Made by a program: the position numbers and the translations under genes. From positions 310,001 to 374,000 of the forward strand of contig NZ_JAYEZO010000002.1 of NCBI RefSeq assembly GCF_037031285.1: DNA of 64,000 bases. The letters run 5' to 3'. Positions 1 to 64,000 of the stretch are shown here, in pieces. The notes below the pieces were generated by a model. The model saw only the letters and a program-made list of their open reading frames with translations. It searched no databases and was not told the origin of the DNA. This stretch comes from Halobellus sp. LT62. GTDB lineage: Archaea > Halobacteriota > Halobacteria > Halobacteriales > Haloferacaceae. Position 1 is the first letter of the stretch. Each line of letters opens with the position of its first letter.

Positions 1-493
1 TGGCCGCGCCCAACAGTTCCGATCGACCACCGTACGCCAGCGCGATGTTCAGTCGGAGTGAGTCGTACTCGGCCGTCCGCGACTCGGCGTAGTCGACGGC
101 GTCGCGGACCCGCTCGGGGAGCCGCTCGACGTCGCCGATCGCGCCGATCCGCACGCCGTTCTCGTGGACCCGGTCGGCGTCGGCGAACTCGTAGAGCTTC
201 GACTCCAGCAGGTCGAAGAGCGGCTCCAGTTCCTCCTCGGGACGATCGAAGTTCTCCGTCGAGAAGGCATACAGGGTGAGCTCTTCGACGCCGAGGTCGT
301 CGCACCACTCCAGCACCCGCTCGGTCGTCTTCGCGCCCTCGCGGTGGCCCTCGGGGGCGTCGTCGCCGTGTTCGCGGGCGTATCGCCGGTTCCCGTCCTG
401 AATGATCGCCACGTGGGTCGGCGCGGTGTCGAGCTGTCGGCGGAGCATCCGCTCGTAGGCGTCGGAAACGCGTCGATGGAGCCACCGCATCAT
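1..493 (-). CDS. uppS: cis-prenyltransferase (undecaprenyl diphosphate synthase family), 3' part cut by window edge
   Basis: This enzyme condenses isopentenyl diphosphate units in cis to make the polyprenyl lipid carrier used in archaeal glycosylation. About 164 N-terminal residues are visible. The family signature HVAIIQDGNRRYAR lies at residues 27-40, with the catalytic Asp at about residue 33, and is followed by HREGAKT and YAFSTENF. Two adjacent ATGs (493 and 490) can start it; I used the first. The gene runs off the left edge, so its C-terminal third is missing only because of the window. Family identity is secure; the product chain length cannot be read from sequence. Confidence 0.93.
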   Translation of the reverse strand, partial: MMRWLHRRVSDAYERMLRRQLDTAPTHVAIIQDGNRRYAREHGDDAPEGHREGAKTTERVLEWCDDLGVEELTLYAFSTENFDRPEEELEPLFDLLESKLYEFADADRVHENGVRIGAIGDVERLPERVRDAVDYAESRTAEYDSLRLNIALAYGGRSELLGAA

Positions 494-637
494 ATCTACT
501 CGCACTCCGCCCTCGGGTATGTGTCTTTTCGTTGTGACCCCTCCGGGCTCCGGTCGCGACCGCACGTACCGGATTCCGGTCGTCACCGCACGCGCGGATG
601 CGACACGGTTTTGCCGCATCCCGAGGAATCGGTTCGT

Positions 638-2020
638 ATGATCGGGAGACAGTTCCTCCGCGAGAACCCCGACGTGGTTCGCGCGGCCCTGGAACACAAA
701 GGCGTCGAGGACGTCGATCTCGACCGCGTCCTCGCCGTCGACGAGGAGTGGCGCGAGCTCAAACAGCGCGGCGACGACCTGCGGCACGAGCGCAACGAGA
801 TCTCCTCGAAGATCGGCGACCTGAAAGCCGCCGGTGACGACGAGGCCGCCGAGGAGGCCATCGAGCGCTCCCAAGAGCTCAAAGCCGAACTCGACGACGT
901 CGAGGCCCGCGCCGAGGAGCTCGAGGCAGAACTCGAAGCGTCGCTGCTCGAAATCCCGCAGATCCCCGACGACGACGTGCCGATCGGCGAGGACGAAGAC
1001 GAGAACGTCGAGCGCCGCCGCGAGGGGTTCGACGACCTCCGAACGCTCCCCGAGGAGATCGTCCCGCACTACGACCTCGGCGAGGACCTCGAAATCCTCG
1101 ACTTCCAGCGCGGCGCGAAGGTGACCGGCGGCGGATTCTACTTCACGAAGGGCGACGGCGCGCGCCTCGAACACGCGCTGATCCAGTTTATGCTGGACAT
1201 CCACCGCGAGCAGAGTTACGTCGACGTCTTCCCGCCGATTCCGGTCAACTCCCGCTCGATGACCGGGACCGGACAGTTCCCGAAGTTCACCGAGGACGCC
1301 TACCGGATCGGCGGCGCGAACGAGGAACCGTGGGACGACGACGACCTGTGGCTCTGTCCGACCGCGGAGGTGCCGGTGACGAACATGTACCGCGACGAGA
1401 TCCTGCTGGACGAGGACCTGCCGCTGAAGCTGCAGGCGTACACGCCGAACTTCCGTCGGGAGGCGGGAGAGCACGGCACCGAGACCCGCGGAATCGTCCG
1501 GGTCCACCAGTTCAACAAAGTCGAGATGGTGAACTTCGTCCGGCCGTCGGAGAGCGAGGAGCGCTTCGAGGGCCTCGTCGACGAGGCCGAGGAGGTGCTC
1601 CGACGCCTCGAACTCCCCTACCGCATCCTCGAAATGTGCACGGGCGACCTCGGCTTCACCCAGCGCAAGAAGTACGACATCGAGGTCTGGGCTCCGGGCG
1701 ACGAGATGGACGACGGGCCCGACGAGGGCGGTCGCTGGCTCGAAGTCTCCTCGGTCTCGAACTTCGGCGACTTCCAGGCGCGGCGCGCCGGCCTCCGCTT
1801 CCGACCCGAGCGCCACGAGTCCGCGGAGTACCTCCACACCCTGAACGGCTCGGGGCTCGCGATTCCGCGCGTGATGGTCGCGATTCTCGAATACTACCAG
1901 AACGACGACGGGACGGTGACGGTCCCCGAGGCGCTCCGTCCGTATATGGGCGGTCTCGAAGTCATCGAGGGCCACGATCCCATCGGCGAATCCGCGGTCG
2001 GTGCCGGCAAGCGGGACTGA
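638..2020 (+). CDS. serS: seryl-tRNA synthetase
   Basis: Charges tRNA-Ser (and tRNA-Sec where present) with serine in the cytoplasm. The 460-residue product has the bacterial-type SerRS architecture: an N-terminal coiled-coil tRNA-binding arm (about residues 30-105, rich in Glu, Leu and Lys), then a class II catalytic core. Motif 2 (NFRREAG...RGIVRVHQF) begins near residue 271 and motif 3 (GLAIPRVMVAILEYY) near 405. The start is the ATG at 638, since the protein then begins MIGRQFLRENPDVV as in the family; the frame stays open further upstream, but that stretch overlaps uppS and is not coding-like. Length is normal. Confidence 0.97.
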   Translation: MIGRQFLRENPDVVRAALEHKGVEDVDLDRVLAVDEEWRELKQRGDDLRHERNEISSKIGDLKAAGDDEAAEEAIERSQELKAELDDVEARAEELEAELEASLLEIPQIPDDDVPIGEDEDENVERRREGFDDLRTLPEEIVPHYDLGEDLEILDFQRGAKVTGGGFYFTKGDGARLEHALIQFMLDIHREQSYVDVFPPIPVNSRSMTGTGQFPKFTEDAYRIGGANEEPWDDDDLWLCPTAEVPVTNMYRDEILLDEDLPLKLQAYTPNFRREAGEHGTETRGIVRVHQFNKVEMVNFVRPSESEERFEGLVDEAEEVLRRLELPYRILEMCTGDLGFTQRKKYDIEVWAPGDEMDDGPDEGGRWLEVSSVSNFGDFQARRAGLRFRPERHESAEYLHTLNGSGLAIPRVMVAILEYYQNDDGTVTVPEALRPYMGGLEVIEGHDPIGESAVGAGKRD

Positions 2021-2112
2021 CGCCCGCAGAACGCACCTATCCGTTCGGTGACTCCCCGTTTCGGACGCGTAATGACCCATTAAACCCCGAGATTCGGCTT
2101 AATCGGGTTGAA

Positions 2113-2150
2113 TCAGGAGCGCACTGTCGACCCGTTTCTTGGGCTCCTGA
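2113..2150 (+). promoter_or_regulatory. 8-bp inverted repeat upstream of the HalOD1 gene
   Basis: TCAGGAGC at 2113-2120 pairs perfectly with GCTCCTGA at 2143-2150 around a 22-nt spacer. It ends 16 nt before the GTG start of the next gene, so it could be a leader hairpin, an operator or a terminator for serS. No T-run follows it, which argues weakly against a terminator. Confidence 0.4.
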
Positions 2151-2165
2151 CGGATACAACGAGTC

Positions 2166-2465
2166 GTGATCGACCGAACGCCGGACGAAAGACCGAACGG
2201 GGCGGGAGCGTGGCAAATCATTGCACACCACGACTTCGACGGACAGACGGAACTCGACGCGACGATCGTGACCGCACTCGACGAGGAACGGTGCTGTGAG
2301 GACCCGCCGCTTTACTCGGTCGTCGACACGGAACCCGCGGAGCGCTTTCTCCGCTCCGTCGACGGCGACGACGCCAGCGTGGTCTTCGCGATCGGAGAGC
2401 GGACGATCCGCGTCAGGGCCGACGGTACTGTCGCTGTCCGAGACGACTCTCTGTCGCCGAAGTGA
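2166..2465 (+). CDS. HalOD1 output-domain protein
   Basis: A 99-residue acidic protein that matches the halobacterial output domain HalOD1, a small domain found alone or attached to sensor proteins in haloarchaea. The recognisable core is PPLYSVVDTEPAERFL (about residues 47-62), then a beta-hairpin ending IRVRADGTVAV. The start is a GTG at 2166. No DNA-binding or catalytic motif is visible. The domain is inferred to act in signalling, but no partner or signal can be named. It lies just downstream of a perfect inverted repeat. Confidence 0.7.
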   Translation: MIDRTPDERPNGAGAWQIIAHHDFDGQTELDATIVTALDEERCCEDPPLYSVVDTEPAERFLRSVDGDDASVVFAIGERTIRVRADGTVAVRDDSLSPK

Positions 2466-2543
2466 TACGGCGGTGTCGTCACGACGAACCGACCTTCCTC
2501 ACCACGACGAACCGCTTTTCTCTCCGGGCCACGTTTCGCGGGT

Positions 2544-3131
2544 GTGGACGTCGACGATTCCGGATCAGCCGCTGACGACGCTTTGGGACTCACGGACGCC
2601 TCGGCCGCCGACAGCGTCGCTGTCGATCCGTCGCTCCACGTGCGCTATGAGGGCGACGACGACCCCGAGAAGTGCACGGCGCGCAAACTCGCCCGCTTCG
2701 ACCTCGTCGAGTTGCACCGTTCGGACCGGGCGACTCCCTACGGCGTCGTTCTCAACCCACACGCCGAACAGGCGCTCTCGCCCGCCGATGCGACCTACGA
2801 CCGACTCGTCGCGCTCGATTGCTCGTGGGAATCGGCCGGCGAGGCGCGGTTTTCACTCCCCGGCGAGCACCGGGCGCTGCCTTATCTCGTCGCGGCCAAC
2901 CCGGTGAATTTCGGCCGGCCGATGCAGTTGACGACCGTCGAGGCGTTGGCGGCGGCGCTCGCGATCTTCGGCCGTCGCGAGCGGGCCGAAAAAATTCTCT
3001 CGAAATTCACGTGGGGGCACACGTTCCTCGAACTGAACGACGAACCGCTGCGTCGGTACGCCGACTGCGCGGACTCGTCGGCGGTCGTCGCCATACAGCA
3101 GGAGTACCTCGATCGGGGCGCGGACAGTTGA
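2544..3131 (+). CDS. tsr3: Tsr3-type 16S rRNA aminocarboxypropyltransferase
   Basis: Tsr3 transfers the 3-amino-3-carboxypropyl group of S-adenosylmethionine to a hypermodified pseudouridine in small-subunit rRNA late in ribosome assembly. The 195-residue protein has the family signatures [14 protein letters not shown] (about residue 38 on), [13 protein letters not shown] (about 115-127) followed by [12 protein letters not shown], and [11 protein letters not shown] (about 152-162). The first ~30 residues are acidic and poorly conserved, so the true start could be slightly downstream of 2544. It is co-directional with the HalOD1 gene; both neighbours serve information processing. Confidence 0.9.
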
Positions 3132-3146
3132 TTGTCCCGGCCGCCG

Positions 3147-3509
3147 CTACCGGTTGAAGAAGCCGCCGATCGCCCCGCCGATCGCGCTGTCGAGCGCGAA
3201 CAGGACCGTGATCACGACCCCGACGAGGAACACGCCGGCACCGCCGAGAACCCCGCCCAGCGGCCCGCCAGCGAGCCCGAGCAGGCCGCCGAGCAGCGCG
3301 GCGAGGATCGACACCACGATCCCAGACACCGATCCGGCCACCAGCCCGTTCCACGCGCCGTTGCCGACGCCGCCGGCGATGTAGCCGGCGACGACGCCGC
3401 CGATGAGCCCCGCGCCGACCTGCCCGACGATCGGGAGCCAGAGCCCGAACGCGCCGACGATCACCATTACGAGGAAGCCGATCCCGACGGCCCGCCAGTT
3501 CGTGTTCAT
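3147..3509 (-). CDS. small Gly-rich membrane protein, DUF5518-like
   Basis: A 120-residue hydrophobic protein beginning MNTNWRAVGIGFLVM. It has about four membrane segments separated by Gly/Ala-rich turns (GLIGGVVAGYIAGGVGNG, LLGGLLGLAGGPLGGVLGG), a pattern typical of the DUF5518 family common in haloarchaea. No catalytic residues are visible and its function is unknown. The ATG at 3509 was chosen because the frame upstream of it is not hydrophobic. It is convergent with tsr3 and divergent from nog1. Confidence 0.75.
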   Translation of the reverse strand: MNTNWRAVGIGFLVMVIVGAFGLWLPIVGQVGAGLIGGVVAGYIAGGVGNGAWNGLVAGSVSGIVVSILAALLGGLLGLAGGPLGGVLGGAGVFLVGVVITVLFALDSAIGGAIGGFFNR

Positions 3510-3622
3510 ACCCGGAGAGAGAATCCGAACGGGCAAAACCCCCGCGGACGGCCGGGAGAACTCACCGCACACGGGGACCGAACGGACGCGCTTTTACGGT
3601 TCGGCCGAGTAGAGGCCTCAAT

Positions 3623-4597
3623 ATGATTTTCGAGTCTCTTCCGACGACGCCCCGGTCGGAGGAACTTATCGATAAGGCGTTCTCGCGGGCGGCCCGCACG
3701 GGTCGTGCGAAGTCCGGGCTGGAGGCCCAGCAGTCGATGCTCCAGACGGCTTCCTCGATCCTCTCGGACAACCTCGAGAACGTCGTGACGCAGTGGCCCG
3801 ACTTCGGGACGGTCGACCCGTTCTACTACGAACTCGCCGACGCCATCGTCGACGTCGACGAACTCAGACAGAGCCTCTCGCGGGTAACGTGGACGAGTCG
3901 ACAGATCGACGAGCTCCGTCGGGAGTACCAGCCGAAGGTTCGCAAGACCGATCCCGAAACCGCCCGAAAGCACCGGAAGCAGGCGTTCGCCCGGATGGCC
4001 GACCTCGTCGAGGACGTCGCCGACGACCTCGAACGCATCGGCGAGGCCCGCGACGCGTTGAAGGTCCTTCCGGACATCCGACCCGACGAGCCGGCCATCG
4101 TCGTCGCCGGCTACCCGAACGTCGGGAAATCCTCCTTCGTCAACGGCGTCACCCGCGCGAAAAACGAGATTGCGCGGTACCCGTTCACGACGAAGGGCGT
4201 CCACGTTGGTCACTTCGAGCGCGATCGCGTGCGCTATCAGATCATCGACACGCCGGGGTTACTCGACCGTCCGGAAGAAGAGCGCAACGACATCGAGCGG
4301 CAGGCCGTCAGCGCGATCGAACACCTCGCCGACGCCGTCGTGTTCGTCCTCGACGCCAGCGAGGCGTGCGGCTACCCGCTTTCGGCGCAACTGGAACTGC
4401 GCGACGCCGTCGAGGCGCGGTTCCGCGAGCGCGACGTCCCGGTGCTCACCGTCAACAACAAGAGCGACCGCTCGCGCGACGTCGAGGCCGACCTGCATAT
4501 GAGCGTCGAGACCGGCGACGGCGTCGACGACGTGCTCGACGCGGCGGTCGAAGCCGTCGGGTGGGAACCCGATATTCCGCCGTCGCGGCAGGAGTGA
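3623..4597 (+). CDS. Nog1-family GTPase (ribosome biogenesis)
   Basis: A 324-residue GTPase of the Obg/Nog1 group, which in eukaryotes acts in maturation of the large ribosomal subunit. The N-terminal helical Nog1 domain (about residues 1-155) is followed by the G domain: G1 GYPNVGKSS (about 162-170), G3 DTPG, and G4 NNKSD in place of the usual NKxD spacing, which still provides Asn-Lys-x-Asp. YPFTTKGVHVGHF is the switch I region of this family. The product lacks the long C-terminal extension of eukaryotic Nog1, as is normal in archaea. Confident on family. Confidence 0.93.
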   Translation: MIFESLPTTPRSEELIDKAFSRAARTGRAKSGLEAQQSMLQTASSILSDNLENVVTQWPDFGTVDPFYYELADAIVDVDELRQSLSRVTWTSRQIDELRREYQPKVRKTDPETARKHRKQAFARMADLVEDVADDLERIGEARDALKVLPDIRPDEPAIVVAGYPNVGKSSFVNGVTRAKNEIARYPFTTKGVHVGHFERDRVRYQIIDTPGLLDRPEEERNDIERQAVSAIEHLADAVVFVLDASEACGYPLSAQLELRDAVEARFRERDVPVLTVNNKSDRSRDVEADLHMSVETGDGVDDVLDAAVEAVGWEPDIPPSRQE

Positions 4598-4648
4598 CGG
4601 CGCTTCGCCTGTTTTCGCCGCTATCTGGGTTACTGCTCAGTCTTGGGG

Positions 4649-5386
4649 TTACTGCTCAGCCGCCCTGTAGGTGACGTCGACCGTCGCTGAGACCGTCACC
4701 GATCCGGCGTCGAACTCGGTCGGGACGCCGCCGCTGTCGGCGGCGGTCGCGCGCGTCTCGTAAACCGGCGAGTAGCCGCCGCCGGTGGAGGCGGACTGGA
4801 CGCCCGTGACGGTCAGGTCGGCGGCCGCGGCGATGGAGTCGGCGTCGGTTCGCGCGGCGTCCATCGCGCGCTGGAGCGCCTCCTCGCGGAGCTCTTCGCG
4901 CTGGTCGTCGCTGAGCGTGAAGCTCACGCCGTACACCTCGCTCGCGCCGTTTTCGATTGCCGTGTCGACGACGCTCCCGGCCTCGTCGGGAGTCGTCTCG
5001 ATGCGGTAGGTGTGGACCGCTTCGTAGCCGGTGATCTCCCGATCACTGTCGGATCTGGGCTCTGCGATCGGTCGGATCCGGTAGCTCTCGGTCGTCACCG
5101 CGTCGTCGTCGACTCCGGCTTCACGGAGTGCCTCGCGCATCGTCGCGGCGCTCGCGGCGACGTCTTCGCGGGCGGCGTTTGCGGTGTCAGCGCGGGCGGT
5201 GACGGCCACGGTCACGACGGCCAGATCGGCGTCGGCGGACACTTCGCCGCTCCCGCTGGTGGAGATCGTTCGGACGTCGTCTGTCGGTATTTCCCCTCCG
5301 GCAGTCGTCTGTAAGGGCGCGCTGCACCCGGCGAGGAGGACGAGCGTTGCGATTGCGACCGTTGCGAGACCAAGTCGACGGTTCAT
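4649..5386 (-). CDS. SIMPL-domain (DUF541) lipoprotein
   Basis: A 245-residue secreted protein with a lipoprotein signal: MNRRLGLATVAIATLVLLAG is followed by Cys21, giving the lipobox LAGC. The mature part is a SIMPL/DUF541 domain, with the characteristic opening ISTSGSGEVSADADLAVVTVAV and the central GYEAVHTYRIET and GVSFTLSD segments. SIMPL proteins sit in the cell envelope; their biochemical role is not well defined. The start was placed at 5386 because upstream codons would destroy the signal peptide. Convergent with nog1. Confidence 0.88.
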   Translation of the reverse strand: MNRRLGLATVAIATLVLLAGCSAPLQTTAGGEIPTDDVRTISTSGSGEVSADADLAVVTVAVTARADTANAAREDVAASAATMREALREAGVDDDAVTTESYRIRPIAEPRSDSDREITGYEAVHTYRIETTPDEAGSVVDTAIENGASEVYGVSFTLSDDQREELREEALQRAMDAARTDADSIAAAADLTVTGVQSASTGGGYSPVYETRATAADSGGVPTEFDAGSVTVSATVDVTYRAAEQ

Positions 5387-5506
5387 ACCCTCCTGTTCGT
5401 CGGCATCGGTATTCAACGCACGCTTGACACAAGTGACTCTTTGCGTTTCCTCGCGGCAGTAACTTTCCTCGTTGCAACCGCGCGGAGCGCACACTGAGCC
5501 GTGGAA

Positions 5507-6835
5507 TCACCCGTTCGCGCGCTCGACGGCGACGTACCTGATTTCGACGTCGACGTCCGTCTCATCGAACGGCCCCAACGGCTCCGGGGCGAGTGCGCTG
5601 ACCCGATCACGGATCCGCTCGGCGACCGGTGGCGGCGACGCTGACGGGGGGTACCCGACGGTCACGACGACCGTCCGCGGCGTCTGTAGGGGGAACCCCT
5701 CGTACGTCACGTCGAGGTTCAGGAGCGTCGCTTCCGGCGGAAGCTCCGATTCGATCGCGGCAGTGGTGTCGCTCTCGAAGTCGGCGGTGCGGTAGGAGCT
5801 GTACGTGAAGGCACCGAGCAGGCTGGTGAGGAGGAGCAAGACCACCGCGAGCGCGGCGATGCGCTTGATCGTCGCCGAGCGGGCCTCGTCCTCGCGGAAC
5901 CAGAGCTTCGGCCGATAGCCCATCCGCCAGAGGACGACGAGCGCGACGAGGTTGATCGCGAGGATGTTCACGAGCACGAGGACGGCCGATCCGATCACCG
6001 ACTGCGGTTCGCCCCACGCGATACCGATGCCGACGACGGCCGTCGGCGGGACGAGCGCCGCGGCGATCATCACGCCGACGAGCGCGGAAGAGACGCCGGA
6101 GGCGAGCGAGACGGCCCCCGCGGCACCGGCACCGAGCGCGATGACCAGCGAGAGCACGTCGGGTGCGAGCCGTTCTCTGACCTCGCCGATCGCGAACACC
6201 TCTTCGGCGGTGAGCGGGACGACGTTCGTAACCCGGACGAGGATCGCGAACAGCGCGGCCGCTCCGACCGCCAGTACCGCCCCGAGTGCTTGCAGCTTGA
6301 CGCCGCGGAGCGCCATCTCGCTGTCGTCGACAACGGTCCCGACGCTCGCTGCCATCGCGGGTCCGATGAGTGGCGCGATAACCATCGATCCGACGACGAC
6401 GGCGGGCGAATCGAGGAGGAGCCCGGCGGTGGCGACGATGGCGCTCACGGCGGTCATCAGCACGTACGGACGAACCGTCGGTGCCATCTCGTCGGCGCGC
6501 GCGACGAGTTCCTCGCGGGCGATCCGGTCGCCGTTGCCCGTCTCCTCCTCTTCGACCTCGTAGCGTTCCTCCAGCGCCTCGAACTGCTCGGAGACGACGG
6601 TCTCCGCCTGAACGACCACAGTGTAGGAGTCGCGCTCGATGCCGACACCGCGGAGCTCGTCCAGTATCGGTTCGACCGCGGCGATCGGGAGCGGAAACGT
6701 GACGACGGCGTCGTCGTTGCGGCCGCTGCTCTCGTCGGTTACCGCGTAATCGACGCCCTCGTCGTCGAGGACGTCCAGCACCGCCTCTCGCTTCCCGGAC
6801 GGCACCTTCACCTGTACGAGTCGCACGTCTGTCAC
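5507..6835 (-). CDS. DUF389/TIGR00341-type membrane protein
   Basis: About 442 residues. The cytoplasmic N-terminal domain (VTDVRLVQVKVPSGKREAVLDVL and on) resembles the ferredoxin-like regulatory part of this family. The DUF389 membrane region follows, with PYVLMTAVSAIVATAGLLLDSPAVVVGSMVIAPLIGPAMA segments and at least six hydrophobic helices, then a C-terminal soluble domain. The chosen start is a GTG at 6835; an ATG-initiated extension to 6976 would run into the family A element and is less likely. The transported substrate, if any, is unknown. Confidence 0.85.
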   Translation of the reverse strand: MTDVRLVQVKVPSGKREAVLDVLDDEGVDYAVTDESSGRNDDAVVTFPLPIAAVEPILDELRGVGIERDSYTVVVQAETVVSEQFEALEERYEVEEEETGNGDRIAREELVARADEMAPTVRPYVLMTAVSAIVATAGLLLDSPAVVVGSMVIAPLIGPAMAASVGTVVDDSEMALRGVKLQALGAVLAVGAAALFAILVRVTNVVPLTAEEVFAIGEVRERLAPDVLSLVIALGAGAAGAVSLASGVSSALVGVMIAAALVPPTAVVGIGIAWGEPQSVIGSAVLVLVNILAINLVALVVLWRMGYRPKLWFREDEARSATIKRIAALAVVLLLLTSLLGAFTYSSYRTADFESDTTAAIESELPPEATLLNLDVTYEGFPLQTPRTVVVTVGYPPSASPPPVAERIRDRVSALAPEPLGPFDETDVDVEIRYVAVERANG

Positions 6836-6901
6836 TCTCCGCGGCGGAGTATGAATCCGGCGGGTCGTCCTCGCCTCGTTTTCGGGTACTGTCCGGTCGT
6901 A

Positions 6902-7009
6902 GTGGCGAACAGCCGACACCCGCGTCGACGACGCTCCCCGCGCGTCGCCTGTTTCCCGCGCCGACGTGCCGGACAACCGCTATCCGGCGCGGGGTCGAAC
7001 CTACGTCAC
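6902..7009 (-). ncRNA. candidate small RNA, family A copy 1
   Basis: Structured intergenic element shared with 32316-32433 and 49804-49931. On the minus strand it starts at a GTGACGTAGG motif and ends near GCTGTTCGCCAC. Its core is a perfect 9-bp stem (plus-strand CCCGCGCCG at 6955-6963 with CGGCGCGGG at 6985-6993) closing a 21-nt loop that holds the conserved plus-strand ACAACCGCT. A second 6-bp hairpin (CGACGC/GCGTCG) lies between the stem and the distal box. Boundaries are inferred from conservation and promoter spacing; the 3' end is uncertain because no T-run is visible. I do not recognise the family. Confidence 0.6.
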
Positions 7010-7032
7010 GGGGGCACTGCCCGCGTCTTCGG

Positions 7033-7048
7033 TTATAAACTCTCGGCG
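7033..7048 (-). promoter_or_regulatory. BRE/TATA box for family A copy 1
   Basis: On the minus strand the sequence reads CGCCGAGAGTTTATAA, a BRE-like purine element followed by a TATA box. The first G of GTTTATA (7040) is 31 nt from the G of GTGA (7009), the same spacing as in the two other copies and right for a TATA near -27. The box is symmetrical enough that it might also serve the rhomboid gene at 7094. Confidence 0.55.
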
Positions 7049-7093
7049 GCCTCGCCCAAGCACTCATACCGATCCGCGGCGGAGTACCGGACG

Positions 7094-7792
7094 ATGCGGC
7101 GAGTCACGGCGGCGAACGTGTTGACGCCGTTCGAGCGGGGCGTGCGGCCGCTGGTGTCTCAGCACCGAGCGCTCGCCGCGCCGATCACGGATCTGCTCAC
7201 GATCGTCGTTTGCGGCGTCTACGCGATTCAGGCGGCTCAGACCACGCTGTGGGGCGTTTCCTCGGTGTTCGAGACGACAAATTACGTTTACGTCCGTGCG
7301 CCGTGGCTCGCGTGGACGGTGGCTCCCCTTTTGCACGGCGGGTTGACGCACGTCGTTCCCAACGTCCTCACGCTGTTCGTGTTCGGTCGAATCACGGAGG
7401 CCCACCTTTCGAGACGCCGATTCGCCGCGATGGTCGTCCTCGCAGCGGTGGGATCGATCCTCGCACTCGTCGGGTGGAGCGCCGTGTTCGCGAGCGGCTC
7501 TTACGTGGCCGTCTACGGCATCAGCGGCGTCGTCTTCGCGGCCGCGGGGTTCGCGCTCGTCCACCTGCCGCGCCACGGCCGGGTGATGGACCTCGAGCTG
7601 CTCGCCGTCCTGTTCGGCGTCTGCGCGGTGGCGCTCGTGGCCGTCGAGAGCATCGTCGCGCTGGCGTTTCACACCCCGGCGGGGATCAACGTCGGCCACG
7701 CGGCGGGACTCCTCGTCGGCGTCGCCACCGCGCTCGTCTCGCCGGTTGGCGAGCGCGTTTGTCCGTCGCGAGCGGATCCATCTGAGGAGTAG
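7094..7792 (+). CDS. rhomboid-family intramembrane serine protease
   Basis: A 232-residue polytopic membrane protein that cleaves substrates within the lipid bilayer. All rhomboid hallmarks are visible: HGGLTHVVPN (His81, His86, Asn90; the HxxxxHxxxN oxyanion-hole motif), the nucleophile in YGISGVVFAA (GxSG with Ser144), and the catalytic His202 in the last helix (GHAAGLLVG). The ATG at 7094 has a GGAG about 10 nt upstream. Earlier in-frame starts would run through the family A element and the DUF389 gene, so they are rejected. Substrate unknown. Confidence 0.93.
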   Translation: MRRVTAANVLTPFERGVRPLVSQHRALAAPITDLLTIVVCGVYAIQAAQTTLWGVSSVFETTNYVYVRAPWLAWTVAPLLHGGLTHVVPNVLTLFVFGRITEAHLSRRRFAAMVVLAAVGSILALVGWSAVFASGSYVAVYGISGVVFAAAGFALVHLPRHGRVMDLELLAVLFGVCAVALVAVESIVALAFHTPAGINVGHAAGLLVGVATALVSPVGERVCPSRADPSEE

Positions 7793-7824
7793 AATTATCA
7801 CTGATCACCCCCTTCGTGGGGACG

Positions 7825-8058
7825 ATGGAGGACAGCGAGTACGACGAACTCACCTCGTCGCTGACGCCGCACGAGTCGGCGGGCGGGGTGACGACGTATC
7901 GGAACACCGTGAGCATCGCCTGTCCCGCGTGCGGTGACCCGTTCGACGACTTGGTCATCTGCGAGGACGAGTACAACAGCCTCGAACTCAGTATGCTGCT
8001 CGATCTGTGCGTGACGACCCACGAGGACGAGATACTCCTCTTCACGCACAAGCACTAG
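7825..8058 (+). CDS. small zinc-binding haloarchaeal protein, DUF7385-like
   Basis: A 77-residue acidic protein with a CPACGDPF motif (Cys33, Cys36) and a C-terminal CVTTHEDEILLFTHKH. It resembles a small haloarchaeal family that databases have labelled 'flagella cluster protein' or DUF7385, from genes first noted beside archaellum loci. Here there are no motility genes nearby, so that label should not be read as function. One CPxCG pair plus His and Cys near the C terminus could hold a zinc ion. The start at ATG 7825 is preferred over a GTG nine bases upstream. Confidence 0.7.
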   Translation: MEDSEYDELTSSLTPHESAGGVTTYRNTVSIACPACGDPFDDLVICEDEYNSLELSMLLDLCVTTHEDEILLFTHKH

Positions 8059-8102
8059 AGTAGCCGCGTGCGAGCCGACGGGCGAGCGCGTCGGCGCAGG
8101 TC

Positions 8103-9440
8103 TCAGTCCTCGCGCAGGTCGATCCGCTCCGGCGGGAGCCCCTTCTCGTTGACGACGTTCTCGTCGTCGTCGACGGTGACGACGCCGCGGTTGTTGACCG
8201 CGTGCGGATCGAGGTGAACCTCCTCTAAGAACTGCTTGTAGAGCCGCTCGGCGGTCTCGCCGTCCTTCTGGCGCTCGGAGGCGCGGTCGCAGAGTTCGAT
8301 CAGGTCTTCGGGGACGTCGTTCTCGTGGACGATCCAGTGGTTGATGAGATCCGAGAGTCGTCGGATGGGAGAGGTGAAGTGCCCGTAGATGTCGAAGTTC
8401 AGCGCGTAATGGCCGCCGAAGGGGTCGTTCATATACTTCGCGCGAGGCATCACCTTCAGCACGGCGCGCTGGATCTTGTTGAGCGCCCGCGAATCGGAGT
8501 TTTCGAGCGCGTCGTTGACGGCCTTCCGGGGATCGTCCCACGACGCCCCGGAGATGTTCACGCCGTCGAGTTCGGTGATCTCCCGAAGCGCCTCGTCCCA
8601 CTGGTCAGGCGTCGGCTGGGGGTGCACGCGGTACATCGCCTCGACGCCGCGGTTCCACATCAGCTCGTGCGTGACGGCCTTGTTGGCCTTCAGCATACAC
8701 TCCTCGATGATCGTGTGTGCGCGGTCGCGACTCGGGTTCAACACCAGCGACCCGTCCTCCTTGCGCTGCTCGTGGAGCTGGTCGGCGAGCTCGTAGACGA
8801 GGGCGTTCTCATCGTGCAGCGGCGCGTCGGGATCGTCGAGGCGGTTCTCACACTGCGTGTACGTCAGCCGCTCGTTCGAGTGGATGACCGACTTGTAGAT
8901 GTCGACGGTCTCGAACGACAGCGTGTCCTTCTTGATCTCCATTTCCACCGTGTGCGCCAGTCGGTCCTCCTGCGGCACGAGCGAGCAGACGGTCTCGGCG
9001 AGCACCGGCGGGAGCATATGGATCGTGTACCCCGGCAGATAGACGGTGTTCCCGCGCTCGACGGCCTCGGCCCACATCTCGGAGTCGGGGTGGACGTAGT
9101 GGGTGACGTCGGCGATGTGAACCCACAGCGTGTACGTCTCCTCGTTCTCGCGGATGCTGATCGCGTCGTCGAAGTCCTGTGCGTCGATCGGGTCGGTCGT
9201 CCATGTCGTGAGGTCACGGAGATCCTGTCGGTGTTCCAGTTCGTCTTCGATCTCCGTTTGGATGTCTTCGGTCCGCGATTTCGCCTCCGAGCGGACCGCC
9301 GGCGGGAACTCATCGCGGATCCCGAACTCCTCGAAGAGCTCCTCGCGCTTTTCTTCTAACTGCCGGGCGACGTCGATAGAGATCTCGACGGGGCCCTGCC
9401 CCTCGGCCGTCCCGGCCTGTGACTGCGCGTCGTTCGACAT
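8103..9440 (-). CDS. RNase R-type (RNB domain) 3'-5' exoribonuclease
   Basis: A 445-residue RNB-domain exonuclease that degrades RNA from the 3' end. The catalytic signature DPIDAQDFDDAIS (Asp86, Asp89, Asp91, Asp92) is intact, and HIADVTHYV and the late TSPIRRLSDLINHW segment are also present. It is far shorter than bacterial RNase R because it lacks clear cold-shock and S1 domains. Haloarchaea lack the archaeal exosome and depend on this type of enzyme, so it is probably the main 3' exonuclease. A degenerate family C element lies about 97 nt upstream of its start. Confidence 0.93.
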   Translation of the reverse strand: MSNDAQSQAGTAEGQGPVEISIDVARQLEEKREELFEEFGIRDEFPPAVRSEAKSRTEDIQTEIEDELEHRQDLRDLTTWTTDPIDAQDFDDAISIRENEETYTLWVHIADVTHYVHPDSEMWAEAVERGNTVYLPGYTIHMLPPVLAETVCSLVPQEDRLAHTVEMEIKKDTLSFETVDIYKSVIHSNERLTYTQCENRLDDPDAPLHDENALVYELADQLHEQRKEDGSLVLNPSRDRAHTIIEECMLKANKAVTHELMWNRGVEAMYRVHPQPTPDQWDEALREITELDGVNISGASWDDPRKAVNDALENSDSRALNKIQRAVLKVMPRAKYMNDPFGGHYALNFDIYGHFTSPIRRLSDLINHWIVHENDVPEDLIELCDRASERQKDGETAERLYKQFLEEVHLDPHAVNNRGVVTVDDDENVVNEKGLPPERIDLRED

Positions 9441-9725
9441 ATCGGCTTGTACTTGTGTGAGGTAGTTAGTCGTGTCGCACCGATACTACAGCTCTCGTGT
9501 GTGATCCACATATGCAACGGAGATCGCGAACACCTCGGAAGCCCCCGCGTTCCGGTCCCCCCCGGTCGGCACTTCGTCGGCCATCGGCCGCCGATACACG
9601 GCCACCACCGAGTCCCGTACGAAAACGCCATCGCGTCTCCGAATCCGGTTGTCGCGTCCCGACACTCCCGGCCTCTCCGATCGCAAACCGTACCGGTTTA
9701 TTCCCCCCGCGCCAAACCCGGTTCC
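9441..9725. other. 285-bp divergent intergenic region
   Basis: Separates the RNase gene (minus) from azlC (plus). It holds the degenerate family C copy near the RNase side and a TTTATTC box near 9697-9703 in the chain leading to azlC, which lies about 26 nt before its GTG and is a plausible core promoter. No credible open reading frame was seen here; the open frames present look like GC-driven shadows. Confidence 0.5.
9536..9616 (-). repeat. degenerate family C hairpin element, copy 3
   Basis: On the minus strand the end of this stretch reads GCGGGGGCTTCCGAGG, nearly the same as the copy at 60184-60298 (GCGGGGGCTTCCGGGG). About 40 nt earlier both carry GGCCGAnGGCCGAnGA. The outer arm GGAAGGGGCC is eroded (GGTGGTGGCCG). 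Probably a decayed relative rather than a functional copy; the alignment was made by eye. Confidence 0.35.
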
Positions 9726-10469
9726 GTGTCTCGCTTTCGCCTCCCCGCTGAAATCCGGCGTGGCGTCCGCGACGTGGCCCCGCTGTTGATCGGCATCGCG
9801 CCGTTCGGACTCGTCGCGGGCGCGGCCGCGGTCGACGCCGGCTTGACGCCGCTGCAAGCTGTCGGGCTGTCGGTCGTCGTCTTCGCGGGCGCGTCGCAGT
9901 TGGCCGCGATCGACCTCTTCGGCAGTAACGCGGAACTGCTGGTCGTCGTCCTCACGGGCGTCGTGATCAACCTCCGAATGCTGATGTACTCCGCGTCGAT
10001 CGCCCCGCACTTCCGCGTGCTGCGCTCGGCGTGGAAATCGATCTGCGCGTACGTGCTCACCGATCAGGCCTACGCGCTCTCGATCGCGCGCTACACCGAC
10101 GCGGAGGCCGAGTTGGATCCGCGCGAGCGACGTCACTACTACCTCGCCGTGGGGGTGTCTCTGTGGATCGTCTGGCAGTGCTGTACGATCCTCGGAATCG
10201 CCGTCGGCGCGCGCGTCCCCGACTCGTGGGGGCTCGCCTTCGCCGTGCCGCTGGTCTTTCTCAGTCTCCTCATTCCCGTGATCACCACGAGACCGAAGGC
10301 GATCGCCGCCGTCGTCGGTGGGAGCGTCGCGGTCGCCGGCGACGTGTTCGCGGTCCCCTTAGATCTCGGACTCGTCATCGGTGGGCTCGCGGGCGTCCTC
10401 GCGGGTGTTCTCGCCGACGAGTGGCTCGCGACGTCGGCGCAGGAGTCCGACCTCGGGGGTGGACACTGA
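9726..10469 (+). CDS. azlC: AzlC-family branched-chain amino acid exporter, large subunit
   Basis: A 247-residue membrane protein of the AzlC (LIV-E) family. Together with AzlD it forms an exporter of branched-chain amino acids or related compounds. The family motif FGLVAGAAAVDAGLTPLQAVGLSVVVFAGASQLAA spans residues about 26-60, and NLRMLMYSASIAPHF follows at about 87. Roughly six hydrophobic helices are visible. Translation probably starts at GTG 9726 (VSRFRLPAEIRRGVRD); the upstream frame is not family-like. Its TGA overlaps the azlD ATG, which indicates translational coupling. Confidence 0.9.
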   Translation: MSRFRLPAEIRRGVRDVAPLLIGIAPFGLVAGAAAVDAGLTPLQAVGLSVVVFAGASQLAAIDLFGSNAELLVVVLTGVVINLRMLMYSASIAPHFRVLRSAWKSICAYVLTDQAYALSIARYTDAEAELDPRERRHYYLAVGVSLWIVWQCCTILGIAVGARVPDSWGLAFAVPLVFLSLLIPVITTRPKAIAAVVGGSVAVAGDVFAVPLDLGLVIGGLAGVLAGVLADEWLATSAQESDLGGGH

Positions 10470-10804
10470 TGGCGGCGGAGTACAGCCCGCTGGGCGTCTG
10501 GGCGGCGATCGTCGCCCTCGGTGCCCTCACGTTCGGGATCCGCGGGTCGTTCATCCACCTGTTCGGCCGAATCGAGAACGTCCCCGACAGAGCGATGAAC
10601 GCGCTCCGATTCGTGCCGCCGGCGGTGTTCGCCGCGCTCACTGTGCCCGCGTTCGTCGCCCCCGAGGGATCGATCGCGGTCGTCGGCAACGAACGACTCG
10701 TCGCCGGCCTCGTCGCCGCCGCGGTCACGTGGTACCTCGACGACGTCTTCGCGACCATCGTCGCCGGGATGGCGACGCTGTGGATCCTTCGGTTCGGCGT
10801 TTGA
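10469..10804 (+). CDS. azlD: AzlD-family branched-chain amino acid exporter, small subunit
   Basis: A 111-residue protein with four hydrophobic helices. The AzlD hallmark GALTFGIRGSFIHLFGR lies at about residues 18-34 and ALRFVPPAVFAALTVPAF at about 45-62. The ATG overlaps the azlC stop codon by one base (TGATG), so the two subunits are made from one transcript. Substrate range is inferred from the family only. Confidence 0.9.
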   Translation: MAAEYSPLGVWAAIVALGALTFGIRGSFIHLFGRIENVPDRAMNALRFVPPAVFAALTVPAFVAPEGSIAVVGNERLVAGLVAAAVTWYLDDVFATIVAGMATLWILRFGV

Positions 10805-10932
10805 GCCGGGTGAGCAGTAGGATCGCGACGTCTCCGTCGTAACCTCTCGGCGCGTGTTTCCGGGTTGAACGCCGGACAACGCTAAAACCCCACCCCCTGT
10901 AACTTTAATTCACGTCGGCGTCTGGGTGAGCT

Positions 10933-12900
10933 ATGAACTGGCGGGACGCGGAAGCGGCGTACGACGACGACGTCCTCGGCGAGACGACGCTGGCCCGGAT
11001 GTTCGAAGAGAGCGCGGCGAGAAACGCGGAGGGCGTCGCCCAGCGGTACAAGGGGGGAATCTACGACAGATCGCTCGTCGCTGCCGACGCTGTGCCGACG
11101 GCCCCAGACGGCGAGTACGCCGGCCTGACGTACACCGAGATGCGCGATCTCGTCCGGCGACTCGCGGCCGGTTTCGACGACCTCGGCGTCGATCCCGGCG
11201 ACCGAGTCGGTATCCTCTCGGACACGCGGATGGAGTGGGCTCAGACCGATTTCGCGCTGCTCACCCTCGGCGGCGTCGTCACGACCGTCTACACCTCCTC
11301 TTCGGAGTCGCAGATCCGCTATCTCCTCTCCGACCCCGGCGCGAGCGGGGTCGTCGTCGAGAACGCCGAACTGCTCTCGCGCCTCCTCGCCGTCGAGGAC
11401 GACCTCGATCTGGAGTTCGTCGTCGTCGTCGACGAGATCTCCGACGGGAGCGGGATGGCCGGGGCGGTCCGCGACCGCGACGACATCCACACGCTCGGCG
11501 AGGTCTACGCCCGCGGTGCGGCCGCCTTCGGCGAGGGTGACGTCGACGAGGGCGACGTCGAATCGTGGCTGGCCGCCCGCGACGTCGACGACCTCGCGTC
11601 GCTCATCTACACGTCTGGGACGACCGGGCAGCCGAAGGGCGTCGAACTGACCCACCGGAACTTACGGTCGAACGTCGATGGGTGCTACCGGCGGTTCGGT
11701 CCCAATCCCGACCGGACCGGCGGGACGATCTCTCCCGACGCCACGACGCTGTCGTTCCTCCCGCTCGCGCACGTCTTCGAACGACTCGCCGGACACTACC
11801 TGATGTTCGCCGCCGGCGCGACCGTCGCGTACGCAGAGAGCCCCGACACGCTCCGGGAGGACTTCCAGTTAGTCCGGCCGACGGTGGGGACGTCGGTCCC
11901 GCGCGTCTACGAGAAGCTCTACGATGCGATCCGCACGCAGGCCTCCGAATCGAGTATGAAACGCCGGATCTTCGAGTGGGCCGTCGACGTCGGACGCGCC
12001 CACCAGTCGACGGATGATCCGGGTCCGCTGCTCTCGGCGAAGCACCGACTCGCGGACCGGCTGGTCTTCGAACAGGTCCGCGAGGCGCTCGGCGGCCGGG
12101 TCGACTTCCTCATCAGCGGCGGCGGCAGCCTCTCGCCCGAGCTGTGCCGCCTGTATCACGCGATGGGGCTGCCGATCCTCGAAGGGTACGGCCTCACCGA
12201 GACGTCGCCGGTCGTCACTGTCAACCCGCCGGAAGCGCCGAAGATCGGAACGATCGGCCCGCCGCTCGTCGGCGTCGAGGCCCGCCTTGATCAGTCGATC
12301 GTCGGCGACGACGTCGGCGCGGACGGCGAGGTCGGCGAACTGCTCGTCCGCGGGCCGAACGTCTCCGCGGGCTACTGGAACCGTCCGGAGGAGACCGCGA
12401 GGGCGTTCACCGAGGACGGCTGGTTCCGCACCGGCGACATCGTCGAGCGCGACGCCGACGACTATCTCCGGTTCCGCGAGCGGGCCAAGCAGCTCTTGGT
12501 GCTCTCGACGGGCAAGAACGTCGCGCCCGGGCCGATCGAGGACGCCTTCGCGGCCAGCCCCGTGATAGAGCAGTGTCTCGTCGTCGGCGACGGCAGGAAG
12601 TTCGTCTCCGCGCTTCTCGTCCCGAACTTCGAGGGGATCCGCGAGTGGGCCGAACTCGAGGGGATCGACCTCCCCGAAGAACCCGAAGCGATCGCCCGCG
12701 ACGACCGCGTCGTCGACCGCATCCAGCGGGAGGTCGACGCCGCCAACGAGGCGTTCGAGCCCTACGAGCGAATCAAGCAGTTCCGCGTGCTCTCCGAGGA
12801 GTTCTCGGAGGCCGACGACACGTTGACGCCGACGATGAAGAAGAAGCGCCGGAACATTCTGGACCGCTACGCCGATCAGATCGAGATGCTCTACGAGTAG
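10933..12900 (+). CDS. long-chain acyl-CoA synthetase (AMP-forming)
   Basis: A 655-residue ANL-superfamily ligase that activates fatty acids to acyl-CoA through an acyl-adenylate. The phosphate loop YTSGTTGQPKG begins at residue 226 and GYGLTETSPV at about 418. GWFRTGDIVERD and the C-terminal lysine region (TLTPTMKKKRRNIL) are present. Length and the long-chain-type linker fit the FadD/AMP-forming long-chain group. Two genes downstream lies a thiolase, so both may serve fatty-acid or polyhydroxyalkanoate metabolism, though they are not in one operon. A GGTGA just upstream of the ATG supports the start. Confidence 0.93.
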   Translation: MNWRDAEAAYDDDVLGETTLARMFEESAARNAEGVAQRYKGGIYDRSLVAADAVPTAPDGEYAGLTYTEMRDLVRRLAAGFDDLGVDPGDRVGILSDTRMEWAQTDFALLTLGGVVTTVYTSSSESQIRYLLSDPGASGVVVENAELLSRLLAVEDDLDLEFVVVVDEISDGSGMAGAVRDRDDIHTLGEVYARGAAAFGEGDVDEGDVESWLAARDVDDLASLIYTSGTTGQPKGVELTHRNLRSNVDGCYRRFGPNPDRTGGTISPDATTLSFLPLAHVFERLAGHYLMFAAGATVAYAESPDTLREDFQLVRPTVGTSVPRVYEKLYDAIRTQASESSMKRRIFEWAVDVGRAHQSTDDPGPLLSAKHRLADRLVFEQVREALGGRVDFLISGGGSLSPELCRLYHAMGLPILEGYGLTETSPVVTVNPPEAPKIGTIGPPLVGVEARLDQSIVGDDVGADGEVGELLVRGPNVSAGYWNRPEETARAFTEDGWFRTGDIVERDADDYLRFRERAKQLLVLSTGKNVAPGPIEDAFAASPVIEQCLVVGDGRKFVSALLVPNFEGIREWAELEGIDLPEEPEAIARDDRVVDRIQREVDAANEAFEPYERIKQFRVLSEEFSEADDTLTPTMKKKRRNILDRYADQIEMLYE

Positions 12901-12984
12901 CGGACGCCGACGCCGTCCGCTCCGCTTCGAGGCGTAGCTTTATACGGTATCGAGCCGCCGAAACAGAGGTATGGAGGATCGATA

Positions 12985-14853
12985 GTGGCGGCAGCTGGCG
13001 GCGGGAGTCTGCTCCCGATCGTGGCGGCGATCATCGGGATCGGCGTGATCGCGCAGATCCTCGCGGACCGGTTCCAAGTCCCCAGCGTCGTCTTTCTCAT
13101 CGCCGCCGGCGTCCTCCTCGGTCCCGAGGTGCTCGGCGTCGTCGGCCCCGACTCGTTCGGGAACGCGCTGGGCGCAATCGTCGGTCTCTCGGTGGCGATC
13201 ATCGTCTTCGAGGGCGCGTTCCACCTCCGCGCCGAGAAGCTCCGGGAGGCACCGGAAGCGACGCTGAAGCTGGTCACGGTCGGTGCCGCCGTCGCGCTCG
13301 TGGGGACGGCCGTCGCCGTTCACTTCCTCCTCACCGCGCCGTGGGACATCTCGTTTCTCATCGGATCGCTCCTCGTGGCCACCGGGCCGACGGTGGTCAC
13401 GCCCATCCTCGACGTGGTTCCCACGCGCGACCGCGTGGCGGCCGCCTTGGAGACGGAGGGCATCGTCAACGACGTGACGGCGGCGATCCTCGCAGTGGTC
13501 ATCTTCACCGCGATAAACGTCGGAATCGACGATCCGCTCCCGCTTCTGACGTTGTTCGCCGAACGGCTCGGCGTCGGCGTCGTCGTCGGCGGCGTCGTCG
13601 CGGGGCTGCTGGTTTATGCGCTCCGGTACGTCGACCTCTCGCCCGGGAACGCGCCCAGAAACGCCCGACTGCTCGTTCTCGCAGGGGCGCTCGTCGCCTA
13701 CGGCGCGGCCGACACCATCGCGACCGAGGCGGGCGTGGCGGCCGTCGCGACCGCGGGAGTCCTCCTCGGCAACACCGACATCCCGTACGAAGAGGAGATC
13801 TCGGCGTTCAAAGGCGACGTGACGCTCGTCGTCCTCTCGTTCGTCTTCATCGCGCTCGCGGCGCTGCTTCGCTTCGATGTGCTCGTGACGATCGGCCTCC
13901 GCGGACTGCTGGTCGCCGGTATCGTCGCGCTCGTCCTCCGCCCGGTGCTCGTGTTCGCCTCCGCGAGCGGCGATCGGTTCACCACCGGCGAGAAGTGGTT
14001 TATGAGCCTCGTCGGGCCGCGGGGCATCATCCCGGCGTCGGTCGCGACGCTCTTCGCGATCGGGCTCCGCGACGCGGGGCGAACCGCGTCGGCGGACCTC
14101 CTCGTCGGAACCGTCTTTCTCGTCATCCTCGTCACCGTCGTCGTCGAAGGCGGCTTCGCCCGACAGATAGCCGAATACCTCGACATCATCCCCATGCGCG
14201 TACTCATCATCGGAGGCGGGAAGGTGGGCCGAACGCTCGCCGAACGCCTCGAAGACCGCGGAGAGAACGTAGTGCTCATCGAAGAGAACCAAGCGGTCGT
14301 CGAAACCGCCCGGAACGCCGGGTTCACCGTCCACCACGGCGACGGGACCGACACGGAGGTCCTCCGATCGGCGGGTGCTGGAACGGCTCGGATCGTCGTC
14401 GGCGCGACCGGCGACGACGACGTGAACCTGCTCGTCGCGCAGTTGAGCAGCTCGAAGTTCGACCCCGAGACCGTCCTTGCGCGGGTGAACAATCCCGACA
14501 ACGCCGAGGCGTTCGAAGAGCTCGGTGTCCGGACGATCTCGGCGACGCGAGCGACTGCGGAGGCGATGGACAACTACATCGAGCGCCCCTCGATGATGGA
14601 CTGGATGGGCGAGATCGGCCACTCCGGCGACATCCAAGAGGTCGAAGTCACCGCCGAAACGGTGCTCGGCCGCCCGTTACGGGAAATCGGTCCCGAGCTC
14701 CCGGAGGACTGCCTGATCGCGCTCGTCCAACGGGACGGGGAGACGCGGGTCCCGCACGCGGAGTTCACGATCGAGCGGGGCGACCGCGTCACGATCATCG
14801 GCGGTCGCGAGGAGGTCCGCGAGGCGATCGAACTCGTCAACCCCGACCGGTAG
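12985..14853 (+). CDS. Na+/H+ antiporter (CPA family) fused to TrkA-type regulatory domain
   Basis: A 622-residue protein. The first ~390 residues hold about 12 membrane helices of a cation:proton antiporter (VPSVVFLIAAGVLLGPEVLG; ATGPTVVTPILDVVPTRDR; TEGIVNDVTAAILAVV). From residue 404 (MRVLIIGGGKVG) there is a Rossmann NAD-binding TrkA-N domain, then a TrkA-C domain. Such fusions gate ion transport by nucleotides. The start is GTG 12985, supported by GGAGG at 12973-12977, since the nearer upstream ATG meets a stop within five codons. TTTATA at about 12940 is a likely TATA box. The ion exchanged is inferred. Confidence 0.9.
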   Translation: MAAAGGGSLLPIVAAIIGIGVIAQILADRFQVPSVVFLIAAGVLLGPEVLGVVGPDSFGNALGAIVGLSVAIIVFEGAFHLRAEKLREAPEATLKLVTVGAAVALVGTAVAVHFLLTAPWDISFLIGSLLVATGPTVVTPILDVVPTRDRVAAALETEGIVNDVTAAILAVVIFTAINVGIDDPLPLLTLFAERLGVGVVVGGVVAGLLVYALRYVDLSPGNAPRNARLLVLAGALVAYGAADTIATEAGVAAVATAGVLLGNTDIPYEEEISAFKGDVTLVVLSFVFIALAALLRFDVLVTIGLRGLLVAGIVALVLRPVLVFASASGDRFTTGEKWFMSLVGPRGIIPASVATLFAIGLRDAGRTASADLLVGTVFLVILVTVVVEGGFARQIAEYLDIIPMRVLIIGGGKVGRTLAERLEDRGENVVLIEENQAVVETARNAGFTVHHGDGTDTEVLRSAGAGTARIVVGATGDDDVNLLVAQLSSSKFDPETVLARVNNPDNAEAFEELGVRTISATRATAEAMDNYIERPSMMDWMGEIGHSGDIQEVEVTAETVLGRPLREIGPELPEDCLIALVQRDGETRVPHAEFTIERGDRVTIIGGREEVREAIELVNPDR

Positions 14854-14891
14854 CGACGGGCTCGTCTACGGGCGGAGCAGGCGAAGCCGGC

Positions 14892-16025
14892 CTACCGAGA
14901 GAATTCGATCGCTGCGCCCTGCCCGAAGCCGACGCAGAGCGTCGCGAGCCCGCGCTCGGCGTCGCGCTTTCGCATCTCGTGGATCAGCGTTACGGGGAGG
15001 CGCGCGCCCGACGCACCCAGCGGATGCCCGATCGCGACCGCGCCGCCGTTGACGTTGTACTTCTCGGGGTCGACGCCCAGTTCCCGACGCGCGTAGACGC
15101 ACTGGCTCGCGAACGCCTCGTTGAGCTCGACCAGATCGTAGTCGTCGATGCCGCGGCCGGCGCGCTCCAGCAGATTCCGCGTCGCCGGGACCGGGCCGAT
15201 CCCCATCACCGTCGGATCGACGCCCGCGACGGCGTTGGTGCCGACGTCCGCGAGGATATCGAGGCCGTGCGATTCGGCGAACGCCCGTGAAGTGACGAGG
15301 GTCGCTGCCGCGCCGTCTGTCATCTGTGAGGAGTTGCCCGCGGTGACCGATCCGTCACCGGTGAACGCCGGCGAGAGTCCCCCGAGCGCTTCGAGGGAGG
15401 TGTCAGGTCGGATCCCTTCGTCCTCGGTGACGGTACCCGATTCGGTCTCTATCGGAACGATCTCGTCGTCGAAGCGACCCGATTCGGTCGCTTCGGCGGC
15501 CCGCTGGTGGGACCGAAGCGCGTACTCGTCTTGGGCCTCCCGGGAGACGTCGTACTCCTCTGCGACCTTCTCGGCGGTCATTCCCATCTGGAGCTGGAAG
15601 ACGTTGTACTTCTCGGAGAGTTCCGGGTGGAGATGTTGGTATGAGTCGCCGTCCATCGGCACGCGGCTCATACTCTCGACGCCGCCGGCGATAACGCACT
15701 CGCGATTGCCCGCGGCGATGGCGTCGGAAGCGGAAATGATCGCCTGCATCGACGAGGCGCACCAGCGGTTGATGCTCGTCGCCGGGACGCCTTCGCCCAA
15801 CTCCGAGAGGAGGGCGATCACGCGGGCGACGTTGTTGTCCTGCTCGCCGCGCTGCTGGGCGACGCCCCACATCAGATCGTCGACGGCGTCGCTCTCGATA
15901 CTGTTCTCCGCGAGAATATGGTCGATCAGCGCGACGGAGAGATCTTCGCTCCGGACGTCCGCGAACACGCCGCCCGCCTTTCCGAACGGGGTTCGGTGAG
16001 CGGCGACGATGACTGGCGTTGGCAT
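14892..16025 (-). CDS. acetyl-CoA C-acyltransferase (thiolase)
   Basis: A 377-residue thiolase that condenses or cleaves acyl-CoA units. The active-site Cys89 lies in [12 protein letters not shown], the conserved His in [12 protein letters not shown] (about residue 334), and the second Cys in [11 protein letters not shown] (about 364). [12 protein letters not shown] also fits the family. Whether it works in beta-oxidation or in biosynthetic acetoacetyl-CoA formation cannot be decided from sequence. The start at ATG 16025 gives the usual [16 protein letters not shown] opening. It is convergent with the antiporter gene. Confidence 0.95.
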
Positions 16026-16160
16026 ACTACTCGTTCCCGTCGCCGTCGTCATAAAAGGGGTAGAACGCGAGAAACCGTGCCGGGAGTTTTCGATTCCGTA
16101 CCGTGCCGACCCAGCGACGTTCCGACGCGCTTATGCGAGTGAGACGGCAACGTGTTTGGG

Positions 16161-17534
16161 ATGAGTAACCGGGCTCTCGAAGTCGTAGAATTTCTCCTCA
16201 CGGCGCACCTCTACAGCGACAACCGTGATCTCGACGAGAACGATCTGCCGCCGCGGTACCGACGGGTCTTCTGGACGGAACCGGACGACGAGGACGAAGA
16301 CGAAAACGACGACGGACCGAACGTCGTCGGCATCGAACGACCCCTCGTCGTCACCGACAGCGTCGCGCGGAAGGCGACCGGCGTCGAACACCCGTGGGAG
16401 ACGGTCTCAGATCTGCTCTTCACCCAGCGCGAGGAGTTCTCCGGCCGGATCTCGCTGACGCAGCCCGAGATGGCGATCGAGTGGTTCCTCGACCGCGCCG
16501 ATCGCGAACGACTGGAGACGAACCCGACGATCGCGGCCGCCGTCGAGGGGCGCGAGGGCGTCGACGTCACGCACGCCGAAGCGCGCGAGCACACCCGGCC
16601 GATTCAGGCCGACCGCGTCTGGATCGACAGCCTCCTTGAGGAGTACTTCGACGAGGAGGAGGACGCCGAGATGCTCGATCTCGTGCAGGTGCGCGCGCCC
16701 GAGGAGATCGAGATGACGCTCGAGGACCTCGTCCTCACCGGCGATCAGGAGGGGGAGATCCACAAGCTGATGCAGGCGATCGAACACCGCGAGTACCTCG
16801 CGGACATCGGCCTCCGCGAGATCGGCAAGATCCTCTTCGTCGGCCCGCCGGGGACCGGGAAGACGACCGTCTCGCGCGCCCTCGCGCACGAACTCGGACT
16901 CCCGTTCGTCGAAGTGAAGCTCTCGATGATCACGAGCCAGTACCTCGGCGAGACGGCCAAGAACGTCGAGAAGACCTTCGAGGTCGCGAAACGGCTCTCG
17001 CCGTGTATCCTCTTTATCGATGAGTTCGACTCCGTCGCGAAGACGCGTCGCTCCGACGAGCACGCGGCGCTGAAGCGCGCGGTCAACACGCTCTTGAAGA
17101 GCATCGACGACATCTCCCTGATCCGCGACGAGGTGATCCTGATCGGTGCGACCAACCACCCCGATCAGCTCGACGCGGCGGCGTGGCGGCGCTTCGACGA
17201 GATCGTCAACTTCCCCAAACCGGACAGTCAGATGCGCGCGGATATCCTCCGGATCATCACTCGTCGGATGGACATCTCCGATTTCGACCCCGAGGCCGTC
17301 GCCGAGCTGACGGAGGGCCTCACGGGGTCAGATCTCCGGATGGTGCTTCGGGAGGCTGTGTTGGAAGCGCTGACCGAAGAGCGGATGACGCTCACCCAAG
17401 AGGACATCGTCGAGGCCGTCGAGGACTTCGAGGAGCGCGACAATCTCAAGAATATGGATATGATGTCGGACGGCGACCAGCTCGTCGCGGGCGACGGCGA
17501 CGACCACGATCACTCGCACGATCACGATCACTGA
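16161..17534 (+). CDS. single-domain AAA ATPase with His-rich tail
   Basis: A 457-residue ATPase. Residues 1-200 form a family-specific acidic N-terminal region (with a DDEDEDENDD run). The AAA module follows: Walker A GPPGTGKTT at about 230, Walker B ILFIDEFD at about 283, sensor 1 GATNHPDQLD, and an arginine-finger segment AAWRRFDE. The last residues alternate His and Asp (DHDHSHDHDH), which could bind metal. Only one AAA domain is present, unlike Cdc48. The ATG at 16161 was chosen over a TTG-type start nine bases upstream. Cellular role unknown. Confidence 0.85.
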   Translation: MSNRALEVVEFLLTAHLYSDNRDLDENDLPPRYRRVFWTEPDDEDEDENDDGPNVVGIERPLVVTDSVARKATGVEHPWETVSDLLFTQREEFSGRISLTQPEMAIEWFLDRADRERLETNPTIAAAVEGREGVDVTHAEAREHTRPIQADRVWIDSLLEEYFDEEEDAEMLDLVQVRAPEEIEMTLEDLVLTGDQEGEIHKLMQAIEHREYLADIGLREIGKILFVGPPGTGKTTVSRALAHELGLPFVEVKLSMITSQYLGETAKNVEKTFEVAKRLSPCILFIDEFDSVAKTRRSDEHAALKRAVNTLLKSIDDISLIRDEVILIGATNHPDQLDAAAWRRFDEIVNFPKPDSQMRADILRIITRRMDISDFDPEAVAELTEGLTGSDLRMVLREAVLEALTEERMTLTQEDIVEAVEDFEERDNLKNMDMMSDGDQLVAGDGDDHDHSHDHDH

Positions 17535-17599
17535 TCCGATGGCAGCGAATCGGGTTGTCGCTCCCGAATCATTAACAACGCGGCAGGAGTGCGGCCGAT

Positions 17600-18061
17600 A
17601 TGGTCCCGTCGATCACGACCGTCCTCCTCGGTCGGAACCGAACGGCTCGTCACCGATACGTCCTCGTCGCGCTCGCTGTTGGTTCCTTTTTCGCGACGTT
17701 CGCGGGATACGCACTCGGGATGTTCGACGTCTCGGGCGGAATCGTTTGGATCCCGTTCTATGCCGCGGTCGTCGGGATGATCGCCGCCGGCTGGGTCGGT
17801 TACCATCGGGCGGGGTTGGTGTTCGGGTGGGTCGTCACCTACACCTCGCTGCTCGGCTGGCACGCCGACTGGGCGCTGTACGCGATTTCGCGTCGGCCAC
17901 TCGCTGACCGGATCGCCTATTTCGTTCGACCGGACGGATTGGCGTTCCTGGCTGTCCAAGCATTCATTCTTGGAACGCTCGCGTTCATTCTGGGCCTTCT
18001 GGTTCGATGGGGATCCGCATCGCTCCGGAGCGAGACGAGTCCGTTCGTCGGCGACGAGTGA
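17600..18061 (+). CDS. predicted four-helix membrane protein
   Basis: A 153-residue protein that I do not recognise. It has four hydrophobic stretches (about residues 22-42, 48-66, 71-88 and 113-135), a Tyr/His-containing loop (GYHRAGLVFGW), and a short hydrophilic C terminus. No catalytic motif is visible. The ATG at 17600 starts a basic RNRTARHRY segment consistent with an inside-positive N terminus. It sits alone between the AAA ATPase and the PhnP-like gene, all on the same strand. Confidence 0.65.
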   Translation: MVPSITTVLLGRNRTARHRYVLVALAVGSFFATFAGYALGMFDVSGGIVWIPFYAAVVGMIAAGWVGYHRAGLVFGWVVTYTSLLGWHADWALYAISRRPLADRIAYFVRPDGLAFLAVQAFILGTLAFILGLLVRWGSASLRSETSPFVGDE

Positions 18062-18244
18062 ACGGCTCGGAGGTCCTCCCCACCGCGATCCCGGCCGAGT
18101 GAGTCGACGGCGGTGGATTCGACGTCGTACACGTTCACACGGACGATCCGCGCGCAGCACCGTCGTCGGCGATGCATCCGGTTCCAGTCTCGACACCGGT
18201 CCGCTTCGGGCACGCTTATCACCGTTCGCTCGCAACTCTCTTCG

Positions 18245-19069
18245 ATGCGGGTTACGTTGCTCGGGACGGGCGATACGACCGGGACGCCGACGGTCGGCTG
18301 CGACTGCGACACCTGCGCGGAGGCGCGTCGGCTCGACGTCGAGCGCACGCGCTTTTCGGTCCACGTCGAGAACGAGCGCACCGGCGAGTCGCTGCTCGTC
18401 GACTTCAGCCCCGACTTCCGACACCAGTTTCTCGCCCGCGAGGTCCCGCTCCCGGACGCGGGGCTCGTCACGCACATTCACTTCGACCACCTCGACGGCC
18501 TCGGCAACGCCTACCGGCTCTTCGACGACCTTCCCGTCTATGCGGCCGACGAGACCGACCCGAAAACGGGCGAGAGCGTCGCCGAAACGGTCTCGCGGAA
18601 GTACGACTACCTCGATCGCGTGACCGTCCACCCGGAGACGCCCTTCGAGCCGTTCGAGGTCTGCGGGCTTGAGGTGACGCTCGTGCCGGTCGATCACCCG
18701 CCGCTGATCTGCTTCGGGCTCGCGATCGAAGATCCCGAGACCGGCGCGAAGCTGTCGCTGTCGGGCGATACCAGCTACGGCATTCCCGAGCGGTCGCGGG
18801 CGGTCCTCGACGACCCCGACCTGCTTCTGGCCGACGGCATCGTCCCCGCGTCGCTGAGCGAGCACCACCCCCGCGGCGGGAAGCACCTCGACGCCGACGG
18901 CGTCCCGCGGACGTTCGGACAGAAGCATATGACCCGCGAGGGCGCGCTGGCCTTGGCGAACGATCTGTCGGCGACGGAGACCCGAATCGTCCACACATCG
19001 CACTTCTACCCCGCCGAGGAGGCGTTCGCGGAGCCGCTGGCGGTCGACGGTGAAATCTACGAGCTGTGA
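18245..19069 (+). CDS. PhnP-like metallo-beta-lactamase-fold hydrolase
   Basis: A 274-residue metal-dependent hydrolase. The N-terminal GCDCDTC (Cys19, Cys21, Cys24) is the structural zinc site characteristic of PhnP-type proteins. The active-site motif THIHFDHLDG gives His77, His79, Asp81 and His82. Later DHPPLICFGL, SGDTSYG and HTSHFYP supply further ligands. PhnP is a cyclic phosphodiesterase; no phosphonate genes occur here, so the real substrate is open. Translation starts at ATG 18245, where the fold begins (MRVTLLGTGDTTG). Confidence 0.87.
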   Translation: MRVTLLGTGDTTGTPTVGCDCDTCAEARRLDVERTRFSVHVENERTGESLLVDFSPDFRHQFLAREVPLPDAGLVTHIHFDHLDGLGNAYRLFDDLPVYAADETDPKTGESVAETVSRKYDYLDRVTVHPETPFEPFEVCGLEVTLVPVDHPPLICFGLAIEDPETGAKLSLSGDTSYGIPERSRAVLDDPDLLLADGIVPASLSEHHPRGGKHLDADGVPRTFGQKHMTREGALALANDLSATETRIVHTSHFYPAEEAFAEPLAVDGEIYEL

Positions 19070-19128
19070 GCGCCGGCGACGGAGTGAAATTGTGAGCGTC
19101 GTCGACGCCCGAAGAGCGCAATCGGCCG

Positions 19129-21123
19129 TTATTGACTGGCCGATCGGAGCTGCGGAACGCCGCCGCGCAGCAGGACGCTGAGCGCGACGACCGCGACGCC
19201 GGTGAGCTGAACCGCGAGGCTCGGCCCGAACGCGATCACGAGGAACAGCACCGCTCTGAGCGCTCGCTCGTACCGCGGGAGCCGACGCCCGAACTCGACG
19301 CCCATCGTGACCGACAGCGCGACCATCAGCCCGATCGACTGAACGACGACCGCGATGAGCGTCTCGGGGAACGACCAGAAGATCAGCGAGGGGTTGTACA
19401 CGAAGACGAACGGAATCAGGAACGTCGGGCCGCCGAGCCGGATCGACTCGAGCGCCGTCTCCAAGAAGTCCGATCCGGAGATGTTGATCGCCATCGCGAC
19501 CGCTAACGCCACCGGCGGGGTGAGCGCCGAGAGGAGCGCGAAGTAGAACACGAACATGTGCGCGACGATCGGTTCGACGATGAAGTCGTTCACGCTGCCG
19601 AGTTCGACGATCACCGGCGCGATGATCGTTGCCACCAGCAGGTACGCGGCGGGCGTCGGCATCCCGAGACCGAAGAGCAGCGCGAGGATCATACTGATGA
19701 CGAGGATGCCGACGAACGACGTGCCGGTGAGCGTCGACAGCGCGAACGTGATCCGGTTCGTCAGCCCGGTCGCCCCGAAGATGTTGATGACGACCGCGAG
19801 CGCGGCGAGCAACGCGACGAACGGCGCTGCGGACTCCCCGCCGTGTCTGAGTCCCGAGAGGAACTCGCGGGCGTACTGGCGGAGCGGTGCCCAGCCGAGA
19901 CCGTCGCTTGCGAGCAGGTAGACGAACCGCGTCGCGAACAGCGTCAACACGGTGTACAGACCGCTGTAGAGCGGGCCGTACCGCATCACGATGAGGAGGT
20001 AGATCAGGACGACGAGGGGGACGATGAACTGCGCGCTCTGCAGGAAGAACGTGCGTCTGGACTTCCCGTCCCCGTCCGACGGCTCCTCGGCCCCGTCAGG
20101 CGATTGCACTTCATCCTCGTCGCGTTCCCAGTCGTACCAGATCGACCACTGGTAGACGCCGTAACTGGTGACGCCGTAGTACAGAAACGCCGGGATCGCG
20201 GCGGCGATCGCGACGTCGGCGAAGGGGATGCCGAGAATGTCCGCCATGATGAACGCCGCAGAGCCCATAATCGGCGGCAGGACTTGCCCGGCCGTGCTCG
20301 CGACCGACTCGATCGCGCCGGCGTGCTTGCCGAGAATTCCCCGCTCTTGCATCAGCGGGATGGTGAAAGAGCCCGTCGCGGCGACGTTGACGCCCGCGCC
20401 GCCCATCATCGTGCCCATAAACATACTGGAGACGACGGCGGTCTGCGGGACCGCGCCTCTGAACGAGCCCTCCAATCGCTCTGTGAGTTCGAGGATGAGG
20501 TCGAACCCGCCGAACCGCCGGACGATTCCGGCGAAGATCACAAAGATCGCTACCCACGTCGCCGCGATCTGCGTGAGGAACCCGTAGACGCCCTGCAGGG
20601 AGATCGTGTTCTTGAACACGATCGTCTCCAGCGAGATCCCGCCGTGGCTGAGGATGCCCGGGAGGTACGGCCCGCCGACGCCGTACAGTACGGTCGCGAG
20701 CACGAGCGCGCCGAGGAAGTGCCCGAACTTATCGGAGGTGACGACCGTGACGAGGACGATCAACGACCCGCCGACGAGCAGGTCGACGTTGTTGTAGATC
20801 ACGAACGCGCCGGTTTCGAGCCAGCGATCGAAGACGAGGTGGACGTATGCGACCGACGCGATCGAGGCGACGAGCAGGAGGAGACTCCCTGCGGTGACAA
20901 CTCGGGAGACGCCGTCGTCGCTGTCGTCTTCCGGAATCAGCCCGCGGTTGACGAAGTACGTCGCGAGCGACAGGCCGAGCACGAGGTTCGTAAACAGCTG
21001 TTTCGGAAGGTATGGTGTCATCGCGTAGGCGATGACTGCGATCGAGAGGAGGGCCGGTGGGGTGCCTAAGACGAGCTTCCGAACCCATCCGTGACGGCCG
21101 ATGAATGAACGGAACGTACCCAT
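19129..21123 (-). CDS. TAXI-type TRAP transporter, fused membrane subunit
   Basis: A 664-residue integral membrane protein in which the small (DctQ-like) and large (DctM-like) TRAP subunits are fused, as usual for TAXI systems. About 16-18 hydrophobic segments are visible. Signature stretches are GFLTQIAATWVAIFVIFAGIVRRFGGF and GTMMGGAGVNVAATGSFTIPLM, and a repeated inverted counterpart GLGMPTPAAYLLVATIIAPVIVEL. It drives uptake with an ion gradient rather than ATP. The substrate-binding lipoprotein is encoded 21 bp upstream on the same strand, so they form an operon. Confidence 0.93.
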   Translation of the reverse strand: MGTFRSFIGRHGWVRKLVLGTPPALLSIAVIAYAMTPYLPKQLFTNLVLGLSLATYFVNRGLIPEDDSDDGVSRVVTAGSLLLLVASIASVAYVHLVFDRWLETGAFVIYNNVDLLVGGSLIVLVTVVTSDKFGHFLGALVLATVLYGVGGPYLPGILSHGGISLETIVFKNTISLQGVYGFLTQIAATWVAIFVIFAGIVRRFGGFDLILELTERLEGSFRGAVPQTAVVSSMFMGTMMGGAGVNVAATGSFTIPLMQERGILGKHAGAIESVASTAGQVLPPIMGSAAFIMADILGIPFADVAIAAAIPAFLYYGVTSYGVYQWSIWYDWERDEDEVQSPDGAEEPSDGDGKSRRTFFLQSAQFIVPLVVLIYLLIVMRYGPLYSGLYTVLTLFATRFVYLLASDGLGWAPLRQYAREFLSGLRHGGESAAPFVALLAALAVVINIFGATGLTNRITFALSTLTGTSFVGILVISMILALLFGLGMPTPAAYLLVATIIAPVIVELGSVNDFIVEPIVAHMFVFYFALLSALTPPVALAVAMAINISGSDFLETALESIRLGGPTFLIPFVFVYNPSLIFWSFPETLIAVVVQSIGLMVALSVTMGVEFGRRLPRYERALRAVLFLVIAFGPSLAVQLTGVAVVALSVLLRGGVPQLRSASQ

Positions 21124-21144
21124 CGTGTGCCTCGTTCGTCGCCC

Positions 21145-22284
21145 TCAGAAACTCCCCGCGGTGAGGTCGTCGTTCCAGAGTCCCTGCTCTTCGAAGAACT
21201 CGACGGCTCCCGGATGGACCGGGATGTCCGGGTGCAACGTACTCGTCCACACCTCGTCGTCCTCGAACAGCCGCCAGCCCTCGTGAGCGTCGATGAGCGC
21301 TTCGCGGTTGCTCCAGAGCGCGTCGAGAAGGTTGTACACGCTGTCGGCGTCGACCTTGTCGGTCGTGTAGTGCGGGTAATCGACGCGGACCGTCGTCGTC
21401 TCGCTCTCGTCGGTGTACTCCTCGATGCTGTCGCCGAAGTCCCCGTTCGGAAGCGTCTCCAGCGAGAGCCACTCGTGGTCCTCGATCGCCTGCTCGGTCT
21501 CGTCGGTGAGCCCCAGCAGCCGGACGTCGTTGTCGGAGTACGCCTGCTGCATGAACCCGGGCGTCAGTCCGCTCACGATGCCGGGGCCGCCCATCGCGTC
21601 GACCCGACCGGCGCTGAACTCTTGGGGAATCTCAGTCGCGCCTTGGTGGACGAGTTCGTAGTTGCCCTCACCGACCGCGAGGTCGAGTGCGGTCCGGTAG
21701 TACTCTTGATAGGTCGACCCCTGCGTCCCCGTCGCGATGGACGCGCCGTCGAGGTCCGACCAGTACTCGTAGTCGCTGTCGGTCGGCACGAGGATCGGCT
21801 CGATCAACGTCGTCTGCGTCATCATCTGGTAGATCTCGTGGTTGAATTCGACCTGCGAGAACTCCGCTTCGCGGTTCATCGCGTTGAGCCCCGCGAAGGC
21901 CGTCCCGAAGGCGAGTTCCTCGTTGCCGCCGACCAACCGCACCATCGACTCTCCGCTCGTCCCCGAGACCACGTCGAGGCCGACGTCGCTCTCCCTGTCG
22001 AGCACGCCCGCCGCGGCGTTGTGCATCAGGAACGTCACGCCGTTCTGCGGCCCGGAGATGATCCCGAACGTCGAGACGGACTCGGGCTCCGACCCGCCAT
22101 CGGTATCTCCGCCGTCGGAGTCACCGTCACCGGACGACGAGTCGCCCCCGTAGCTGTCTCCGCCGCTGTCGCCACCACTGTCACCTCCGTTGTCGCCCGA
22201 GCAACCGGCGAGCCCGGCTAACGCGGCGACACCGCCGATCGTCTTGAGCGATTCGCGTCGTGTGATAGACCTTCTCATTGTCAT
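21145..22284 (-). CDS. TAXI-family TRAP solute-binding lipoprotein
   Basis: A 379-residue extracytoplasmic binding protein. The N terminus has a twin-arginine signal (TRRESLKTIGGVAALAGLAG) ending in a lipobox Cys, followed by a long Gly/Ser/Asp-rich spacer (GGDSGGDSYGGD and similar) that tethers it outside the membrane. The TAXI domain begins at STFGIISGPQNGVTFLMHNAAAG. GTAFAGLNAMNREAEF and ATGTQGSTYQEYYRTAL fit the ligand-binding fold. Such proteins bind small organic acids or amino acids; the ligand is unknown. ATG 22284 was used; ATG 22278 is also possible. Confidence 0.92.
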   Translation of the reverse strand: MTMRRSITRRESLKTIGGVAALAGLAGCSGDNGGDSGGDSGGDSYGGDSSSGDGDSDGGDTDGGSEPESVSTFGIISGPQNGVTFLMHNAAAGVLDRESDVGLDVVSGTSGESMVRLVGGNEELAFGTAFAGLNAMNREAEFSQVEFNHEIYQMMTQTTLIEPILVPTDSDYEYWSDLDGASIATGTQGSTYQEYYRTALDLAVGEGNYELVHQGATEIPQEFSAGRVDAMGGPGIVSGLTPGFMQQAYSDNDVRLLGLTDETEQAIEDHEWLSLETLPNGDFGDSIEEYTDESETTTVRVDYPHYTTDKVDADSVYNLLDALWSNREALIDAHEGWRLFEDDEVWTSTLHPDIPVHPGAVEFFEEQGLWNDDLTAGSF

Positions 22285-22595
22285 CCTACTCGTGTGGAAC
22301 CGATTATCGATTATAATTGTTACGATTAATTATGTTCTATTGAGCGGAACACCGAATATCCGGCGTATGAGGTGTGAGAACGCAATATAATCCTATCTAG
22401 AATATTACTAAAAATTGGCATTATCGAAAATCATCCGGTAGACGCGCTTAACCGTCCGCGTAGCCGCACTCGCCGGCATCGTCGTGGCTCGCTGAAAACC
22501 GGCTCTCACCGAGTGGTCCTGTTCGCACGAGCGAAACGGGAACACGTCTCGTAGCGCATCCACGCTTCGTACCGTATTCAGCTGTCGTAGTGTCT
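22285..22595. other. 311-bp AT-rich intergenic region upstream of the TRAP operon
   Basis: Much richer in A+T than the rest of the window between about 22300 and 22440 (runs such as ACTAAAAATTGG and CAATATAATCC). It separates the TRAP operon start from the 3' end of the IclR gene. No gene is visible. It contains a TATA box for the TRAP operon and is the natural place for an IclR-type operator; several short A/T palindromes (ATCGAT, TTATAA, ATTAAT) are present but none stands out. Confidence 0.6.
22309..22318 (-). promoter_or_regulatory. TATA box of the TRAP operon
   Basis: On the minus strand this reads ATTATAATCG. It is centred about 30 nt from the ATG at 22284, which fits a leaderless or very short-leader haloarchaeal transcript. 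Confidence 0.5.
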
Positions 22596-23381
22596 TTACG
22601 CCTCATATCGCATACTCAGTTCGATCTCGTTTTTCGTCCCGAGCAGCAGATCCGAGAGCTCCGAGCGCAGGTACGACTCGTTCAGCCTGTGAGCGGGGCC
22701 GGCGACGCAGACCGAGCCGATCGGCGAGCCGTCCTCGTGCTGGATCGGGACGCTGATCGCGTTGCCGCCGTCGACCGCCTCCTCGAGGTGAAGTGCGTAC
22801 CCCTGCTGTCGAATCCGATCGAGTTCCGCGAACAGCCTGTCTCTGTCGGTGATCGTCTGCTCGGTGTACGCGGGGAGGCCTCGCCGGTCGAGGATCGCGT
22901 TCACCTCGCTTTTGCTCATCCGAGCGAGAATGGCCTTCCCCGCCGAAAACGCGTGGAGGTGTCCCCGGTAGCCGACGCGCGTGAACGACCGGTACAGCTC
23001 GTTGCCCGACTGCATATACAGGTAGACGGCGTACCCGTTCTCCTCGACGACCAGCCACACCTTCTCACCAACTTTCTCCGCCAGCGCGTCGATTTTCGGC
23101 TTTCCGGCCTCGTACAGCGGATGCGACCGCTGCGCTTCGATACCGTAATCGAGGAACAACTGTCCGATCCGGTAGCCGTCGTCGGTCTCGACGAGATAGC
23201 CCGCGTCCTCCAGCGTCCGGAGGTGGCGGTAGACGGTACTCTTCGCGCTGTCGGTTCCCTCGGCGATCGTCGATAGCGTCGCGGGGCCGTGCTCCTTGAG
23301 AAACCGAAGGACGCCGATGGATTTCTGCGTCGCCTCGACGTAATTCGGGCCGTCGTTTCCGCGTTCGGTTCCGCCTTCCAT
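22596..23381 (-). CDS. IclR-family transcriptional regulator
   Basis: A 261-residue regulator. The N-terminal winged helix-turn-helix (SIGVLRFLKEHGPATLSTIAEGTDSAKSTVYRHLRTLEDAGYL, about residues 20-62) is followed by the IclR ligand-binding domain, with SAGKAILARM (about 150) and GNAISVPIQHEDGSPIGSVCVAGP. IclR proteins sense small aromatic or organic acids. The gene lies directly upstream of, and in line with, the TRAP operon, with an AT-rich gap between them, so control of substrate uptake is the obvious inference. Start ATG 23381; the upstream extension is not family-like. Confidence 0.92.
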   Translation of the reverse strand: MEGGTERGNDGPNYVEATQKSIGVLRFLKEHGPATLSTIAEGTDSAKSTVYRHLRTLEDAGYLVETDDGYRIGQLFLDYGIEAQRSHPLYEAGKPKIDALAEKVGEKVWLVVEENGYAVYLYMQSGNELYRSFTRVGYRGHLHAFSAGKAILARMSKSEVNAILDRRGLPAYTEQTITDRDRLFAELDRIRQQGYALHLEEAVDGGNAISVPIQHEDGSPIGSVCVAGPAHRLNESYLRSELSDLLLGTKNEIELSMRYEA

Positions 23382-23476
23382 ACTGTGGGGTATCGACGGA
23401 CACACAAAAGTTTCACTCTCGCGAACAGACTCCGAGAAACCGACAACAATCACCGGATTCTGCAGCATTCAGAACG

Positions 23477-23535
23477 TATATAGTAAAAATGGCGAATGAC
23501 TAATTATGAACCTCGATCCGACTCGCAGCGAGGTG
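23477..23535 (+). promoter_or_regulatory. TATA box and Shine-Dalgarno site of the metallo-hydrolase gene
   Basis: TATATAG at 23477-23483 is a likely TATA box. A transcript starting about 26 nt later would exclude the ATG at 23496 and leave a ~40-nt leader. That leader has GAGGTG at 23530-23535, nine bases before the GTG at 23544. This decides the start of the following gene. Confidence 0.5.
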
Positions 23536-23543
23536 CGGCCGTC

Positions 23544-24389
23544 GTGAAAACGACCCTTCTCGGGACCGCGAACCCGATCCCGACACTCGATCGCGCGGGT
23601 AACGCGATCCTCGTCGAGGTCGCGGGCGAACCATACCTCGTCGACTGCGGCCCCCGAACAGTGTACGAACTCCTCCGAAACGAGGTTGACCCCGGCGACG
23701 TCGAGAACCTCCTGTTCACGCACCATCACATGGATCACAACCTCTCGTTTTTCCACCTCGCCATCGTCGGCTGGACGGCGGGCCGAGAGTCGCTCGAGAT
23801 CTACGGCCCCACCGGGACCGAGGAGCTCGTCGACGGGCTGTACTCGCTCTGGGAGGAGGACATCGAATACCGGAAGGAGGCGGGCTATCCCGCCGACGGA
23901 ATCGAGCGCATCTCCACGACGCGCGTCGCGGAGGGTTTCGAGTTGGTGACCGACGACGTCCGCATCGAGGCACTGCCGGTCGAGCACTCGATCGAGACCT
24001 ACGGCTACAAATTCACCGAGCGGGAGACCGGTTCGACGACCGTGCTCTCCTCCGACACCGCGAAGATCGACCGGCTCGCGGCGTTCGCGTCCGACGCCGA
24101 CGTCCTCGTGATGACGTGCGGGATCGTGCCGGTCGGTGAGACCCCCGACGACGGCTTCGTCTGGGAGCGATACACCGAACCGTACGAGGAGGAGCGCCGA
24201 AACGTCCTGATGAACTACCACGTCACGCCGACGCAGGCGGGCGAGATCGCGGCCGACGCCGACGTCGACACGCTCGTCCTGACGCACTTCACGCCGTACC
24301 CCGACCGCGACGCCATCGAGGCGGAGGCAGGGGCGGTGTTCGACGGCGAGGTCATCGCCGCCGAGGACGGCTTTTCGATCACCGTCTGA
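23544..24389 (+). CDS. metallo-beta-lactamase-fold hydrolase (RNase Z/arylsulfatase-like group)
   Basis: A 281-residue hydrolase. The motif FTHHHMDHNLSFFHLA places His60, His62, Asp64 and His65 for metal binding. LPVEHSIETYGYKF, SSDTAKID and LVLTHFTPYPD are the later ligand loops. The order resembles RNase Z and related hydrolases, but the exosite arm of RNase Z is missing, so a small-molecule substrate is more likely. The GTG start at 23544 is supported by an SD and TATA box; a 16-residue longer form from ATG 23496 is possible. Close to the TRAP/IclR genes, perhaps acting on the imported compound. Confidence 0.85.
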   Translation: MKTTLLGTANPIPTLDRAGNAILVEVAGEPYLVDCGPRTVYELLRNEVDPGDVENLLFTHHHMDHNLSFFHLAIVGWTAGRESLEIYGPTGTEELVDGLYSLWEEDIEYRKEAGYPADGIERISTTRVAEGFELVTDDVRIEALPVEHSIETYGYKFTERETGSTTVLSSDTAKIDRLAAFASDADVLVMTCGIVPVGETPDDGFVWERYTEPYEEERRNVLMNYHVTPTQAGEIAADADVDTLVLTHFTPYPDRDAIEAEAGAVFDGEVIAAEDGFSITV

Positions 24390-24535
24390 TCGGTCGCTCG
24401 CGGCTCGTCTCTTCTGACCGCGGTCGTGCGTATCCACTCACGAGCGCACAGAAAATCGAACGTGCGGTCGCACACAAAACCCGAACGCGCCGAGACGGTT
24501 CCGCGGCGCGTCTCGCCTGCCTGCACAGCACCGCG

Positions 24536-25066
24536 CTACCCGAGCAGGTACTTCGCGACCCGACGCTCACCCAGCTTCGTCCGTTCGATGACCGCGTCCA
24601 GTCCGAGGACGCGTCCCGCGCCGAGAACGCCGACGGTGACGAACAGCAGCAGTCCCATCAGGTCACCGTTGACGAGGCCCTGCCCCCAGCTGGCGTTCCC
24701 GAGGTAGAAGAACGCCATCAGGACGCCGCCGAAGAGGCTCGCCAGCCTGACGAGCGCGCCGACGACGAGTCCGAGCCCGATGAGCGTCTCACCCACGGGA
24801 ATCATGACGTTCGTGAACTCCAGCAGCCACGTCGTCTGACCGGCCCAGACGAGGAAGCCCTGAATCGGACTCGCGGCCGGGGCGTTGGCGAGATACCCCT
24901 GCGCGCTGAACGGTTCACCCGAGACGAAGGCGAACTTGGTGATCCCCGCGTGCAGGAACCAATACCCCGTGAGGACGCGGAGTACGGCGACCCAGTACCC
25001 CGCGAGCGTCCCCTGCAGGTCGAAGTCCAGCGGGTTCGCGACCGTCGTTCGAGTGGATGTGGCCAT
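24536..25066 (-). CDS. DoxX-family membrane protein
   Basis: A 176-residue protein with four membrane helices. The DoxX opening VLRVLTGYWFLHAGITKF (about residues 28-45) is followed by an extracytoplasmic loop, then IPVGETLIGLGLVVGALVRLASLFGGVLMAFFYLG and a last helix. DoxX proteins are linked to thiosulfate:quinone oxidoreductase or general redox roles; no DoxA/DoxD partners are seen here. GAGGTGAAGG on the minus strand, just before the ATG, is a good ribosome binding site, which supports the start at 25066. Confidence 0.88.
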   Translation of the reverse strand: MATSTRTTVANPLDFDLQGTLAGYWVAVLRVLTGYWFLHAGITKFAFVSGEPFSAQGYLANAPAASPIQGFLVWAGQTTWLLEFTNVMIPVGETLIGLGLVVGALVRLASLFGGVLMAFFYLGNASWGQGLVNGDLMGLLLFVTVGVLGAGRVLGLDAVIERTKLGERRVAKYLLG

Positions 25067-25189
25067 CGTCCTTCACCTCACATCTGAACGATGGGACGGA
25101 AATACGGTATCTCTCTAGGATGGTTTTCAGATTCTTGGAACCGATGAACTACTATCCGAGTCAACTCAGCGGACACGGCCGCTCTCGGC

Positions 25190-26170
25190 TCAGCGGAACC
25201 GATCCAGCCCCGACTGCCGCCGCGCGACGCCCGGCGGGTCCCGCTTCCACGCCGTCCGATCCGCGCGAAGGCCCTCGGTGTCGACATCGGGCGGGGTGTC
25301 TTCCTCGTACGCGGAGCAGTCGTCGCCGCAGCGTCGACTGGGTTCGACGACACAGTCGAACCGCGAGCAGTACGGACGGCCGTCTGGCGTCGCGGTCGCG
25401 TGCACACAGGCGGGGAAGTCGTAGGTCCGCCAACCTTTCCCGTAGGCTCGTTCGGCGATACGCCGCCTCGCTCGCGCCTTCTCGTCGGCGTCGACGACCG
25501 CCACGTCGGTTCTGAGCGCTCCCTCCTCGACGAGTTCGACGCCGGGTTCGTCGGTGGCGAGCGACGTCGGCTCCCGAATCACGTTCTTCTCTCCAGTCTC
25601 GGGATCGAACCGCCAGACGCCGACCTCGCGCGGGATCCGGTTCAGGTGCGCGCGGGTGACGTGGCTCTCGGTCGCGAGGATCACCTCCTCGAACAGTCCG
25701 AGCGAGACGTCGGTGCGGAGTTGCCGCGAGAGCGCGCCCGGGTCGCCGAGGTCGGGCTTGTTCTCGATGCCCACGAGACCCGCGAACCACTCGTCGGGGT
25801 ACCGAGTCGTCCGCCGGAGGAACTCTCGACCGCTCTGGCGCTCGGTCTCGAAGAACCCGACCTCGACCGCCCGCTCGAGCACCGGTTCACGAAGCCCCCA
25901 CTCGTCGCGGAGCGCGCGGTACCGCGAGACCGCCTCGCCGACGCCGACGTCGCTCTCGATCGCGCGGACCGGAATCGTCCGATCGGTGATCCGGGCGCGT
26001 TCGTCGAACGCCGGGCCGGGAACGACGCCAACGACGTCGACGATGCGCCGCCCCGATCGGTCGACCGCCGCGCCGAGTTGGCGACTCAGCACCCACTCGG
26101 TCGTCGCTTCGAGATGCGAACACAACGCGAGTTCGAAGGCGAACTCTTGAGGCGTGTCGGCGTCGGCCAC
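25190..26170 (-). CDS. DUF5787-family haloarchaeal protein
   Basis: A 326-residue protein conserved in haloarchaea. It opens EFAFELALCSHLEATTEWVLSRQLG. A central segment RYPDEWFAGLVGIENKPDLGDPGALSRQLRTDV resembles the acidic-Lys core of restriction-like nucleases (E-x-K after a conserved D), which suggests but does not prove a nuclease-like fold. The C-terminal part is Cys-rich (CVHATATPDGRPYCSRFDC, RRCGDDC), likely a metal or Fe-S site. Function unknown. It stands alone between doxX and the NifU-like gene, with ~120 bp on each side. Confidence 0.78.
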   Translation of the reverse strand: MADADTPQEFAFELALCSHLEATTEWVLSRQLGAAVDRSGRRIVDVVGVVPGPAFDERARITDRTIPVRAIESDVGVGEAVSRYRALRDEWGLREPVLERAVEVGFFETERQSGREFLRRTTRYPDEWFAGLVGIENKPDLGDPGALSRQLRTDVSLGLFEEVILATESHVTRAHLNRIPREVGVWRFDPETGEKNVIREPTSLATDEPGVELVEEGALRTDVAVVDADEKARARRRIAERAYGKGWRTYDFPACVHATATPDGRPYCSRFDCVVEPSRRCGDDCSAYEEDTPPDVDTEGLRADRTAWKRDPPGVARRQSGLDRFR

Positions 26171-26295
26171 GCCGTACTGAGAGAGCTACGGAACCAAAAG
26201 CTCCCCGTCGCCGCCGCGGGTCGACACCCAGTCCGAGACGCGGGTCGACGCCCCGTCCGGGACGCGACTCGTCGCCGCGTCCGGACCGGACCCGT

Positions 26296-26628
26296 TCAGA
26301 AGTGTCCCGGATCTTCAGTGCCGTACTGGAGTTCGCCGCCGCGGCCACCTTCGACGGTGCTGCTGCCGTGGTCGCCCGCGCTCGGAACCTTCACGCGGAC
26401 GTCCGTGATCTCGTCGAACTCCATCATCAGGTCCGCCTTGATGTTGTCGGCCGTGATGTTCGAGATGCCGCAGCCGGCGCACGCGCCGCCGAGTTCGACG
26501 ACGACCTCGCCGGAGTCGGGATCGGCCTTCCGGACGACGCTCTCGCCGCCGTGCATCTGGATGATCGGCATCTGCCCGGCCATCCACGTCTCGACGCGTC
26601 GCCGGAGAGACTCATCGGATTCGCTCAT
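26296..26628 (-). CDS. NifU-like Fe-S scaffold domain protein
   Basis: A 110-residue protein with a NifU C-terminal-type domain that carries or delivers Fe-S clusters. The cluster motif [10 protein letters not shown] gives Cys50 and Cys53, the CxxC of this family. [22 protein letters not shown] precedes it in place of the usual RPxLxxDGGDV, so the N-terminal half is slightly divergent. The tail ([26 protein letters not shown]) is a disordered extension. The start is ATG 26628; the upstream frame reads into the flanking region. Confidence 0.88.
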
Positions 26629-26751
26629 TGGCCCCTCTTGGAGCCCGACGCTTTGGAACTTTGCGGTTGTGATCACGCCGTCCGCGGGTCGAGAAAAGTG
26701 TGTCACGGTCGTTGCGGGTGGTTCGGGCGTCACGGCCGTTGCGCGTTTCAC

Positions 26752-28371
26752 TCACTCGCGGGTGCGCCGCGCGATCCGCCACGCGGCCACTCCCAGCGCG
26801 CTTACTGCGGCCCCGACGCCGAAACCTGGGGCGCTGATTCCGTCTTCGGCGGGCGTCCCGTCGGACGCCGTCGAGTTTCCGCCCGGTACCGTCGAATTCC
26901 TGCCGGACGCCGCGGACGTCCCGCCCGCAACCGTCGCCTCCTCGGCCGTCGCCGCCCCGCTCGGCGTGCGTGTCCGGGGTCCATACGGCGTCGACGTCCC
27001 GTCCGGAAGCGTGTCGGGCGGATCGGCCTGTTCGCCGGCGTGATCGGGGAACGTGTACAGCCCCCCGGGGACATCGCCGACGCCCCAGTTGCTCGCGACG
27101 AAGAACCCCTCCCGCTCGCCCGCGTGTGCGAGTTGCGCGGTCCAGAAGCTCGCCGCGTCGGGGTCGCGCCACCACGTCACCTCCCGCGGCGCGGCGGGAT
27201 CGGAGACGTCGTGGCGCTTGACGCCGCCGCGGTACCACGACGAGTAGAGCGTCCCGGCCGCGAGCTCGAAGTTGTGCGCGGTCGTCCAGACGCCGCCGTA
27301 GGTCGGCTCCGGTGACGCCGGTGCGGGGATCGTCGCTCGCAGTTCGGGCGCTTCCGGGTCCGACACGTCCCAGAGGTCGATCCCCGACGGGCCGCCGACG
27401 TACGCGGTGTCGCCGGCCTCGGTCGACGCGGCGGTCTCCGACTGCGTTTTGGCGTCGGCCGACTGGTTCGTCGTCTCGTCCCCCTCTGCCGGCAGCGCCC
27501 ACGACTCCCGGCCGACGCCGAGGAGCGTCCCCGACTCGTCGGTCGCGACGTAGTGGTGGTTCCCGGGCGGGAGCGTCGCTTCGCGCCGGGCTTCGGCCCC
27601 TGAGCGATCCGCCAGCATCGACGGACCGGGCGCGTCGACGCTCCCGAGCGCCGTCGGCGACGCCGGGTCCGACACGTCGAGGACCCACGTGCCAGCGTCC
27701 CACAGCGCCACGAACGCGCGATCTTCGTGAACGTACACGTCGTGGACGCTTCGGGAGGCGTTCGGGACGTCGTCCCACGCCTCGTCGACGTCGGCGAGCG
27801 CCCACCGGCCGCGTTCCTCACCGGTCTCGACGTCGAGCGTCACGATCGGATTGCGCCCGCCGTCGTTGCCGGTCAGGAAGGCGACGCCGTCGCGAACGAA
27901 GCAGTTGTGGATCGGAAACGACGTCTCGTGGAACGCCCGCTCTTCTGGGTTTTCGGGATCGCTCACGTCGACGACCAGCGCGCCCGAGATCGCTCCGCGG
28001 AGCGGGTTCGCGGGGCCGACAACCAGAAGCGTCGTCGGGTCGGTCGCGTCGAGTTTCACGTCGAAGATCCCGCGCAACGGACCGTCCTCCCGATCCGCCA
28101 GCGGCTCGCGGACGTCCGCGAGGAGCTGCGGGCGATCGGGCGCGGCGACGTCGACGACGGCGTAGCCGCTCGTCGTCGCGAGGTACGTCACGTCTCGTTC
28201 GGGATCGACGACGGCCTCCTTCGCGCCCTCGACGTCGATCGATCCGTAGGGCTCGTACGGTCCCGGGTGCGCCCGGACCGTTTGCGTGGTTATCTTGCTG
28301 CCGCCGACGCCGACCGCGACGCTCGCGCCGACGAGCGCGCCGCCCCGACGAAGTAGCTCGCGCCGTCGCAT
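26752..28371 (-). CDS. secreted LVIVD-repeat beta-propeller with PGF-CTERM anchor
   Basis: A 539-residue exported protein. The N terminus is a twin-arginine signal ([20 protein letters not shown]). The body is a series of LVIVD-like repeats, each with a 'dVsDPenP' turn ([52 protein letters not shown]), which build a propeller. The C terminus is PGFGVG, a hydrophobic stretch and RIARRTRE (residues 515-539), a PGF-CTERM signal processed by archaeosortase A for lipid attachment. A Thr/Ser/Ala-rich region before it is a likely glycosylated stalk. Role at the cell surface unknown. Confidence 0.82.
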
Positions 28372-28388
28372 CGTCGATGGTCGGCCCG

Positions 28389-29357
28389 TCACAGTCTCGA
28401 TCGGTCTCCCGTCCCCCCGGTCATCGCGCTGGCGAGCGCGCCCATCACGACCACGTCGTCGCCGAGGGTCGTCAGTTGGATCTGCGGGACGTTCGACATC
28501 ACCATCTCGTCCATCCGCTCGCGGATGGGATCGAGAGTCAGGTCCGGGTTGTTGAGCGCGACCGCGCCCCCGACGTAGATGACGAGCGGCGCGTAGGCGT
28601 GAACGATGTTCGCGACGCCCATCGCGTTCCAGTGTCCGAGCTGTTCGACGACGTGCGTCGCGAACTCGTCGCTCCCGGCGTGGTCGAAGACGTCGACGGC
28701 GGAGAACTCGGGATCGTCGACCGGCAGTGCGGTCTCTACGGGGTCCTCCTCGTAGAGGAACTGTGCGTACCGCGGGATGTTGTTCCCGGAGCAGTACCCC
28801 TCCCAGTGGCCGTCGTGGCCGCACCCGCAGGTGAGATGTCCCTGCGGGTCGAGTGTCATATGCCCGACCTCTCCGGCGTTGCCGTCCCACCCGGAGAGGA
28901 CGTTGCCGTCGACGCAGACGCCCGCACCGATGCCCGAGGAGATGGTGAGATACACCATGTCGTCGGGGTTCCGTTCGGAATAGAACCGCTCGCCGATGAC
29001 GCCCGCGTTCGTGTCGTTGTGGAGGTACACGCGGTCGGTGTCGAACAGCTTCGAGAGCGGCCCAGTAAGCGGGATTCGGTCGATCGTGTCCGGGAGGTTG
29101 GCGGGGTTTTCGACGGCTCCCTCCGCGAGGTCGAGCGGACCGATCGCCCCGATGCCCGCCGCGTTCACCCGCTCGGGGGCGATGTCGGCGTCGGCGCACG
29201 CCTTGCGAGCGACGCGGAGGACCGCTTCGGTGACGCCGATTCCCGTCGGACCGCGCGGCGTACCGTCGTCGCTTCGTCCGATAACCGTGCCGTCGCCGTC
29301 GGCGACGATCGCTCGGACGTTCGTCGCCCCGAGGTCGACGCCCACGTAGTAGGCCAT
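28389..29357 (-). CDS. ROK-family sugar kinase (probable glucokinase)
   Basis: A 322-residue kinase of the ROK family. The phosphate-binding opening [16 protein letters not shown] is at residues 5-20, the sugar-binding region includes [13 protein letters not shown] and [26 protein letters not shown], and the metal site is [16 protein letters not shown]. In that site the usual third Cys of the ROK zinc motif is a His, as I recall for haloarchaeal members. Glucose is the most likely substrate by family, but this is inference. Seventeen base pairs separate it from the propeller gene downstream on the same strand. Confidence 0.88.
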
Positions 29358-29402
29358 CGTGTCGTTACGAGTGAGCGCGACACTTAACTAAGCGGGTTCG
29401 CC

Positions 29403-29861
29403 CTATTTTGTCCCGGCGCGGACGAACGTGACCGGACACGGTGAATCGAGCAACACCTCCTGTGCGGTGCTTCCGAAAACCGCTTTACCGGTCGGCGAGC
29501 GGCGTCGTCCGCCGATGACGACCCGGTCGGCGTCCGTCGACTCCGCAAACGTGACGATCGAATCCGCGTGCTCGCCGACGTCGCCGTGGACCGCGCAATC
29601 GACGCCGGCCTCTTCGAGTCGCTTTCTGATCTCTCTGACGCTCGCGTGCCGGCGGGCGACGTCGTTCGCGGAGACCTCGTCGACGGTGCGGTCGAATTCG
29701 AGGTTTTCGAGCGCGTCCTCGTACTCCGTCTCGGTGAACACGTGTCCGATCACGACTCTCGCACCGGTCGGGCCGGCGACGTCGAGCGTCTCCTCCGTGA
29801 GCCGATCGAGTTGGTCTTTGTCCTTCGGACCGACCGCCAGTACCATCGTCTCGATTGTCAT
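29403..29861 (-). CDS. universal stress protein (UspA family)
   Basis: A 152-residue UspA-fold protein. The ATP-binding signature GGRRRSPTGKAVFGSTAQEVL (GxxGxnGS form) lies near residues 117-137, followed by the terminal strand CPVTFVRAG. The opening MTIETMVLAVGPKDKDQ shows the first strand, with a somewhat longer first loop than usual. Such proteins bind ATP and respond to stress; the target is unknown. A TATA box about 30 nt upstream suggests a leaderless transcript. Confidence 0.9.
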   Translation of the reverse strand: MTIETMVLAVGPKDKDQLDRLTEETLDVAGPTGARVVIGHVFTETEYEDALENLEFDRTVDEVSANDVARRHASVREIRKRLEEAGVDCAVHGDVGEHADSIVTFAESTDADRVVIGGRRRSPTGKAVFGSTAQEVLLDSPCPVTFVRAGTK

Positions 29862-29888
29862 CTATCGCCCCGGAGTTCACTATCACAC

Positions 29889-29899
29889 GATTTAAAATT
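29889..29899 (-). promoter_or_regulatory. TATA box of the universal stress protein gene
   Basis: Minus strand AATTTTAAATC, centred about 33 nt before the ATG at 29861. The T/A run stands out in otherwise GC-rich sequence and fits a leaderless promoter. Confidence 0.5.
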
Positions 29900-30031
29900 A
29901 CGGTCTGGTACCAAGCGATTCGCGCGGTATCTGTCCAACCGGTGACACGCGTTCGCTCGTGAAACCGTACGCGAGCGCGGCTGCTGGCCCGACGACACGA
30001 AGAAAACCGATTCCCGGGTTACGATACCCGC

Positions 30032-30412
30032 TCAGTAGTCCGGCGCGTCGTCTTCGACGTCGCGCTTCATCGAATCGCGGCGCGACTTCGCGTCCCGGCC
30101 GGTCGCTTCGAGGAGGAAGTCGTTTTTCGCGTCGACCGCGTCACCGGCGGCCTCGAGATCGTCGGGCGAGAGCTCCGTCGGGTCCCGTTCTTCGAACTCG
30201 ACGCCCAGTCGGTCCTTCTTCCCGCTGTACGATACCGCACCGGCGACGATGCGCTCGAAGACCGGGTTGTCCGGTTCGGCGACGACGTACAGATCGCTTC
30301 CCTTGTACTCGGTCGTTTCGGTGATCGGTCCGAAGTACTCTTCGACGGTCGATTCCATATCCGGAATTCGATCTTCGAGCGTCTCCCCGCGACGCATCTT
30401 GTACTCCTTCAT
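30032..30412 (-). CDS. DUF5611-family protein
   Basis: A 126-residue protein of the haloarchaeal DUF5611 family: MKEYKMRRGETLEDRIPDMESTVEEYFGPI, then DLYVVAEPDNPVFERIVAGAVSYSGKKDRLGVEFEERDPTEL. It is soluble and acidic with a charged C-terminal tail. The fold looks alpha/beta, but no catalytic residues are evident and no function is known. It is followed on the same strand by the zinc-ribbon acidic-linker protein upstream (30519-31727), 106 bp away. Confidence 0.8.
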   Translation of the reverse strand: MKEYKMRRGETLEDRIPDMESTVEEYFGPITETTEYKGSDLYVVAEPDNPVFERIVAGAVSYSGKKDRLGVEFEERDPTELSPDDLEAAGDAVDAKNDFLLEATGRDAKSRRDSMKRDVEDDAPDY

Positions 30413-30518
30413 ACGCCCCGATTCGATAGGTGATGGTTTACCTGTTTCGTCACCGGTTGCGGCGCGTCGCCGTCGCGCGGCCGGTCACGGAACCCCGAGG
30501 CGGTCGCTCGGTCGCGGT

Positions 30519-31727
30519 TCATCGCTCTCGTTCGGCGATGTACCCCTGTTTGCACTCCGGACAGATGTCGCCGGCGCGCATCGACGACGCGCCCGCGCCC
30601 CGGGCGTGCCCGCAGTTGGGGCAGTAGAACTCGACGCGGTCGTCCGGGACGTCCGATTCCAGACTCGTCGACGACCCCGCGCGGGCGAACCCCTCGTCGG
30701 CGCGAGACTGTCCCCTCGCCCGCTCTCTCGACGGCTCGCGTTCGCCCTCGACGGCGACGCCCTCGACCGAGTCGGCGTCGTCGAGATCGGCCCGTCCGTT
30801 CACGTCCGGCGTGAGGCCGCTCCCGCCGAGTTCGACGTCCTCGTCGACGTTCGTCGTCGCGTCGAACCCCTCATCATCGCTCTGGTGTTCGGGCCACCCG
30901 CCGGGCTCGGGTCCGTCCTCACGCTCGGGCCACTCGCCGTGACCGCGCTCTTTCTGCTCCTCCTCGTCAGTCCCGTCGATGATTTCGGCGTCGTTCGTCA
31001 CCTGCTCGTCCCCGTCGTCCGGGGCGGCTTCCCCGTTCTCGGCCGCCTGAGACTGCTGCGCGGCGCTCGCGGGGTCCGTTTCGGCCTCCTCGGGCCATTG
31101 CGCCTCGTCGCGCTCGCGCTCCGTCTCGTCGAGGATCACGCCGTCGTCGGCGTCGGGGTCGGCGTCGACGTCCTCCCAGTCGTCGCTGCCGGTCTCCCAT
31201 CGGTCGGACGCTTCCTTCGTCTCCTCGGACGCCGCCTCCGCCTCGTCGATCGGGCTGTCCGCTTCAACGGCGTCGCCCTCGGCGGCCGCCGGGCTCTCCG
31301 CGCTCGCCTCGGCCGGCGGTTCGCCCGCTTCGTGCCCTTCGTCGTCGACGCCCCCCGCCGCGTCGGCATTCGTCGCGCTCTCCACACTCGCCTCGGCATC
31401 CGCTCCCTCGGCGTCACTCGATTGTGCGTCCCCGGAGGCCGATTGATCGACCTCCGCGCTCGACGCCGGGGCAGATGCCGACTGTGCGGCGGGGTCTGCT
31501 CCCGGTCCAGACCCGCCGGTCTCGGCGTCTCCGCCGAGGCCGACTTCGGCGGGCGTGCGGATCGCCGTCACCTCCTTGTTCTGACTGACGGTCTGTTCGG
31601 CCCCGCAGCGCTCACACACCTGCACCTCGCGGATCGTGACGACGACCTCGTCCCCCTGTTCCTCCCTCGTGCGTTGGACCTCGGTGTCCCCGTACGTATG
31701 GCCGAGAAGACGGCACTTGAGTCCCAT
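30519..31727 (-). CDS. acidic protein with N- and C-terminal zinc ribbons (DUF7093-like)
   Basis: A 402-residue protein. The N-terminal module begins MGLKCRLLGHTYGDTEVQRT and contains VCERCGAEQ (Cys38, Cys41). The C-terminal module has YCPNCGHARG and ICPECKQGY, a four-Cys zinc ribbon. Between them lie about 290 residues of low-complexity, very acidic sequence (Glu, Asp, Ala, Ser) predicted to be disordered. The ATG at 31727 gives the family-like opening; MSERRL upstream (31745) is a possible longer start. Zinc ribbons suggest contact with nucleic acid or protein. Function unknown. Confidence 0.72.
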   Translation of the reverse strand: MGLKCRLLGHTYGDTEVQRTREEQGDEVVVTIREVQVCERCGAEQTVSQNKEVTAIRTPAEVGLGGDAETGGSGPGADPAAQSASAPASSAEVDQSASGDAQSSDAEGADAEASVESATNADAAGGVDDEGHEAGEPPAEASAESPAAAEGDAVEADSPIDEAEAASEETKEASDRWETGSDDWEDVDADPDADDGVILDETERERDEAQWPEEAETDPASAAQQSQAAENGEAAPDDGDEQVTNDAEIIDGTDEEEQKERGHGEWPEREDGPEPGGWPEHQSDDEGFDATTNVDEDVELGGSGLTPDVNGRADLDDADSVEGVAVEGEREPSRERARGQSRADEGFARAGSSTSLESDVPDDRVEFYCPNCGHARGAGASSMRAGDICPECKQGYIAERER

Positions 31728-31878
31728 TAACCGACGTTCGGACATTCAGGGCCAAAAGTGTACCTCCTCCGTCAGACGAACGGCTGACGCGCCGCTCGCG
31801 GAGCGACGGTTCTCTATGAGGCCGTCCTCGCCACGCGCCGGCGGTAAGCGTAAACCGGACGGGAGCGAACGACCAGCT

Positions 31879-32181
31879 ATGAGAGCGCGGCGGGAGTTCA
31901 GAGATCGACGCGACGTCGAGGTAGCGGTGCTCGACGCGCTCGTCGATCGTTCACAGGAGGGAATGACCGTCTTCGAGGTGCGCGCGGCCGTCGACGCCGA
32001 CATCGACGAGATCGAGAACGCGCTGGCGGCGCTCAAGGAGGACGACTTACTCTCCGTCGAGAACGGCGACGACGACCGCGTCGTCATCCTCGTCGACGAC
32101 CGCGTCGTGCCCGATCCCGAGGCGGGCGCGACCGACGAGCAGGGGTTCGTCGACGCGATCCGAGACCGCCTCGGCCTGTGA
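31879..32181 (+). CDS. small winged-helix-like protein (DUF6432-like)
   Basis: A 100-residue protein with a helical DNA-binding-like N-terminal half: REFRDRRDVEVAVLDALVDRSQEGMTVFEVRAAVDADIDEIENALAALKEDDLLSVE reads as helix-turn-helix plus wing. The C-terminal part has VVILVDDRVVPD and an acidic helix. It matches a haloarchaeal family I associate with DUF6432. The start at ATG 31879 excludes a basic, non-family upstream stretch. It is divergent from the zinc-ribbon protein, with a 151-bp shared promoter region. Confidence 0.75.
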   Translation: MRARREFRDRRDVEVAVLDALVDRSQEGMTVFEVRAAVDADIDEIENALAALKEDDLLSVENGDDDRVVILVDDRVVPDPEAGATDEQGFVDAIRDRLGL

Positions 32182-32315
32182 TGACGACGGGAGTGTGACG
32201 GCGAGACCGTGCGGAGGAGCGATAGCGAAGTGACGACGAAACCGGAGGTCGACGACGGCGAAGTGCGGACGACACTTGACGGTCGACGACAGAGACATCT
32301 CTCGACCGCAATTTC

Positions 32316-32433
32316 GTGGCGAACAGCTGGCACCCGCTTTCGTGGCCCGTACCGTTGATGAGACCACGCTCCTCCGTTCCCGCGTCGACGCGCCAGACAA
32401 CCGCTGCCCGACGCGGGGTGGTTCCTACGTCAC
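32316..32433 (-). ncRNA. candidate small RNA, family A copy 2
   Basis: Second copy of the family A element. Plus-strand CCCGCGTCG (32379-32387) pairs with CGACGCGGG (32409-32417), closing a 21-nt loop with ACAACCGCT. Compared with copy 1 one base pair of the stem changed on both sides (C-G to T-A). The minus strand starts GTGACGTAGG at 32433 and ends at CTGTTCGCCAC. A 5-bp CGTGG/CCACG hairpin lies between core and distal box. It occupies most of the 368-bp gap between 32181 and 32550; the remainder (32182-32315) holds only a GGTCGA/TCGACC hairpin near 32281-32308. Confidence 0.6.
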
Positions 32434-32455
32434 GGCGACGCTGGCCGCCCGATCG

Positions 32456-32472
32456 TATATAAACACTCGGCG
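32456..32472 (-). promoter_or_regulatory. BRE/TATA box for family A copy 2
   Basis: Minus strand CGCCGAGTGTTTATATA. The G of GTTTATA (32464) is 31 nt from the G of GTGA (32433), identical to the other copies. On the plus strand TATATAAA could also serve the YgfZ-like gene. Confidence 0.55.
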
Positions 32473-32549
32473 CTGGTCGTTCTGGTCGACGGGAACGGCG
32501 GCGAACGATGGCGCTGCGGTTTTCCCCGTGGGACGCAGAGAGGTGGACA

Positions 32550-33686
32550 ATGACGGTCGTCACGGAGATGCACGAGGAACACGGCGCGACGTTCGAGGAA
32601 CGCGGCGGTCGCCGGATCGTCACCGACTACGGCCGTCCGGAGCGGACCCACCGCGCGATCCGAAACGGCGCTGGCGTGATCGAGATGGGATACGGCGTCG
32701 TCGTCGTCGAGGGTGAAGACCGGGTCGAGTTCGTCGACAATACCGTGTCGAACGGCGTCCCGCGGACCGACGGCGAGGGCGTCTACGCGCTGCTCTTGGA
32801 CCCACAGGGACGAATCGAGACGGACCTGTACGTCTACAACGCGGGCGAGCGTTTGCTCTGCTTTACGCCCCCGGCGCGCGCGAAGCCCTTGGTCGACGAC
32901 TGGTCGGAGAAAATCTTCATCCAAGACGTCGAGATCAGCGAGGCGTCGACGGACTTCGCGGTGTTCGGCGTGCACGGCCCGAAATCGACCGAGAAAGTCG
33001 CGAGCGTCCTCACCGGGGCGGGATCACCCGAGCCCGCATTGACGTTCGTCCGCGGTTCGATGGGCGACGAGGGTGTCACCGTGATCGCGGGTGACGGCCT
33101 CACCGGCGAAGAGGGGTACGAGGTCGTCTGCGCCGCCGACGCCGCAGAGCGCGTCTTCGAGACACTCCTGACGCTCGGGATGAACGCCGTTCCGTTCGGC
33201 TACCGGACGTGGGAGACGCTGACTATCGAGGCCGGAACGCCGCTCTTCGAGACCGAACTGGAAGGGAGAATTCCGAACGTGCTCGGCCTCCGCAACGCCC
33301 TCGACTTCGAGAAGGGGTGTTTCGTCGGTCAGGAAGTCGTCTCGAAGGTCGAGAACCGCGGGCGGCCGAGTCAGCGGCTGGTCGGGCTGCGGTTCGACGT
33401 CGACGACGCCGATGGGGCTCCAGAAGCCGGGCTTCCCGAACCCGGTGCTGCGGTCCTCAACGAGAGCGACGAGCGCGTCGGCGAGGTCACACGAGCGGAC
33501 GTGAGCCCGTCGTCGGACGCGTCGGTCGCGCTCGCGCTCGTCGATTTCGATCTCGGAACGACGTCGCTGGCGATACGCGACGACGCGACAGATACCGACT
33601 ACACGACCGAGCGAACGGCGCTCCCGTTCGTCAAGGGCAGCGCCGCCTCGGCGCGGCTTCCGACCTATCGTAGCGTCTGCAACTGA
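32550..33686 (+). CDS. YgfZ/GcvT-like folate-binding protein
   Basis: A 378-residue protein of the aminomethyltransferase (GcvT) fold. The diagnostic YgfZ motif KGCFVGQEVVSKVENRG lies near residues 255-271, which points to a tetrahydrofolate-dependent role in Fe-S cluster protein maintenance rather than glycine cleavage. ATG 32550 gives the expected MTVVTEMHEEHGATF start; ATG 32508 is an in-frame alternative. The last residues (SVCN) and the stop codon are encoded by the family B repeat, so the ancestral C terminus was probably altered. The gene is divergent from family A copy 2. Confidence 0.82.
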   Translation: MTVVTEMHEEHGATFEERGGRRIVTDYGRPERTHRAIRNGAGVIEMGYGVVVVEGEDRVEFVDNTVSNGVPRTDGEGVYALLLDPQGRIETDLYVYNAGERLLCFTPPARAKPLVDDWSEKIFIQDVEISEASTDFAVFGVHGPKSTEKVASVLTGAGSPEPALTFVRGSMGDEGVTVIAGDGLTGEEGYEVVCAADAAERVFETLLTLGMNAVPFGYRTWETLTIEAGTPLFETELEGRIPNVLGLRNALDFEKGCFVGQEVVSKVENRGRPSQRLVGLRFDVDDADGAPEAGLPEPGAAVLNESDERVGEVTRADVSPSSDASVALALVDFDLGTTSLAIRDDATDTDYTTERTALPFVKGSAASARLPTYRSVCN

Positions 33687-33747
33687 TTGCTCACCCGATC
33701 GCCCTGCGGCGTGCGATCGAGCGAAGACTTGTACGTGCAACATACGG
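33669..33747 (+). repeat. palindromic element family B, copy 1
   Basis: An ~80-bp element homologous to 44025-44104 read on the minus strand. It starts GTAGCGTCTGCAACTGATT, has an inner CGATCGC/GCGATCG hairpin, then CGAAGAC, and ends in an eroded right arm (TGCAACATACG). It covers the stop codon of the YgfZ-like gene and lies in the convergent gap before the FAD reductase gene. Confidence 0.75.
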
Positions 33748-33778
33748 TGAACCGACTTTCCACCACCGTTTTCGCCGG

Positions 33779-34861
33779 CTACCGGCCGAGTAACTTCGCC
33801 AAATGCTCCCGCGAGAAGAACGACGTCGGCCGATCCATGTGAACCCCGATCTCGCCGGACAGCGTGTGGAGGCCGACGCGCTGGATCGGCTCCGGCAGCG
33901 AGTACGCCCGGCGGAGCCAGTGGCCGAGCGCGATCTCTCTCGACAGTTCCGAGCGCCACTCCGAGTCGTAATCGCGGAGCGTCCCCGGATCGTCGGGATC
34001 GATCGTCTCCGCGGCGCAGTCGGCGGCGGTCATCCCGTAGAGGATCCCGCCGCCGGTGAACGGTTTCGTCTGCGCGGCGGCGTCTCCGAGGAGGAACGCG
34101 CGTCGGCCGTGCACCCGCTCGGGCGGCCCGATCGGGATCGCGCCCGAGCAGAAGTGCTCGGTCTCGACGCCGTAGGCGTCGGTGAGTCTCTCGAACAGTT
34201 CGTTGACCGAGCGCCCCGGCGGCGCGGCGAGGCCGTACTCGACGCCCGCGTCGCCGCGGGGGATCCGCCACGCGAAAAAGCGCGGCGCGGTGAGATGGAC
34301 GTCCACGAAGTCACCGTCGTCGGGGTCGGGATCGAACGCGAGCACGCCGTGGAGGATCTCGTCGGGTTCGGGGAGCCCGCACTGCCGTCGCACCCGCGAG
34401 GTCGGACCGTCGCAGCCCGCGACCATCTTCGCACTCACGGTCTCGGTCTCGCCCGCGTTCGAGACCGTGAGTTCGACGCCGTCGTGGCGCTCCTCGACGT
34501 CGACGACGGTGTGCTCCTCACGGACGTCAGCGCCCGCCGCTCTCGCGCACTCCGCGAGCGTGCGATCGAGTTCGACCCGGTCGATGACGTTCGAGATCTC
34601 CTCGCGCTTGTAGAAGGGGTAGGCGGCGGAGTCGGGGCCGCCGACGTGGAACCGAGCCCCGTAGACGCGGTTCTGGAGGAGGTCGGCCTTCGCCTCCTCG
34701 GGCACGTAGTCCCAGATGTCGGTGCTGACGTGGCCCGAACACGCGAGCGGCGTCCCGACGGTTCCCTGCTCGAAGGCGACGACGTCGTGGCCCGCTTCGG
34801 CGGCGCGCCGGGCGAAGCGCGCGCCCGCGGGACCGACGCCGACGACCGCGAAATCGTGCAT
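33779..34861 (-). CDS. geranylgeranyl reductase-family FAD oxidoreductase
   Basis: A 360-residue flavoprotein. The FAD-binding opening is FAVVGVGPAGARFARRAAEAGHDVVAFEQ (GxGxxG). CSGHVSTDIWDYV near residue 43 is the region that carries the catalytic Cys in geranylgeranyl reductases, and GDAAAQTKPFTGGGILYG at about 274 is the second FAD motif. Family members saturate the isoprenoid chains of archaeal membrane lipids or menaquinone. Which lipid it acts on is unknown. The ATG at 34861 was chosen, as an upstream extension adds basic, non-conserved sequence. Confidence 0.85.
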   Translation of the reverse strand: MHDFAVVGVGPAGARFARRAAEAGHDVVAFEQGTVGTPLACSGHVSTDIWDYVPEEAKADLLQNRVYGARFHVGGPDSAAYPFYKREEISNVIDRVELDRTLAECARAAGADVREEHTVVDVEERHDGVELTVSNAGETETVSAKMVAGCDGPTSRVRRQCGLPEPDEILHGVLAFDPDPDDGDFVDVHLTAPRFFAWRIPRGDAGVEYGLAAPPGRSVNELFERLTDAYGVETEHFCSGAIPIGPPERVHGRRAFLLGDAAAQTKPFTGGGILYGMTAADCAAETIDPDDPGTLRDYDSEWRSELSREIALGHWLRRAYSLPEPIQRVGLHTLSGEIGVHMDRPTSFFSREHLAKLLGR

Positions 34862-34931
34862 TCGTCTCCCTCTACCGGATCCGTCGGCATATACCTTCTC
34901 GCTTCCTCCGCGGACTCCTCCGTTCCTCTCT

Positions 34932-35969
34932 TCACTCGTCGACGACGGCGAGGCCGCTCGTCGTCGCCTCGCGGAAGGAATCGGGCCACTCAATGTCGAG
35001 TCGTTCGAAGGCGTCGCCCCCGTCAGTCGTTCGGAACAGCCCGCGATCCGTCAGGGCGAACAGTTCGCCGTCGTCGACGCCGGGCGCGAGCGTCGGTCGG
35101 AGCAGCCCCTCGCCGGTCGGGACGCCGGCGGTGTCGAGCCGTTCCCACGCGGTCGGGGAGGCGTCTTCGTGGTTTGGCACCTCGCCGTCGACCCGCCGGT
35201 ACAGGTACGACGCGGCCGAGCCGGCGCTGTGCGCCCGACGCGCGCCCGCGGCCGCCGACAGGAGCACGCGACCCGGGTCCCCGGGGTCGATCGACACACT
35301 CCAGCAGTAGCGGTGCTCGAGCCCTTCCTGTGGGAATACCCACGATTCGCCGCCGTCGCGGCTCTCGGCGTAGCCGTCGCCCGCGGCCGTGCGGACGACG
35401 TCGGGCGCGTCGGGGTGAATCGCCATCGAGTGGGTGTCCCGGCGCGTCGACGGGATTCGGTCCTCCCACGTCTCCCCGCCGTCGCGGCTCTGGATCAACG
35501 CCCCGGCCTCAATTGCAACAAAGAGGTGTTCGGGGTCGGCGGGGTCGACCTCGATCCAGCGCACGTGATGGGTGTGCGGCCGTGGCGGGAACGCCCACGT
35601 CGGCGCGGAGGGCAGGTCGGTCAGCCCCGGCAGTTCCGCCCACGTGTCGCCGCCGTCGATCGAGTGATAGACGGTGCTCGGTTCGGTGCCGACGTAGACG
35701 ACGCCCGGATCGTGCGGCGAGACGGTCACGCTCGTCACCGACGTTGAGATCGCGTCTCCGCCGACGCGCTCCCACGATCGTCCGCCGTCGGTCGAGCGGT
35801 GGAGCCCGGCGTCGAACGTTCCGCAGAAGACCCGCTCGGGGGCGTCGCCTGCGGCGTCGAGACACTCGATGTCGTCGCGCTCGAAGGTGTACTCTGCTGC
35901 GGGGCTCTCGGTGGAGGCATCTCGGACGACGAGGACGCCCGCGCTGGAGGCGGCATAGCAGGTGACCAT
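34932..35969 (-). CDS. BNR/sialidase-like beta-propeller protein
   Basis: A 345-residue cytoplasmic propeller with no signal peptide. It contains repeated Asp-box motifs of the form S-x-D-G-G-x-T/S-W: STDGGRSWERV, SIDGGDTWAEL, SRDGGETWEDR, SRDGGESWVFP and TTDGGDAFERL. This is the F/Y-type sialidase or YCF48-like propeller used as a binding scaffold. No glycosidase active site is evident. Common in haloarchaea as 'glycosyl hydrolase-like' annotations, which overstate the evidence. It is followed 108 bp upstream by the propeller-kinase gene on the same strand. Confidence 0.8.
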   Translation of the reverse strand: MVTCYAASSAGVLVVRDASTESPAAEYTFERDDIECLDAAGDAPERVFCGTFDAGLHRSTDGGRSWERVGGDAISTSVTSVTVSPHDPGVVYVGTEPSTVYHSIDGGDTWAELPGLTDLPSAPTWAFPPRPHTHHVRWIEVDPADPEHLFVAIEAGALIQSRDGGETWEDRIPSTRRDTHSMAIHPDAPDVVRTAAGDGYAESRDGGESWVFPQEGLEHRYCWSVSIDPGDPGRVLLSAAAGARRAHSAGSAASYLYRRVDGEVPNHEDASPTAWERLDTAGVPTGEGLLRPTLAPGVDDGELFALTDRGLFRTTDGGDAFERLDIEWPDSFREATTSGLAVVDE

Positions 35970-36077
35970 AGTGTAACAGATGCGCCGCGGGAACTTGGAA
36001 TCGACGGGTGAACGAGACGCGAGACGCGATCGAGCGCGAATCTCGGGCGTCGGCCGTCTCTGAGGGCCCGCAGACGG

Positions 36078-38216
36078 TCACTCGCTGCGCGCGGTGTCGC
36101 CGTCCGCTCTGAGCGACTGGAGCTCGTTCGCCAACACGCCGATCGTCCGGTATCGGTCGGATTTCTCGCGGGCGAGCGCTTTGCGGACGATCCGATCGAG
36201 GCCGGTCGGTAGTTCCGGTCTGCGCTCGCTCGGCGGGCTCGGCGGCTCGCCGTCGACGACGGCACGCATAATCGCGAGCTGGGACCCCGTGTGCGGAGGA
36301 TCTCCGGTAACGACCGTGTACAGGAGGGTGCCGACTTGGTAGACGTCGGTGAGCATATCCGGGCCCCCGAACGCCTCCGGTTCGAACTGCTCGGGAGCCG
36401 CGCACGCGACCGAGAGAGCTTCTATCGTCCCCGTCTGTTCGGCGAGCTTTCGTGAGATCCCCCAATCGGAGAGTTTCGGAACGTCCCACGAGCCGTCGGG
36501 CGTCTCGCGAAACAAGATGTTCTCGGGCTTCAGGTCGAGGTGTGCGATCCCGTAGTTGTGCGCGAGTTCGACCCCGCGACAGAGACACTCGCCGATCCAC
36601 AGCGCCTCGTCTACGGGGAGGCCATCCGGATGTTCGGCCAGTCGGTCGGCGAGACTCCCCCCGTCCATATATTCCATCGCGATCCACGGCAGGTTCTCGC
36701 CCGTGTCGACGACGCCGACGATGTGTTCGGAGTGCTCCCACCGCGGCTTTCCGCGCTCGCGGTCGTCGAGCATCTTCCACGTCTCCGCCTCCTCGATGAA
36801 CGCGTCCACGACCGCGGTATCGAGCGTTTCGTTCTGTTGGAGGGGCTCTTTTACCGCGACTTTCTCCGGGGCGTCTGCCCCCGCAATGTGCGCCTCGCTG
36901 ACGACGGCCTGCCCGCCGCTCCCGATCGGATCTCGGATTTCGAGTTCGTCGTACGAGAGCGACCGACGCGGCGGGCTCGAAACGTCCGTCAGATCCGGTT
37001 CCCGAGACGTCGGCGGGGCGGAGCTGACGGCGTCGCGGGCGTCTCCGGACTCCGTCGCTGACACCGGCGCTTCGCTGTCGGAACGCTCTCCGGCGGCCTC
37101 TCCGTCGGTCGCCGCGGAGGCCGGCTCCGAGCCGATCGCCGTGAGTCCGGGATTCGTGACGAGAAGCCGACCGCTCGCCACCGCGAGCGCCCCACCGAAC
37201 TCGGATTCGAGACCCAGTTGCCACCGGCTTTGGCCCGTACGGGCGTTGATCGCGTGGATCTCCTCAGCGGTGTTGAGAAAAACCGTCTCCCCCACGCAGA
37301 TCGGATCAGAACAGATCTGGAAGTCCTCTTCGCTTCCCCACGACCACTGAATCGAGCCCGTAGACGGACTGTGAGAGCGCAGGACGCCGTCGGTACCGAC
37401 CGTGATGACCGCGTCGTCCGTGATAATCGGGTTAAAGTACGAGCCGCCGTGGGTGCTGTACCACTGTTTCTCTCCGGTGGATGCGTCGAACGCGCAGAAG
37501 TCTCCCTCGAAATCACCGAGGTAGACGGCTCCGTTGCCGACGGCCGGAGTGTGATAGTCTCCCTCATGGTCGGTGTTCAGCCACGCGATGTCGCCGGACC
37601 CGCGATCGAACGCGTAGAGGCCGTCCATCGTGTTGGCATACACCCGCCGCTCGTCCGCCGCCAGCGAGGTTTCTTCGATGGGCACAACGTCCGTGTGTTC
37701 CCAAGACTGCGTCCCGGTGTCGGTGTCGATGGCGACGATCCCGACATCGTCTGCGGTCTGCACAGAGGCAAAGAGCGTCCCTTGAGAGACGATCGGGTAG
37801 GTCAGCCGCCGGACTGCGGACTCGTTGCGCCAGCGAAGCGATCCGCTTACCCCGTCGACGGCGATGATCTGTTCACCGGTGCCTGCGAACACGGCGTCGC
37901 CGTCGGTGGCGAGACTCGTGACCGACTCGTCGGCCTCGTACGTCCAGCGCACGTCATCGGTTCGGAGATCGACGGCCGTCACACCGAATTTGTCGTCGTC
38001 TCCGTTCCAGCCTGCGTCCGCCGCGCTCCCGAAGTACACGGTTTCCGTCGCCGCAACGACGGGCTGGTCGGCGGTCGACGACTGCCCGTGGATCTCCCAC
38101 GCAACTTCGGGTTCGATGGAGGCCTCGTCGCCCGATCGATACCCGGAATTACGAGCGTCAAAACCGCGATTGGGCCAATCGGTGCGTGCGTCGCTTCCCG
38201 GTTGTGTCCCCGTCAC
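36078..38216 (-). CDS. PQQ-type beta-propeller fused to a Ser/Thr protein kinase
   Basis: A 712-residue fusion. Residues ~20-365 are PQQ/BamB-like repeats (VYFGSAADAGWNGDDD, VYANTMDGLYAFDRGSGDIAW, VYLGDFEGDFCAFDASTGEKQW). An acidic linker (~365-420) leads to a eukaryotic-type kinase domain: Gly loop DPIGSGGQAVVSE, ATP-binding Lys in KVAVKEP, catalytic HLDLKPENILF (~560), metal-binding DWG in place of DFG (~584), and APEQFEPEAF for APE. All key residues are present, so it is likely active. There is no signal peptide. The propeller at the N terminus of a kinase is the reverse of the common bacterial order. Confidence 0.87.
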   Translation of the reverse strand: MTGTQPGSDARTDWPNRGFDARNSGYRSGDEASIEPEVAWEIHGQSSTADQPVVAATETVYFGSAADAGWNGDDDKFGVTAVDLRTDDVRWTYEADESVTSLATDGDAVFAGTGEQIIAVDGVSGSLRWRNESAVRRLTYPIVSQGTLFASVQTADDVGIVAIDTDTGTQSWEHTDVVPIEETSLAADERRVYANTMDGLYAFDRGSGDIAWLNTDHEGDYHTPAVGNGAVYLGDFEGDFCAFDASTGEKQWYSTHGGSYFNPIITDDAVITVGTDGVLRSHSPSTGSIQWSWGSEEDFQICSDPICVGETVFLNTAEEIHAINARTGQSRWQLGLESEFGGALAVASGRLLVTNPGLTAIGSEPASAATDGEAAGERSDSEAPVSATESGDARDAVSSAPPTSREPDLTDVSSPPRRSLSYDELEIRDPIGSGGQAVVSEAHIAGADAPEKVAVKEPLQQNETLDTAVVDAFIEEAETWKMLDDRERGKPRWEHSEHIVGVVDTGENLPWIAMEYMDGGSLADRLAEHPDGLPVDEALWIGECLCRGVELAHNYGIAHLDLKPENILFRETPDGSWDVPKLSDWGISRKLAEQTGTIEALSVACAAPEQFEPEAFGGPDMLTDVYQVGTLLYTVVTGDPPHTGSQLAIMRAVVDGEPPSPPSERRPELPTGLDRIVRKALAREKSDRYRTIGVLANELQSLRADGDTARSE

Positions 38217-38297
38217 ACGAACCGGGTCACTCCACGCGACAATATGTGTTTTGCCGTCGTAATTCTCACCGACAACCCGCGCTTTTCGGGCTTCCGC

Positions 38298-41246
<2,949 letters not shown>

Positions 41247-41348
41247 CTACGGACGCGTACGGAGAGCGGAGAGGAAAGTTCGTCGGTTCCGGCGTCTACG
41301 ACTCGCCGTTGGCATTCCGTGGCTGCCCGCGCGGATCCGTCGGCGGGC

Positions 41349-41702
41349 TCAGTTCAGTTTCTCTCGGGAGACGCCGACGCCGGTCGGCGCGATGATGATC
41401 TGATCGTCGCCCTTCTGGGCGATGTCGCCGTCGACCTCTTGGGCCACCTGTCGGAGGTCGTCGATGATGTGCTCCATCGTGCTGTCGCTCGTCGTGTGTC
41501 GCGTGATGTCCGCGATGACCAAGTCGCCGTCGTAGACGGCGTCTTTGATAGCGATGACATCCTGCTGGCCGCCGATCGTCGCGATCTTGACGCTCATTCC
41601 GGCCTCACCGCGGGCGGATTCGACGCCCTCGATGTCGAGATCGAGGTACTCGTCGGTCGAATGCTGTCCGCCCCCGCTGATGATCTTGCTCATAATCCCC
41701 AT
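41349..41702 (-). CDS. sepF: archaeal SepF cell-division protein
   Basis: A 117-residue protein that anchors FtsZ to the membrane at the division site. The amphipathic membrane-targeting helix is the N-terminal [11 protein letters not shown], followed by a short linker and the SepF core ([72 protein letters not shown] in segments). The start at ATG 41702 restores that targeting helix; the longer frame would bury it. It precedes uvrA on the same strand by about 100 bp. Confidence 0.93.
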
Positions 41703-41784
41703 AGCACTCTCAAACGGCAGTAACACGTTAGTTCTTACGTCAGACGATCGTCTGACGGCAGCGGCTCTGCGATTGGGTCCGGCG

Positions 41785-42264
41785 TCAGACCGCGAACTCG
41801 AAGAGTTCGTCGCCGACGTGGTGGATCGACTCGACGACTTTCCCCGAATCGCCGGTCATCTCGTCGCCGTCGACGAGCGCGCGGCCGATCGCGAGCATCT
41901 TCCCGTGGGTCTCCTCGGCGATAGTGACGAGATCGCCCGCTGCGATCCCCCCGTCGGCCTCGACGATTCCCGGCCGCATCACGTCCGCGCCGTCGCTGAC
42001 GAACGAGATGGCCCCCGCGTCGACGGTGACGATTCCCCTACTGGGCTCGTGTCGGTTCGCGCCTTGGACGGTTAGAAAGGCCTCCTCGTCGAACTGCACG
42101 ACGTCGGGTTCGCCGTCGACGAGGACGACGTCGAACGGCTCGCCGGCGAGTTCGACCATCTCGTAGGCGTCGCCCCCGAGCGCGACGCCCGTCTTCGACT
42201 CGATTGCGGCCTCCAGTTCGTCGATCTCGTCGGCTCGGAGGTGATGGCGGGATTTGACCTGCAT
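41785..42264 (-). CDS. PUA-domain RNA-binding protein
   Basis: A 159-residue protein. The C-terminal ~80 residues are a PUA domain (VTVDAGAISFVSDGADVMRPGIVEADGGIAAGDLVTIAEETHGKMLAIGRAL), the fold that many rRNA/tRNA-modifying and translation factors use to bind RNA. The N-terminal half (MQVKSRHHLRADEIDELEAAIESKTG) resembles the MCT-1/Tma20-like pre-PUA domain, so a translation or ribosome role is plausible. ATG 42264 was used; a GTG four codons upstream is also in frame. Confidence 0.85.
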   Translation of the reverse strand: MQVKSRHHLRADEIDELEAAIESKTGVALGGDAYEMVELAGEPFDVVLVDGEPDVVQFDEEAFLTVQGANRHEPSRGIVTVDAGAISFVSDGADVMRPGIVEADGGIAAGDLVTIAEETHGKMLAIGRALVDGDEMTGDSGKVVESIHHVGDELFEFAV

Positions 42265-42415
42265 ATCGATCCGCACGACGCGCCGGCCGATAAAAGGCGC
42301 GACACCGAGTGCGCGCCCGCGGTCGGTTTCCCCGGCGTGTCGCTTCCCCGCTCGCAGCTACGCAGTCACGTCCCCGCAGACAAACGCTAAGTGGCGGCGG
42401 CGCTTGCGTCTCTGT

Positions 42416-42823
42416 ATGTGGCGTCCCCGGGACGATCGGGACGGAACGACGGTGGTTTGCATCGCTTGTGGCGCGTCGCTCCCGCGCTCGGACACGCGCG
42501 AGTACGACAAGCACGGCAACCGCTGGGAGCGACACGGAAAGTCCTTCGAGCACCTCTGTAAGGAGTGCTACCGCGAGCTCTGCCACCAGCCGCGCGGCGA
42601 ACTCGAAGCGCTCCTGATCGATGTCGAGGACGAACTCCGCCCCGGGCCGTCCGTCGATCGACAGACGGTCTCCGAGGCCGATGCCGAAGCGCACGGTGAC
42701 GCGGACAGTGATACCGATTCCGAGGGCGTATCGACGTCGCAGGCGGCTTTCCTCTCGACGTATCTCGAAGTCGTCGAAGCGCGCTACGGTTCGATAGAAG
42801 AGTCCGAACGGGACTCCGAGTGA
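42416..42823 (+). CDS. small zinc-finger protein (DUF7562-like)
   Basis: A 135-residue protein. Two CxxC pairs (VVCIACGASLPRSDTREYDKHGN and HLCKECYRELCHQ) form one zinc site in the first 60 residues. The rest is acidic and ends in a helix (AFLSTYLEVVEARYGSIEESE). It resembles a haloarchaeal family I associate with DUF7562, at low certainty. Its last ~40 bp overlap the 3' end of the gene on the other strand. Divergent from the PUA gene. Confidence 0.7.
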   Translation: MWRPRDDRDGTTVVCIACGASLPRSDTREYDKHGNRWERHGKSFEHLCKECYRELCHQPRGELEALLIDVEDELRPGPSVDRQTVSEADAEAHGDADSDTDSEGVSTSQAAFLSTYLEVVEARYGSIEESERDSE

Positions 42824-43302
42824 CCGACGACGACCGCTTCGCGGATTTCTAACGCCGTCTCGAACTCCTCGCGCCGTCCGGCGCTCGCCCCGAGCCGTCG
42901 GAGCTGCTGGGCGTGCGCCCGACGGAGGGCGTCGATCTCGCGGTCGGGGAGACCGAGCTCCGCGGCGACGTCGGCCCAATGGCCCTCCGGAACGAGGAAG
43001 ACGTCGCGGTCGTCGTCGACGAACGCGCGCTCGTAGGAGCGTCGGTACGTGTCGAGTTGGGGACCGAGATGCGCTTGGACCGCTCGGAGTAGCGGGGCGA
43101 GTCGCTCGGGTGCGACGCTGGCGGTCGCGCCCGTGTACAGCAGGACGTCGCCGTCTAACGGGAGTTCGACGTCGGCGGCGTCGCTCTCGACATCGTCGCT
43201 CTCGGCGTTATCGACCGCGCCGTCGCCGACCTCGCGGTCGCTGACCTCGCTTTCGTCGACTCCGTCGCCTTCATCGCGGCCGTTTCTCGGCACCTCAGCC
43301 AC
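42784..43302 (-). CDS. hypothetical acidic haloarchaeal protein
   Basis: A 172-residue protein that I do not recognise. The first 45 residues are low-complexity and acidic. The remainder looks folded: DVLLYTGATASVAPERLAPLLRAVQAHLG, then SYERAFVDDDRDVFLVPEGHWADVAAELGLPDREIDALRRAHAQQLRRLG. Its start overlaps the end of the upstream gene by 8 bp (43295-43302), so it is probably co-translated with the SAMP-like gene pair. Its 3' end overlaps the zinc-finger gene convergently. Confidence 0.65.
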   Translation of the reverse strand: MAEVPRNGRDEGDGVDESEVSDREVGDGAVDNAESDDVESDAADVELPLDGDVLLYTGATASVAPERLAPLLRAVQAHLGPQLDTYRRSYERAFVDDDRDVFLVPEGHWADVAAELGLPDREIDALRRAHAQQLRRLGASAGRREEFETALEIREAVVVGHSESRSDSSIEP

Positions 43303-43573
43303 CGGCGCGCATCGCCTTCTGTGAGAACCGCTCGATCAGCCCGTCCAAGGCGTCGGGGTCGCCCTCGAAAACGACCGTTACCTCCGTGAGTTTCAGCGTC
43401 GGACCGATCGACACCTTCTCGGCGGACAGCGAAGCCGTCCACTCGTCGCTCTCGACGCGCTCGTCGTCGACGACCTCGCCGCCGAGCTTTTCGAGGTAGT
43501 GACGGGCTAACCTGAGTGAGATCCCTCGGTAGGACTTCTCTCTGGTCTCTTTGGTCTCGCTGGATTCGCTCAC
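43295..43573 (-). CDS. small protein coupled to SAMP3-like gene, ends in Gly-Gly
   Basis: A 92-residue protein I cannot name. After a charged N terminus it reads RGISLRLARHYLEKLGGEVVDDERVESDEWTASLSAEKVSIG and then PTLKLTEVTVVFEGDPDALDGLIERFSQKAMRAGG, a pattern consistent with a small alpha/beta fold. It ends in an exposed Gly-Gly. The GTG start overlaps the TGA of the ubiquitin-like gene (GTGA), which indicates translational coupling and a shared role. Alternatively a MoaE-unrelated molybdopterin accessory; evidence does not decide. Confidence 0.7.
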   Translation of the reverse strand: MSESSETKETREKSYRGISLRLARHYLEKLGGEVVDDERVESDEWTASLSAEKVSIGPTLKLTEVTVVFEGDPDALDGLIERFSQKAMRAGG

Positions 43574-43926
43574 GATGTGCTCTCCTTCGACGCACGCGCG
43601 GTCGGGATGCTCGTCGACCCGTCCGCGGCGGTCGACTCGCACCCGTCCGCCGACCCGCCCGCGACGGGCGGGAAGATGCTCAGTGTGTCGTCGGGTTCGA
43701 TCGGCGTGTCGACGCCCCGTTCGTGCTCGACGTCGCGCCCGTTCAGGAGGACGTTCACCTGCGGTCGGACCGCGCCGTCGTCGAGGATTTCGCCGGCCAG
43801 CCCCTCGAACTCGGATTCAAGCGTGACGAGGACGTCGCCGACGGTCTCGGCGTCGTACTCGCGGGTGATCGTCTTCGTCCCCACCGCCTCGCGAAACGTG
43901 GCGAAGAACCGCAGTTGAAACGACAT
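43570..43926 (-). CDS. SAMP3-like ubiquitin-like modifier/MoaD-family protein with C-terminal tail
   Basis: A 118-residue beta-grasp protein. LRFFATFREAVGTKTI and the ending TLSIFPPVAGG match archaeal SAMP3/MoaD proteins, which are conjugated to lysines or carry sulfur after activation of a terminal Gly-Gly. Here Gly90-Gly91 is not terminal: 27 more residues follow (SADGCESTAADG to ASKESTS). A JAMM-type protease would have to remove them first. The stop codon overlaps the next gene's GTG, so the tail is not an artefact of a missed stop nearby. Start ATG 43926. Confidence 0.85.
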   Translation of the reverse strand: MSFQLRFFATFREAVGTKTITREYDAETVGDVLVTLESEFEGLAGEILDDGAVRPQVNVLLNGRDVEHERGVDTPIEPDDTLSIFPPVAGGSADGCESTAADGSTSIPTARASKESTS

Positions 43927-44024
43927 ACCCGATGCTGGGGCGCAGCGGGCAAAAAAGGTGCGCGCCTGTGCGATGTCGCTACCGCTGTCGCTGTTTCGAT
44001 GTGTGCGCTGTCGTCGACGGGTTA

Positions 44025-44104
44025 TAGTAGCGTTTGCAGGTCTTCACTCACTCGATCGCACGACTGCGTGCGATCGGATGGGAAATCAGTTGCAAACGCT
44101 ACTG
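44025..44104 (-). repeat. palindromic element family B, copy 2
   Basis: An ~80-bp near-perfect palindrome. The outer arms GTAGCGTTTGCA (44027-44038) and TGCAAACGCTAC (44091-44102) match exactly, and the inner hairpin is CGATCGCACG/CGTGCGATCG (44053-44062 with 44067-44076) with loop ACTG. It ends 3 bp before the stop codon of the gene at 44108-44518 and is oriented toward that gene as copy 1 is toward its own. It fills most of the gap before the SAMP-like gene. Confidence 0.85.
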
Positions 44105-44107
44105 TAG

Positions 44108-44518
44108 CTACCGGCCGCCGAACCTGATGCCGTCCTCGACGAGTCGATAGTTGCGCTCGCGGTCGATATGGGTCGCGAGCCACTCGTGCTCGTAGATCTG
44201 CGCGATCAGCTCCGCGTAGAGGTTCCGCCACGCGATGGCGTAGATCGGCGACTGCCCCCACGCGCGGAGTTCGGGGATGAACCCGTCGTACGTCTCCATC
44301 CGCTCTTCGAGGTGTTCGACGGCGTCGACGGCGTACCCCGCCGCCTCGCCGTCCGATTCGGCCGACTCGAACGCGTCTTCGAGACTCCCTTCCAGCCCCG
44401 CGACGGCCGTCTTCATGTCCGCCGCGGCGCTGTCGCCGTCCGCGGGGAGCGATTCGAGCACCCCTTTCGGGACGCCGAGCGAGAACTCGTGGTCCGTTCC
44501 AGACGCCTTGTCTGTCAT
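44108..44518 (-). CDS. conserved hypothetical soluble protein
   Basis: A 136-residue acidic protein I do not recognise. It is helix-rich: AAADMKTAVAGLEGSLEDAFESAESDGEAAGYAVDAVEHLEERMETYDGFIPEL, then a Trp/Tyr-rich part (AWGQSPIYAIAWRNLYAELIAQIYEHEWLATHIDRERNYRLV). No metal or nucleotide motif is seen. The ATG at 44518 is preferred since upstream residues come from sequence that overlaps the nitrilase gene. Its 3' end abuts a family B palindrome that may serve as its terminator. Confidence 0.65.
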   Translation of the reverse strand: MTDKASGTDHEFSLGVPKGVLESLPADGDSAAADMKTAVAGLEGSLEDAFESAESDGEAAGYAVDAVEHLEERMETYDGFIPELRAWGQSPIYAIAWRNLYAELIAQIYEHEWLATHIDRERNYRLVEDGIRFGGR

Positions 44519-44594
44519 AGGTTCACCGAGGGTCCACGGGGTGAAAAAGTCGCCGTCGGCGGGCGGGTCGGCGCGCGATGGGATTTCTCGGGAC

Positions 44595-45359
44595 TCAATC
44601 GCCGAAGATCCCGACGAGCTCTCGTTGTGCAGCGACCACCTCCGGATCCAACTCGGCAACGAGATCGTCCTCCCGGCGATCTAACGCGGCGTGAACGCCG
44701 CCGTCAGGGCGTGCGACGAGCGACCGCCCGGCGTATTCGACGGAATCGGCGTCCGGGAGGTCGCGGCGGCCTGTTCGCCCCGCGCCGACGACCCAGCGGA
44801 CGCCGTCGAGCGCCCGGGCGCGGAGCAGCAGCGTCCAGTTCTCGCTGTAGGTCGCGGGCCACGCGCCCGGGACGAACAGCGCGTCGACCCGCTCGCGGGT
44901 GAACGCGGCGCTGTCTGCGACGAAGTTGAGATCGTAGCAGGTGAGCAGTCCGGTTCGTCCGGCGGGCGTGTCGACGACGACGCGCCTCTCGCCGGGTTCG
45001 AGGACCTCCCGTTCTCCCGACCACAGGTGTCGCTTCCGGTAGCACGACGGCTCGCCGTCGGGCGGAACGTACGCCGTCGCGTTGTACAGCGTGCCATCGG
45101 ACCGCTCGACGAACCCGACGAGCAGCGCGGTTTCGGTCTCGTCTGCGAGCGTCCCGAGCCGTCGGAGCACCGCCCCGTCTCGCCGGAGTGCGACCTCGGC
45201 GATTCGGTCGTCGGCGACGAAGCCGGTGAGCGCGTGCTCGGGGAAGAGCGCGACGTCGACGTCTTCTGAGAGTCCGCGAAGGCGTGTCGTCACAGCGTCG
45301 AGGTTGGCGTCGACGTCGAGGTCGTCGACCGCGAGCTGGCAGGCCGCGACGGTGGTCAT
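44595..45359 (-). CDS. carbon-nitrogen hydrolase (nitrilase superfamily)
   Basis: A 254-residue amidohydrolase with the complete Glu-Lys-Cys triad: Glu41 in LFPEHALTGF, Lys109 in CYRKRHLW, and Cys141 in GLLTCYDLNF. The last motif normally continues with an Arg/Pro-rich turn; here it reads VADSAAFTRERVDALFVPGAW, which is within family variation. Substrates of the superfamily are amides and carbamoyl compounds; none can be assigned here. Start ATG 45359 gives MTTVAACQLAV, the normal first strand. Confidence 0.92.
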   Translation of the reverse strand: MTTVAACQLAVDDLDVDANLDAVTTRLRGLSEDVDVALFPEHALTGFVADDRIAEVALRRDGAVLRRLGTLADETETALLVGFVERSDGTLYNATAYVPPDGEPSCYRKRHLWSGEREVLEPGERRVVVDTPAGRTGLLTCYDLNFVADSAAFTRERVDALFVPGAWPATYSENWTLLLRARALDGVRWVVGAGRTGRRDLPDADSVEYAGRSLVARPDGGVHAALDRREDDLVAELDPEVVAAQRELVGIFGD

Positions 45360-45503
45360 ACCGACTCTTCTGACAGACAAGCACAAACATCCTCGGATGC
45401 GGTTTCGTCTTCGACGAGTGTGATCGACCTGACGCTCGCAACGACGGTTTGTCGCCGCCTAACGAAATACGCTGACGCCGTGCCGTACCGTGTTCAGGTC
45501 TCG

Positions 45504-45764
45504 ATGGTCCCCGCATCCCGCCTTCCGACGCACGATCGATTTCGCCGCTTCATCGCGTGGTACACCGTTATCCTCGGCGGCTTCTCGACGCTGCTTCTGG
45601 GCAGCGTGATCCTGATCGCCTACGTCTTCGACGGCAATCTGTCTCTCTACATCGACAAATTCGGTGAAGCGGGCCTCGAGGTCGCGCTCTTCGCGATCGT
45701 CTGCGGGACGGTCCCGTTCGGTCTCTACGTCCTTGACGACTTTCTCCGTACACGCGAGCCGTGA
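45504..45764 (+). CDS. small two-helix membrane protein
   Basis: An 86-residue protein I do not recognise. It has two hydrophobic helices (about residues 17-39 and 52-72) joined by a short loop (DGNLSLYIDKFGEAG) and ends in a basic DDFLRTREP. Such a layout is common among haloarchaeal membrane proteins of unknown role. ATG 45504 was chosen; a longer form from an upstream GTG or ATG is possible but adds unlike sequence. Convergent with arcS, 25 bp apart. Confidence 0.55.
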   Translation: MVPASRLPTHDRFRRFIAWYTVILGGFSTLLLGSVILIAYVFDGNLSLYIDKFGEAGLEVALFAIVCGTVPFGLYVLDDFLRTREP

Positions 45765-45789
45765 ACCGGACGAGCTCGCATTCGAGCGA

Positions 45790-47616
45790 TTACTTCTCTT
45801 CGACGTGCCGCACCTGCACCGCCTCGCCGCGCGTCGATTCGACCATTTCCGATCCGAACATCTGCGCGCGGCCGACGGCGAAGGCCTTCGGCCCCTCGAC
45901 GACGACCTCGTCGCCGACGCGGATGTCCTCGTCGGCGTCGACGACGCCCGGCGCGAGCACGCTGCCGTGCGGGACGAACCCGTCGATCTCGACGCGCTTC
46001 GTCGGGGCGTCGGAGTCGTCCCAGACGCGCGCGCCGTCGAGGGTGAACGAGAGCACGCCGTACTGCGGGACCATCGTCGCGAGCTGCGCGCCCTCGCCGC
46101 CGTCGTCGTCCTCGCCGTTCTCGTCGCGTACCTGTAGCTTCGGATAGCGACTCTTTGTTTTCAGCTCCACGTCCGCGAACAGTTCATCTCCTGCGCCCGG
46201 GCCGAACTGGTAGTCCGCGATGGCCTTTACGACGTTATGCTGGCGCTCCCGCTTGCCGTACTTCAACTCGCCGTCGAGCGTCGACATCAGGTTCGCGATC
46301 GACTCCGTCGTCGTCGGGTGCTCCTCGACGGTGTACTCGAACTCGACGTCGACCTCGCTCGCGACGCGTTCTGCGATGTCGCGGTAGCCGCCGTCGGGGA
46401 CGTGCGCGATCACCCGCGGGTACTCGTTGCGTTCGAGGTAGCGCCGGAGCACGCGCGCGACGAACGACTTCTCGTCTTCGGACCACCGGCCCGTCACGAC
46501 CGAGTCGTAGTGCTGGGCGGGATAGGTGAGCTCTAACTCCATCGGGACGACGCCGATCGGCGAGGTCATCGACGCGTGATGGGCGCGGTACTGGATCGCG
46601 TCGTGGAACTGCGAGTGGCTCTGCGATTCGCTGTAGGGCTTCGTCGCCGAGCAGGGAACGAGGACGAGCGGATTCTCGAAGCGGTTGCGGTAGCGCCCCG
46701 TCACGCGCTCGGCGAAGCGCTGGATCTCGACGCGCCGGAGGGTGTCTTCGGTCGCCGCCGAGAGCTCCGTGTCGCGGATGACCGGCGTGCGTTCCTCGAT
46801 GTACCCGTACTGCCCATCGAACTCGCGGAACGCCGCGGTGAGCCACTGATCGTGACGCGCCTGTCCCTCGATGTAATCGCGGAGTCGGCCGTCGCGGATC
46901 CGTCGTCGGACGGTCGCGAGTTCGGATTTCAGCGCGTACTCGTTGTGATCGGCGCAGTCCCCCCGGTCGAAGGCGGCAGCGCGGGCGGCGTTGGTCTCGG
47001 CCTCGTCGGGGTCGACGTCCAGACGTTTGCCCTGACACGCCGGGCAGTTACACGGCAACTCATCGAGGTCTTCGAGGAAGTACTCGCCCTCGCTCGTGAG
47101 GTAGAACCCCTCCAAGCCACGAACGCGCGCTTTCTTCGCGTCGAGGAGGTCCACGCCGGCGTAGACGAGCGTCGCGGCGTTCCGAGGCGTCGCGACGCCG
47201 GAGAGATACAGCGCCGTGTCAGCGGGCAGCGCCTCGCGCGCGGCGATGATCTGCTCGCGGAACGCCGACGCGTGGCCGACGAACCCGGGCGCATTCGAGA
47301 GGATGTACGCGTCGGCACCGTAGTCCGCGGCGGTCTCGGCGGTCACGACCGCAGCGCTCGGGTAGTCGACGTCGGGATAGTCGACCGCGAACGTCTCTTG
47401 GACGCGCTCGTCGGTGCCGGCCGGAAACGCGCGGTGCGGCAGCACCGTCAGAATCTCTCTGTACCCCTTCGGAATCCCGCGCTCGTCGGTCCAGCGGCTC
47501 CCGGCGTCGTCGATGCTGTCGTCGACGAGCGCGGGCGTCGTCAGCGGATCCGACAGACGGAGTTCCCCGAGACGGGCGGCCCCGTCGCGCCCGTGTATCT
47601 CGAAGTAATCGGTCAT
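45790..47616 (-). CDS. arcS: archaeosine synthase subunit ArcS (TgtA2)
   Basis: A 608-residue protein that converts preQ0 at position 15 of tRNA to archaeosine, after TgtA has inserted preQ0. The N-terminal TGT-like domain retains the zinc-type CNCPACQGKR segment. The ArcS signature PCSATKPYSESQSH (PCxxxKPYxxSxxH) lies near residue 325 and includes the catalytic Lys. The C-terminal end is a PUA domain (SFTLDGARVWDDSD... VDGFVPHGSVLAPGVVDADEDIRVGDEVVVEGP). tgtA lies 400 bp away on the same strand, with a small deleted gene between. Confidence 0.96.
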   Translation of the reverse strand: MTDYFEIHGRDGAARLGELRLSDPLTTPALVDDSIDDAGSRWTDERGIPKGYREILTVLPHRAFPAGTDERVQETFAVDYPDVDYPSAAVVTAETAADYGADAYILSNAPGFVGHASAFREQIIAAREALPADTALYLSGVATPRNAATLVYAGVDLLDAKKARVRGLEGFYLTSEGEYFLEDLDELPCNCPACQGKRLDVDPDEAETNAARAAAFDRGDCADHNEYALKSELATVRRRIRDGRLRDYIEGQARHDQWLTAAFREFDGQYGYIEERTPVIRDTELSAATEDTLRRVEIQRFAERVTGRYRNRFENPLVLVPCSATKPYSESQSHSQFHDAIQYRAHHASMTSPIGVVPMELELTYPAQHYDSVVTGRWSEDEKSFVARVLRRYLERNEYPRVIAHVPDGGYRDIAERVASEVDVEFEYTVEEHPTTTESIANLMSTLDGELKYGKRERQHNVVKAIADYQFGPGAGDELFADVELKTKSRYPKLQVRDENGEDDDGGEGAQLATMVPQYGVLSFTLDGARVWDDSDAPTKRVEIDGFVPHGSVLAPGVVDADEDIRVGDEVVVEGPKAFAVGRAQMFGSEMVESTRGEAVQVRHVEEK

Positions 47617-47749
47617 ACACCCGTATGTGCCGTCATCCGTGAATTATCTGTCTGTTCGTTCCCCGATTGCGCCGTCAGGAACGTCGCCGGACGAGACTCT
47701 CTGCAGAATCGGCCCGCGGGCTTTTGCGATCCGTCCGTGAAGGCGTCGT

Positions 47750-48007
47750 ATGGAGGTTACCGGCGCGTGGTCACGGCCCGAACTCACGGAATTCCTCGAC
47801 GCCGAACGGGTGCCGGTGCGACTCGCGTGTCACACTCCCAGCGGTCACCTCTGGATGCTCTCGCTGTGGTATCTGTGGACCGACGGCGACGTCGCCTCCG
47901 AGCGGCTGCACTCGTGGGACTTCTCCGAGCGGATGGCCGACGTCTCGCTGGCGAGCGACGATGCGCGCGCGGCGGATGACGAGGCGACCGCGAGCGACGA
48001 ATCCTAG
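47750..48007 (+). pseudogene. internally deleted pyridoxamine 5'-phosphate oxidase-family protein
   Basis: An 85-residue open frame. It begins like full-length haloarchaeal flavin-binding split-barrel proteins (MEVTGAWSRPELTEFLDAERVPVRLACHTPSGHLWMLSLWYLW) and ends like their C terminus (RLHSWDFSERMADVSL), but the ~90 residues that normally lie between are absent. The join is in frame near residue 50. The flavin-binding core strands are missing, so it is unlikely to be active. Gene remnant or new small protein cannot be told apart. Divergent from arcS and convergent with tgtA. Confidence 0.65.
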
Positions 48008-48019
48008 CCAGCCGTCGCC

Positions 48020-49504
48020 CTACTCGCGCTCGTCGCTGCCGACCGTCTCTATTTCGACGCTCTCAGGCACCCGCTCCAGTGTCGACTCCGGCCAGCCGTC
48101 GTGCGCGAGCACGAACGACGAACCGGGATTCGTCTCGGCCACCCGCGCGACGCCGTCGGCGGCGGCCTCGTAGGCCTCGCGGTCGGTCCGCTCCGGCACC
48201 TCCGCGGTGAGCGGATACGTCTCCGAGAGCGCCCGCGGGAACGGCCCGAACGGCGGAACCACGCGCCAGACGGCGTCGAACGCGTCGCCCGAGGGCGTGC
48301 CGCCCTGCGTGAGCAGCACCCGCGGGTCGGCGTCGATGCGAGCGATGCGCTCGTGATGTCGCAAGACCTCGGGACGCCGCGCGGACTCGTTCGAGAGGTA
48401 GAAGAATGACCCCTTCGAGACGGGGTCCTCATGTTCCAGTTGGTCGGCGTGATCCAACAGCGCGCGGTAGCCGTCGAGCATCGCGGGGTGCGAACGGGCA
48501 CGCGCTTCCACCAGTTCGAGGAGGTTGCCCGAGCGGATCGCCTGCTTGATCCGGCGGATCTCGGCGAACGAGACGTGGAGGTTGTGCTCGGCCAGCAGTC
48601 GCTCGCGCTCCTCGTCCGCCAACCCGCGGAGTTCGCCCGGGCTGTGCGCCGAACAGACTGCACACGAGCAGGGGAAGTACTCGATGTCTTCGAGGTGTTC
48701 GGTGCCGCGGACCGTCATATAGCGGTCGTCGCGCGCGTAGATGGCGTAGGCCGCCGAGTCGAAGAGGTCGCAGCCGGCGGCGACCGCCAGCGCGAACATC
48801 ATCGGATGACCCGCACCGAACAGGTGGACGGGGGCGTCGCGACCGAGGCCGCGCTTCGCGCCCGCGACGACGTCGATCATATCGGCGTAGCGGTAGCTGT
48901 TCATCAGCGGGACGACCGCGCCGACGGGGAACACGTCGAGGTCCGTCTCGTCGGCGCGTCGTCCTGCGGCCTCGCGGAGGTCCGGATACGTCGATCCCTG
49001 CACGGGCGCGTTCACGAGCATCTCGCCGGTATCGACCCCCTCGGCGTCGACGAGCGCCTCTTCGGTCGTCGCGAGCTCGCGCTCGGCCTGTTCTCTGGGG
49101 ACGTCCGGCGGCGTCGGGATGTCGACCGGCGTCCCGATGTCGGAGCCGATGTCGTGCTGGAACCGGAGGATCTCCCGCGTCGTCACGTCGATGTCGCCGT
49201 ACTCCGCGAGCTGAAAGGACCCCGAGTCGGTGACGATCGCGCCGTCGAATTCCAGCATCTCGTGGAGCCCGACGTCGAGCGCTCGCTCTCTGAGGTCCTC
49301 GTTCGAGTTGATGATGTAGGAGTTCGTGATCAGGATCTCCGCGCCGAACTCAGACTGCAGGCGCGCGGGTGCCACCGTTCGGATGTTCGGGTTGATGACC
49401 GGCATCAACGCCGGCGTCTCGACTGCCACCCCCGCGCGGGGGACCGTGAGCTCGCCGATCCGTCCGGCGGCGTCCCCGTCGCGGAGCTCGAAGTGATCGC
49501 GCAT
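48020..49504 (-). CDS. tgtA: tRNA-guanine(15) transglycosylase
   Basis: A 494-residue enzyme that exchanges guanine-15 of archaeal tRNA for preQ0, the first step to archaeosine. The active-site region [21 protein letters not shown] is near residue 85, [24 protein letters not shown] near 240 has the second Asp, and the zinc site is CSCAVC with a later Cys/His. The C-terminal half holds the archaeal C1 and C2-type extension, but no clear PUA domain, which ArcS has. Start ATG 49504. A family C element ends about 90 nt upstream. Confidence 0.95.
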
Positions 49505-49585
49505 ACCCGGGTGTCGGCGGCGACTCGGTAAGTACCGTCGCTTTCCGTTTGTCGGCGTTGTTGATTGACTGCGGAGTCAGCGGTG

Positions 49586-49715
49586 ACAACTTTGGAAGCC
49601 CCCACCGTCTCGACTCGATGCGCTTGCTGCGGTCCTCGTCGCTCGCTTCGCTCGCTCCTGCGGTCCTTGCATCGCGCGTCTTCGCCGAGACGGTGGCCCC
49701 TTCCATTCCCACCTC
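49586..49715 (-). repeat. family C long-hairpin element, copy 1
   Basis: On the minus strand it begins GGTGGGAATGGAAGGGGCC and ends GGTGGGGGCTTCC. The arms CACCGTCTCG (49603-49612) and CGAGACGGTG (49686-49695) are a perfect 10-bp inverted repeat, flanked by GGAAG/CTTCC (49594-49598, 49700-49704). The interior holds an AGCGAGCGAAGCGAGCG hairpin. The copy at 60184-60298 shares the flanks but has different, equally complementary arms. Confidence 0.75.
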
Positions 49716-49803
49716 GCCGAATACCGGTAGCAATCGCTCGCCGACGGACGAGTCAGTCGTTTCATCTCGGTCGATCAGTCCATTGTAGACCCACGGCTGA
49801 TCG

Positions 49804-49931
49804 GTTTGGCGAACAGTCGGCACCCGCTCGCGACCCGCGACGATGGCCCCGCCAACACCGGCGCTGTCGGTTGTCTCCCGCGCTGCTGTGCCGAACAACC
49901 GCTACACAGCGCGGGGCGGATATCAGATCAC
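49804..49931 (-). ncRNA. candidate small RNA, family A copy 3
   Basis: Third copy. Plus-strand CCCGCGCTG (49877-49885) pairs with CAGCGCGGG (49907-49915); the covarying pair is at a different position from that of copy 2. The closed loop is again 21 nt with ACAACCGCT. The minus strand starts at GTGATCTG (49931) and ends at CTGTTCGCCAA. A TGGC/GCCA mini-hairpin occupies the variable region. It lies 89 nt from the htpX start, on the opposite strand. Confidence 0.6.
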
Positions 49932-49955
49932 GCTGGGTGTGGTCCCATCTTCACA

Positions 49956-49970
49956 GATAAACGCTCGCCG
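49956..49970 (-). promoter_or_regulatory. BRE/TATA box for family A copy 3
   Basis: Minus strand CGGCGAGCGTTTATC. The G of GTTTATC (49962) lies 31 nt from the G of GTGA (49931), as in copies 1 and 2. This copy has the weakest TATA. Confidence 0.5.
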
Positions 49971-50019
49971 CAGAGGAACCACCGAGTATTTGTGTCCGGA
50001 CGGACAACGAAATCGCCGT

Positions 50020-50844
50020 ATGCGACACCTCGGACTGAAAGCGCGGATGGCGATCGTCGGATCGATCCTGTTCGCGTTCTACGCCGTCGCGGCCGTCGTC
50101 GTGATGGGCGTCTTCGGCTGGCCGCTGCCCCTCGTGCTCGCGGGCAGCGTCGCCTTCGTCGGCGTCCAGTACAAGATCGGTAAGTGGATGGCGCTTCGGA
50201 GCGTCGGCGCGGAGGACCTCTCGGAGGACCGGTATCCGGAGATCCACCGCCGCGTCGAGTCGCTCTCGGAATCGATGGGGATCGACAAGCCCCGCCTGAT
50301 GATCGCGCGGATGGGCGTGCCGAACGCCTTCGCCATCGGTCGGAAGGGCGCGGGAACCGTTGTCGTCAGCGAGGAACTCCTCTCGCGACTCGACGCCGAC
50401 GAGGTCGAGGGCGTCCTCGCGCACGAACTCGCGCACATCCGTAACCGCGACGTCGTGATGATGGTACTCGGGCAGGGCGTCGCCTCCATCGTCGCCATCG
50501 TCGCCCAATGGGTCGTGCTCCTGACCGGCGACAACGACATCGCCGATTTCTTCCTCGCGATCGTCGTCGGCCAGATAACCCAGTTACTGGTGATGCTTTT
50601 CGTCTTCGCCATCTCGCGGTATCGCGAGTACGTCGCCGACGGCGACGCTGCAGACGCCATCGGCGGCGGCGAACCGCTGGCGCGGGCCTTAGAGAAGATC
50701 AGCCGCGGCAACGAGCGGAGCCAGGACTCGGCGGTCGACTCGCAGGTGAACGCGCTCTGCATCTTCGGCGAGGAGCGCGGTCTCGCGCGGCTGTTCGCGA
50801 CGCACCCGCCGATGGAAAAGCGCATCGAGCGGCTCCGGAACTGA
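50020..50844 (+). CDS. htpX: HtpX-like zinc membrane protease (M48)
   Basis: A 274-residue membrane metalloprotease for quality control of membrane proteins. Two helices open the protein (about residues 11-28 and 31-46). The zinc motif LAHELAHIRNRD contains His135, Glu136 and His139, and the third ligand is in SRYREYVADGDAADAIG. Two more helices lie between them. FATHPPMEKRIERLRN is the typical C terminus. The ATG at 50020 is the only start giving the family opening (RHLGLKARM). It is followed 33 bp later by a small membrane protein gene. Confidence 0.94.
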   Translation: MRHLGLKARMAIVGSILFAFYAVAAVVVMGVFGWPLPLVLAGSVAFVGVQYKIGKWMALRSVGAEDLSEDRYPEIHRRVESLSESMGIDKPRLMIARMGVPNAFAIGRKGAGTVVVSEELLSRLDADEVEGVLAHELAHIRNRDVVMMVLGQGVASIVAIVAQWVVLLTGDNDIADFFLAIVVGQITQLLVMLFVFAISRYREYVADGDAADAIGGGEPLARALEKISRGNERSQDSAVDSQVNALCIFGEERGLARLFATHPPMEKRIERLRN

Positions 50845-50877
50845 TAACTGAAGAGAGATGACTGACTCGACGCTACG

Positions 50878-51189
50878 ATGACCGACGTGCGAACGCTCGC
50901 GGCGGCCGTGTTGGGCGTCGCGCTCGGGATCCTGTTCGTCGCGGCCCCCGGGACGATCATCCAAGTGCAGACGGCCGGGCGGCTCCCGCAGGACCGACAC
51001 GGCCGCTACGGTGAGGACGGCGTCTCGGTCGACAAGGACGGGGTCTCGAACGGCGAGGGCGACGCGTCGGGTGGTGCGGGGAGCCGGGGCAGCGACTCGA
51101 CTGCTCTCGCCCGTTGGCGTCGACTCGTGCAGGTCGTCGGCGTCGCGTTGATTCTCGGCGGCGGCTACTTCGCGTGGACGCTCCTCTGA
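50878..51189 (+). CDS. small membrane protein downstream of htpX
   Basis: A 103-residue protein of unknown function with a helix at each end (residues ~7-29 and ~84-102) and a hydrophilic Gly/Asp-rich middle that looks disordered. The first helix contains APGTIIQVQTAGRLPQ at its end, seen in other haloarchaeal proteins beside htpX as I recall. Both termini would be on the same side of the membrane. Likely co-transcribed with htpX (33-bp gap). Confidence 0.65.
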   Translation: MTDVRTLAAAVLGVALGILFVAAPGTIIQVQTAGRLPQDRHGRYGEDGVSVDKDGVSNGEGDASGGAGSRGSDSTALARWRRLVQVVGVALILGGGYFAWTLL

Positions 51190-51190
51190 G

Positions 51191-52030
51191 CTAGAACAGT
51201 AGCGCCGCGGCTGTCGCGGACTGCTGGAGCTCTTCTGCGCCCGCGAATCGGATCGCGAGATACAGCAGCGAAAAGAGTGTGGCGTTGTACGCGCCGTGGA
51301 TCAGCGCCGGGACGACGATGTTGTCCGTGAGTTCGTACATCGTCCCGAAGACGAGCGTCGGAAGGACGAGCACCGTGATACTGACGACTCGGGCCTGCGG
51401 CGCGCCCGACAGCGAGAAGTAGTGGATCGACGCGAAGATGAGGCTCGCGAGGAAGATCGCCAGCGGCGCGGGAAGCGCCTCGCTCAGTCGGTTCTGGACG
51501 ATTCCACGGTAGAGTAGCTCCTCGCCCGGGCCGATCAGGAGAAACGACGCCGGGATGAGAAGCAGCAGGAGCTCCGGGTTCTCCATTCCCATCTCCGCGG
51601 TCGTGTTCGGAGCCGCCTCCGCGCCGACCGTCGTGATGATCACCGACGCGAGCATAAGCAGCGCCAGCGAGGCGACGTAGCCCGCGACGACGAACGCGAC
51701 TTCCCGGAGCGACGGCACACGGACGCCGACGTACCCGATGCCCGCGCCGCGGTACCGGAGGTACGCGAGCGCGACGCCGCCGAACCCGACGCCTGTCGCC
51801 AGCGCCAGCGAGAGGATGACGCTCAGGAGCGGGGTGATCGAGACCCCGGCGACGCCGAGCGCGAGGACCGTGGCGACGACGAGGATACCGCCGACGCCGA
51901 TGCCGACGACAGAGAGCAACACGGCGACGAGGAGCGCGCGGAGGACGGTGAGAACGGAGTCGGACGTGGGCACCGAGTCGTCCGCCCCGCCGGTTGGATT
52001 CAGTTCGGAGGACACACTCGACGTTCGCAC
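51191..52030 (-). CDS. CPBP-family intramembrane metalloprotease
   Basis: A 279-residue membrane protein of the CAAX protease/bacteriocin-processing group. Catalytic motifs are GPGEELLYRGIVQNRL (Glu-Glu), FASIHYF (His) and ALIHGAYNATLF (His and Asn). About seven hydrophobic helices are visible. The start is a GTG at 52030; starts a few codons inside (VSSELNPTGG) are equally possible. Its substrate is unknown. It is convergent with the small htpX partner gene, two bases apart at the 3' ends. Confidence 0.88.
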   Translation of the reverse strand: MRTSSVSSELNPTGGADDSVPTSDSVLTVLRALLVAVLLSVVGIGVGGILVVATVLALGVAGVSITPLLSVILSLALATGVGFGGVALAYLRYRGAGIGYVGVRVPSLREVAFVVAGYVASLALLMLASVIITTVGAEAAPNTTAEMGMENPELLLLLIPASFLLIGPGEELLYRGIVQNRLSEALPAPLAIFLASLIFASIHYFSLSGAPQARVVSITVLVLPTLVFGTMYELTDNIVVPALIHGAYNATLFSLLYLAIRFAGAEELQQSATAAALLF

Positions 52031-52112
52031 TCGCGCGTCAAAGTCCTGTCTCCGTCGACCGAGGCGCGTCGAGCCGCTCTCGGTTAGCAGTAAGTCGCAG
52101 GTCCGATACGGA

Positions 52113-52802
52113 TCAGCGCCAACGGTCGGCGAGTTCGTATCGCGTGATCCCGAGGACCGTGCGGCCGTCTCGGATCTCTCCCTCGACGACGTCGCCCAGC
52201 AGCTCCTCGTAGTCCGCCACGTCGACCCGGATGCTCTCGTTGAAATCGAGGTCCTGCTCTCCGACCGGCTCGCAGTCGCGCGCGAGGAAGTAGTGATGGA
52301 CGCTGTTCAACAGGCCGTTCGCCGGTTCGGCCGCGAAGAGGTGTTCGACGCTCCCCGCTTCGTAACCGGTCTCCTCGGTGAGTTCGCGGCGGGCGACCGC
52401 CGCGAGGTCGTCGTCCTCGGGTTCGGCGCTCCCGGCCGGCAGGCCGCGGTTGATCCGACCGACCGCCTGCCGCCACTCCTCGATGACGACGACGTCGCCG
52501 TCGGGCGTGAACGGGAGCACGACGATCGCGGCCGGTTCGTCGACGTAGTGGAAGTCGGTCTCGGTGCCGTCCGGGAGCACGACGTCGTCGCGGCGGACGT
52601 CGAACCCCGGACACGTGTAGTCGACTCCGCTATCGGTCGTCTCCCACGTCAGTTCGTCGACAGGCGATTCGTGCTCATCGCCGTCGGCGCGCTCGTCACT
52701 TTCGATCCCCTCGTCGCTGTCGGGGCCGCTCTCGGCTCCATCGTCGCTGTCGGGGCTGCTCTCGCTCCCGACGTCGCCGTCGAGTGTCTCGGAGTCAGTC
52801 AT
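52113..52802 (-). CDS. Nudix hydrolase with acidic N-terminal extension
   Basis: A 229-residue protein. The Nudix box GSAEPEDDDLAAVARRELTEETGYEAG (G, then the RELxEExG core) lies near residues 140-165 and binds metal for nucleoside-diphosphate cleavage, in the style of ADP-ribose pyrophosphatases (GLPAGSAEPEDD). The first ~60 residues are acidic and repetitive (SPDSDDGAESGPDSDEGIESDE), typical salt-adapted disorder. Start ATG 52802. The substrate is inferred only from the general family. Confidence 0.87.
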   Translation of the reverse strand: MTDSETLDGDVGSESSPDSDDGAESGPDSDEGIESDERADGDEHESPVDELTWETTDSGVDYTCPGFDVRRDDVVLPDGTETDFHYVDEPAAIVVLPFTPDGDVVVIEEWRQAVGRINRGLPAGSAEPEDDDLAAVARRELTEETGYEAGSVEHLFAAEPANGLLNSVHHYFLARDCEPVGEQDLDFNESIRVDVADYEELLGDVVEGEIRDGRTVLGITRYELADRWR

Positions 52803-52864
52803 ACCGGTCCCCTCTGCCCGGACGGACAAGAAATCGTGGGGTGTCGGTCACTGAGGGCTCTCGC

Positions 52865-54163
52865 TCAGCCCCGAGTCAACCGATCGCGGAGGATGACTCC
52901 GAACCCGGAGAGAACGCAGACGAGCGAGACGATCGTGACGGCGACGTGACCCTCGTTGAACCAGAACGGCGTCTGCAGCCCCGTCTGGAAGATCACGAGC
53001 AGGAAGGAGAGGACGGGAACGTCTCGGCCCTCGCCGATCGTCGTGGGCTCGTCGCTTTCGGCGTCGGCGTAGGAGGTCGCACCGACCGTTTCGCCCTCGG
53101 GGAGGCGTTCGGCCTCGTACGGTACTTCAGGCGTCCCGTAGCTCCAGACAGTCGCCCCAGAGCGGTTCACCTCGACGATCCGTTTGTTCAGCGAGTCGGT
53201 GATGAGCGTGTTACCGTTGTCGAGGCGGTCGGCGTCGCGCGGCCAGTTGAAGTTGACGCCCTCGGCGGCGTAGATCTCCCAGACGACCTGCCACTCGCCG
53301 CTCTCGTCGCGTTCGAGTTCGACCACGCGGTCGTTGTGGCTGTCGGCGACGAGCACTCGGCCCTCGCCGAGCCACTGCGGGTTGTGCTGCTGGCGCAGCA
53401 GCGTCGGGTCGCCCTGCGTCGTCTCCTCATCACCGTTGACGACTTCGACGACGCCCTCGCCGCGCTCGACGATCACCAACTGGTGGGCGTTGCGGACGGA
53501 GACGAGGTAGCGATCCTCGCTAATCACGTCGACGTCGTTGATGTGGAGCCAGTCGGTTCGGGTGGGGTCGTCAGGCGCGTCGTAGCGATCGCTGGCGTTC
53601 CACTGCCACGTGACCTCGCCGTCTTTCACGGTGAAGATCCGCTCGTGCTCCATATCGCTCACGAGGAACTCGCCGGAGTCGAGCAGTTCGACGTCGTGGA
53701 CCTCGCTGTTCGCCTGAGAGCGCACGGGGAAGGAGTACTCGTATTCGACTTCGGGCTCAGCGGTGCTGTCGTCGTTCGGATCGATGATCCGGAATCCGGT
53801 GTGCGTACACGGCGATTCGTAGGGGCCGCAGTCCTCGTAGCCGCCCTGCATGAATCCCGCCATCACGCTACCGTTATCGAGCATCGTGACGTCGAAGTAG
53901 CTGTCAGTGTCGCCCGTTTTCCACGCCGTCTCGCGGCCGTCCAACAGGTAGACGGAGCCGTGATCGTGCAGCCCCGGACCGCCGCCCTGCGACCCGACCA
54001 GCGTCTGTCGGGTCTCGTTGTCCGCTGCGCTCCCGACGTCGGGCGCGAGCGCGGCACCGACGACGAGCGAGGAGACGAGGAGGAGAACGCCGATAGCGAC
54101 GAGCACGACACCCGCGCGACACCTGAGGGGGGAACCATCGCCGAAAGGGACCAGATCTCGCAT
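52865..54163 (-). CDS. arylsulfotransferase (ASST)-like beta-propeller membrane protein
   Basis: A 432-residue protein anchored by a helix at each end: residues ~17-40 (VVLVAIGVLLLVSSLVVGAALA) and near 400-425. The middle is an ASST-type propeller (VHDVELLDSGEFLVSDMEHERIF, WLHINDVDVISEDRYLVSVRNAHQLV, WPRDADRLDNGNTLITDSLNKRIVEV). Family members act on aryl sulfates, but the haloarchaeal ones are not characterised and the catalytic His could not be placed with certainty. Start ATG 54163. Confidence 0.82.
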   Translation of the reverse strand: MRDLVPFGDGSPLRCRAGVVLVAIGVLLLVSSLVVGAALAPDVGSAADNETRQTLVGSQGGGPGLHDHGSVYLLDGRETAWKTGDTDSYFDVTMLDNGSVMAGFMQGGYEDCGPYESPCTHTGFRIIDPNDDSTAEPEVEYEYSFPVRSQANSEVHDVELLDSGEFLVSDMEHERIFTVKDGEVTWQWNASDRYDAPDDPTRTDWLHINDVDVISEDRYLVSVRNAHQLVIVERGEGVVEVVNGDEETTQGDPTLLRQQHNPQWLGEGRVLVADSHNDRVVELERDESGEWQVVWEIYAAEGVNFNWPRDADRLDNGNTLITDSLNKRIVEVNRSGATVWSYGTPEVPYEAERLPEGETVGATSYADAESDEPTTIGEGRDVPVLSFLLVIFQTGLQTPFWFNEGHVAVTIVSLVCVLSGFGVILRDRLTRG

Positions 54164-54304
54164 CGATTGGGTAGTTCAACCACGACGGACGAGAAAAGCG
54201 GTTCGATGCACAGTTCCCCCCGCCCGCTAGTGCGGGTCCAGGGTTCGCGATCGAATCGATGTTCGACTCGACGGCCGGTTCCACGTGCGATTCGACAGTC
54301 TATT

Positions 54305-54712
54305 TCACGCCTGATTCGACGCTGCGGCTTTCAGCTCGATCCGGTAGTCGAACGGATCGGTGAGATAGACCGCCGGCGCGACGCCGGTCGCTCCGAGGGG
54401 TTCGAGCCGTCGGTCGATATCGACGCCCGCGGCCGACAGTGCCGATTCGATCCCGTCGATCGTCTCGTCGATTCGGACGGCGACGTGGTCGTACGCGGTC
54501 CGCTCGCTCGCGGGATCGAAGTCCGCGTCGGGCTCGAGATGTATCACCGCTCTGGGCGCGAGTCGAACCGAGAAGAACGGCTTCTCGCCCGATTCGTACA
54601 GGCCCATCCCGTCGATATCGAACCCGAGTGCGTCGCGGTAGAACTCCACTGCGGTTTCGACGCCGTCGTCGGGGATACTCAGGTTCACGTGATCGATCGC
54701 GATTCCGTTCAT
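54305..54712 (-). CDS. VOC-superfamily (glyoxalase-like) protein
   Basis: A 135-residue single-module vicinal-oxygen-chelate protein. IDHVNLSIPDDGVETAVEFYRDALGFDIDG opens the first beta-alpha-beta-beta-beta unit and AYDHVAVRIDETIDGIESALSAAGVDIDRRL the second; the end VYLTDPFDYRIELKA carries a metal-ligand Glu. His8, His in 'DHVAV' and the final Glu can chelate a metal. Reaction unknown, glyoxalase or dioxygenase type. ATG 54712 gives the standard MNGIAIDHV start. Confidence 0.88.
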   Translation of the reverse strand: MNGIAIDHVNLSIPDDGVETAVEFYRDALGFDIDGMGLYESGEKPFFSVRLAPRAVIHLEPDADFDPASERTAYDHVAVRIDETIDGIESALSAAGVDIDRRLEPLGATGVAPAVYLTDPFDYRIELKAAASNQA

Positions 54713-54852
54713 AGGGGTCGTTCGAGCCCCGAAAGCAAAAGGCTGGATGCCGACTCCCGTCTCCGAACGGGCGAACTGGTGAACGGATCGCACGCGGTGC
54801 GAGTCGACATCCGAAGAGCTATTTTCCGCGCCGGGTAGATCCGACCTGATCG

Positions 54853-55959
54853 ATGTTCGTCGGCCACGAGTTCCTCGCGTTCGCGCTCGTCGGGTGGGGC
54901 GCCTCCCGACTCGGAGCCGACTCCCCCGCCGCCCTTCGGCTCGGTGCGGTCGCGGGACTCGCGGCGCTGCTCCCGGACCTCGACGTCCTCTACGCCGTCG
55001 CGACCTACGCTGTCGCCGTGACGGCCGGGACGCCGCTCGGCTGGGAGGCGTTCTGGGGCGTCGCGAACGGCGTCCACCGCGTCGTTACCCACCCGCTCCC
55101 CGTCGGCGTCGCGGCCGCGCTCGTTTTCGGGGTGGGGGCCGCGGTCGGTTCGAGACGCGCTTCATCCCGGGCCGTTTCCCTTCCTCTGGCGACACTCCTC
55201 TACGCGCTCGCCGCGATTCTCTACGTTTCATTTCTCGTCTATTTGCTTTGGACGACCGCGGGAACGGCCGCCGCAGTCGTCGCCAGTGCGTTTCTCGCGG
55301 TCGTCGGCGCGGTCGGCGGGGTGGCCGGCCGACAGATTCGACTTCCCGCGGTCGTACTGGCCGTCGCCGCCGGTGTCGGATTCCTCACGCATCCCTTCGG
55401 CGACGTTTTTCTGGCCGCGCCGCCGCCCCTTCTCTCGCCGTTCGGCCCGCCGGTTCTCACTGAACGAGTCGCCCTCGCCGCCGACCCGACGCTGGAAATC
55501 TTCGGCGTGCTGTTCGTCGAACTCGCGGCCGTCTGGCTCGGCGTCCTCGTCGCGTTGGATCTGGGAGTCGCGGAGGCGCACAGGTCTTCGTCCGCTACTG
55601 TCCGACGTGGCGTTCTCGGGCAGCTACGTGCAACGATCGACCGCTATGCGGGCGTCGGCGTCGCGTACGCGGTCACCGCGCCCATCCTCCCGCGGCCGAC
55701 GGTGGTCGACGCTCACGTGCTCGGATTCACAATCGTCCCGTTGGCGGCGGTCGTCGGTCTGTCGGCCGCCGTTCGCCACCGGTCGCGGATCACGCGGTGG
55801 GAGCAGGCGGAGGAGTCGGAACCGACGCGACAGCCACGTGCGCACTCGGCGCTCTTCGGCCTCGTCACCGGTCTCGCGACGTTGACCCTCGCGGCAGTCG
55901 CGTACGTGTCGACGTACGCACTCACGACTGCTGGAGTGCTGCCTCTCGCGCTCGGGTGA
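54853..55959 (+). CDS. membrane-bound metal-dependent hydrolase (YdjM/DUF457 type)
   Basis: A 368-residue membrane protein. The family opening MFVGHEFLAFALVGWGASRLG contains the N-terminal His, and LPDLDVLYA gives the Asp pair typical of these 'LexA-regulated' YdjM-like hydrolases; HRVVTHPLPVG supplies further His ligands. Nine or more hydrophobic helices follow. The metal chemistry is inferred from the family and the substrate is not known. The second half (after about residue 190) is less conserved. Confidence 0.82.
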   Translation: MFVGHEFLAFALVGWGASRLGADSPAALRLGAVAGLAALLPDLDVLYAVATYAVAVTAGTPLGWEAFWGVANGVHRVVTHPLPVGVAAALVFGVGAAVGSRRASSRAVSLPLATLLYALAAILYVSFLVYLLWTTAGTAAAVVASAFLAVVGAVGGVAGRQIRLPAVVLAVAAGVGFLTHPFGDVFLAAPPPLLSPFGPPVLTERVALAADPTLEIFGVLFVELAAVWLGVLVALDLGVAEAHRSSSATVRRGVLGQLRATIDRYAGVGVAYAVTAPILPRPTVVDAHVLGFTIVPLAAVVGLSAAVRHRSRITRWEQAEESEPTRQPRAHSALFGLVTGLATLTLAAVAYVSTYALTTAGVLPLALG

Positions 55960-56092
55960 GGAGATTTTCCCGTTATCGAATCCCGATTCCTGTCATCGAA
56001 TCCAAACGTTTAGTACTGCTTGTAGTGAATCGATAGTACGAGGCTGACCCGGTCGTTCACCCCTCCGACCTGATTTGATCCCCCTCAGTACA

Positions 56093-56434
56093 ATGGTCAC
56101 AGACTTCGACTCCTCGATCGATATTCTGGAAGAAAACGCCCTCCTTTGGTGGTGCGGGGCGATCACGTTCTTCCTCGTCGGCGACGTCGTCACGACGCTC
56201 GCCGGCCTGCAGTTGCGAACGGTCGTCGAGGCCAGTCCCGTCGCAGCGTGGCTGATCAACGCCTACGGGCTGCCGATGATCCTCCCGATCAAGGTGCTCA
56301 TCGTCTGCGGGTTCTACGGACTCTACCGACTCGTCCCCCGGCCCCACTGTATCGGCGTGCCGCTCGGACTGTGCGCGCTCGGATTCGTCGTCACGGTGTG
56401 GAACGGCGCGGTCATCGCGGCTGCCGTGATGTGA
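56093..56434 (+). CDS. small membrane protein, DUF5658-like
   Basis: A 113-residue protein with three to four hydrophobic helices. The pattern FFLVGDVVTTLAGLQLRTVVEASPVAAWLINAYG, with D-x-x-T-T and an E-x-x-P motif, is characteristic of DUF5658, found widely in haloarchaea and elsewhere without known function. The start at ATG 56093 is preferred over an upstream frame. The tRNA-Pro gene follows 53 bp downstream on the other strand. Confidence 0.72.
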   Translation: MVTDFDSSIDILEENALLWWCGAITFFLVGDVVTTLAGLQLRTVVEASPVAAWLINAYGLPMILPIKVLIVCGFYGLYRLVPRPHCIGVPLGLCALGFVVTVWNGAVIAAAVM

Positions 56435-56487
56435 ACGCTCTTCGTTTCCGTCGCTATCGCTCGTGGTCGGTGAGAGGTGGGGAAAAT

Positions 56488-56559
56488 GGGCCGGCTCAGA
56501 TTCGAACTGAGGTTACGGCCACCCGAAGGCCGAAGGATACCAAGCTACCCCACCGGCCC
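56488..56559 (-). tRNA. tRNA-Pro, anticodon CGG
   Basis: A 72-nt tRNA on the minus strand. Acceptor GGGCCGG pairs with CCGGCCC; D-arm GGGT...ATCC; anticodon stem CGGCC/GGCCG encloses the loop TTCGGGT, so the anticodon is CGG (codon CCG, proline); T-arm is CTCAG-TTCGAAT-CTGAG. No intron and no encoded CCA. TTAAAAG about 27 nt upstream (56584-56590) is a likely promoter box. Decoded by hand. Confidence 0.95.
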
Positions 56560-56639
56560 GCATACGAACAGTCGGCGTTTGGTCTTTTAACGCTTCCGAA
56601 CCGAATCAGACCGCGCGCGGATCCACCAGCCTGCGACCG

Positions 56640-57071
56640 TCACGCCTCGAAATACAGCGATCGATGGCGACGACACCCGGGGTTGAACGCCGCTCCGCAG
56701 TTCGGGCACGCGTCGTCGCCGTCGAGATACGCTCGCGCTGACAGCGTCGTCTCGCAGATGCCGCACAGCACCGCCGCCTCGTCGAATCGATCGCGCGGCC
56801 ACAGTTCCGGGTCGTGATCGGCGGTTTCCGCGTGGCAGGCATGACACGGCGAGAACACCTCACAGCAGCCGAATCGAAGCGCGACGACGTCGACGGCGGT
56901 GTGCCAGTGCGCGCACCGGGTCTCGTCGTCGACCGCGACGCCCCGGAGCGATACCGGAAACCGGTCGTCGAGGGCGGGCGCGTGCGTCGTCCGAAGCGGT
57001 TCGGTGCGCGCGTCGTCGGACGCGGGGGGCGTTCCGGGTTCGCCCGTTCGATCCCGACGGTCCTCACACAT
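56640..57071 (-). CDS. CHY-type zinc-finger protein
   Basis: A 143-residue protein. The CHY zinc-finger pattern is seen as TRCAHWHTAVDVVALRFGCCEVFSPCHACHAETADHD, then LCGICETTLSARAYLDGDDACPNCGAAFNPGCRRHRSLYFE, supplying eight or more Cys/His ligands for two to three zinc ions. In eukaryotes such modules sit in E3 ligases, whereas stand-alone archaeal forms are uncharacterised. The N-terminal ~35 residues are disordered. It lies 5 bp downstream of trmY's end on the same strand's far side, so both could be read together. Confidence 0.85.
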   Translation of the reverse strand: MCEDRRDRTGEPGTPPASDDARTEPLRTTHAPALDDRFPVSLRGVAVDDETRCAHWHTAVDVVALRFGCCEVFSPCHACHAETADHDPELWPRDRFDEAAVLCGICETTLSARAYLDGDDACPNCGAAFNPGCRRHRSLYFEA

Positions 57072-57076
57072 CGCTC

Positions 57077-57685
57077 TCAGTACTCGGTGTAGCCTCGGGT
57101 GTCGAGGTAGTTGTGCGCGACGGTGATCGTGTGGTCCGCGTGGAGGACTTCGGGACCGACGCGGACCCGTTTGTCGCCGCGCTCTGCGAGGAGCGAGCGC
57201 TCCTCGTCGGTGAAGTCGTGGTGGTCCGAGAGCACGAACAGGGGGTCCTCGGGCGGGTCGACGTCGACGATCGGGTCCCCCTCCTCGTGGAGCGTGAGAA
57301 GCGTCGGGTCCTCGTGGACGTCGTCGGCGACGGCCTCGAGCGTCTCCTCGAACCCCATCCGACGGATCGAGACGCCCGGGGTGCTCTCGGCCGGCATATG
57401 TCCGATCGCGTCCTCGCGGTGTTCGAGGGCTTGTCGGACGAGCGCGGCCGTGCTCCGCTCGTCGGGGTTGAGGCGGCGGAGTTCGCCCCCCTCGAAGCGG
57501 ACGGTAAACTCGTCGCCGAGGACGAGGTGGACGCGCACGTCCTCGCGGATCGAGTGCGAGAGGAAGAACGCGCTGTTGACGCAGCGGCAGAGGACGTCGA
57601 GCCGTCCCGCCGCGCCGGCGAGGTCGTCGAGCGAGAAGTCGGGCGTCGTCGGGGCGTCGTGGCCGACGATCAGGAACTGTCGCAT
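57077..57685 (-). CDS. trmY: tRNA (pseudouridine-54-N1)-methyltransferase
   Basis: A 202-residue SPOUT-class methyltransferase that turns pseudouridine-54 of archaeal tRNA into N1-methylpseudouridine. [24 protein letters not shown] is the usual opening; [27 protein letters not shown] and [18 protein letters not shown] form the SAM-binding knot, with the Cys-free loop seen in haloarchaea. Pus10, which makes the pseudouridine substrate, is 2.7 kb away. Start ATG 57685; upstream residues are not family-like. Confidence 0.94.
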
Positions 57686-57767
57686 AGGGCGTCTCGCCGC
57701 TGGAACACCAAGAGTCGGTCGTTCGCGGGCGGCGGCGTCGGGACCGGCGTCGACCGCCCCCTCGACC

Positions 57768-58535
57768 CTATTCCGCGAGCCCGTAGCCCCGCCGGAAGAG
57801 CGCGACGTCGAGCGCGAGCACGACGACGGTGAGCCCCGCGAGCACCGCAAGCGACGCGTTCGGATCGACCTCGCTGACGCCGAGGAACCCGTACCGGACG
57901 CCGTTGACCATGTAGATCATCGGATTCAGGAGCGACACCTGCTGGACCGTCGCGGGCAACTCGTTCAGCGAGTAGAAGACGCCGCCGAAGAAGACCAGCG
58001 GTCGGAGGATGAACTGATTCAGCATCGTCAGGTCGTCGAAGTCGTCGGCCCAGAGCCCGGCGACGACGCCGAGGCTCGCGAACAGCGCCGTGATGACGAC
58101 GCCGAAGGCGACCAGATACAGCGGCTGGACGACGCCGACGTCCGTGAAGAACGCGCCGATGAGCGCGATGAGCGTGCCGACGATCGCGCCGCGGATCGCC
58201 GCGGCGAGGACGTACGCGCCGACCATCGTCTCGTACGACAGCGGCGAGGTGAGCACCTCCTCGATGTATCGATTCCAGCGGCCGTGGAAGATGTTAAACG
58301 AGGTGTTCTCGAAGGCGTTCGAAATCGCGCCGAGGACGACGAGGCCCGGGAGAATAAAGAGGATGTACGGCACGCCGGCGATCTCGTTGATCCGCTCGCC
58401 GAGGATCACCCCGAAGACCGAGAAGTACAGGACGTTGGTAATAAATGGCGGCAGGAAGGTGTTCCGCGGGCGACGGAGGAAGCGGAGTACCTCTCTCCGC
58501 AGCAACGCGAGGAAGCCGGTCGTATCGACGCTCAT
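57768..58535 (-). CDS. ABC-2 type transporter permease
   Basis: A 255-residue permease with six hydrophobic helices. It has the ABC-2 pattern: a soluble start ([22 protein letters not shown]), [30 protein letters not shown] between helices 2 and 3, and the conserved [41 protein letters not shown]. Its ATG overlaps the stop codon of the ATPase gene (ATGA), so the two subunits are coupled. An exporter of a drug, lipid or polysaccharide is implied; the cargo is unknown. Confidence 0.92.
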
Positions 58536-59491
58536 TGCGACGCCACCTCCGAGGTCGCGCGTCCCTCCTCATCCGCACGCGTCATCTCGACGAACACCTC
58601 TTCGAGCGACGTGCGCTGGATTTCGAGGTCGACGATCTCGTGGCCGTCCTCGTCGAGCAGTCCCACGATCTCGGGGGCGACGAGTCCGCCCTGCGTGGCG
58701 GTCACGACGAGGCGCGTGCCGTCCAGTTCGACCGACTCGATCCGGTCGTCGCGCGCGGCGAAATCCGGCACTGCGGTCGGCGCGTTCCGCAGTTGTACGA
58801 CGACGTCGTCGGTGCCGCGGTCCATCAGTTCCTCGGGGCTGGCGACGTCGAGGACGCGGCCGGAGTCGAGGATCGCGACCTCGTCGCAGAGCCGCTCGGC
58901 CTCCTCGATGTAGTGCGTCGTGAGCAGGATCGTCGTCCCCCGCTGGTTCAGGTCGACGATGGTTTCCCAGAGCTCGTGGCGCAGCTGCACGTCGACGCCG
59001 GCGGTCGGCTCGTCGAGGATCAGCAGATCGGGCTCGGTGATGAGCGCTCGCGCGAGCATAAAGCGGCGCTTCATCCCGCCGGAGAGCCAGTCGAAGCGCG
59101 TGTCGCGCTTGTCGTAGATTCCGACGCGTTTCAGAACCTCCTCGGCCCGCTCGCTGGCGCGCTCCCGGGAGATCCCGTGGTAGCCGGCCTTGTGTTCGAG
59201 CACCTCGTGGATCGGAAAGAAGCGGTCGACGTTGAACTCCTGCGGCGCGAGGCCGATGCTGTCGCGCGCCTCGCGGTAGTCGTCCTCGACGTCGTGACCG
59301 AACACTCGCGCCTCGCCGCCGCTCTTGCGGACGAGTCCGACGAGGACGTTGATGAACGTGGTCTTGCCCGCGCCGTTCGGGCCGAGGAGGCCGAAGAACG
59401 ACCCCCGGGGGACCGTGAGATCGACGCCGTCGAGCGCCTGTACGTCGCCGTAGGACTTCCGCAAGTCGCGGATCTCGATCGCAGGCTCCAT
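58532..59491 (-). CDS. ABC transporter ATP-binding protein (export type)
   Basis: A 319-residue ATPase. Walker A GPNGAGKTTF (about 38-47), signature LSGGMKRRFMLARALI, Walker B LLILDEPTAGVD, and the switch His in TTHYIEEAERL are all present. After residue 225 a C-terminal domain (SPEELMDRGTDDVVVQL... EIVDLEIQRTSLEEVFVEMT) of the DrrA/NodI type is present. Pairs with the permease gene (overlap of 4 bp) in one operon. Start ATG 59491. Confidence 0.94.
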   Translation of the reverse strand: MEPAIEIRDLRKSYGDVQALDGVDLTVPRGSFFGLLGPNGAGKTTFINVLVGLVRKSGGEARVFGHDVEDDYREARDSIGLAPQEFNVDRFFPIHEVLEHKAGYHGISRERASERAEEVLKRVGIYDKRDTRFDWLSGGMKRRFMLARALITEPDLLILDEPTAGVDVQLRHELWETIVDLNQRGTTILLTTHYIEEAERLCDEVAILDSGRVLDVASPEELMDRGTDDVVVQLRNAPTAVPDFAARDDRIESVELDGTRLVVTATQGGLVAPEIVGLLDEDGHEIVDLEIQRTSLEEVFVEMTRADEEGRATSEVASQ

Positions 59492-59604
59492 TCACACACC
59501 GGTCCGGTCTCCGTGGACCTAAGGACCACGAAGTCCGACAGCGCTGCCTCGACCGGTGGCGGGGCCGCCGGAACACCGAAGCGCGTTCGCATCGACGAGC
59601 GACC

Positions 59605-60153
59605 GTGAACCGGACGAACCGCGAACCCGGAGACGATGGCGTCGTCGCTGTCGACTCCGACGTCGTCGATGGTCTCTCTCCCGGCGCGACGGAGCGACTA
59701 CTCCGCATCCGTCGACTGAGCCGCCTGCTCGACAGCGCGGTCGAGATCCCCGGAACGACCGTGCGCGTCGGGCTCGACCCGGTCTTGGGGCTCCTCCCCG
59801 GCGTCGGCGACGCGACCGCCACCGCGGCATCGGCGTACGTTGTTGCCGAGGCCGCGGCGCTCGGCGCACCGCGGGCGACGCTCGCACGGATGGTTCTGAA
59901 CGTCGTTGTCGATGCCCTGCTCGGGTCGATCCCGCTCGTCGGCGACGCCTTCGACGCGGTCTGGCGCGCGAACGACCGGAACGTCCGACTCCTCGAACGC
60001 CGACTGCGCGATCCCGGTGACGACGGCGTGCGCCGGGACCGACGCGTCGTGATCGCGTTGGGGTTCGTCGTCTTCGCCGGTACGCTGGCCATCAGTCTGC
60101 TCGTGCTCGCGACCCTGTGGTGGCTCCTCGGCGTCGCTGGCGGCGTCCTCTGA
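59605..60153 (+). CDS. DUF4112-domain membrane protein
   Basis: A 182-residue protein with a DUF4112 region: LARLLDSAVEIPG-like RLSRLLDSAVEIPGTTVRVGLDPVLGLLPGVGDATATAASAYVV, then [40 protein letters not shown] further hydrophobic helix lies at the C terminus (about 150-180). Function unknown. The first 25 residues are acidic and probably disordered. Divergent from the ABC operon and followed by a family C element. Confidence 0.87.
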   Translation: MNRTNREPGDDGVVAVDSDVVDGLSPGATERLLRIRRLSRLLDSAVEIPGTTVRVGLDPVLGLLPGVGDATATAASAYVVAEAAALGAPRATLARMVLNVVVDALLGSIPLVGDAFDAVWRANDRNVRLLERRLRDPGDDGVRRDRRVVIALGFVVFAGTLAISLLVLATLWWLLGVAGGVL

Positions 60154-60183
60154 TCGGCGATTGCTGACCGGAGAACGTCGACG

Positions 60184-60298
60184 GGTGGGAATGGAAGGGG
60201 CCGCGCTCTCGACGTAGGAGGACGACGTAAGCACCGCAGGCCGAAGGCCGAGGAGCGCAGCGAGTCCCCCGAGTCGAGAGCGCGGGGGCTTCCGGGGT
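60184..60298 (+). repeat. family C long-hairpin element, copy 2
   Basis: Reads GGGTGGGAATGGAAGGGGCC at the left and GCGGGGGCTTCCGGGG at the right. The arms GCGCTCTCGAC (60203-60213) and GTCGAGAGCGC (60273-60283) are a perfect 11-bp inverted repeat, with flanking GGAAG/CTTCC (60193-60197, 60289-60293). The interior contains GGCCGAAGGCC. Compared with copy 1 the arm sequence differs but stays complementary. It ends about 99 nt before pus10. Confidence 0.75.
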
Positions 60299-60391
60299 CT
60301 TCACTGCGTTCTCACAACGTGACCACTCGAATCCATACTGTATCGGCGGCGAAAGGACAAGAACAAAGCGAGCACCCGCACAGATACCGAT

Positions 60392-61771
60392 ATGAGCATT
60401 CTCGCCGACGCCCGCGCGCTCGCCGCGCAGGAACCCGTCTGTGACGCCTGTCTCGGCCGGGCCTTCGCGGATCGGAGCTTCGGGTTGACGAACGCCGAGC
60501 GGGGCAAGAGCCTCCGGATTGCGGCCGCGCTCGACGACGACGAGCCGTACGAGCCGGTCGACACGGTCGACTGCTGGGTGTGCGAAGGCCGCTGCGCGGA
60601 GTTCGACCAGTGGGCCGAGCGCTGCGCCGCGGCGGTCGAGGGCGTCGAGTTCGACACCTACCAAGTCGGGACGCGCACGCCGCCGCTGATCGAGGAGAAC
60701 GAGATCCTGCTCCGGGAGGGCGCGGGCCTCCCCGAGGGCGCGGGCGAACTGTTCAAATCCGAGTTCAACCGCGAGGTCGGCAAGCGAGTCGGGCGACTCA
60801 CCGACACCGACGTCGACTTCGGTCGTCCGGACGTCCAGTTCACGCTCGATCTGGAGGCCGACTCCGTCGACGTCGCCGTCCACTCGGCGTTCGTCTACGG
60901 CCGCTACCGGAAACTCGAACGCGACATCCCACAGACCGAGTGGCCCTGCAACGCCTGTCAGGGCTCGGGGTACGTCGGCAAACAACCCTGCGAGAAGTGC
61001 GACGGGACGGGCTATCTGTACCAGGACAGCGTCGAGGGACTCACCGCGCCGATCGTCCGCGACGTGATGGACGGGACGGACACGAAGTTCCACGGTGCGG
61101 GCCGCGAAGACGTCGACGCGCGGATGCTCGGCACCGGCCGCCCGTTCGTCATCGAGGTGATGGAACCCCGTCGCCGCCGAATCGATGTCGAGCGGTTGGA
61201 GGGCGATATCAACGCATTCGCGGAGGGCCGCGTCGAGGTCGAAGGGCTCAGACTCGCCGACTACGAGATGGTCGAACGAGTGAAGAAGCTCGACGCCTCG
61301 AAGCGCTATCGGGCCGAAGTCGAGTTCGGTTCTCCCATCGCTGCGGACGCGCTCGCCGAGGCCCTCGACGAACTCGAAGGCGCGACGATCGAGCAGTACA
61401 CGCCGCACCGCGTCGATCACCGACGGGCGAGTCTCACTCGCACGCGAGAGGTGTACGAGACGGGCGGCGAACTCGACGACGACACGCACGCGACTGTCGA
61501 GGTTCACGGGGCGGGCGGCCTGTACATCAAGGAACTGATCTCCGGCGACGAGGGGCGCACGAACCCCAGCCTCGCGGGGATCCTCGATGTCGACGCCGAG
61601 GTGACGGCGCTCGACGTCGTCGGCGTCTACGGCGAGGACGAACCCTTCGAGGACGAGACGTTCTTCCTCGACGGCGACAGCTCGGCGGCGAGTGACGCGG
61701 ACGGTGCTGTTGCGGAGGGCGACGAGGTCGACGCCGTTGACGACCCGGACGACGCGAACGACGAGGAATGA
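60392..61771 (+). CDS. pus10: tRNA pseudouridine synthase Pus10
   Basis: A 459-residue enzyme that makes pseudouridine at positions 54 and/or 55 of archaeal tRNA. The N-terminal zinc and THUMP-containing part holds CDACLGRAFADRS, CWVCEGRC, and CNACQGSGYVGKQPCEKCDGTG. The catalytic motif is GAGREDVDARMLGTG (Asp in REDVD, about residue 248). The C-terminal EMDDGA-like acidic tail is of the salt-adapted kind. Its stop overlaps the rnhB start by 4 bp. TrmY, encoded nearby, methylates the product. A family C element lies upstream. Confidence 0.95.
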   Translation: MSILADARALAAQEPVCDACLGRAFADRSFGLTNAERGKSLRIAAALDDDEPYEPVDTVDCWVCEGRCAEFDQWAERCAAAVEGVEFDTYQVGTRTPPLIEENEILLREGAGLPEGAGELFKSEFNREVGKRVGRLTDTDVDFGRPDVQFTLDLEADSVDVAVHSAFVYGRYRKLERDIPQTEWPCNACQGSGYVGKQPCEKCDGTGYLYQDSVEGLTAPIVRDVMDGTDTKFHGAGREDVDARMLGTGRPFVIEVMEPRRRRIDVERLEGDINAFAEGRVEVEGLRLADYEMVERVKKLDASKRYRAEVEFGSPIAADALAEALDELEGATIEQYTPHRVDHRRASLTRTREVYETGGELDDDTHATVEVHGAGGLYIKELISGDEGRTNPSLAGILDVDAEVTALDVVGVYGEDEPFEDETFFLDGDSSAASDADGAVAEGDEVDAVDDPDDANDEE

Positions 61772-62451
61772 CACCCGGAGACGCGAACGTCGGCAGCGAC
61801 GAGGCCGGAAAAGGCCCGGTGCTCGGCCCGATGGTCGCCGCCGCGGTGCGCGCGTCGTCGGAGGCGATTCCGGACAGCGTAGACGACTCCAAACGGCTCG
61901 CCCCCGAAACCCGCGAGTCGATCGCCGAGCGGCTGCGGAGACACGAGGACGTCGCCATCGGCGTCGCGGTCGTCTCGACCGATCGGATCGACGACCCCGA
62001 GACGGATATGAACTCGCTGACGGTCGACGCCCACGCCGAGGCTATCGCCGCCGTGGCTCGCGGGGACGACGCGGTCGTCACCGACGCGGGCGACGTCAGC
62101 GAGTCACGTTTCGGGCGTCGCGTTCGCGAGGGCGTCGCGTCGCGCTCGCGCTCGGACTCTCTCCCGCTCGACGTCCACGCCAAACACGGCGCTGACGAGA
62201 CGTACCCGCTGGTCGCGGCCGCGTCGGTCGTCGCGAAGGTCCACCGCGACGCCGAGATCGACGCGCTCGCCGAGGAGTACGCCGAGTACGGGCCGCTCGG
62301 CAGCGGCTATCCGAGCGATCCGACGACACGGGATTTTCTCCGCCGGTACGTCGCCGAGACGGGGGAGTTGCCCGCCTGCGCTCGCGCGTCGTGGTCGACG
62401 TCGACAGACGTGCTCGCGGCGGCAGAACAGTCGGCGCTGTCGGAGTTTTGA
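61768..62451 (+). CDS. rnhB: ribonuclease HII
   Basis: A 227-residue endonuclease that cuts the RNA strand of RNA-DNA hybrids and removes misincorporated ribonucleotides. VGSDEAGKGPVLGPMV places the catalytic Asp11 and Glu12; VDDSKRLAPETR, VVTDAGDVSESRF (third acidic) and VAAASVVAKVHRD complete the archaeal-type active site. GSGYPSDPTTRDFL is the tyrosine-containing substrate-recognition region. The ATG overlaps the pus10 stop codon, so both are in one operon. Confidence 0.95.
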   Translation: MTPGDANVGSDEAGKGPVLGPMVAAAVRASSEAIPDSVDDSKRLAPETRESIAERLRRHEDVAIGVAVVSTDRIDDPETDMNSLTVDAHAEAIAAVARGDDAVVTDAGDVSESRFGRRVREGVASRSRSDSLPLDVHAKHGADETYPLVAAASVVAKVHRDAEIDALAEEYAEYGPLGSGYPSDPTTRDFLRRYVAETGELPACARASWSTSTDVLAAAEQSALSEF

Positions 62452-62491
62452 AGCGAGGATCCAGCGGGCGAAGCGCACGCGACAGACCTGA

Positions 62492-62743
62492 CTACTGCAT
62501 CGAGTCGAGGGAGACGAACGATCCCTCTTCGGCGGAGATCCACGTCGTCTGTCGCGCTTCCGGCTCCGTCTCAACGGGATAGATCGTACACTCGTCGGCA
62601 TCGCCCTCGTACGTCTCGACGCGGGCGACGAGGACCTGTTCGCGGTCGTGCTCGTCAGTCTCGGTGTCGCCAGCGAGTGCGTCGGCAGCGGTGCCGTTTT
62701 CGTCGGACGGGCGGTCAGTGGGGAGATCAGTGTCGATGGGCAT
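62492..62743 (-). CDS. small acidic haloarchaeal protein (DUF7511-like)
   Basis: An 83-residue acidic protein. The conserved part is REQVLVARVETYEGDADECTIYPVETEPEARQTTWISAEEGSFVSLDSMQ, resembling a haloarchaeal family I associate with DUF7511 (the CTIYP and TTWIxAxEGSFV segments). The first 35 residues are disordered. The lone Cys is conserved in my recollection. TTTAAATA at 62825-62832 on the minus strand may be its TATA box, leaving a leader of roughly 60 nt. Function unknown. Confidence 0.65.
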   Translation of the reverse strand: MPIDTDLPTDRPSDENGTAADALAGDTETDEHDREQVLVARVETYEGDADECTIYPVETEPEARQTTWISAEEGSFVSLDSMQ

Positions 62744-62922
62744 TGTGTGTCTCGTTTCCTCCGTTTCCGACGGAGAGTCGGTGATAGTTGTCGCCCAGTA
62801 CAGTTCGGAGTTGTCGCGGTATCGTATTTAAATGGTCGCCTATTCTTGTAGGGTGAGATTCGGCGACGAGGAGGCGTCTGTGGCGTCGTCAGCGACGGAG
62901 TGGGCGTGAAAATCCGGTTCTC

Positions 62923-64000
62923 TCAGCGGTCCACCGTCGTCAGCGCCCGCAGGATGTCTCCGTACGCCGGGCGAGTGACGAGCACCCCGACGAGGACGCC
63001 GAGGATGGTGAAGATAGCGAAGCCCTGCAGGTCGCCGAGCGAGAGGATCGCCAGCGGCGACATCGCGATGATCGTCGTCGCCGCCGCGGCCCCGATCACC
63101 CAGAACGCCTTCCGGAAGCGCGACTGGAAGACGCGTCTGGAATCGATCTGGCCCTCGGCCATCACCTCGTCGGCGATGATGATGAGGTCGTCGACCCCGG
63201 TACCGATGACCGCGATGAACCCGGCGATGACCGAGAGGTCCAGCGGGTAGCCGATCCCGGCGGCGAATCCGAGGAGGATCACGACCTCCGAGAGCGCGGT
63301 CACGACCATCGGCGCGGCGACGCGGATGTCGCGGTAGCGGAAGAACACGGTTCCGCTGACGGCGAGCACGGCGATGATTCCGGTGATGAGTGAGTTGGTG
63401 CGGAAGTCCGCCCCTTGACTCGGCGAGATGTACGAGGTCGTTCCGCCGCTCTCACTGGAGAAGTCGAGCTGTGCGGGGAGCGCACCGGCGCGGAGATTGA
63501 TCGAGACTTCCTGCGATTCCGAGACGTTCGTCGTCTGGAGTTGGAAGACCGGGTTCTGCGCCCATTCGCCGCTTCGCATACTGTCGGCCAGTCCGGGGCT
63601 CATCCCGAAGGCGTTCGTCACCTCGCCGTTGACGACGAGAAGGAGACACGGCTCGGTGCTGTTCGGGTTGCGCTCGTAGTCGCAGCGCGTTCCGCCGGAC
63701 TGCGCGAGGCCGGAATCCCGCATCGACTGTTGGAAGTCGGGTGCGACCGACTCGGAGACCGTAACGGGAACGTACGCGCCGCCGCCGTCGCTCTCTTGGG
63801 CGGTACCGATGCTTTGGAAGTCCTCCTGCTGGAGGACGACGTCGCGGTTGTAGTCGCTGCCGTTCTCAGCCGGGTAGTACGCCTCGATCACGACCGTCCC
63901 GCGCTCGCCGACGAGATCGCGAACCTGCGAGGTGTCCTGATTCGGGACCTCGACGAGGATGTAGTTCTCCCCTTGGGCGGTCGTCACCTGCTGGACCGTC
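62923..64000 (-). CDS. secD: preprotein translocase subunit SecD, N-terminal part cut by window edge
   Basis: The C-terminal ~358 residues of SecD, which with SecF assists protein export through SecYEG by using the proton motive force. The periplasmic-side P1 region is seen in VTTAQGENYILVEVPNQDTSQVRDLVGERGTVVIEAYYP. The membrane part then begins at LITGIIAVLAVSGTVFF, with the GIGYPLDLSVIAGFIAVIGTGVDDLIIIADEV stretch in the fourth helix. The open frame continues to the right edge (TVQQ precedes VTTAQ), so the N terminus lies outside. Confidence 0.93.
   Translation of the reverse strand, partial: TVQQVTTAQGENYILVEVPNQDTSQVRDLVGERGTVVIEAYYPAENGSDYNRDVVLQQEDFQSIGTAQESDGGGAYVPVTVSESVAPDFQQSMRDSGLAQSGGTRCDYERNPNSTEPCLLLVVNGEVTNAFGMSPGLADSMRSGEWAQNPVFQLQTTNVSESQEVSINLRAGALPAQLDFSSESGGTTSYISPSQGADFRTNSLITGIIAVLAVSGTVFFRYRDIRVAAPMVVTALSEVVILLGFAAGIGYPLDLSVIAGFIAVIGTGVDDLIIIADEVMAEGQIDSRRVFQSRFRKAFWVIGAAAATTIIAMSPLAILSLGDLQGFAIFTILGVLVGVLVTRPAYGDILRALTTVDR

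Follow-up and report, generated by a model that had tools for sequence, protein, structure and literature searches.

A pseudoknotted RNA family of salt-loving archaea with a predicted leaderless start-stop reading frame

Three intergenic copies of one element lie in a 64,000-nucleotide stretch of the Halobellus sp. LT62 genome (contig NZ_JAYEZO010000002.1, positions 310,001 to 374,000; hereafter the window), each with a hairpin that stays paired through changes on both of its sides. Does such an element act as DNA or as RNA, and what would so short an RNA do? A sequence-only reading of the window had proposed a functional folded RNA of a family that it did not recognise, and had suggested a comparison with Rfam and a covariance-model search of haloarchaeal genomes. 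On re-examination, the elements are found where they had been placed, at 6902-7009, 32316-32433 and 49804-49931, with the plus-strand stems CCCGCGCCG/CGGCGCGGG, CCCGCGTCG/CGACGCGGG and CCCGCGCTG/CAGCGCGGG, two positions of which are altered on both sides. The 21-nt loop with ACAACCGCT is present in all three, and the outer blocks TGGCGAACAG and TCACG are conserved across them. Three is also the exact number that a covariance model returns for the window (E 7.6e-35 to 3.6e-33), but the genome total is about 43. The proposed bounds are real, the upper ones (7009, 32433 and 49931 in copies 1, 2 and 3) falling exactly on the first base of the predicted RNA, but the true element reaches a TATA box beyond them (TTTATAA at 7033-7039, TTTATAT at 32457-32463 and TTTATCT at 49955-49961). 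Similarly, the closing stem is real and covarying, but it is one half of an H-type pseudoknot, the supposed conserved loop pairing with a 3' block; and the sequence between the blocks, variable as described, belongs for the most part to pseudoknot loop 3, as an optional addition that is short in other genera. The neighbours in the window are a DUF389 gene and a rhomboid protease, a DUF6432 gene and a GcvT-like gene, and a TGT-family gene and an M48 peptidase.

Aligned in the minus-strand reading, 25 copies begin with a purine-rich BRE-like stretch and TTTATATA, and the spacer 3' of their stem-loop is very variable in length. The 3' block GUGCCGG is complementary to CCGGCAC in the loop, which gives the second helix (P2) of the pseudoknot; this helix covaries as CCGACAC/GUGUCGG, CUGGCAC/GUGCCAG and UCGGCAC/GUGCCGA, and as GCGGCAC/GUGCCGC in other genera. 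Sequence comparison yields the following layout: a mini-ORF, a spacer of about 7 nt, the 9-bp helix P1, the loop DGCGGKUGY, the 7-bp P2, the variable loop 3 and the tail CUGUUCGCC. All parts of the window copies lie on the minus strand. Copy 1 runs from its BRE/TATA promoter with the CGCGGGCA box at 7018-7025 (7018-7046 in all) through the mini-ORF GTG-ACG-TAG (7001-7009; predicted transcript start 7009), the P1 5' strand CCCGCGCCG (6985-6993), the loop motif AGCGGTTGT (6973-6981) with the P2 5' strand CCGGCAC (6966-6972; together 6966-6981), the P1 3' strand CGGCGCGGG (6955-6963) and the variable insert of loop 3 (6920-6954) to the P2 3' strand GTGTCGG (6913-6919), which forms one block with the conserved tail CTGTTCGCCA (6903-6919). 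The promoter of copy 2 (32442-32470) carries a GGCGGCCA box at 32442-32449 and precedes a mini-ORF GTG-ACG-TAG at 32425-32433 (predicted start 32433); the segment 32379-32417 holds P1 (CCCGCGTCG at 32409-32417, CGACGCGGG at 32379-32387), the loop motif (32397-32405) and the P2 5' strand CTGGCGC (32390-32396), and is followed by a loop 3 whose variable insert has a hairpin of its own (32334-32378) and by the P2 3' strand GTGCCAG (32327-32333) with the tail CTGTTCGCCA (32317-32333). Copy 3 has its promoter at 49940-49968 (TGGGACCA box 49940-49947), the mini-ORF GTG-ATC-TGA at 49923-49931 (predicted start 49931), P1 (CCCGCGCTG at 49907-49915, CAGCGCGGG at 49877-49885), loop motif (49895-49903) and P2 5' strand TCGGCAC (49888-49894) within 49877-49915, the variable insert of loop 3 at 49824-49876, and the P2 3' strand GTGCCGA (49817-49823) with the tail CTGTTCGCCA at 49807-49823.

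Both helices are maintained by compensatory change well beyond the window. Across 74 copies, 99.1% of the cells are paired and double-sided changes occur in 13 of the 16 pairs of the two helices (124 such cells), against at most 8 pairs and 16 cells, with 25-49% of cells paired, in slid controls; none of 500 shuffles reaches the observed values. A further 59 copies, mainly from other genera and families, show double-sided changes in 11 of the 16 pairs and 169 double-changed cells, compared with at most 7 and 25 in controls; in both sets the covariation stands out from shuffled as well as slid controls. Copies within a genome are related, so that these counts are not independent events and p-values overstate independence. 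The covariation thus strongly supports the functional folded RNA of the sequence-only reading: two crossing helices with compensatory changes make this a pseudoknotted structured RNA. Its strand, overlooked in that reading, follows from the cells that depart from Watson-Crick pairing, since in the minus reading 32 of them are G.U and only 4 are A.C across both helices; a plus-strand RNA is rejected on the same asymmetry. The single-structure folding energy of the three window copies is no better than that of shuffles (z -0.40, 0.77 and -0.08), which is not surprising in GC-rich sequence with a method that does not admit pseudoknots, and the evidence is therefore covariation, not stability. A brute-force search also put forward an additional helix between the loop GCGGUUG and the tail CUGUUCGC, which is rejected because the tail changes without the loop.

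To which family does the RNA belong, and how far does it extend? Rfam release 15 gives no matches in the window at gathering scores and, at a lax threshold, the three loci show only sub-threshold matches outside the element, in line with a family that had gone unrecognised. A simple pattern search finds seven copies in the source genome and at least one copy in 10 of 17 genomes searched within the genus. With the covariance model, whose E-values are rough, the source genome has 43 copies at E <= 2e-8 on both contigs and both strands, and matches are found in 136 of 170 genomes of the family and in 248 of 391 genomes of the class, representing 55 of its 86 genera; the class-wide search used strict filters and limited the number of candidates scored, so copy numbers there are lower bounds, and AT-rich genomes may be missed. 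In a phylum-wide sample, every one of the matches listed falls in the same order. Genera with copies include Haloferax, Haloarcula, Halogranum, Salinigranum and Halomarina, and copy number ranges from 1 to more than 40 between genera, with one to four copies detected in the Haloferax genomes sampled. A strict pattern occurs in none of the viral contigs, and none was found in plasmid records. Conservation falls at both ends of the element and stops sharply at the tail. The findings strongly support an undescribed RNA gene family, absent from Rfam and spread across salt-loving archaea.

Some irregularities accompany this distribution. Five genomes of the same GTDB genus (G011 and G013-G016) have no copy and very few first-look candidates; L016, the one locus seen of these genomes, is AT-rich, so the RNA may be absent from, or hidden in, a relative of low GC content. 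In two RNA copies, L251 (C2:421840-422056) and L250 (C2:270203 region), the element is split by a palindromic insert whose ends are GTTTGCAAC/GTTGCAAATGCTACTATA-like; it is similar to a MITE that occurs beside L018 and L071, too. Several RNA copies have a common stretch nearby, GG(C/T)GGGAATGGAAGGGGCC or the complement of it, as at 49640-49720 in the window and downstream of L062 and L073.

The 5' end of the RNA has a constrained pattern of its own, which the sequence-only reading had missed. The promoter of the element consists of a TATA box and a CGnG(G/A)CCA box, the latter placed at a fixed spacing in the interval from TATA to start. At the expected transcript start, 179 of 184 distinct copies have a start codon (GUG in 160, AUG in 19), and after one further codon a stop follows in 177 (UGA 134, UAG 23, UAA 20). 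UGG is found at the stop position once in 184 copies, though both of its bases are individually common there; the association of G and A at the last two stop bases has a Fisher p of 4e-16 with phylogeny ignored. On the tree of elements there are at least 17 and at least 14 changes at the two variable stop bases, and at least 14 at the first base of the start codon. Stops are rare in other nearby triplets, and the start-stop pattern is confined to one frame and place: the first in-frame stop is the third codon in 175 of the 184 copies and the fourth in 4 more. With a looser TATA word, ordinary protein genes of the same and related genera show a maximum of TATA-like words 28-31 nt ahead of the start codon (38, 57, 36 and 16 counts against about 4), as is typical of leaderless mRNAs; a strict word gives no signal upstream of such genes. 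The TATA box of the element lies 29-30 nt upstream of the mini-ORF start codon, which is the distance of leaderless genes, and the RNA should therefore begin with its own start codon. With its transcript start so predicted, the 5' end reads as a leaderless minigene of a start, one codon and a stop. The promoter does not appear to belong to the plus-strand neighbours, since three such genes have, by eye, TATA-like words of their own near -30. A role as transcription initiator could also account for the retention of the start codon, which would count against ribosome engagement.

The position of the first helix is similarly regular: in 165 of the 184 copies, P1 begins 15-16 nt downstream of the first start-codon base. 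In Haloferax volcanii, a ribosome with the start codon in its P site gives a toeprint at +15/16 (PMC6104027), and the location of P1 is the fit that would be expected if a ribosome sat on the mini-ORF. GUG starts occur in 118 leaderless transcripts of H. volcanii (PMC4983044); two reporter tests cited in the same work found GUG to be a weak leaderless start, so that ribosome engagement could be slight.

The same promoter is shared by a conserved set of protein genes with pilus, nuclease and DNA-repair members. In the source genome, the combination of TATA, box and RTG at fixed spacing has 56 matches with at most two mismatches, mostly RNA copies, while the reversed pattern has 0. Six of the matches outside the RNA copies have at most one mismatch, and in all six an ORF of 150-701 aa starts exactly at the RTG; these genes are DUF7310, a T2SSE pilus/secretion ATPase followed by a T2SSF-like membrane protein, DUF7283, a small protein ahead of an Mre11-like nuclease, DUF7382 and a PLD-family protein. 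The DUF7382 gene adjoins a HerA-like ATPase gene on the opposite strand, and matches with two mismatches include a Cas4-like protein, a ParA-like ATPase and DUF7857. The promoter-sharing protein loci (L243-L248) are located at C1:596755-601831, C1:617782 and 717162, and C2:452157, 504023, 291457 and 287293. In four other genera, Haloferax and Haloarcula among them, the pattern finds both RNA copies and leaderless protein genes of the same types, which by sequence likeness are DUF7382, Cas4-like, DUF7857-like, the Mre11-operon protein, DUF7310 and PLD. Among the 106 genomes listed, 64 have both the RNA and DUF7283, 22 only the DUF, 4 only the RNA and 16 neither (Fisher 1e-5, phylogeny ignored). 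Judged by sequence, the genes sharing the promoter form a candidate conserved DNA-uptake regulon. A role in DNA uptake or exchange is suggested by gene content and by analogy with the Sulfolobus Ups/Ced system (PMC11868833), and the pilus locus fits subclade 4F of the haloarchaeal type IV pili (Makarova et al., PMC4858521). As far as the available parts of these two accounts go, both systems include a pilus ATPase and a membrane protein like those encoded in the co-promoted set, the 4F loci have a coiled-coil protein and an FtsZ-like gene that are both seen here, and an RNA component or a shared promoter box is described for neither. Next to the DUF7310-T2SSE pilus operon, and divergent from it, is a tubulin/FtsZ-like gene (L243:3624-4778), as in subclade 4F.

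We regard the element as a co-regulated RNA that would engage ribosomes through its own start and stop codons, and give this reading a probability of about 0.5, both transcription and ribosome binding being predicted from sequence patterns. As a small minus-strand RNA gene, each element would be transcribed from the start codon, and a ribosome would initiate on the leaderless GUG or AUG as it does on haloarchaeal mRNAs, to stop after one codon with the pseudoknot against its mRNA entrance. Such an initiation and immediate stop would make the transcript a ribosome-engaging non-coding RNA, which might serve as a docking site, a decoy or a local brake on translation and might be made in many copies when the pilus and DNA-processing regulon is on. 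The range of copy number between genera, from one to above 40, is odd for a core brake. This class-wide structured RNA, with up to 43 copies per genome, bears a conserved one-codon frame at its 5' end, set exactly so that the expected edge of a ribosome would meet P1.

A less probable though serious alternative is that the RNA acts within this regulon as a scaffold or as a base-pairing sRNA. Its active parts, which bind a protein or other RNAs, would then be two segments that are conserved though unpaired, the loop GCGGKUGY and the tail CUGUUCGCC, and the start-stop pair would merely clear ribosomes from the leaderless 5' end, sparing the pseudoknot. A promoter common to protein genes agrees with such a role. 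Neither the retention of GUG or AUG in 179 of the 184 copies nor the start of the stem at the ribosome edge is explained by it, however, and the tail varies at two bases without a matching change in the loop.

The ribosome-engaging reading can be extended to the regulon as a whole, as a new RNA class that recruits ribosomes via the leaderless start, holds or recycles them at the pseudoknot-backed stop and serves a competence-like regulon for DNA uptake in haloarchaea as its RNA-based brake on translation. We consider this extension rather unlikely. Haloarchaea are known for gene exchange, and their import machinery and its control are little known. The shared promoter ties the RNA to pilus-assembly, nuclease and recombination genes that resemble a DNA import system.

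A DNA-level repeat or mobile element of MITE or REP type, or a promoter decoy for the transcription factor of the regulon, with an RNA of no role, is very improbable. The roughly 43 dispersed copies on both strands, each with a full promoter, are what such an element might leave, but covariation with G.U rather than A.C and the start-stop pattern speak against it. In addition, inspection finds no inverted repeat at the element ends, and 14 of the 25 copies from other Halobellus species occupy a site shared with one of 30 copies of the source genome. Even less credit can be given to a pseudoknot that stimulates read-through of the mini-ORF stop into a longer protein: the element does have the layout of known read-through sites (stop codon, spacer of about 7 nt, pseudoknot), but loops 1 and 3 vary in length by non-multiples of three and a convergent gene follows the element in 89 of 129 copies. 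No more credible is a nuclease guide RNA with the variable sequence after the tail as its guide. In its favour, haloarchaeal IS200/IS605 omega RNAs also have a hairpin loop that forms a pseudoknot with a 3' motif and occur in several copies per genome (PMC12558985), the conservation stops sharply at the tail, and the Cas4-like gene has the same promoter. Against it, omega RNAs are encoded with transposase genes, at the end of tnpB, and have another sequence and no leaderless mini-ORF; no TnpB lies beside the copies examined, whose neighbours are diverse ordinary genes; even orthologues, L060 and L032 for example, do not agree in the sequence after the tail; and the start-stop mini-ORF is left unexplained. 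C/D and H/ACA guide RNAs are rejected, since inspection of the consensus shows neither a box C RUGAUGA with a box D CUGA and a kink-turn nor an ACA box behind a hairpin, and no Rfam family matches at gathering scores. A cis-regulatory leader or riboswitch is likewise rejected, with a same-strand downstream neighbour in only 40 of the 129 copies (window copy 1 among them); in 63 of the 129, both neighbours are antiparallel to the RNA, and the neighbouring genes are diverse.

Minigenes of phage lambda bar and E. coli, with a start, one or two codons and a stop, engage and release ribosomes and can trap translation factors. They have a Shine-Dalgarno leader and are not known to have a conserved pseudoknot, whereas the present ORF is predicted to be leaderless and lies in a conserved RNA family. 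We found no described counterpart in the literature to an RNA that combines a conserved one-codon frame with a pseudoknot. The haloarchaeal gene of the H. volcanii rancRNA_s194 is likewise intergenic and has a TATA box 28 nt before its start, and the RNA acts at the ribosome (PMC6104027). This RNA differs in that it binds the 50S subunit without blocking initiation complexes, is reported in eight other Haloferax species rather than class-wide, and is described with neither a start-stop pair nor a pseudoknot (PMC6104027). Non-coding sRNAs of H. volcanii with ribosome footprints and no coding evidence have also been reported (PMC12482152), and the present RNA would be expected among them; the accessible portion of that report describes no family, pseudoknot or mini-ORF. 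One further trace of the promoter occurs in the window, on the minus strand at 62768-62839, where TTTAAATACGATACCGCGACAAC weakly resembles the promoter portion of the RNA model (13.6 bits), with neither a pseudoknot nor an in-register start codon.
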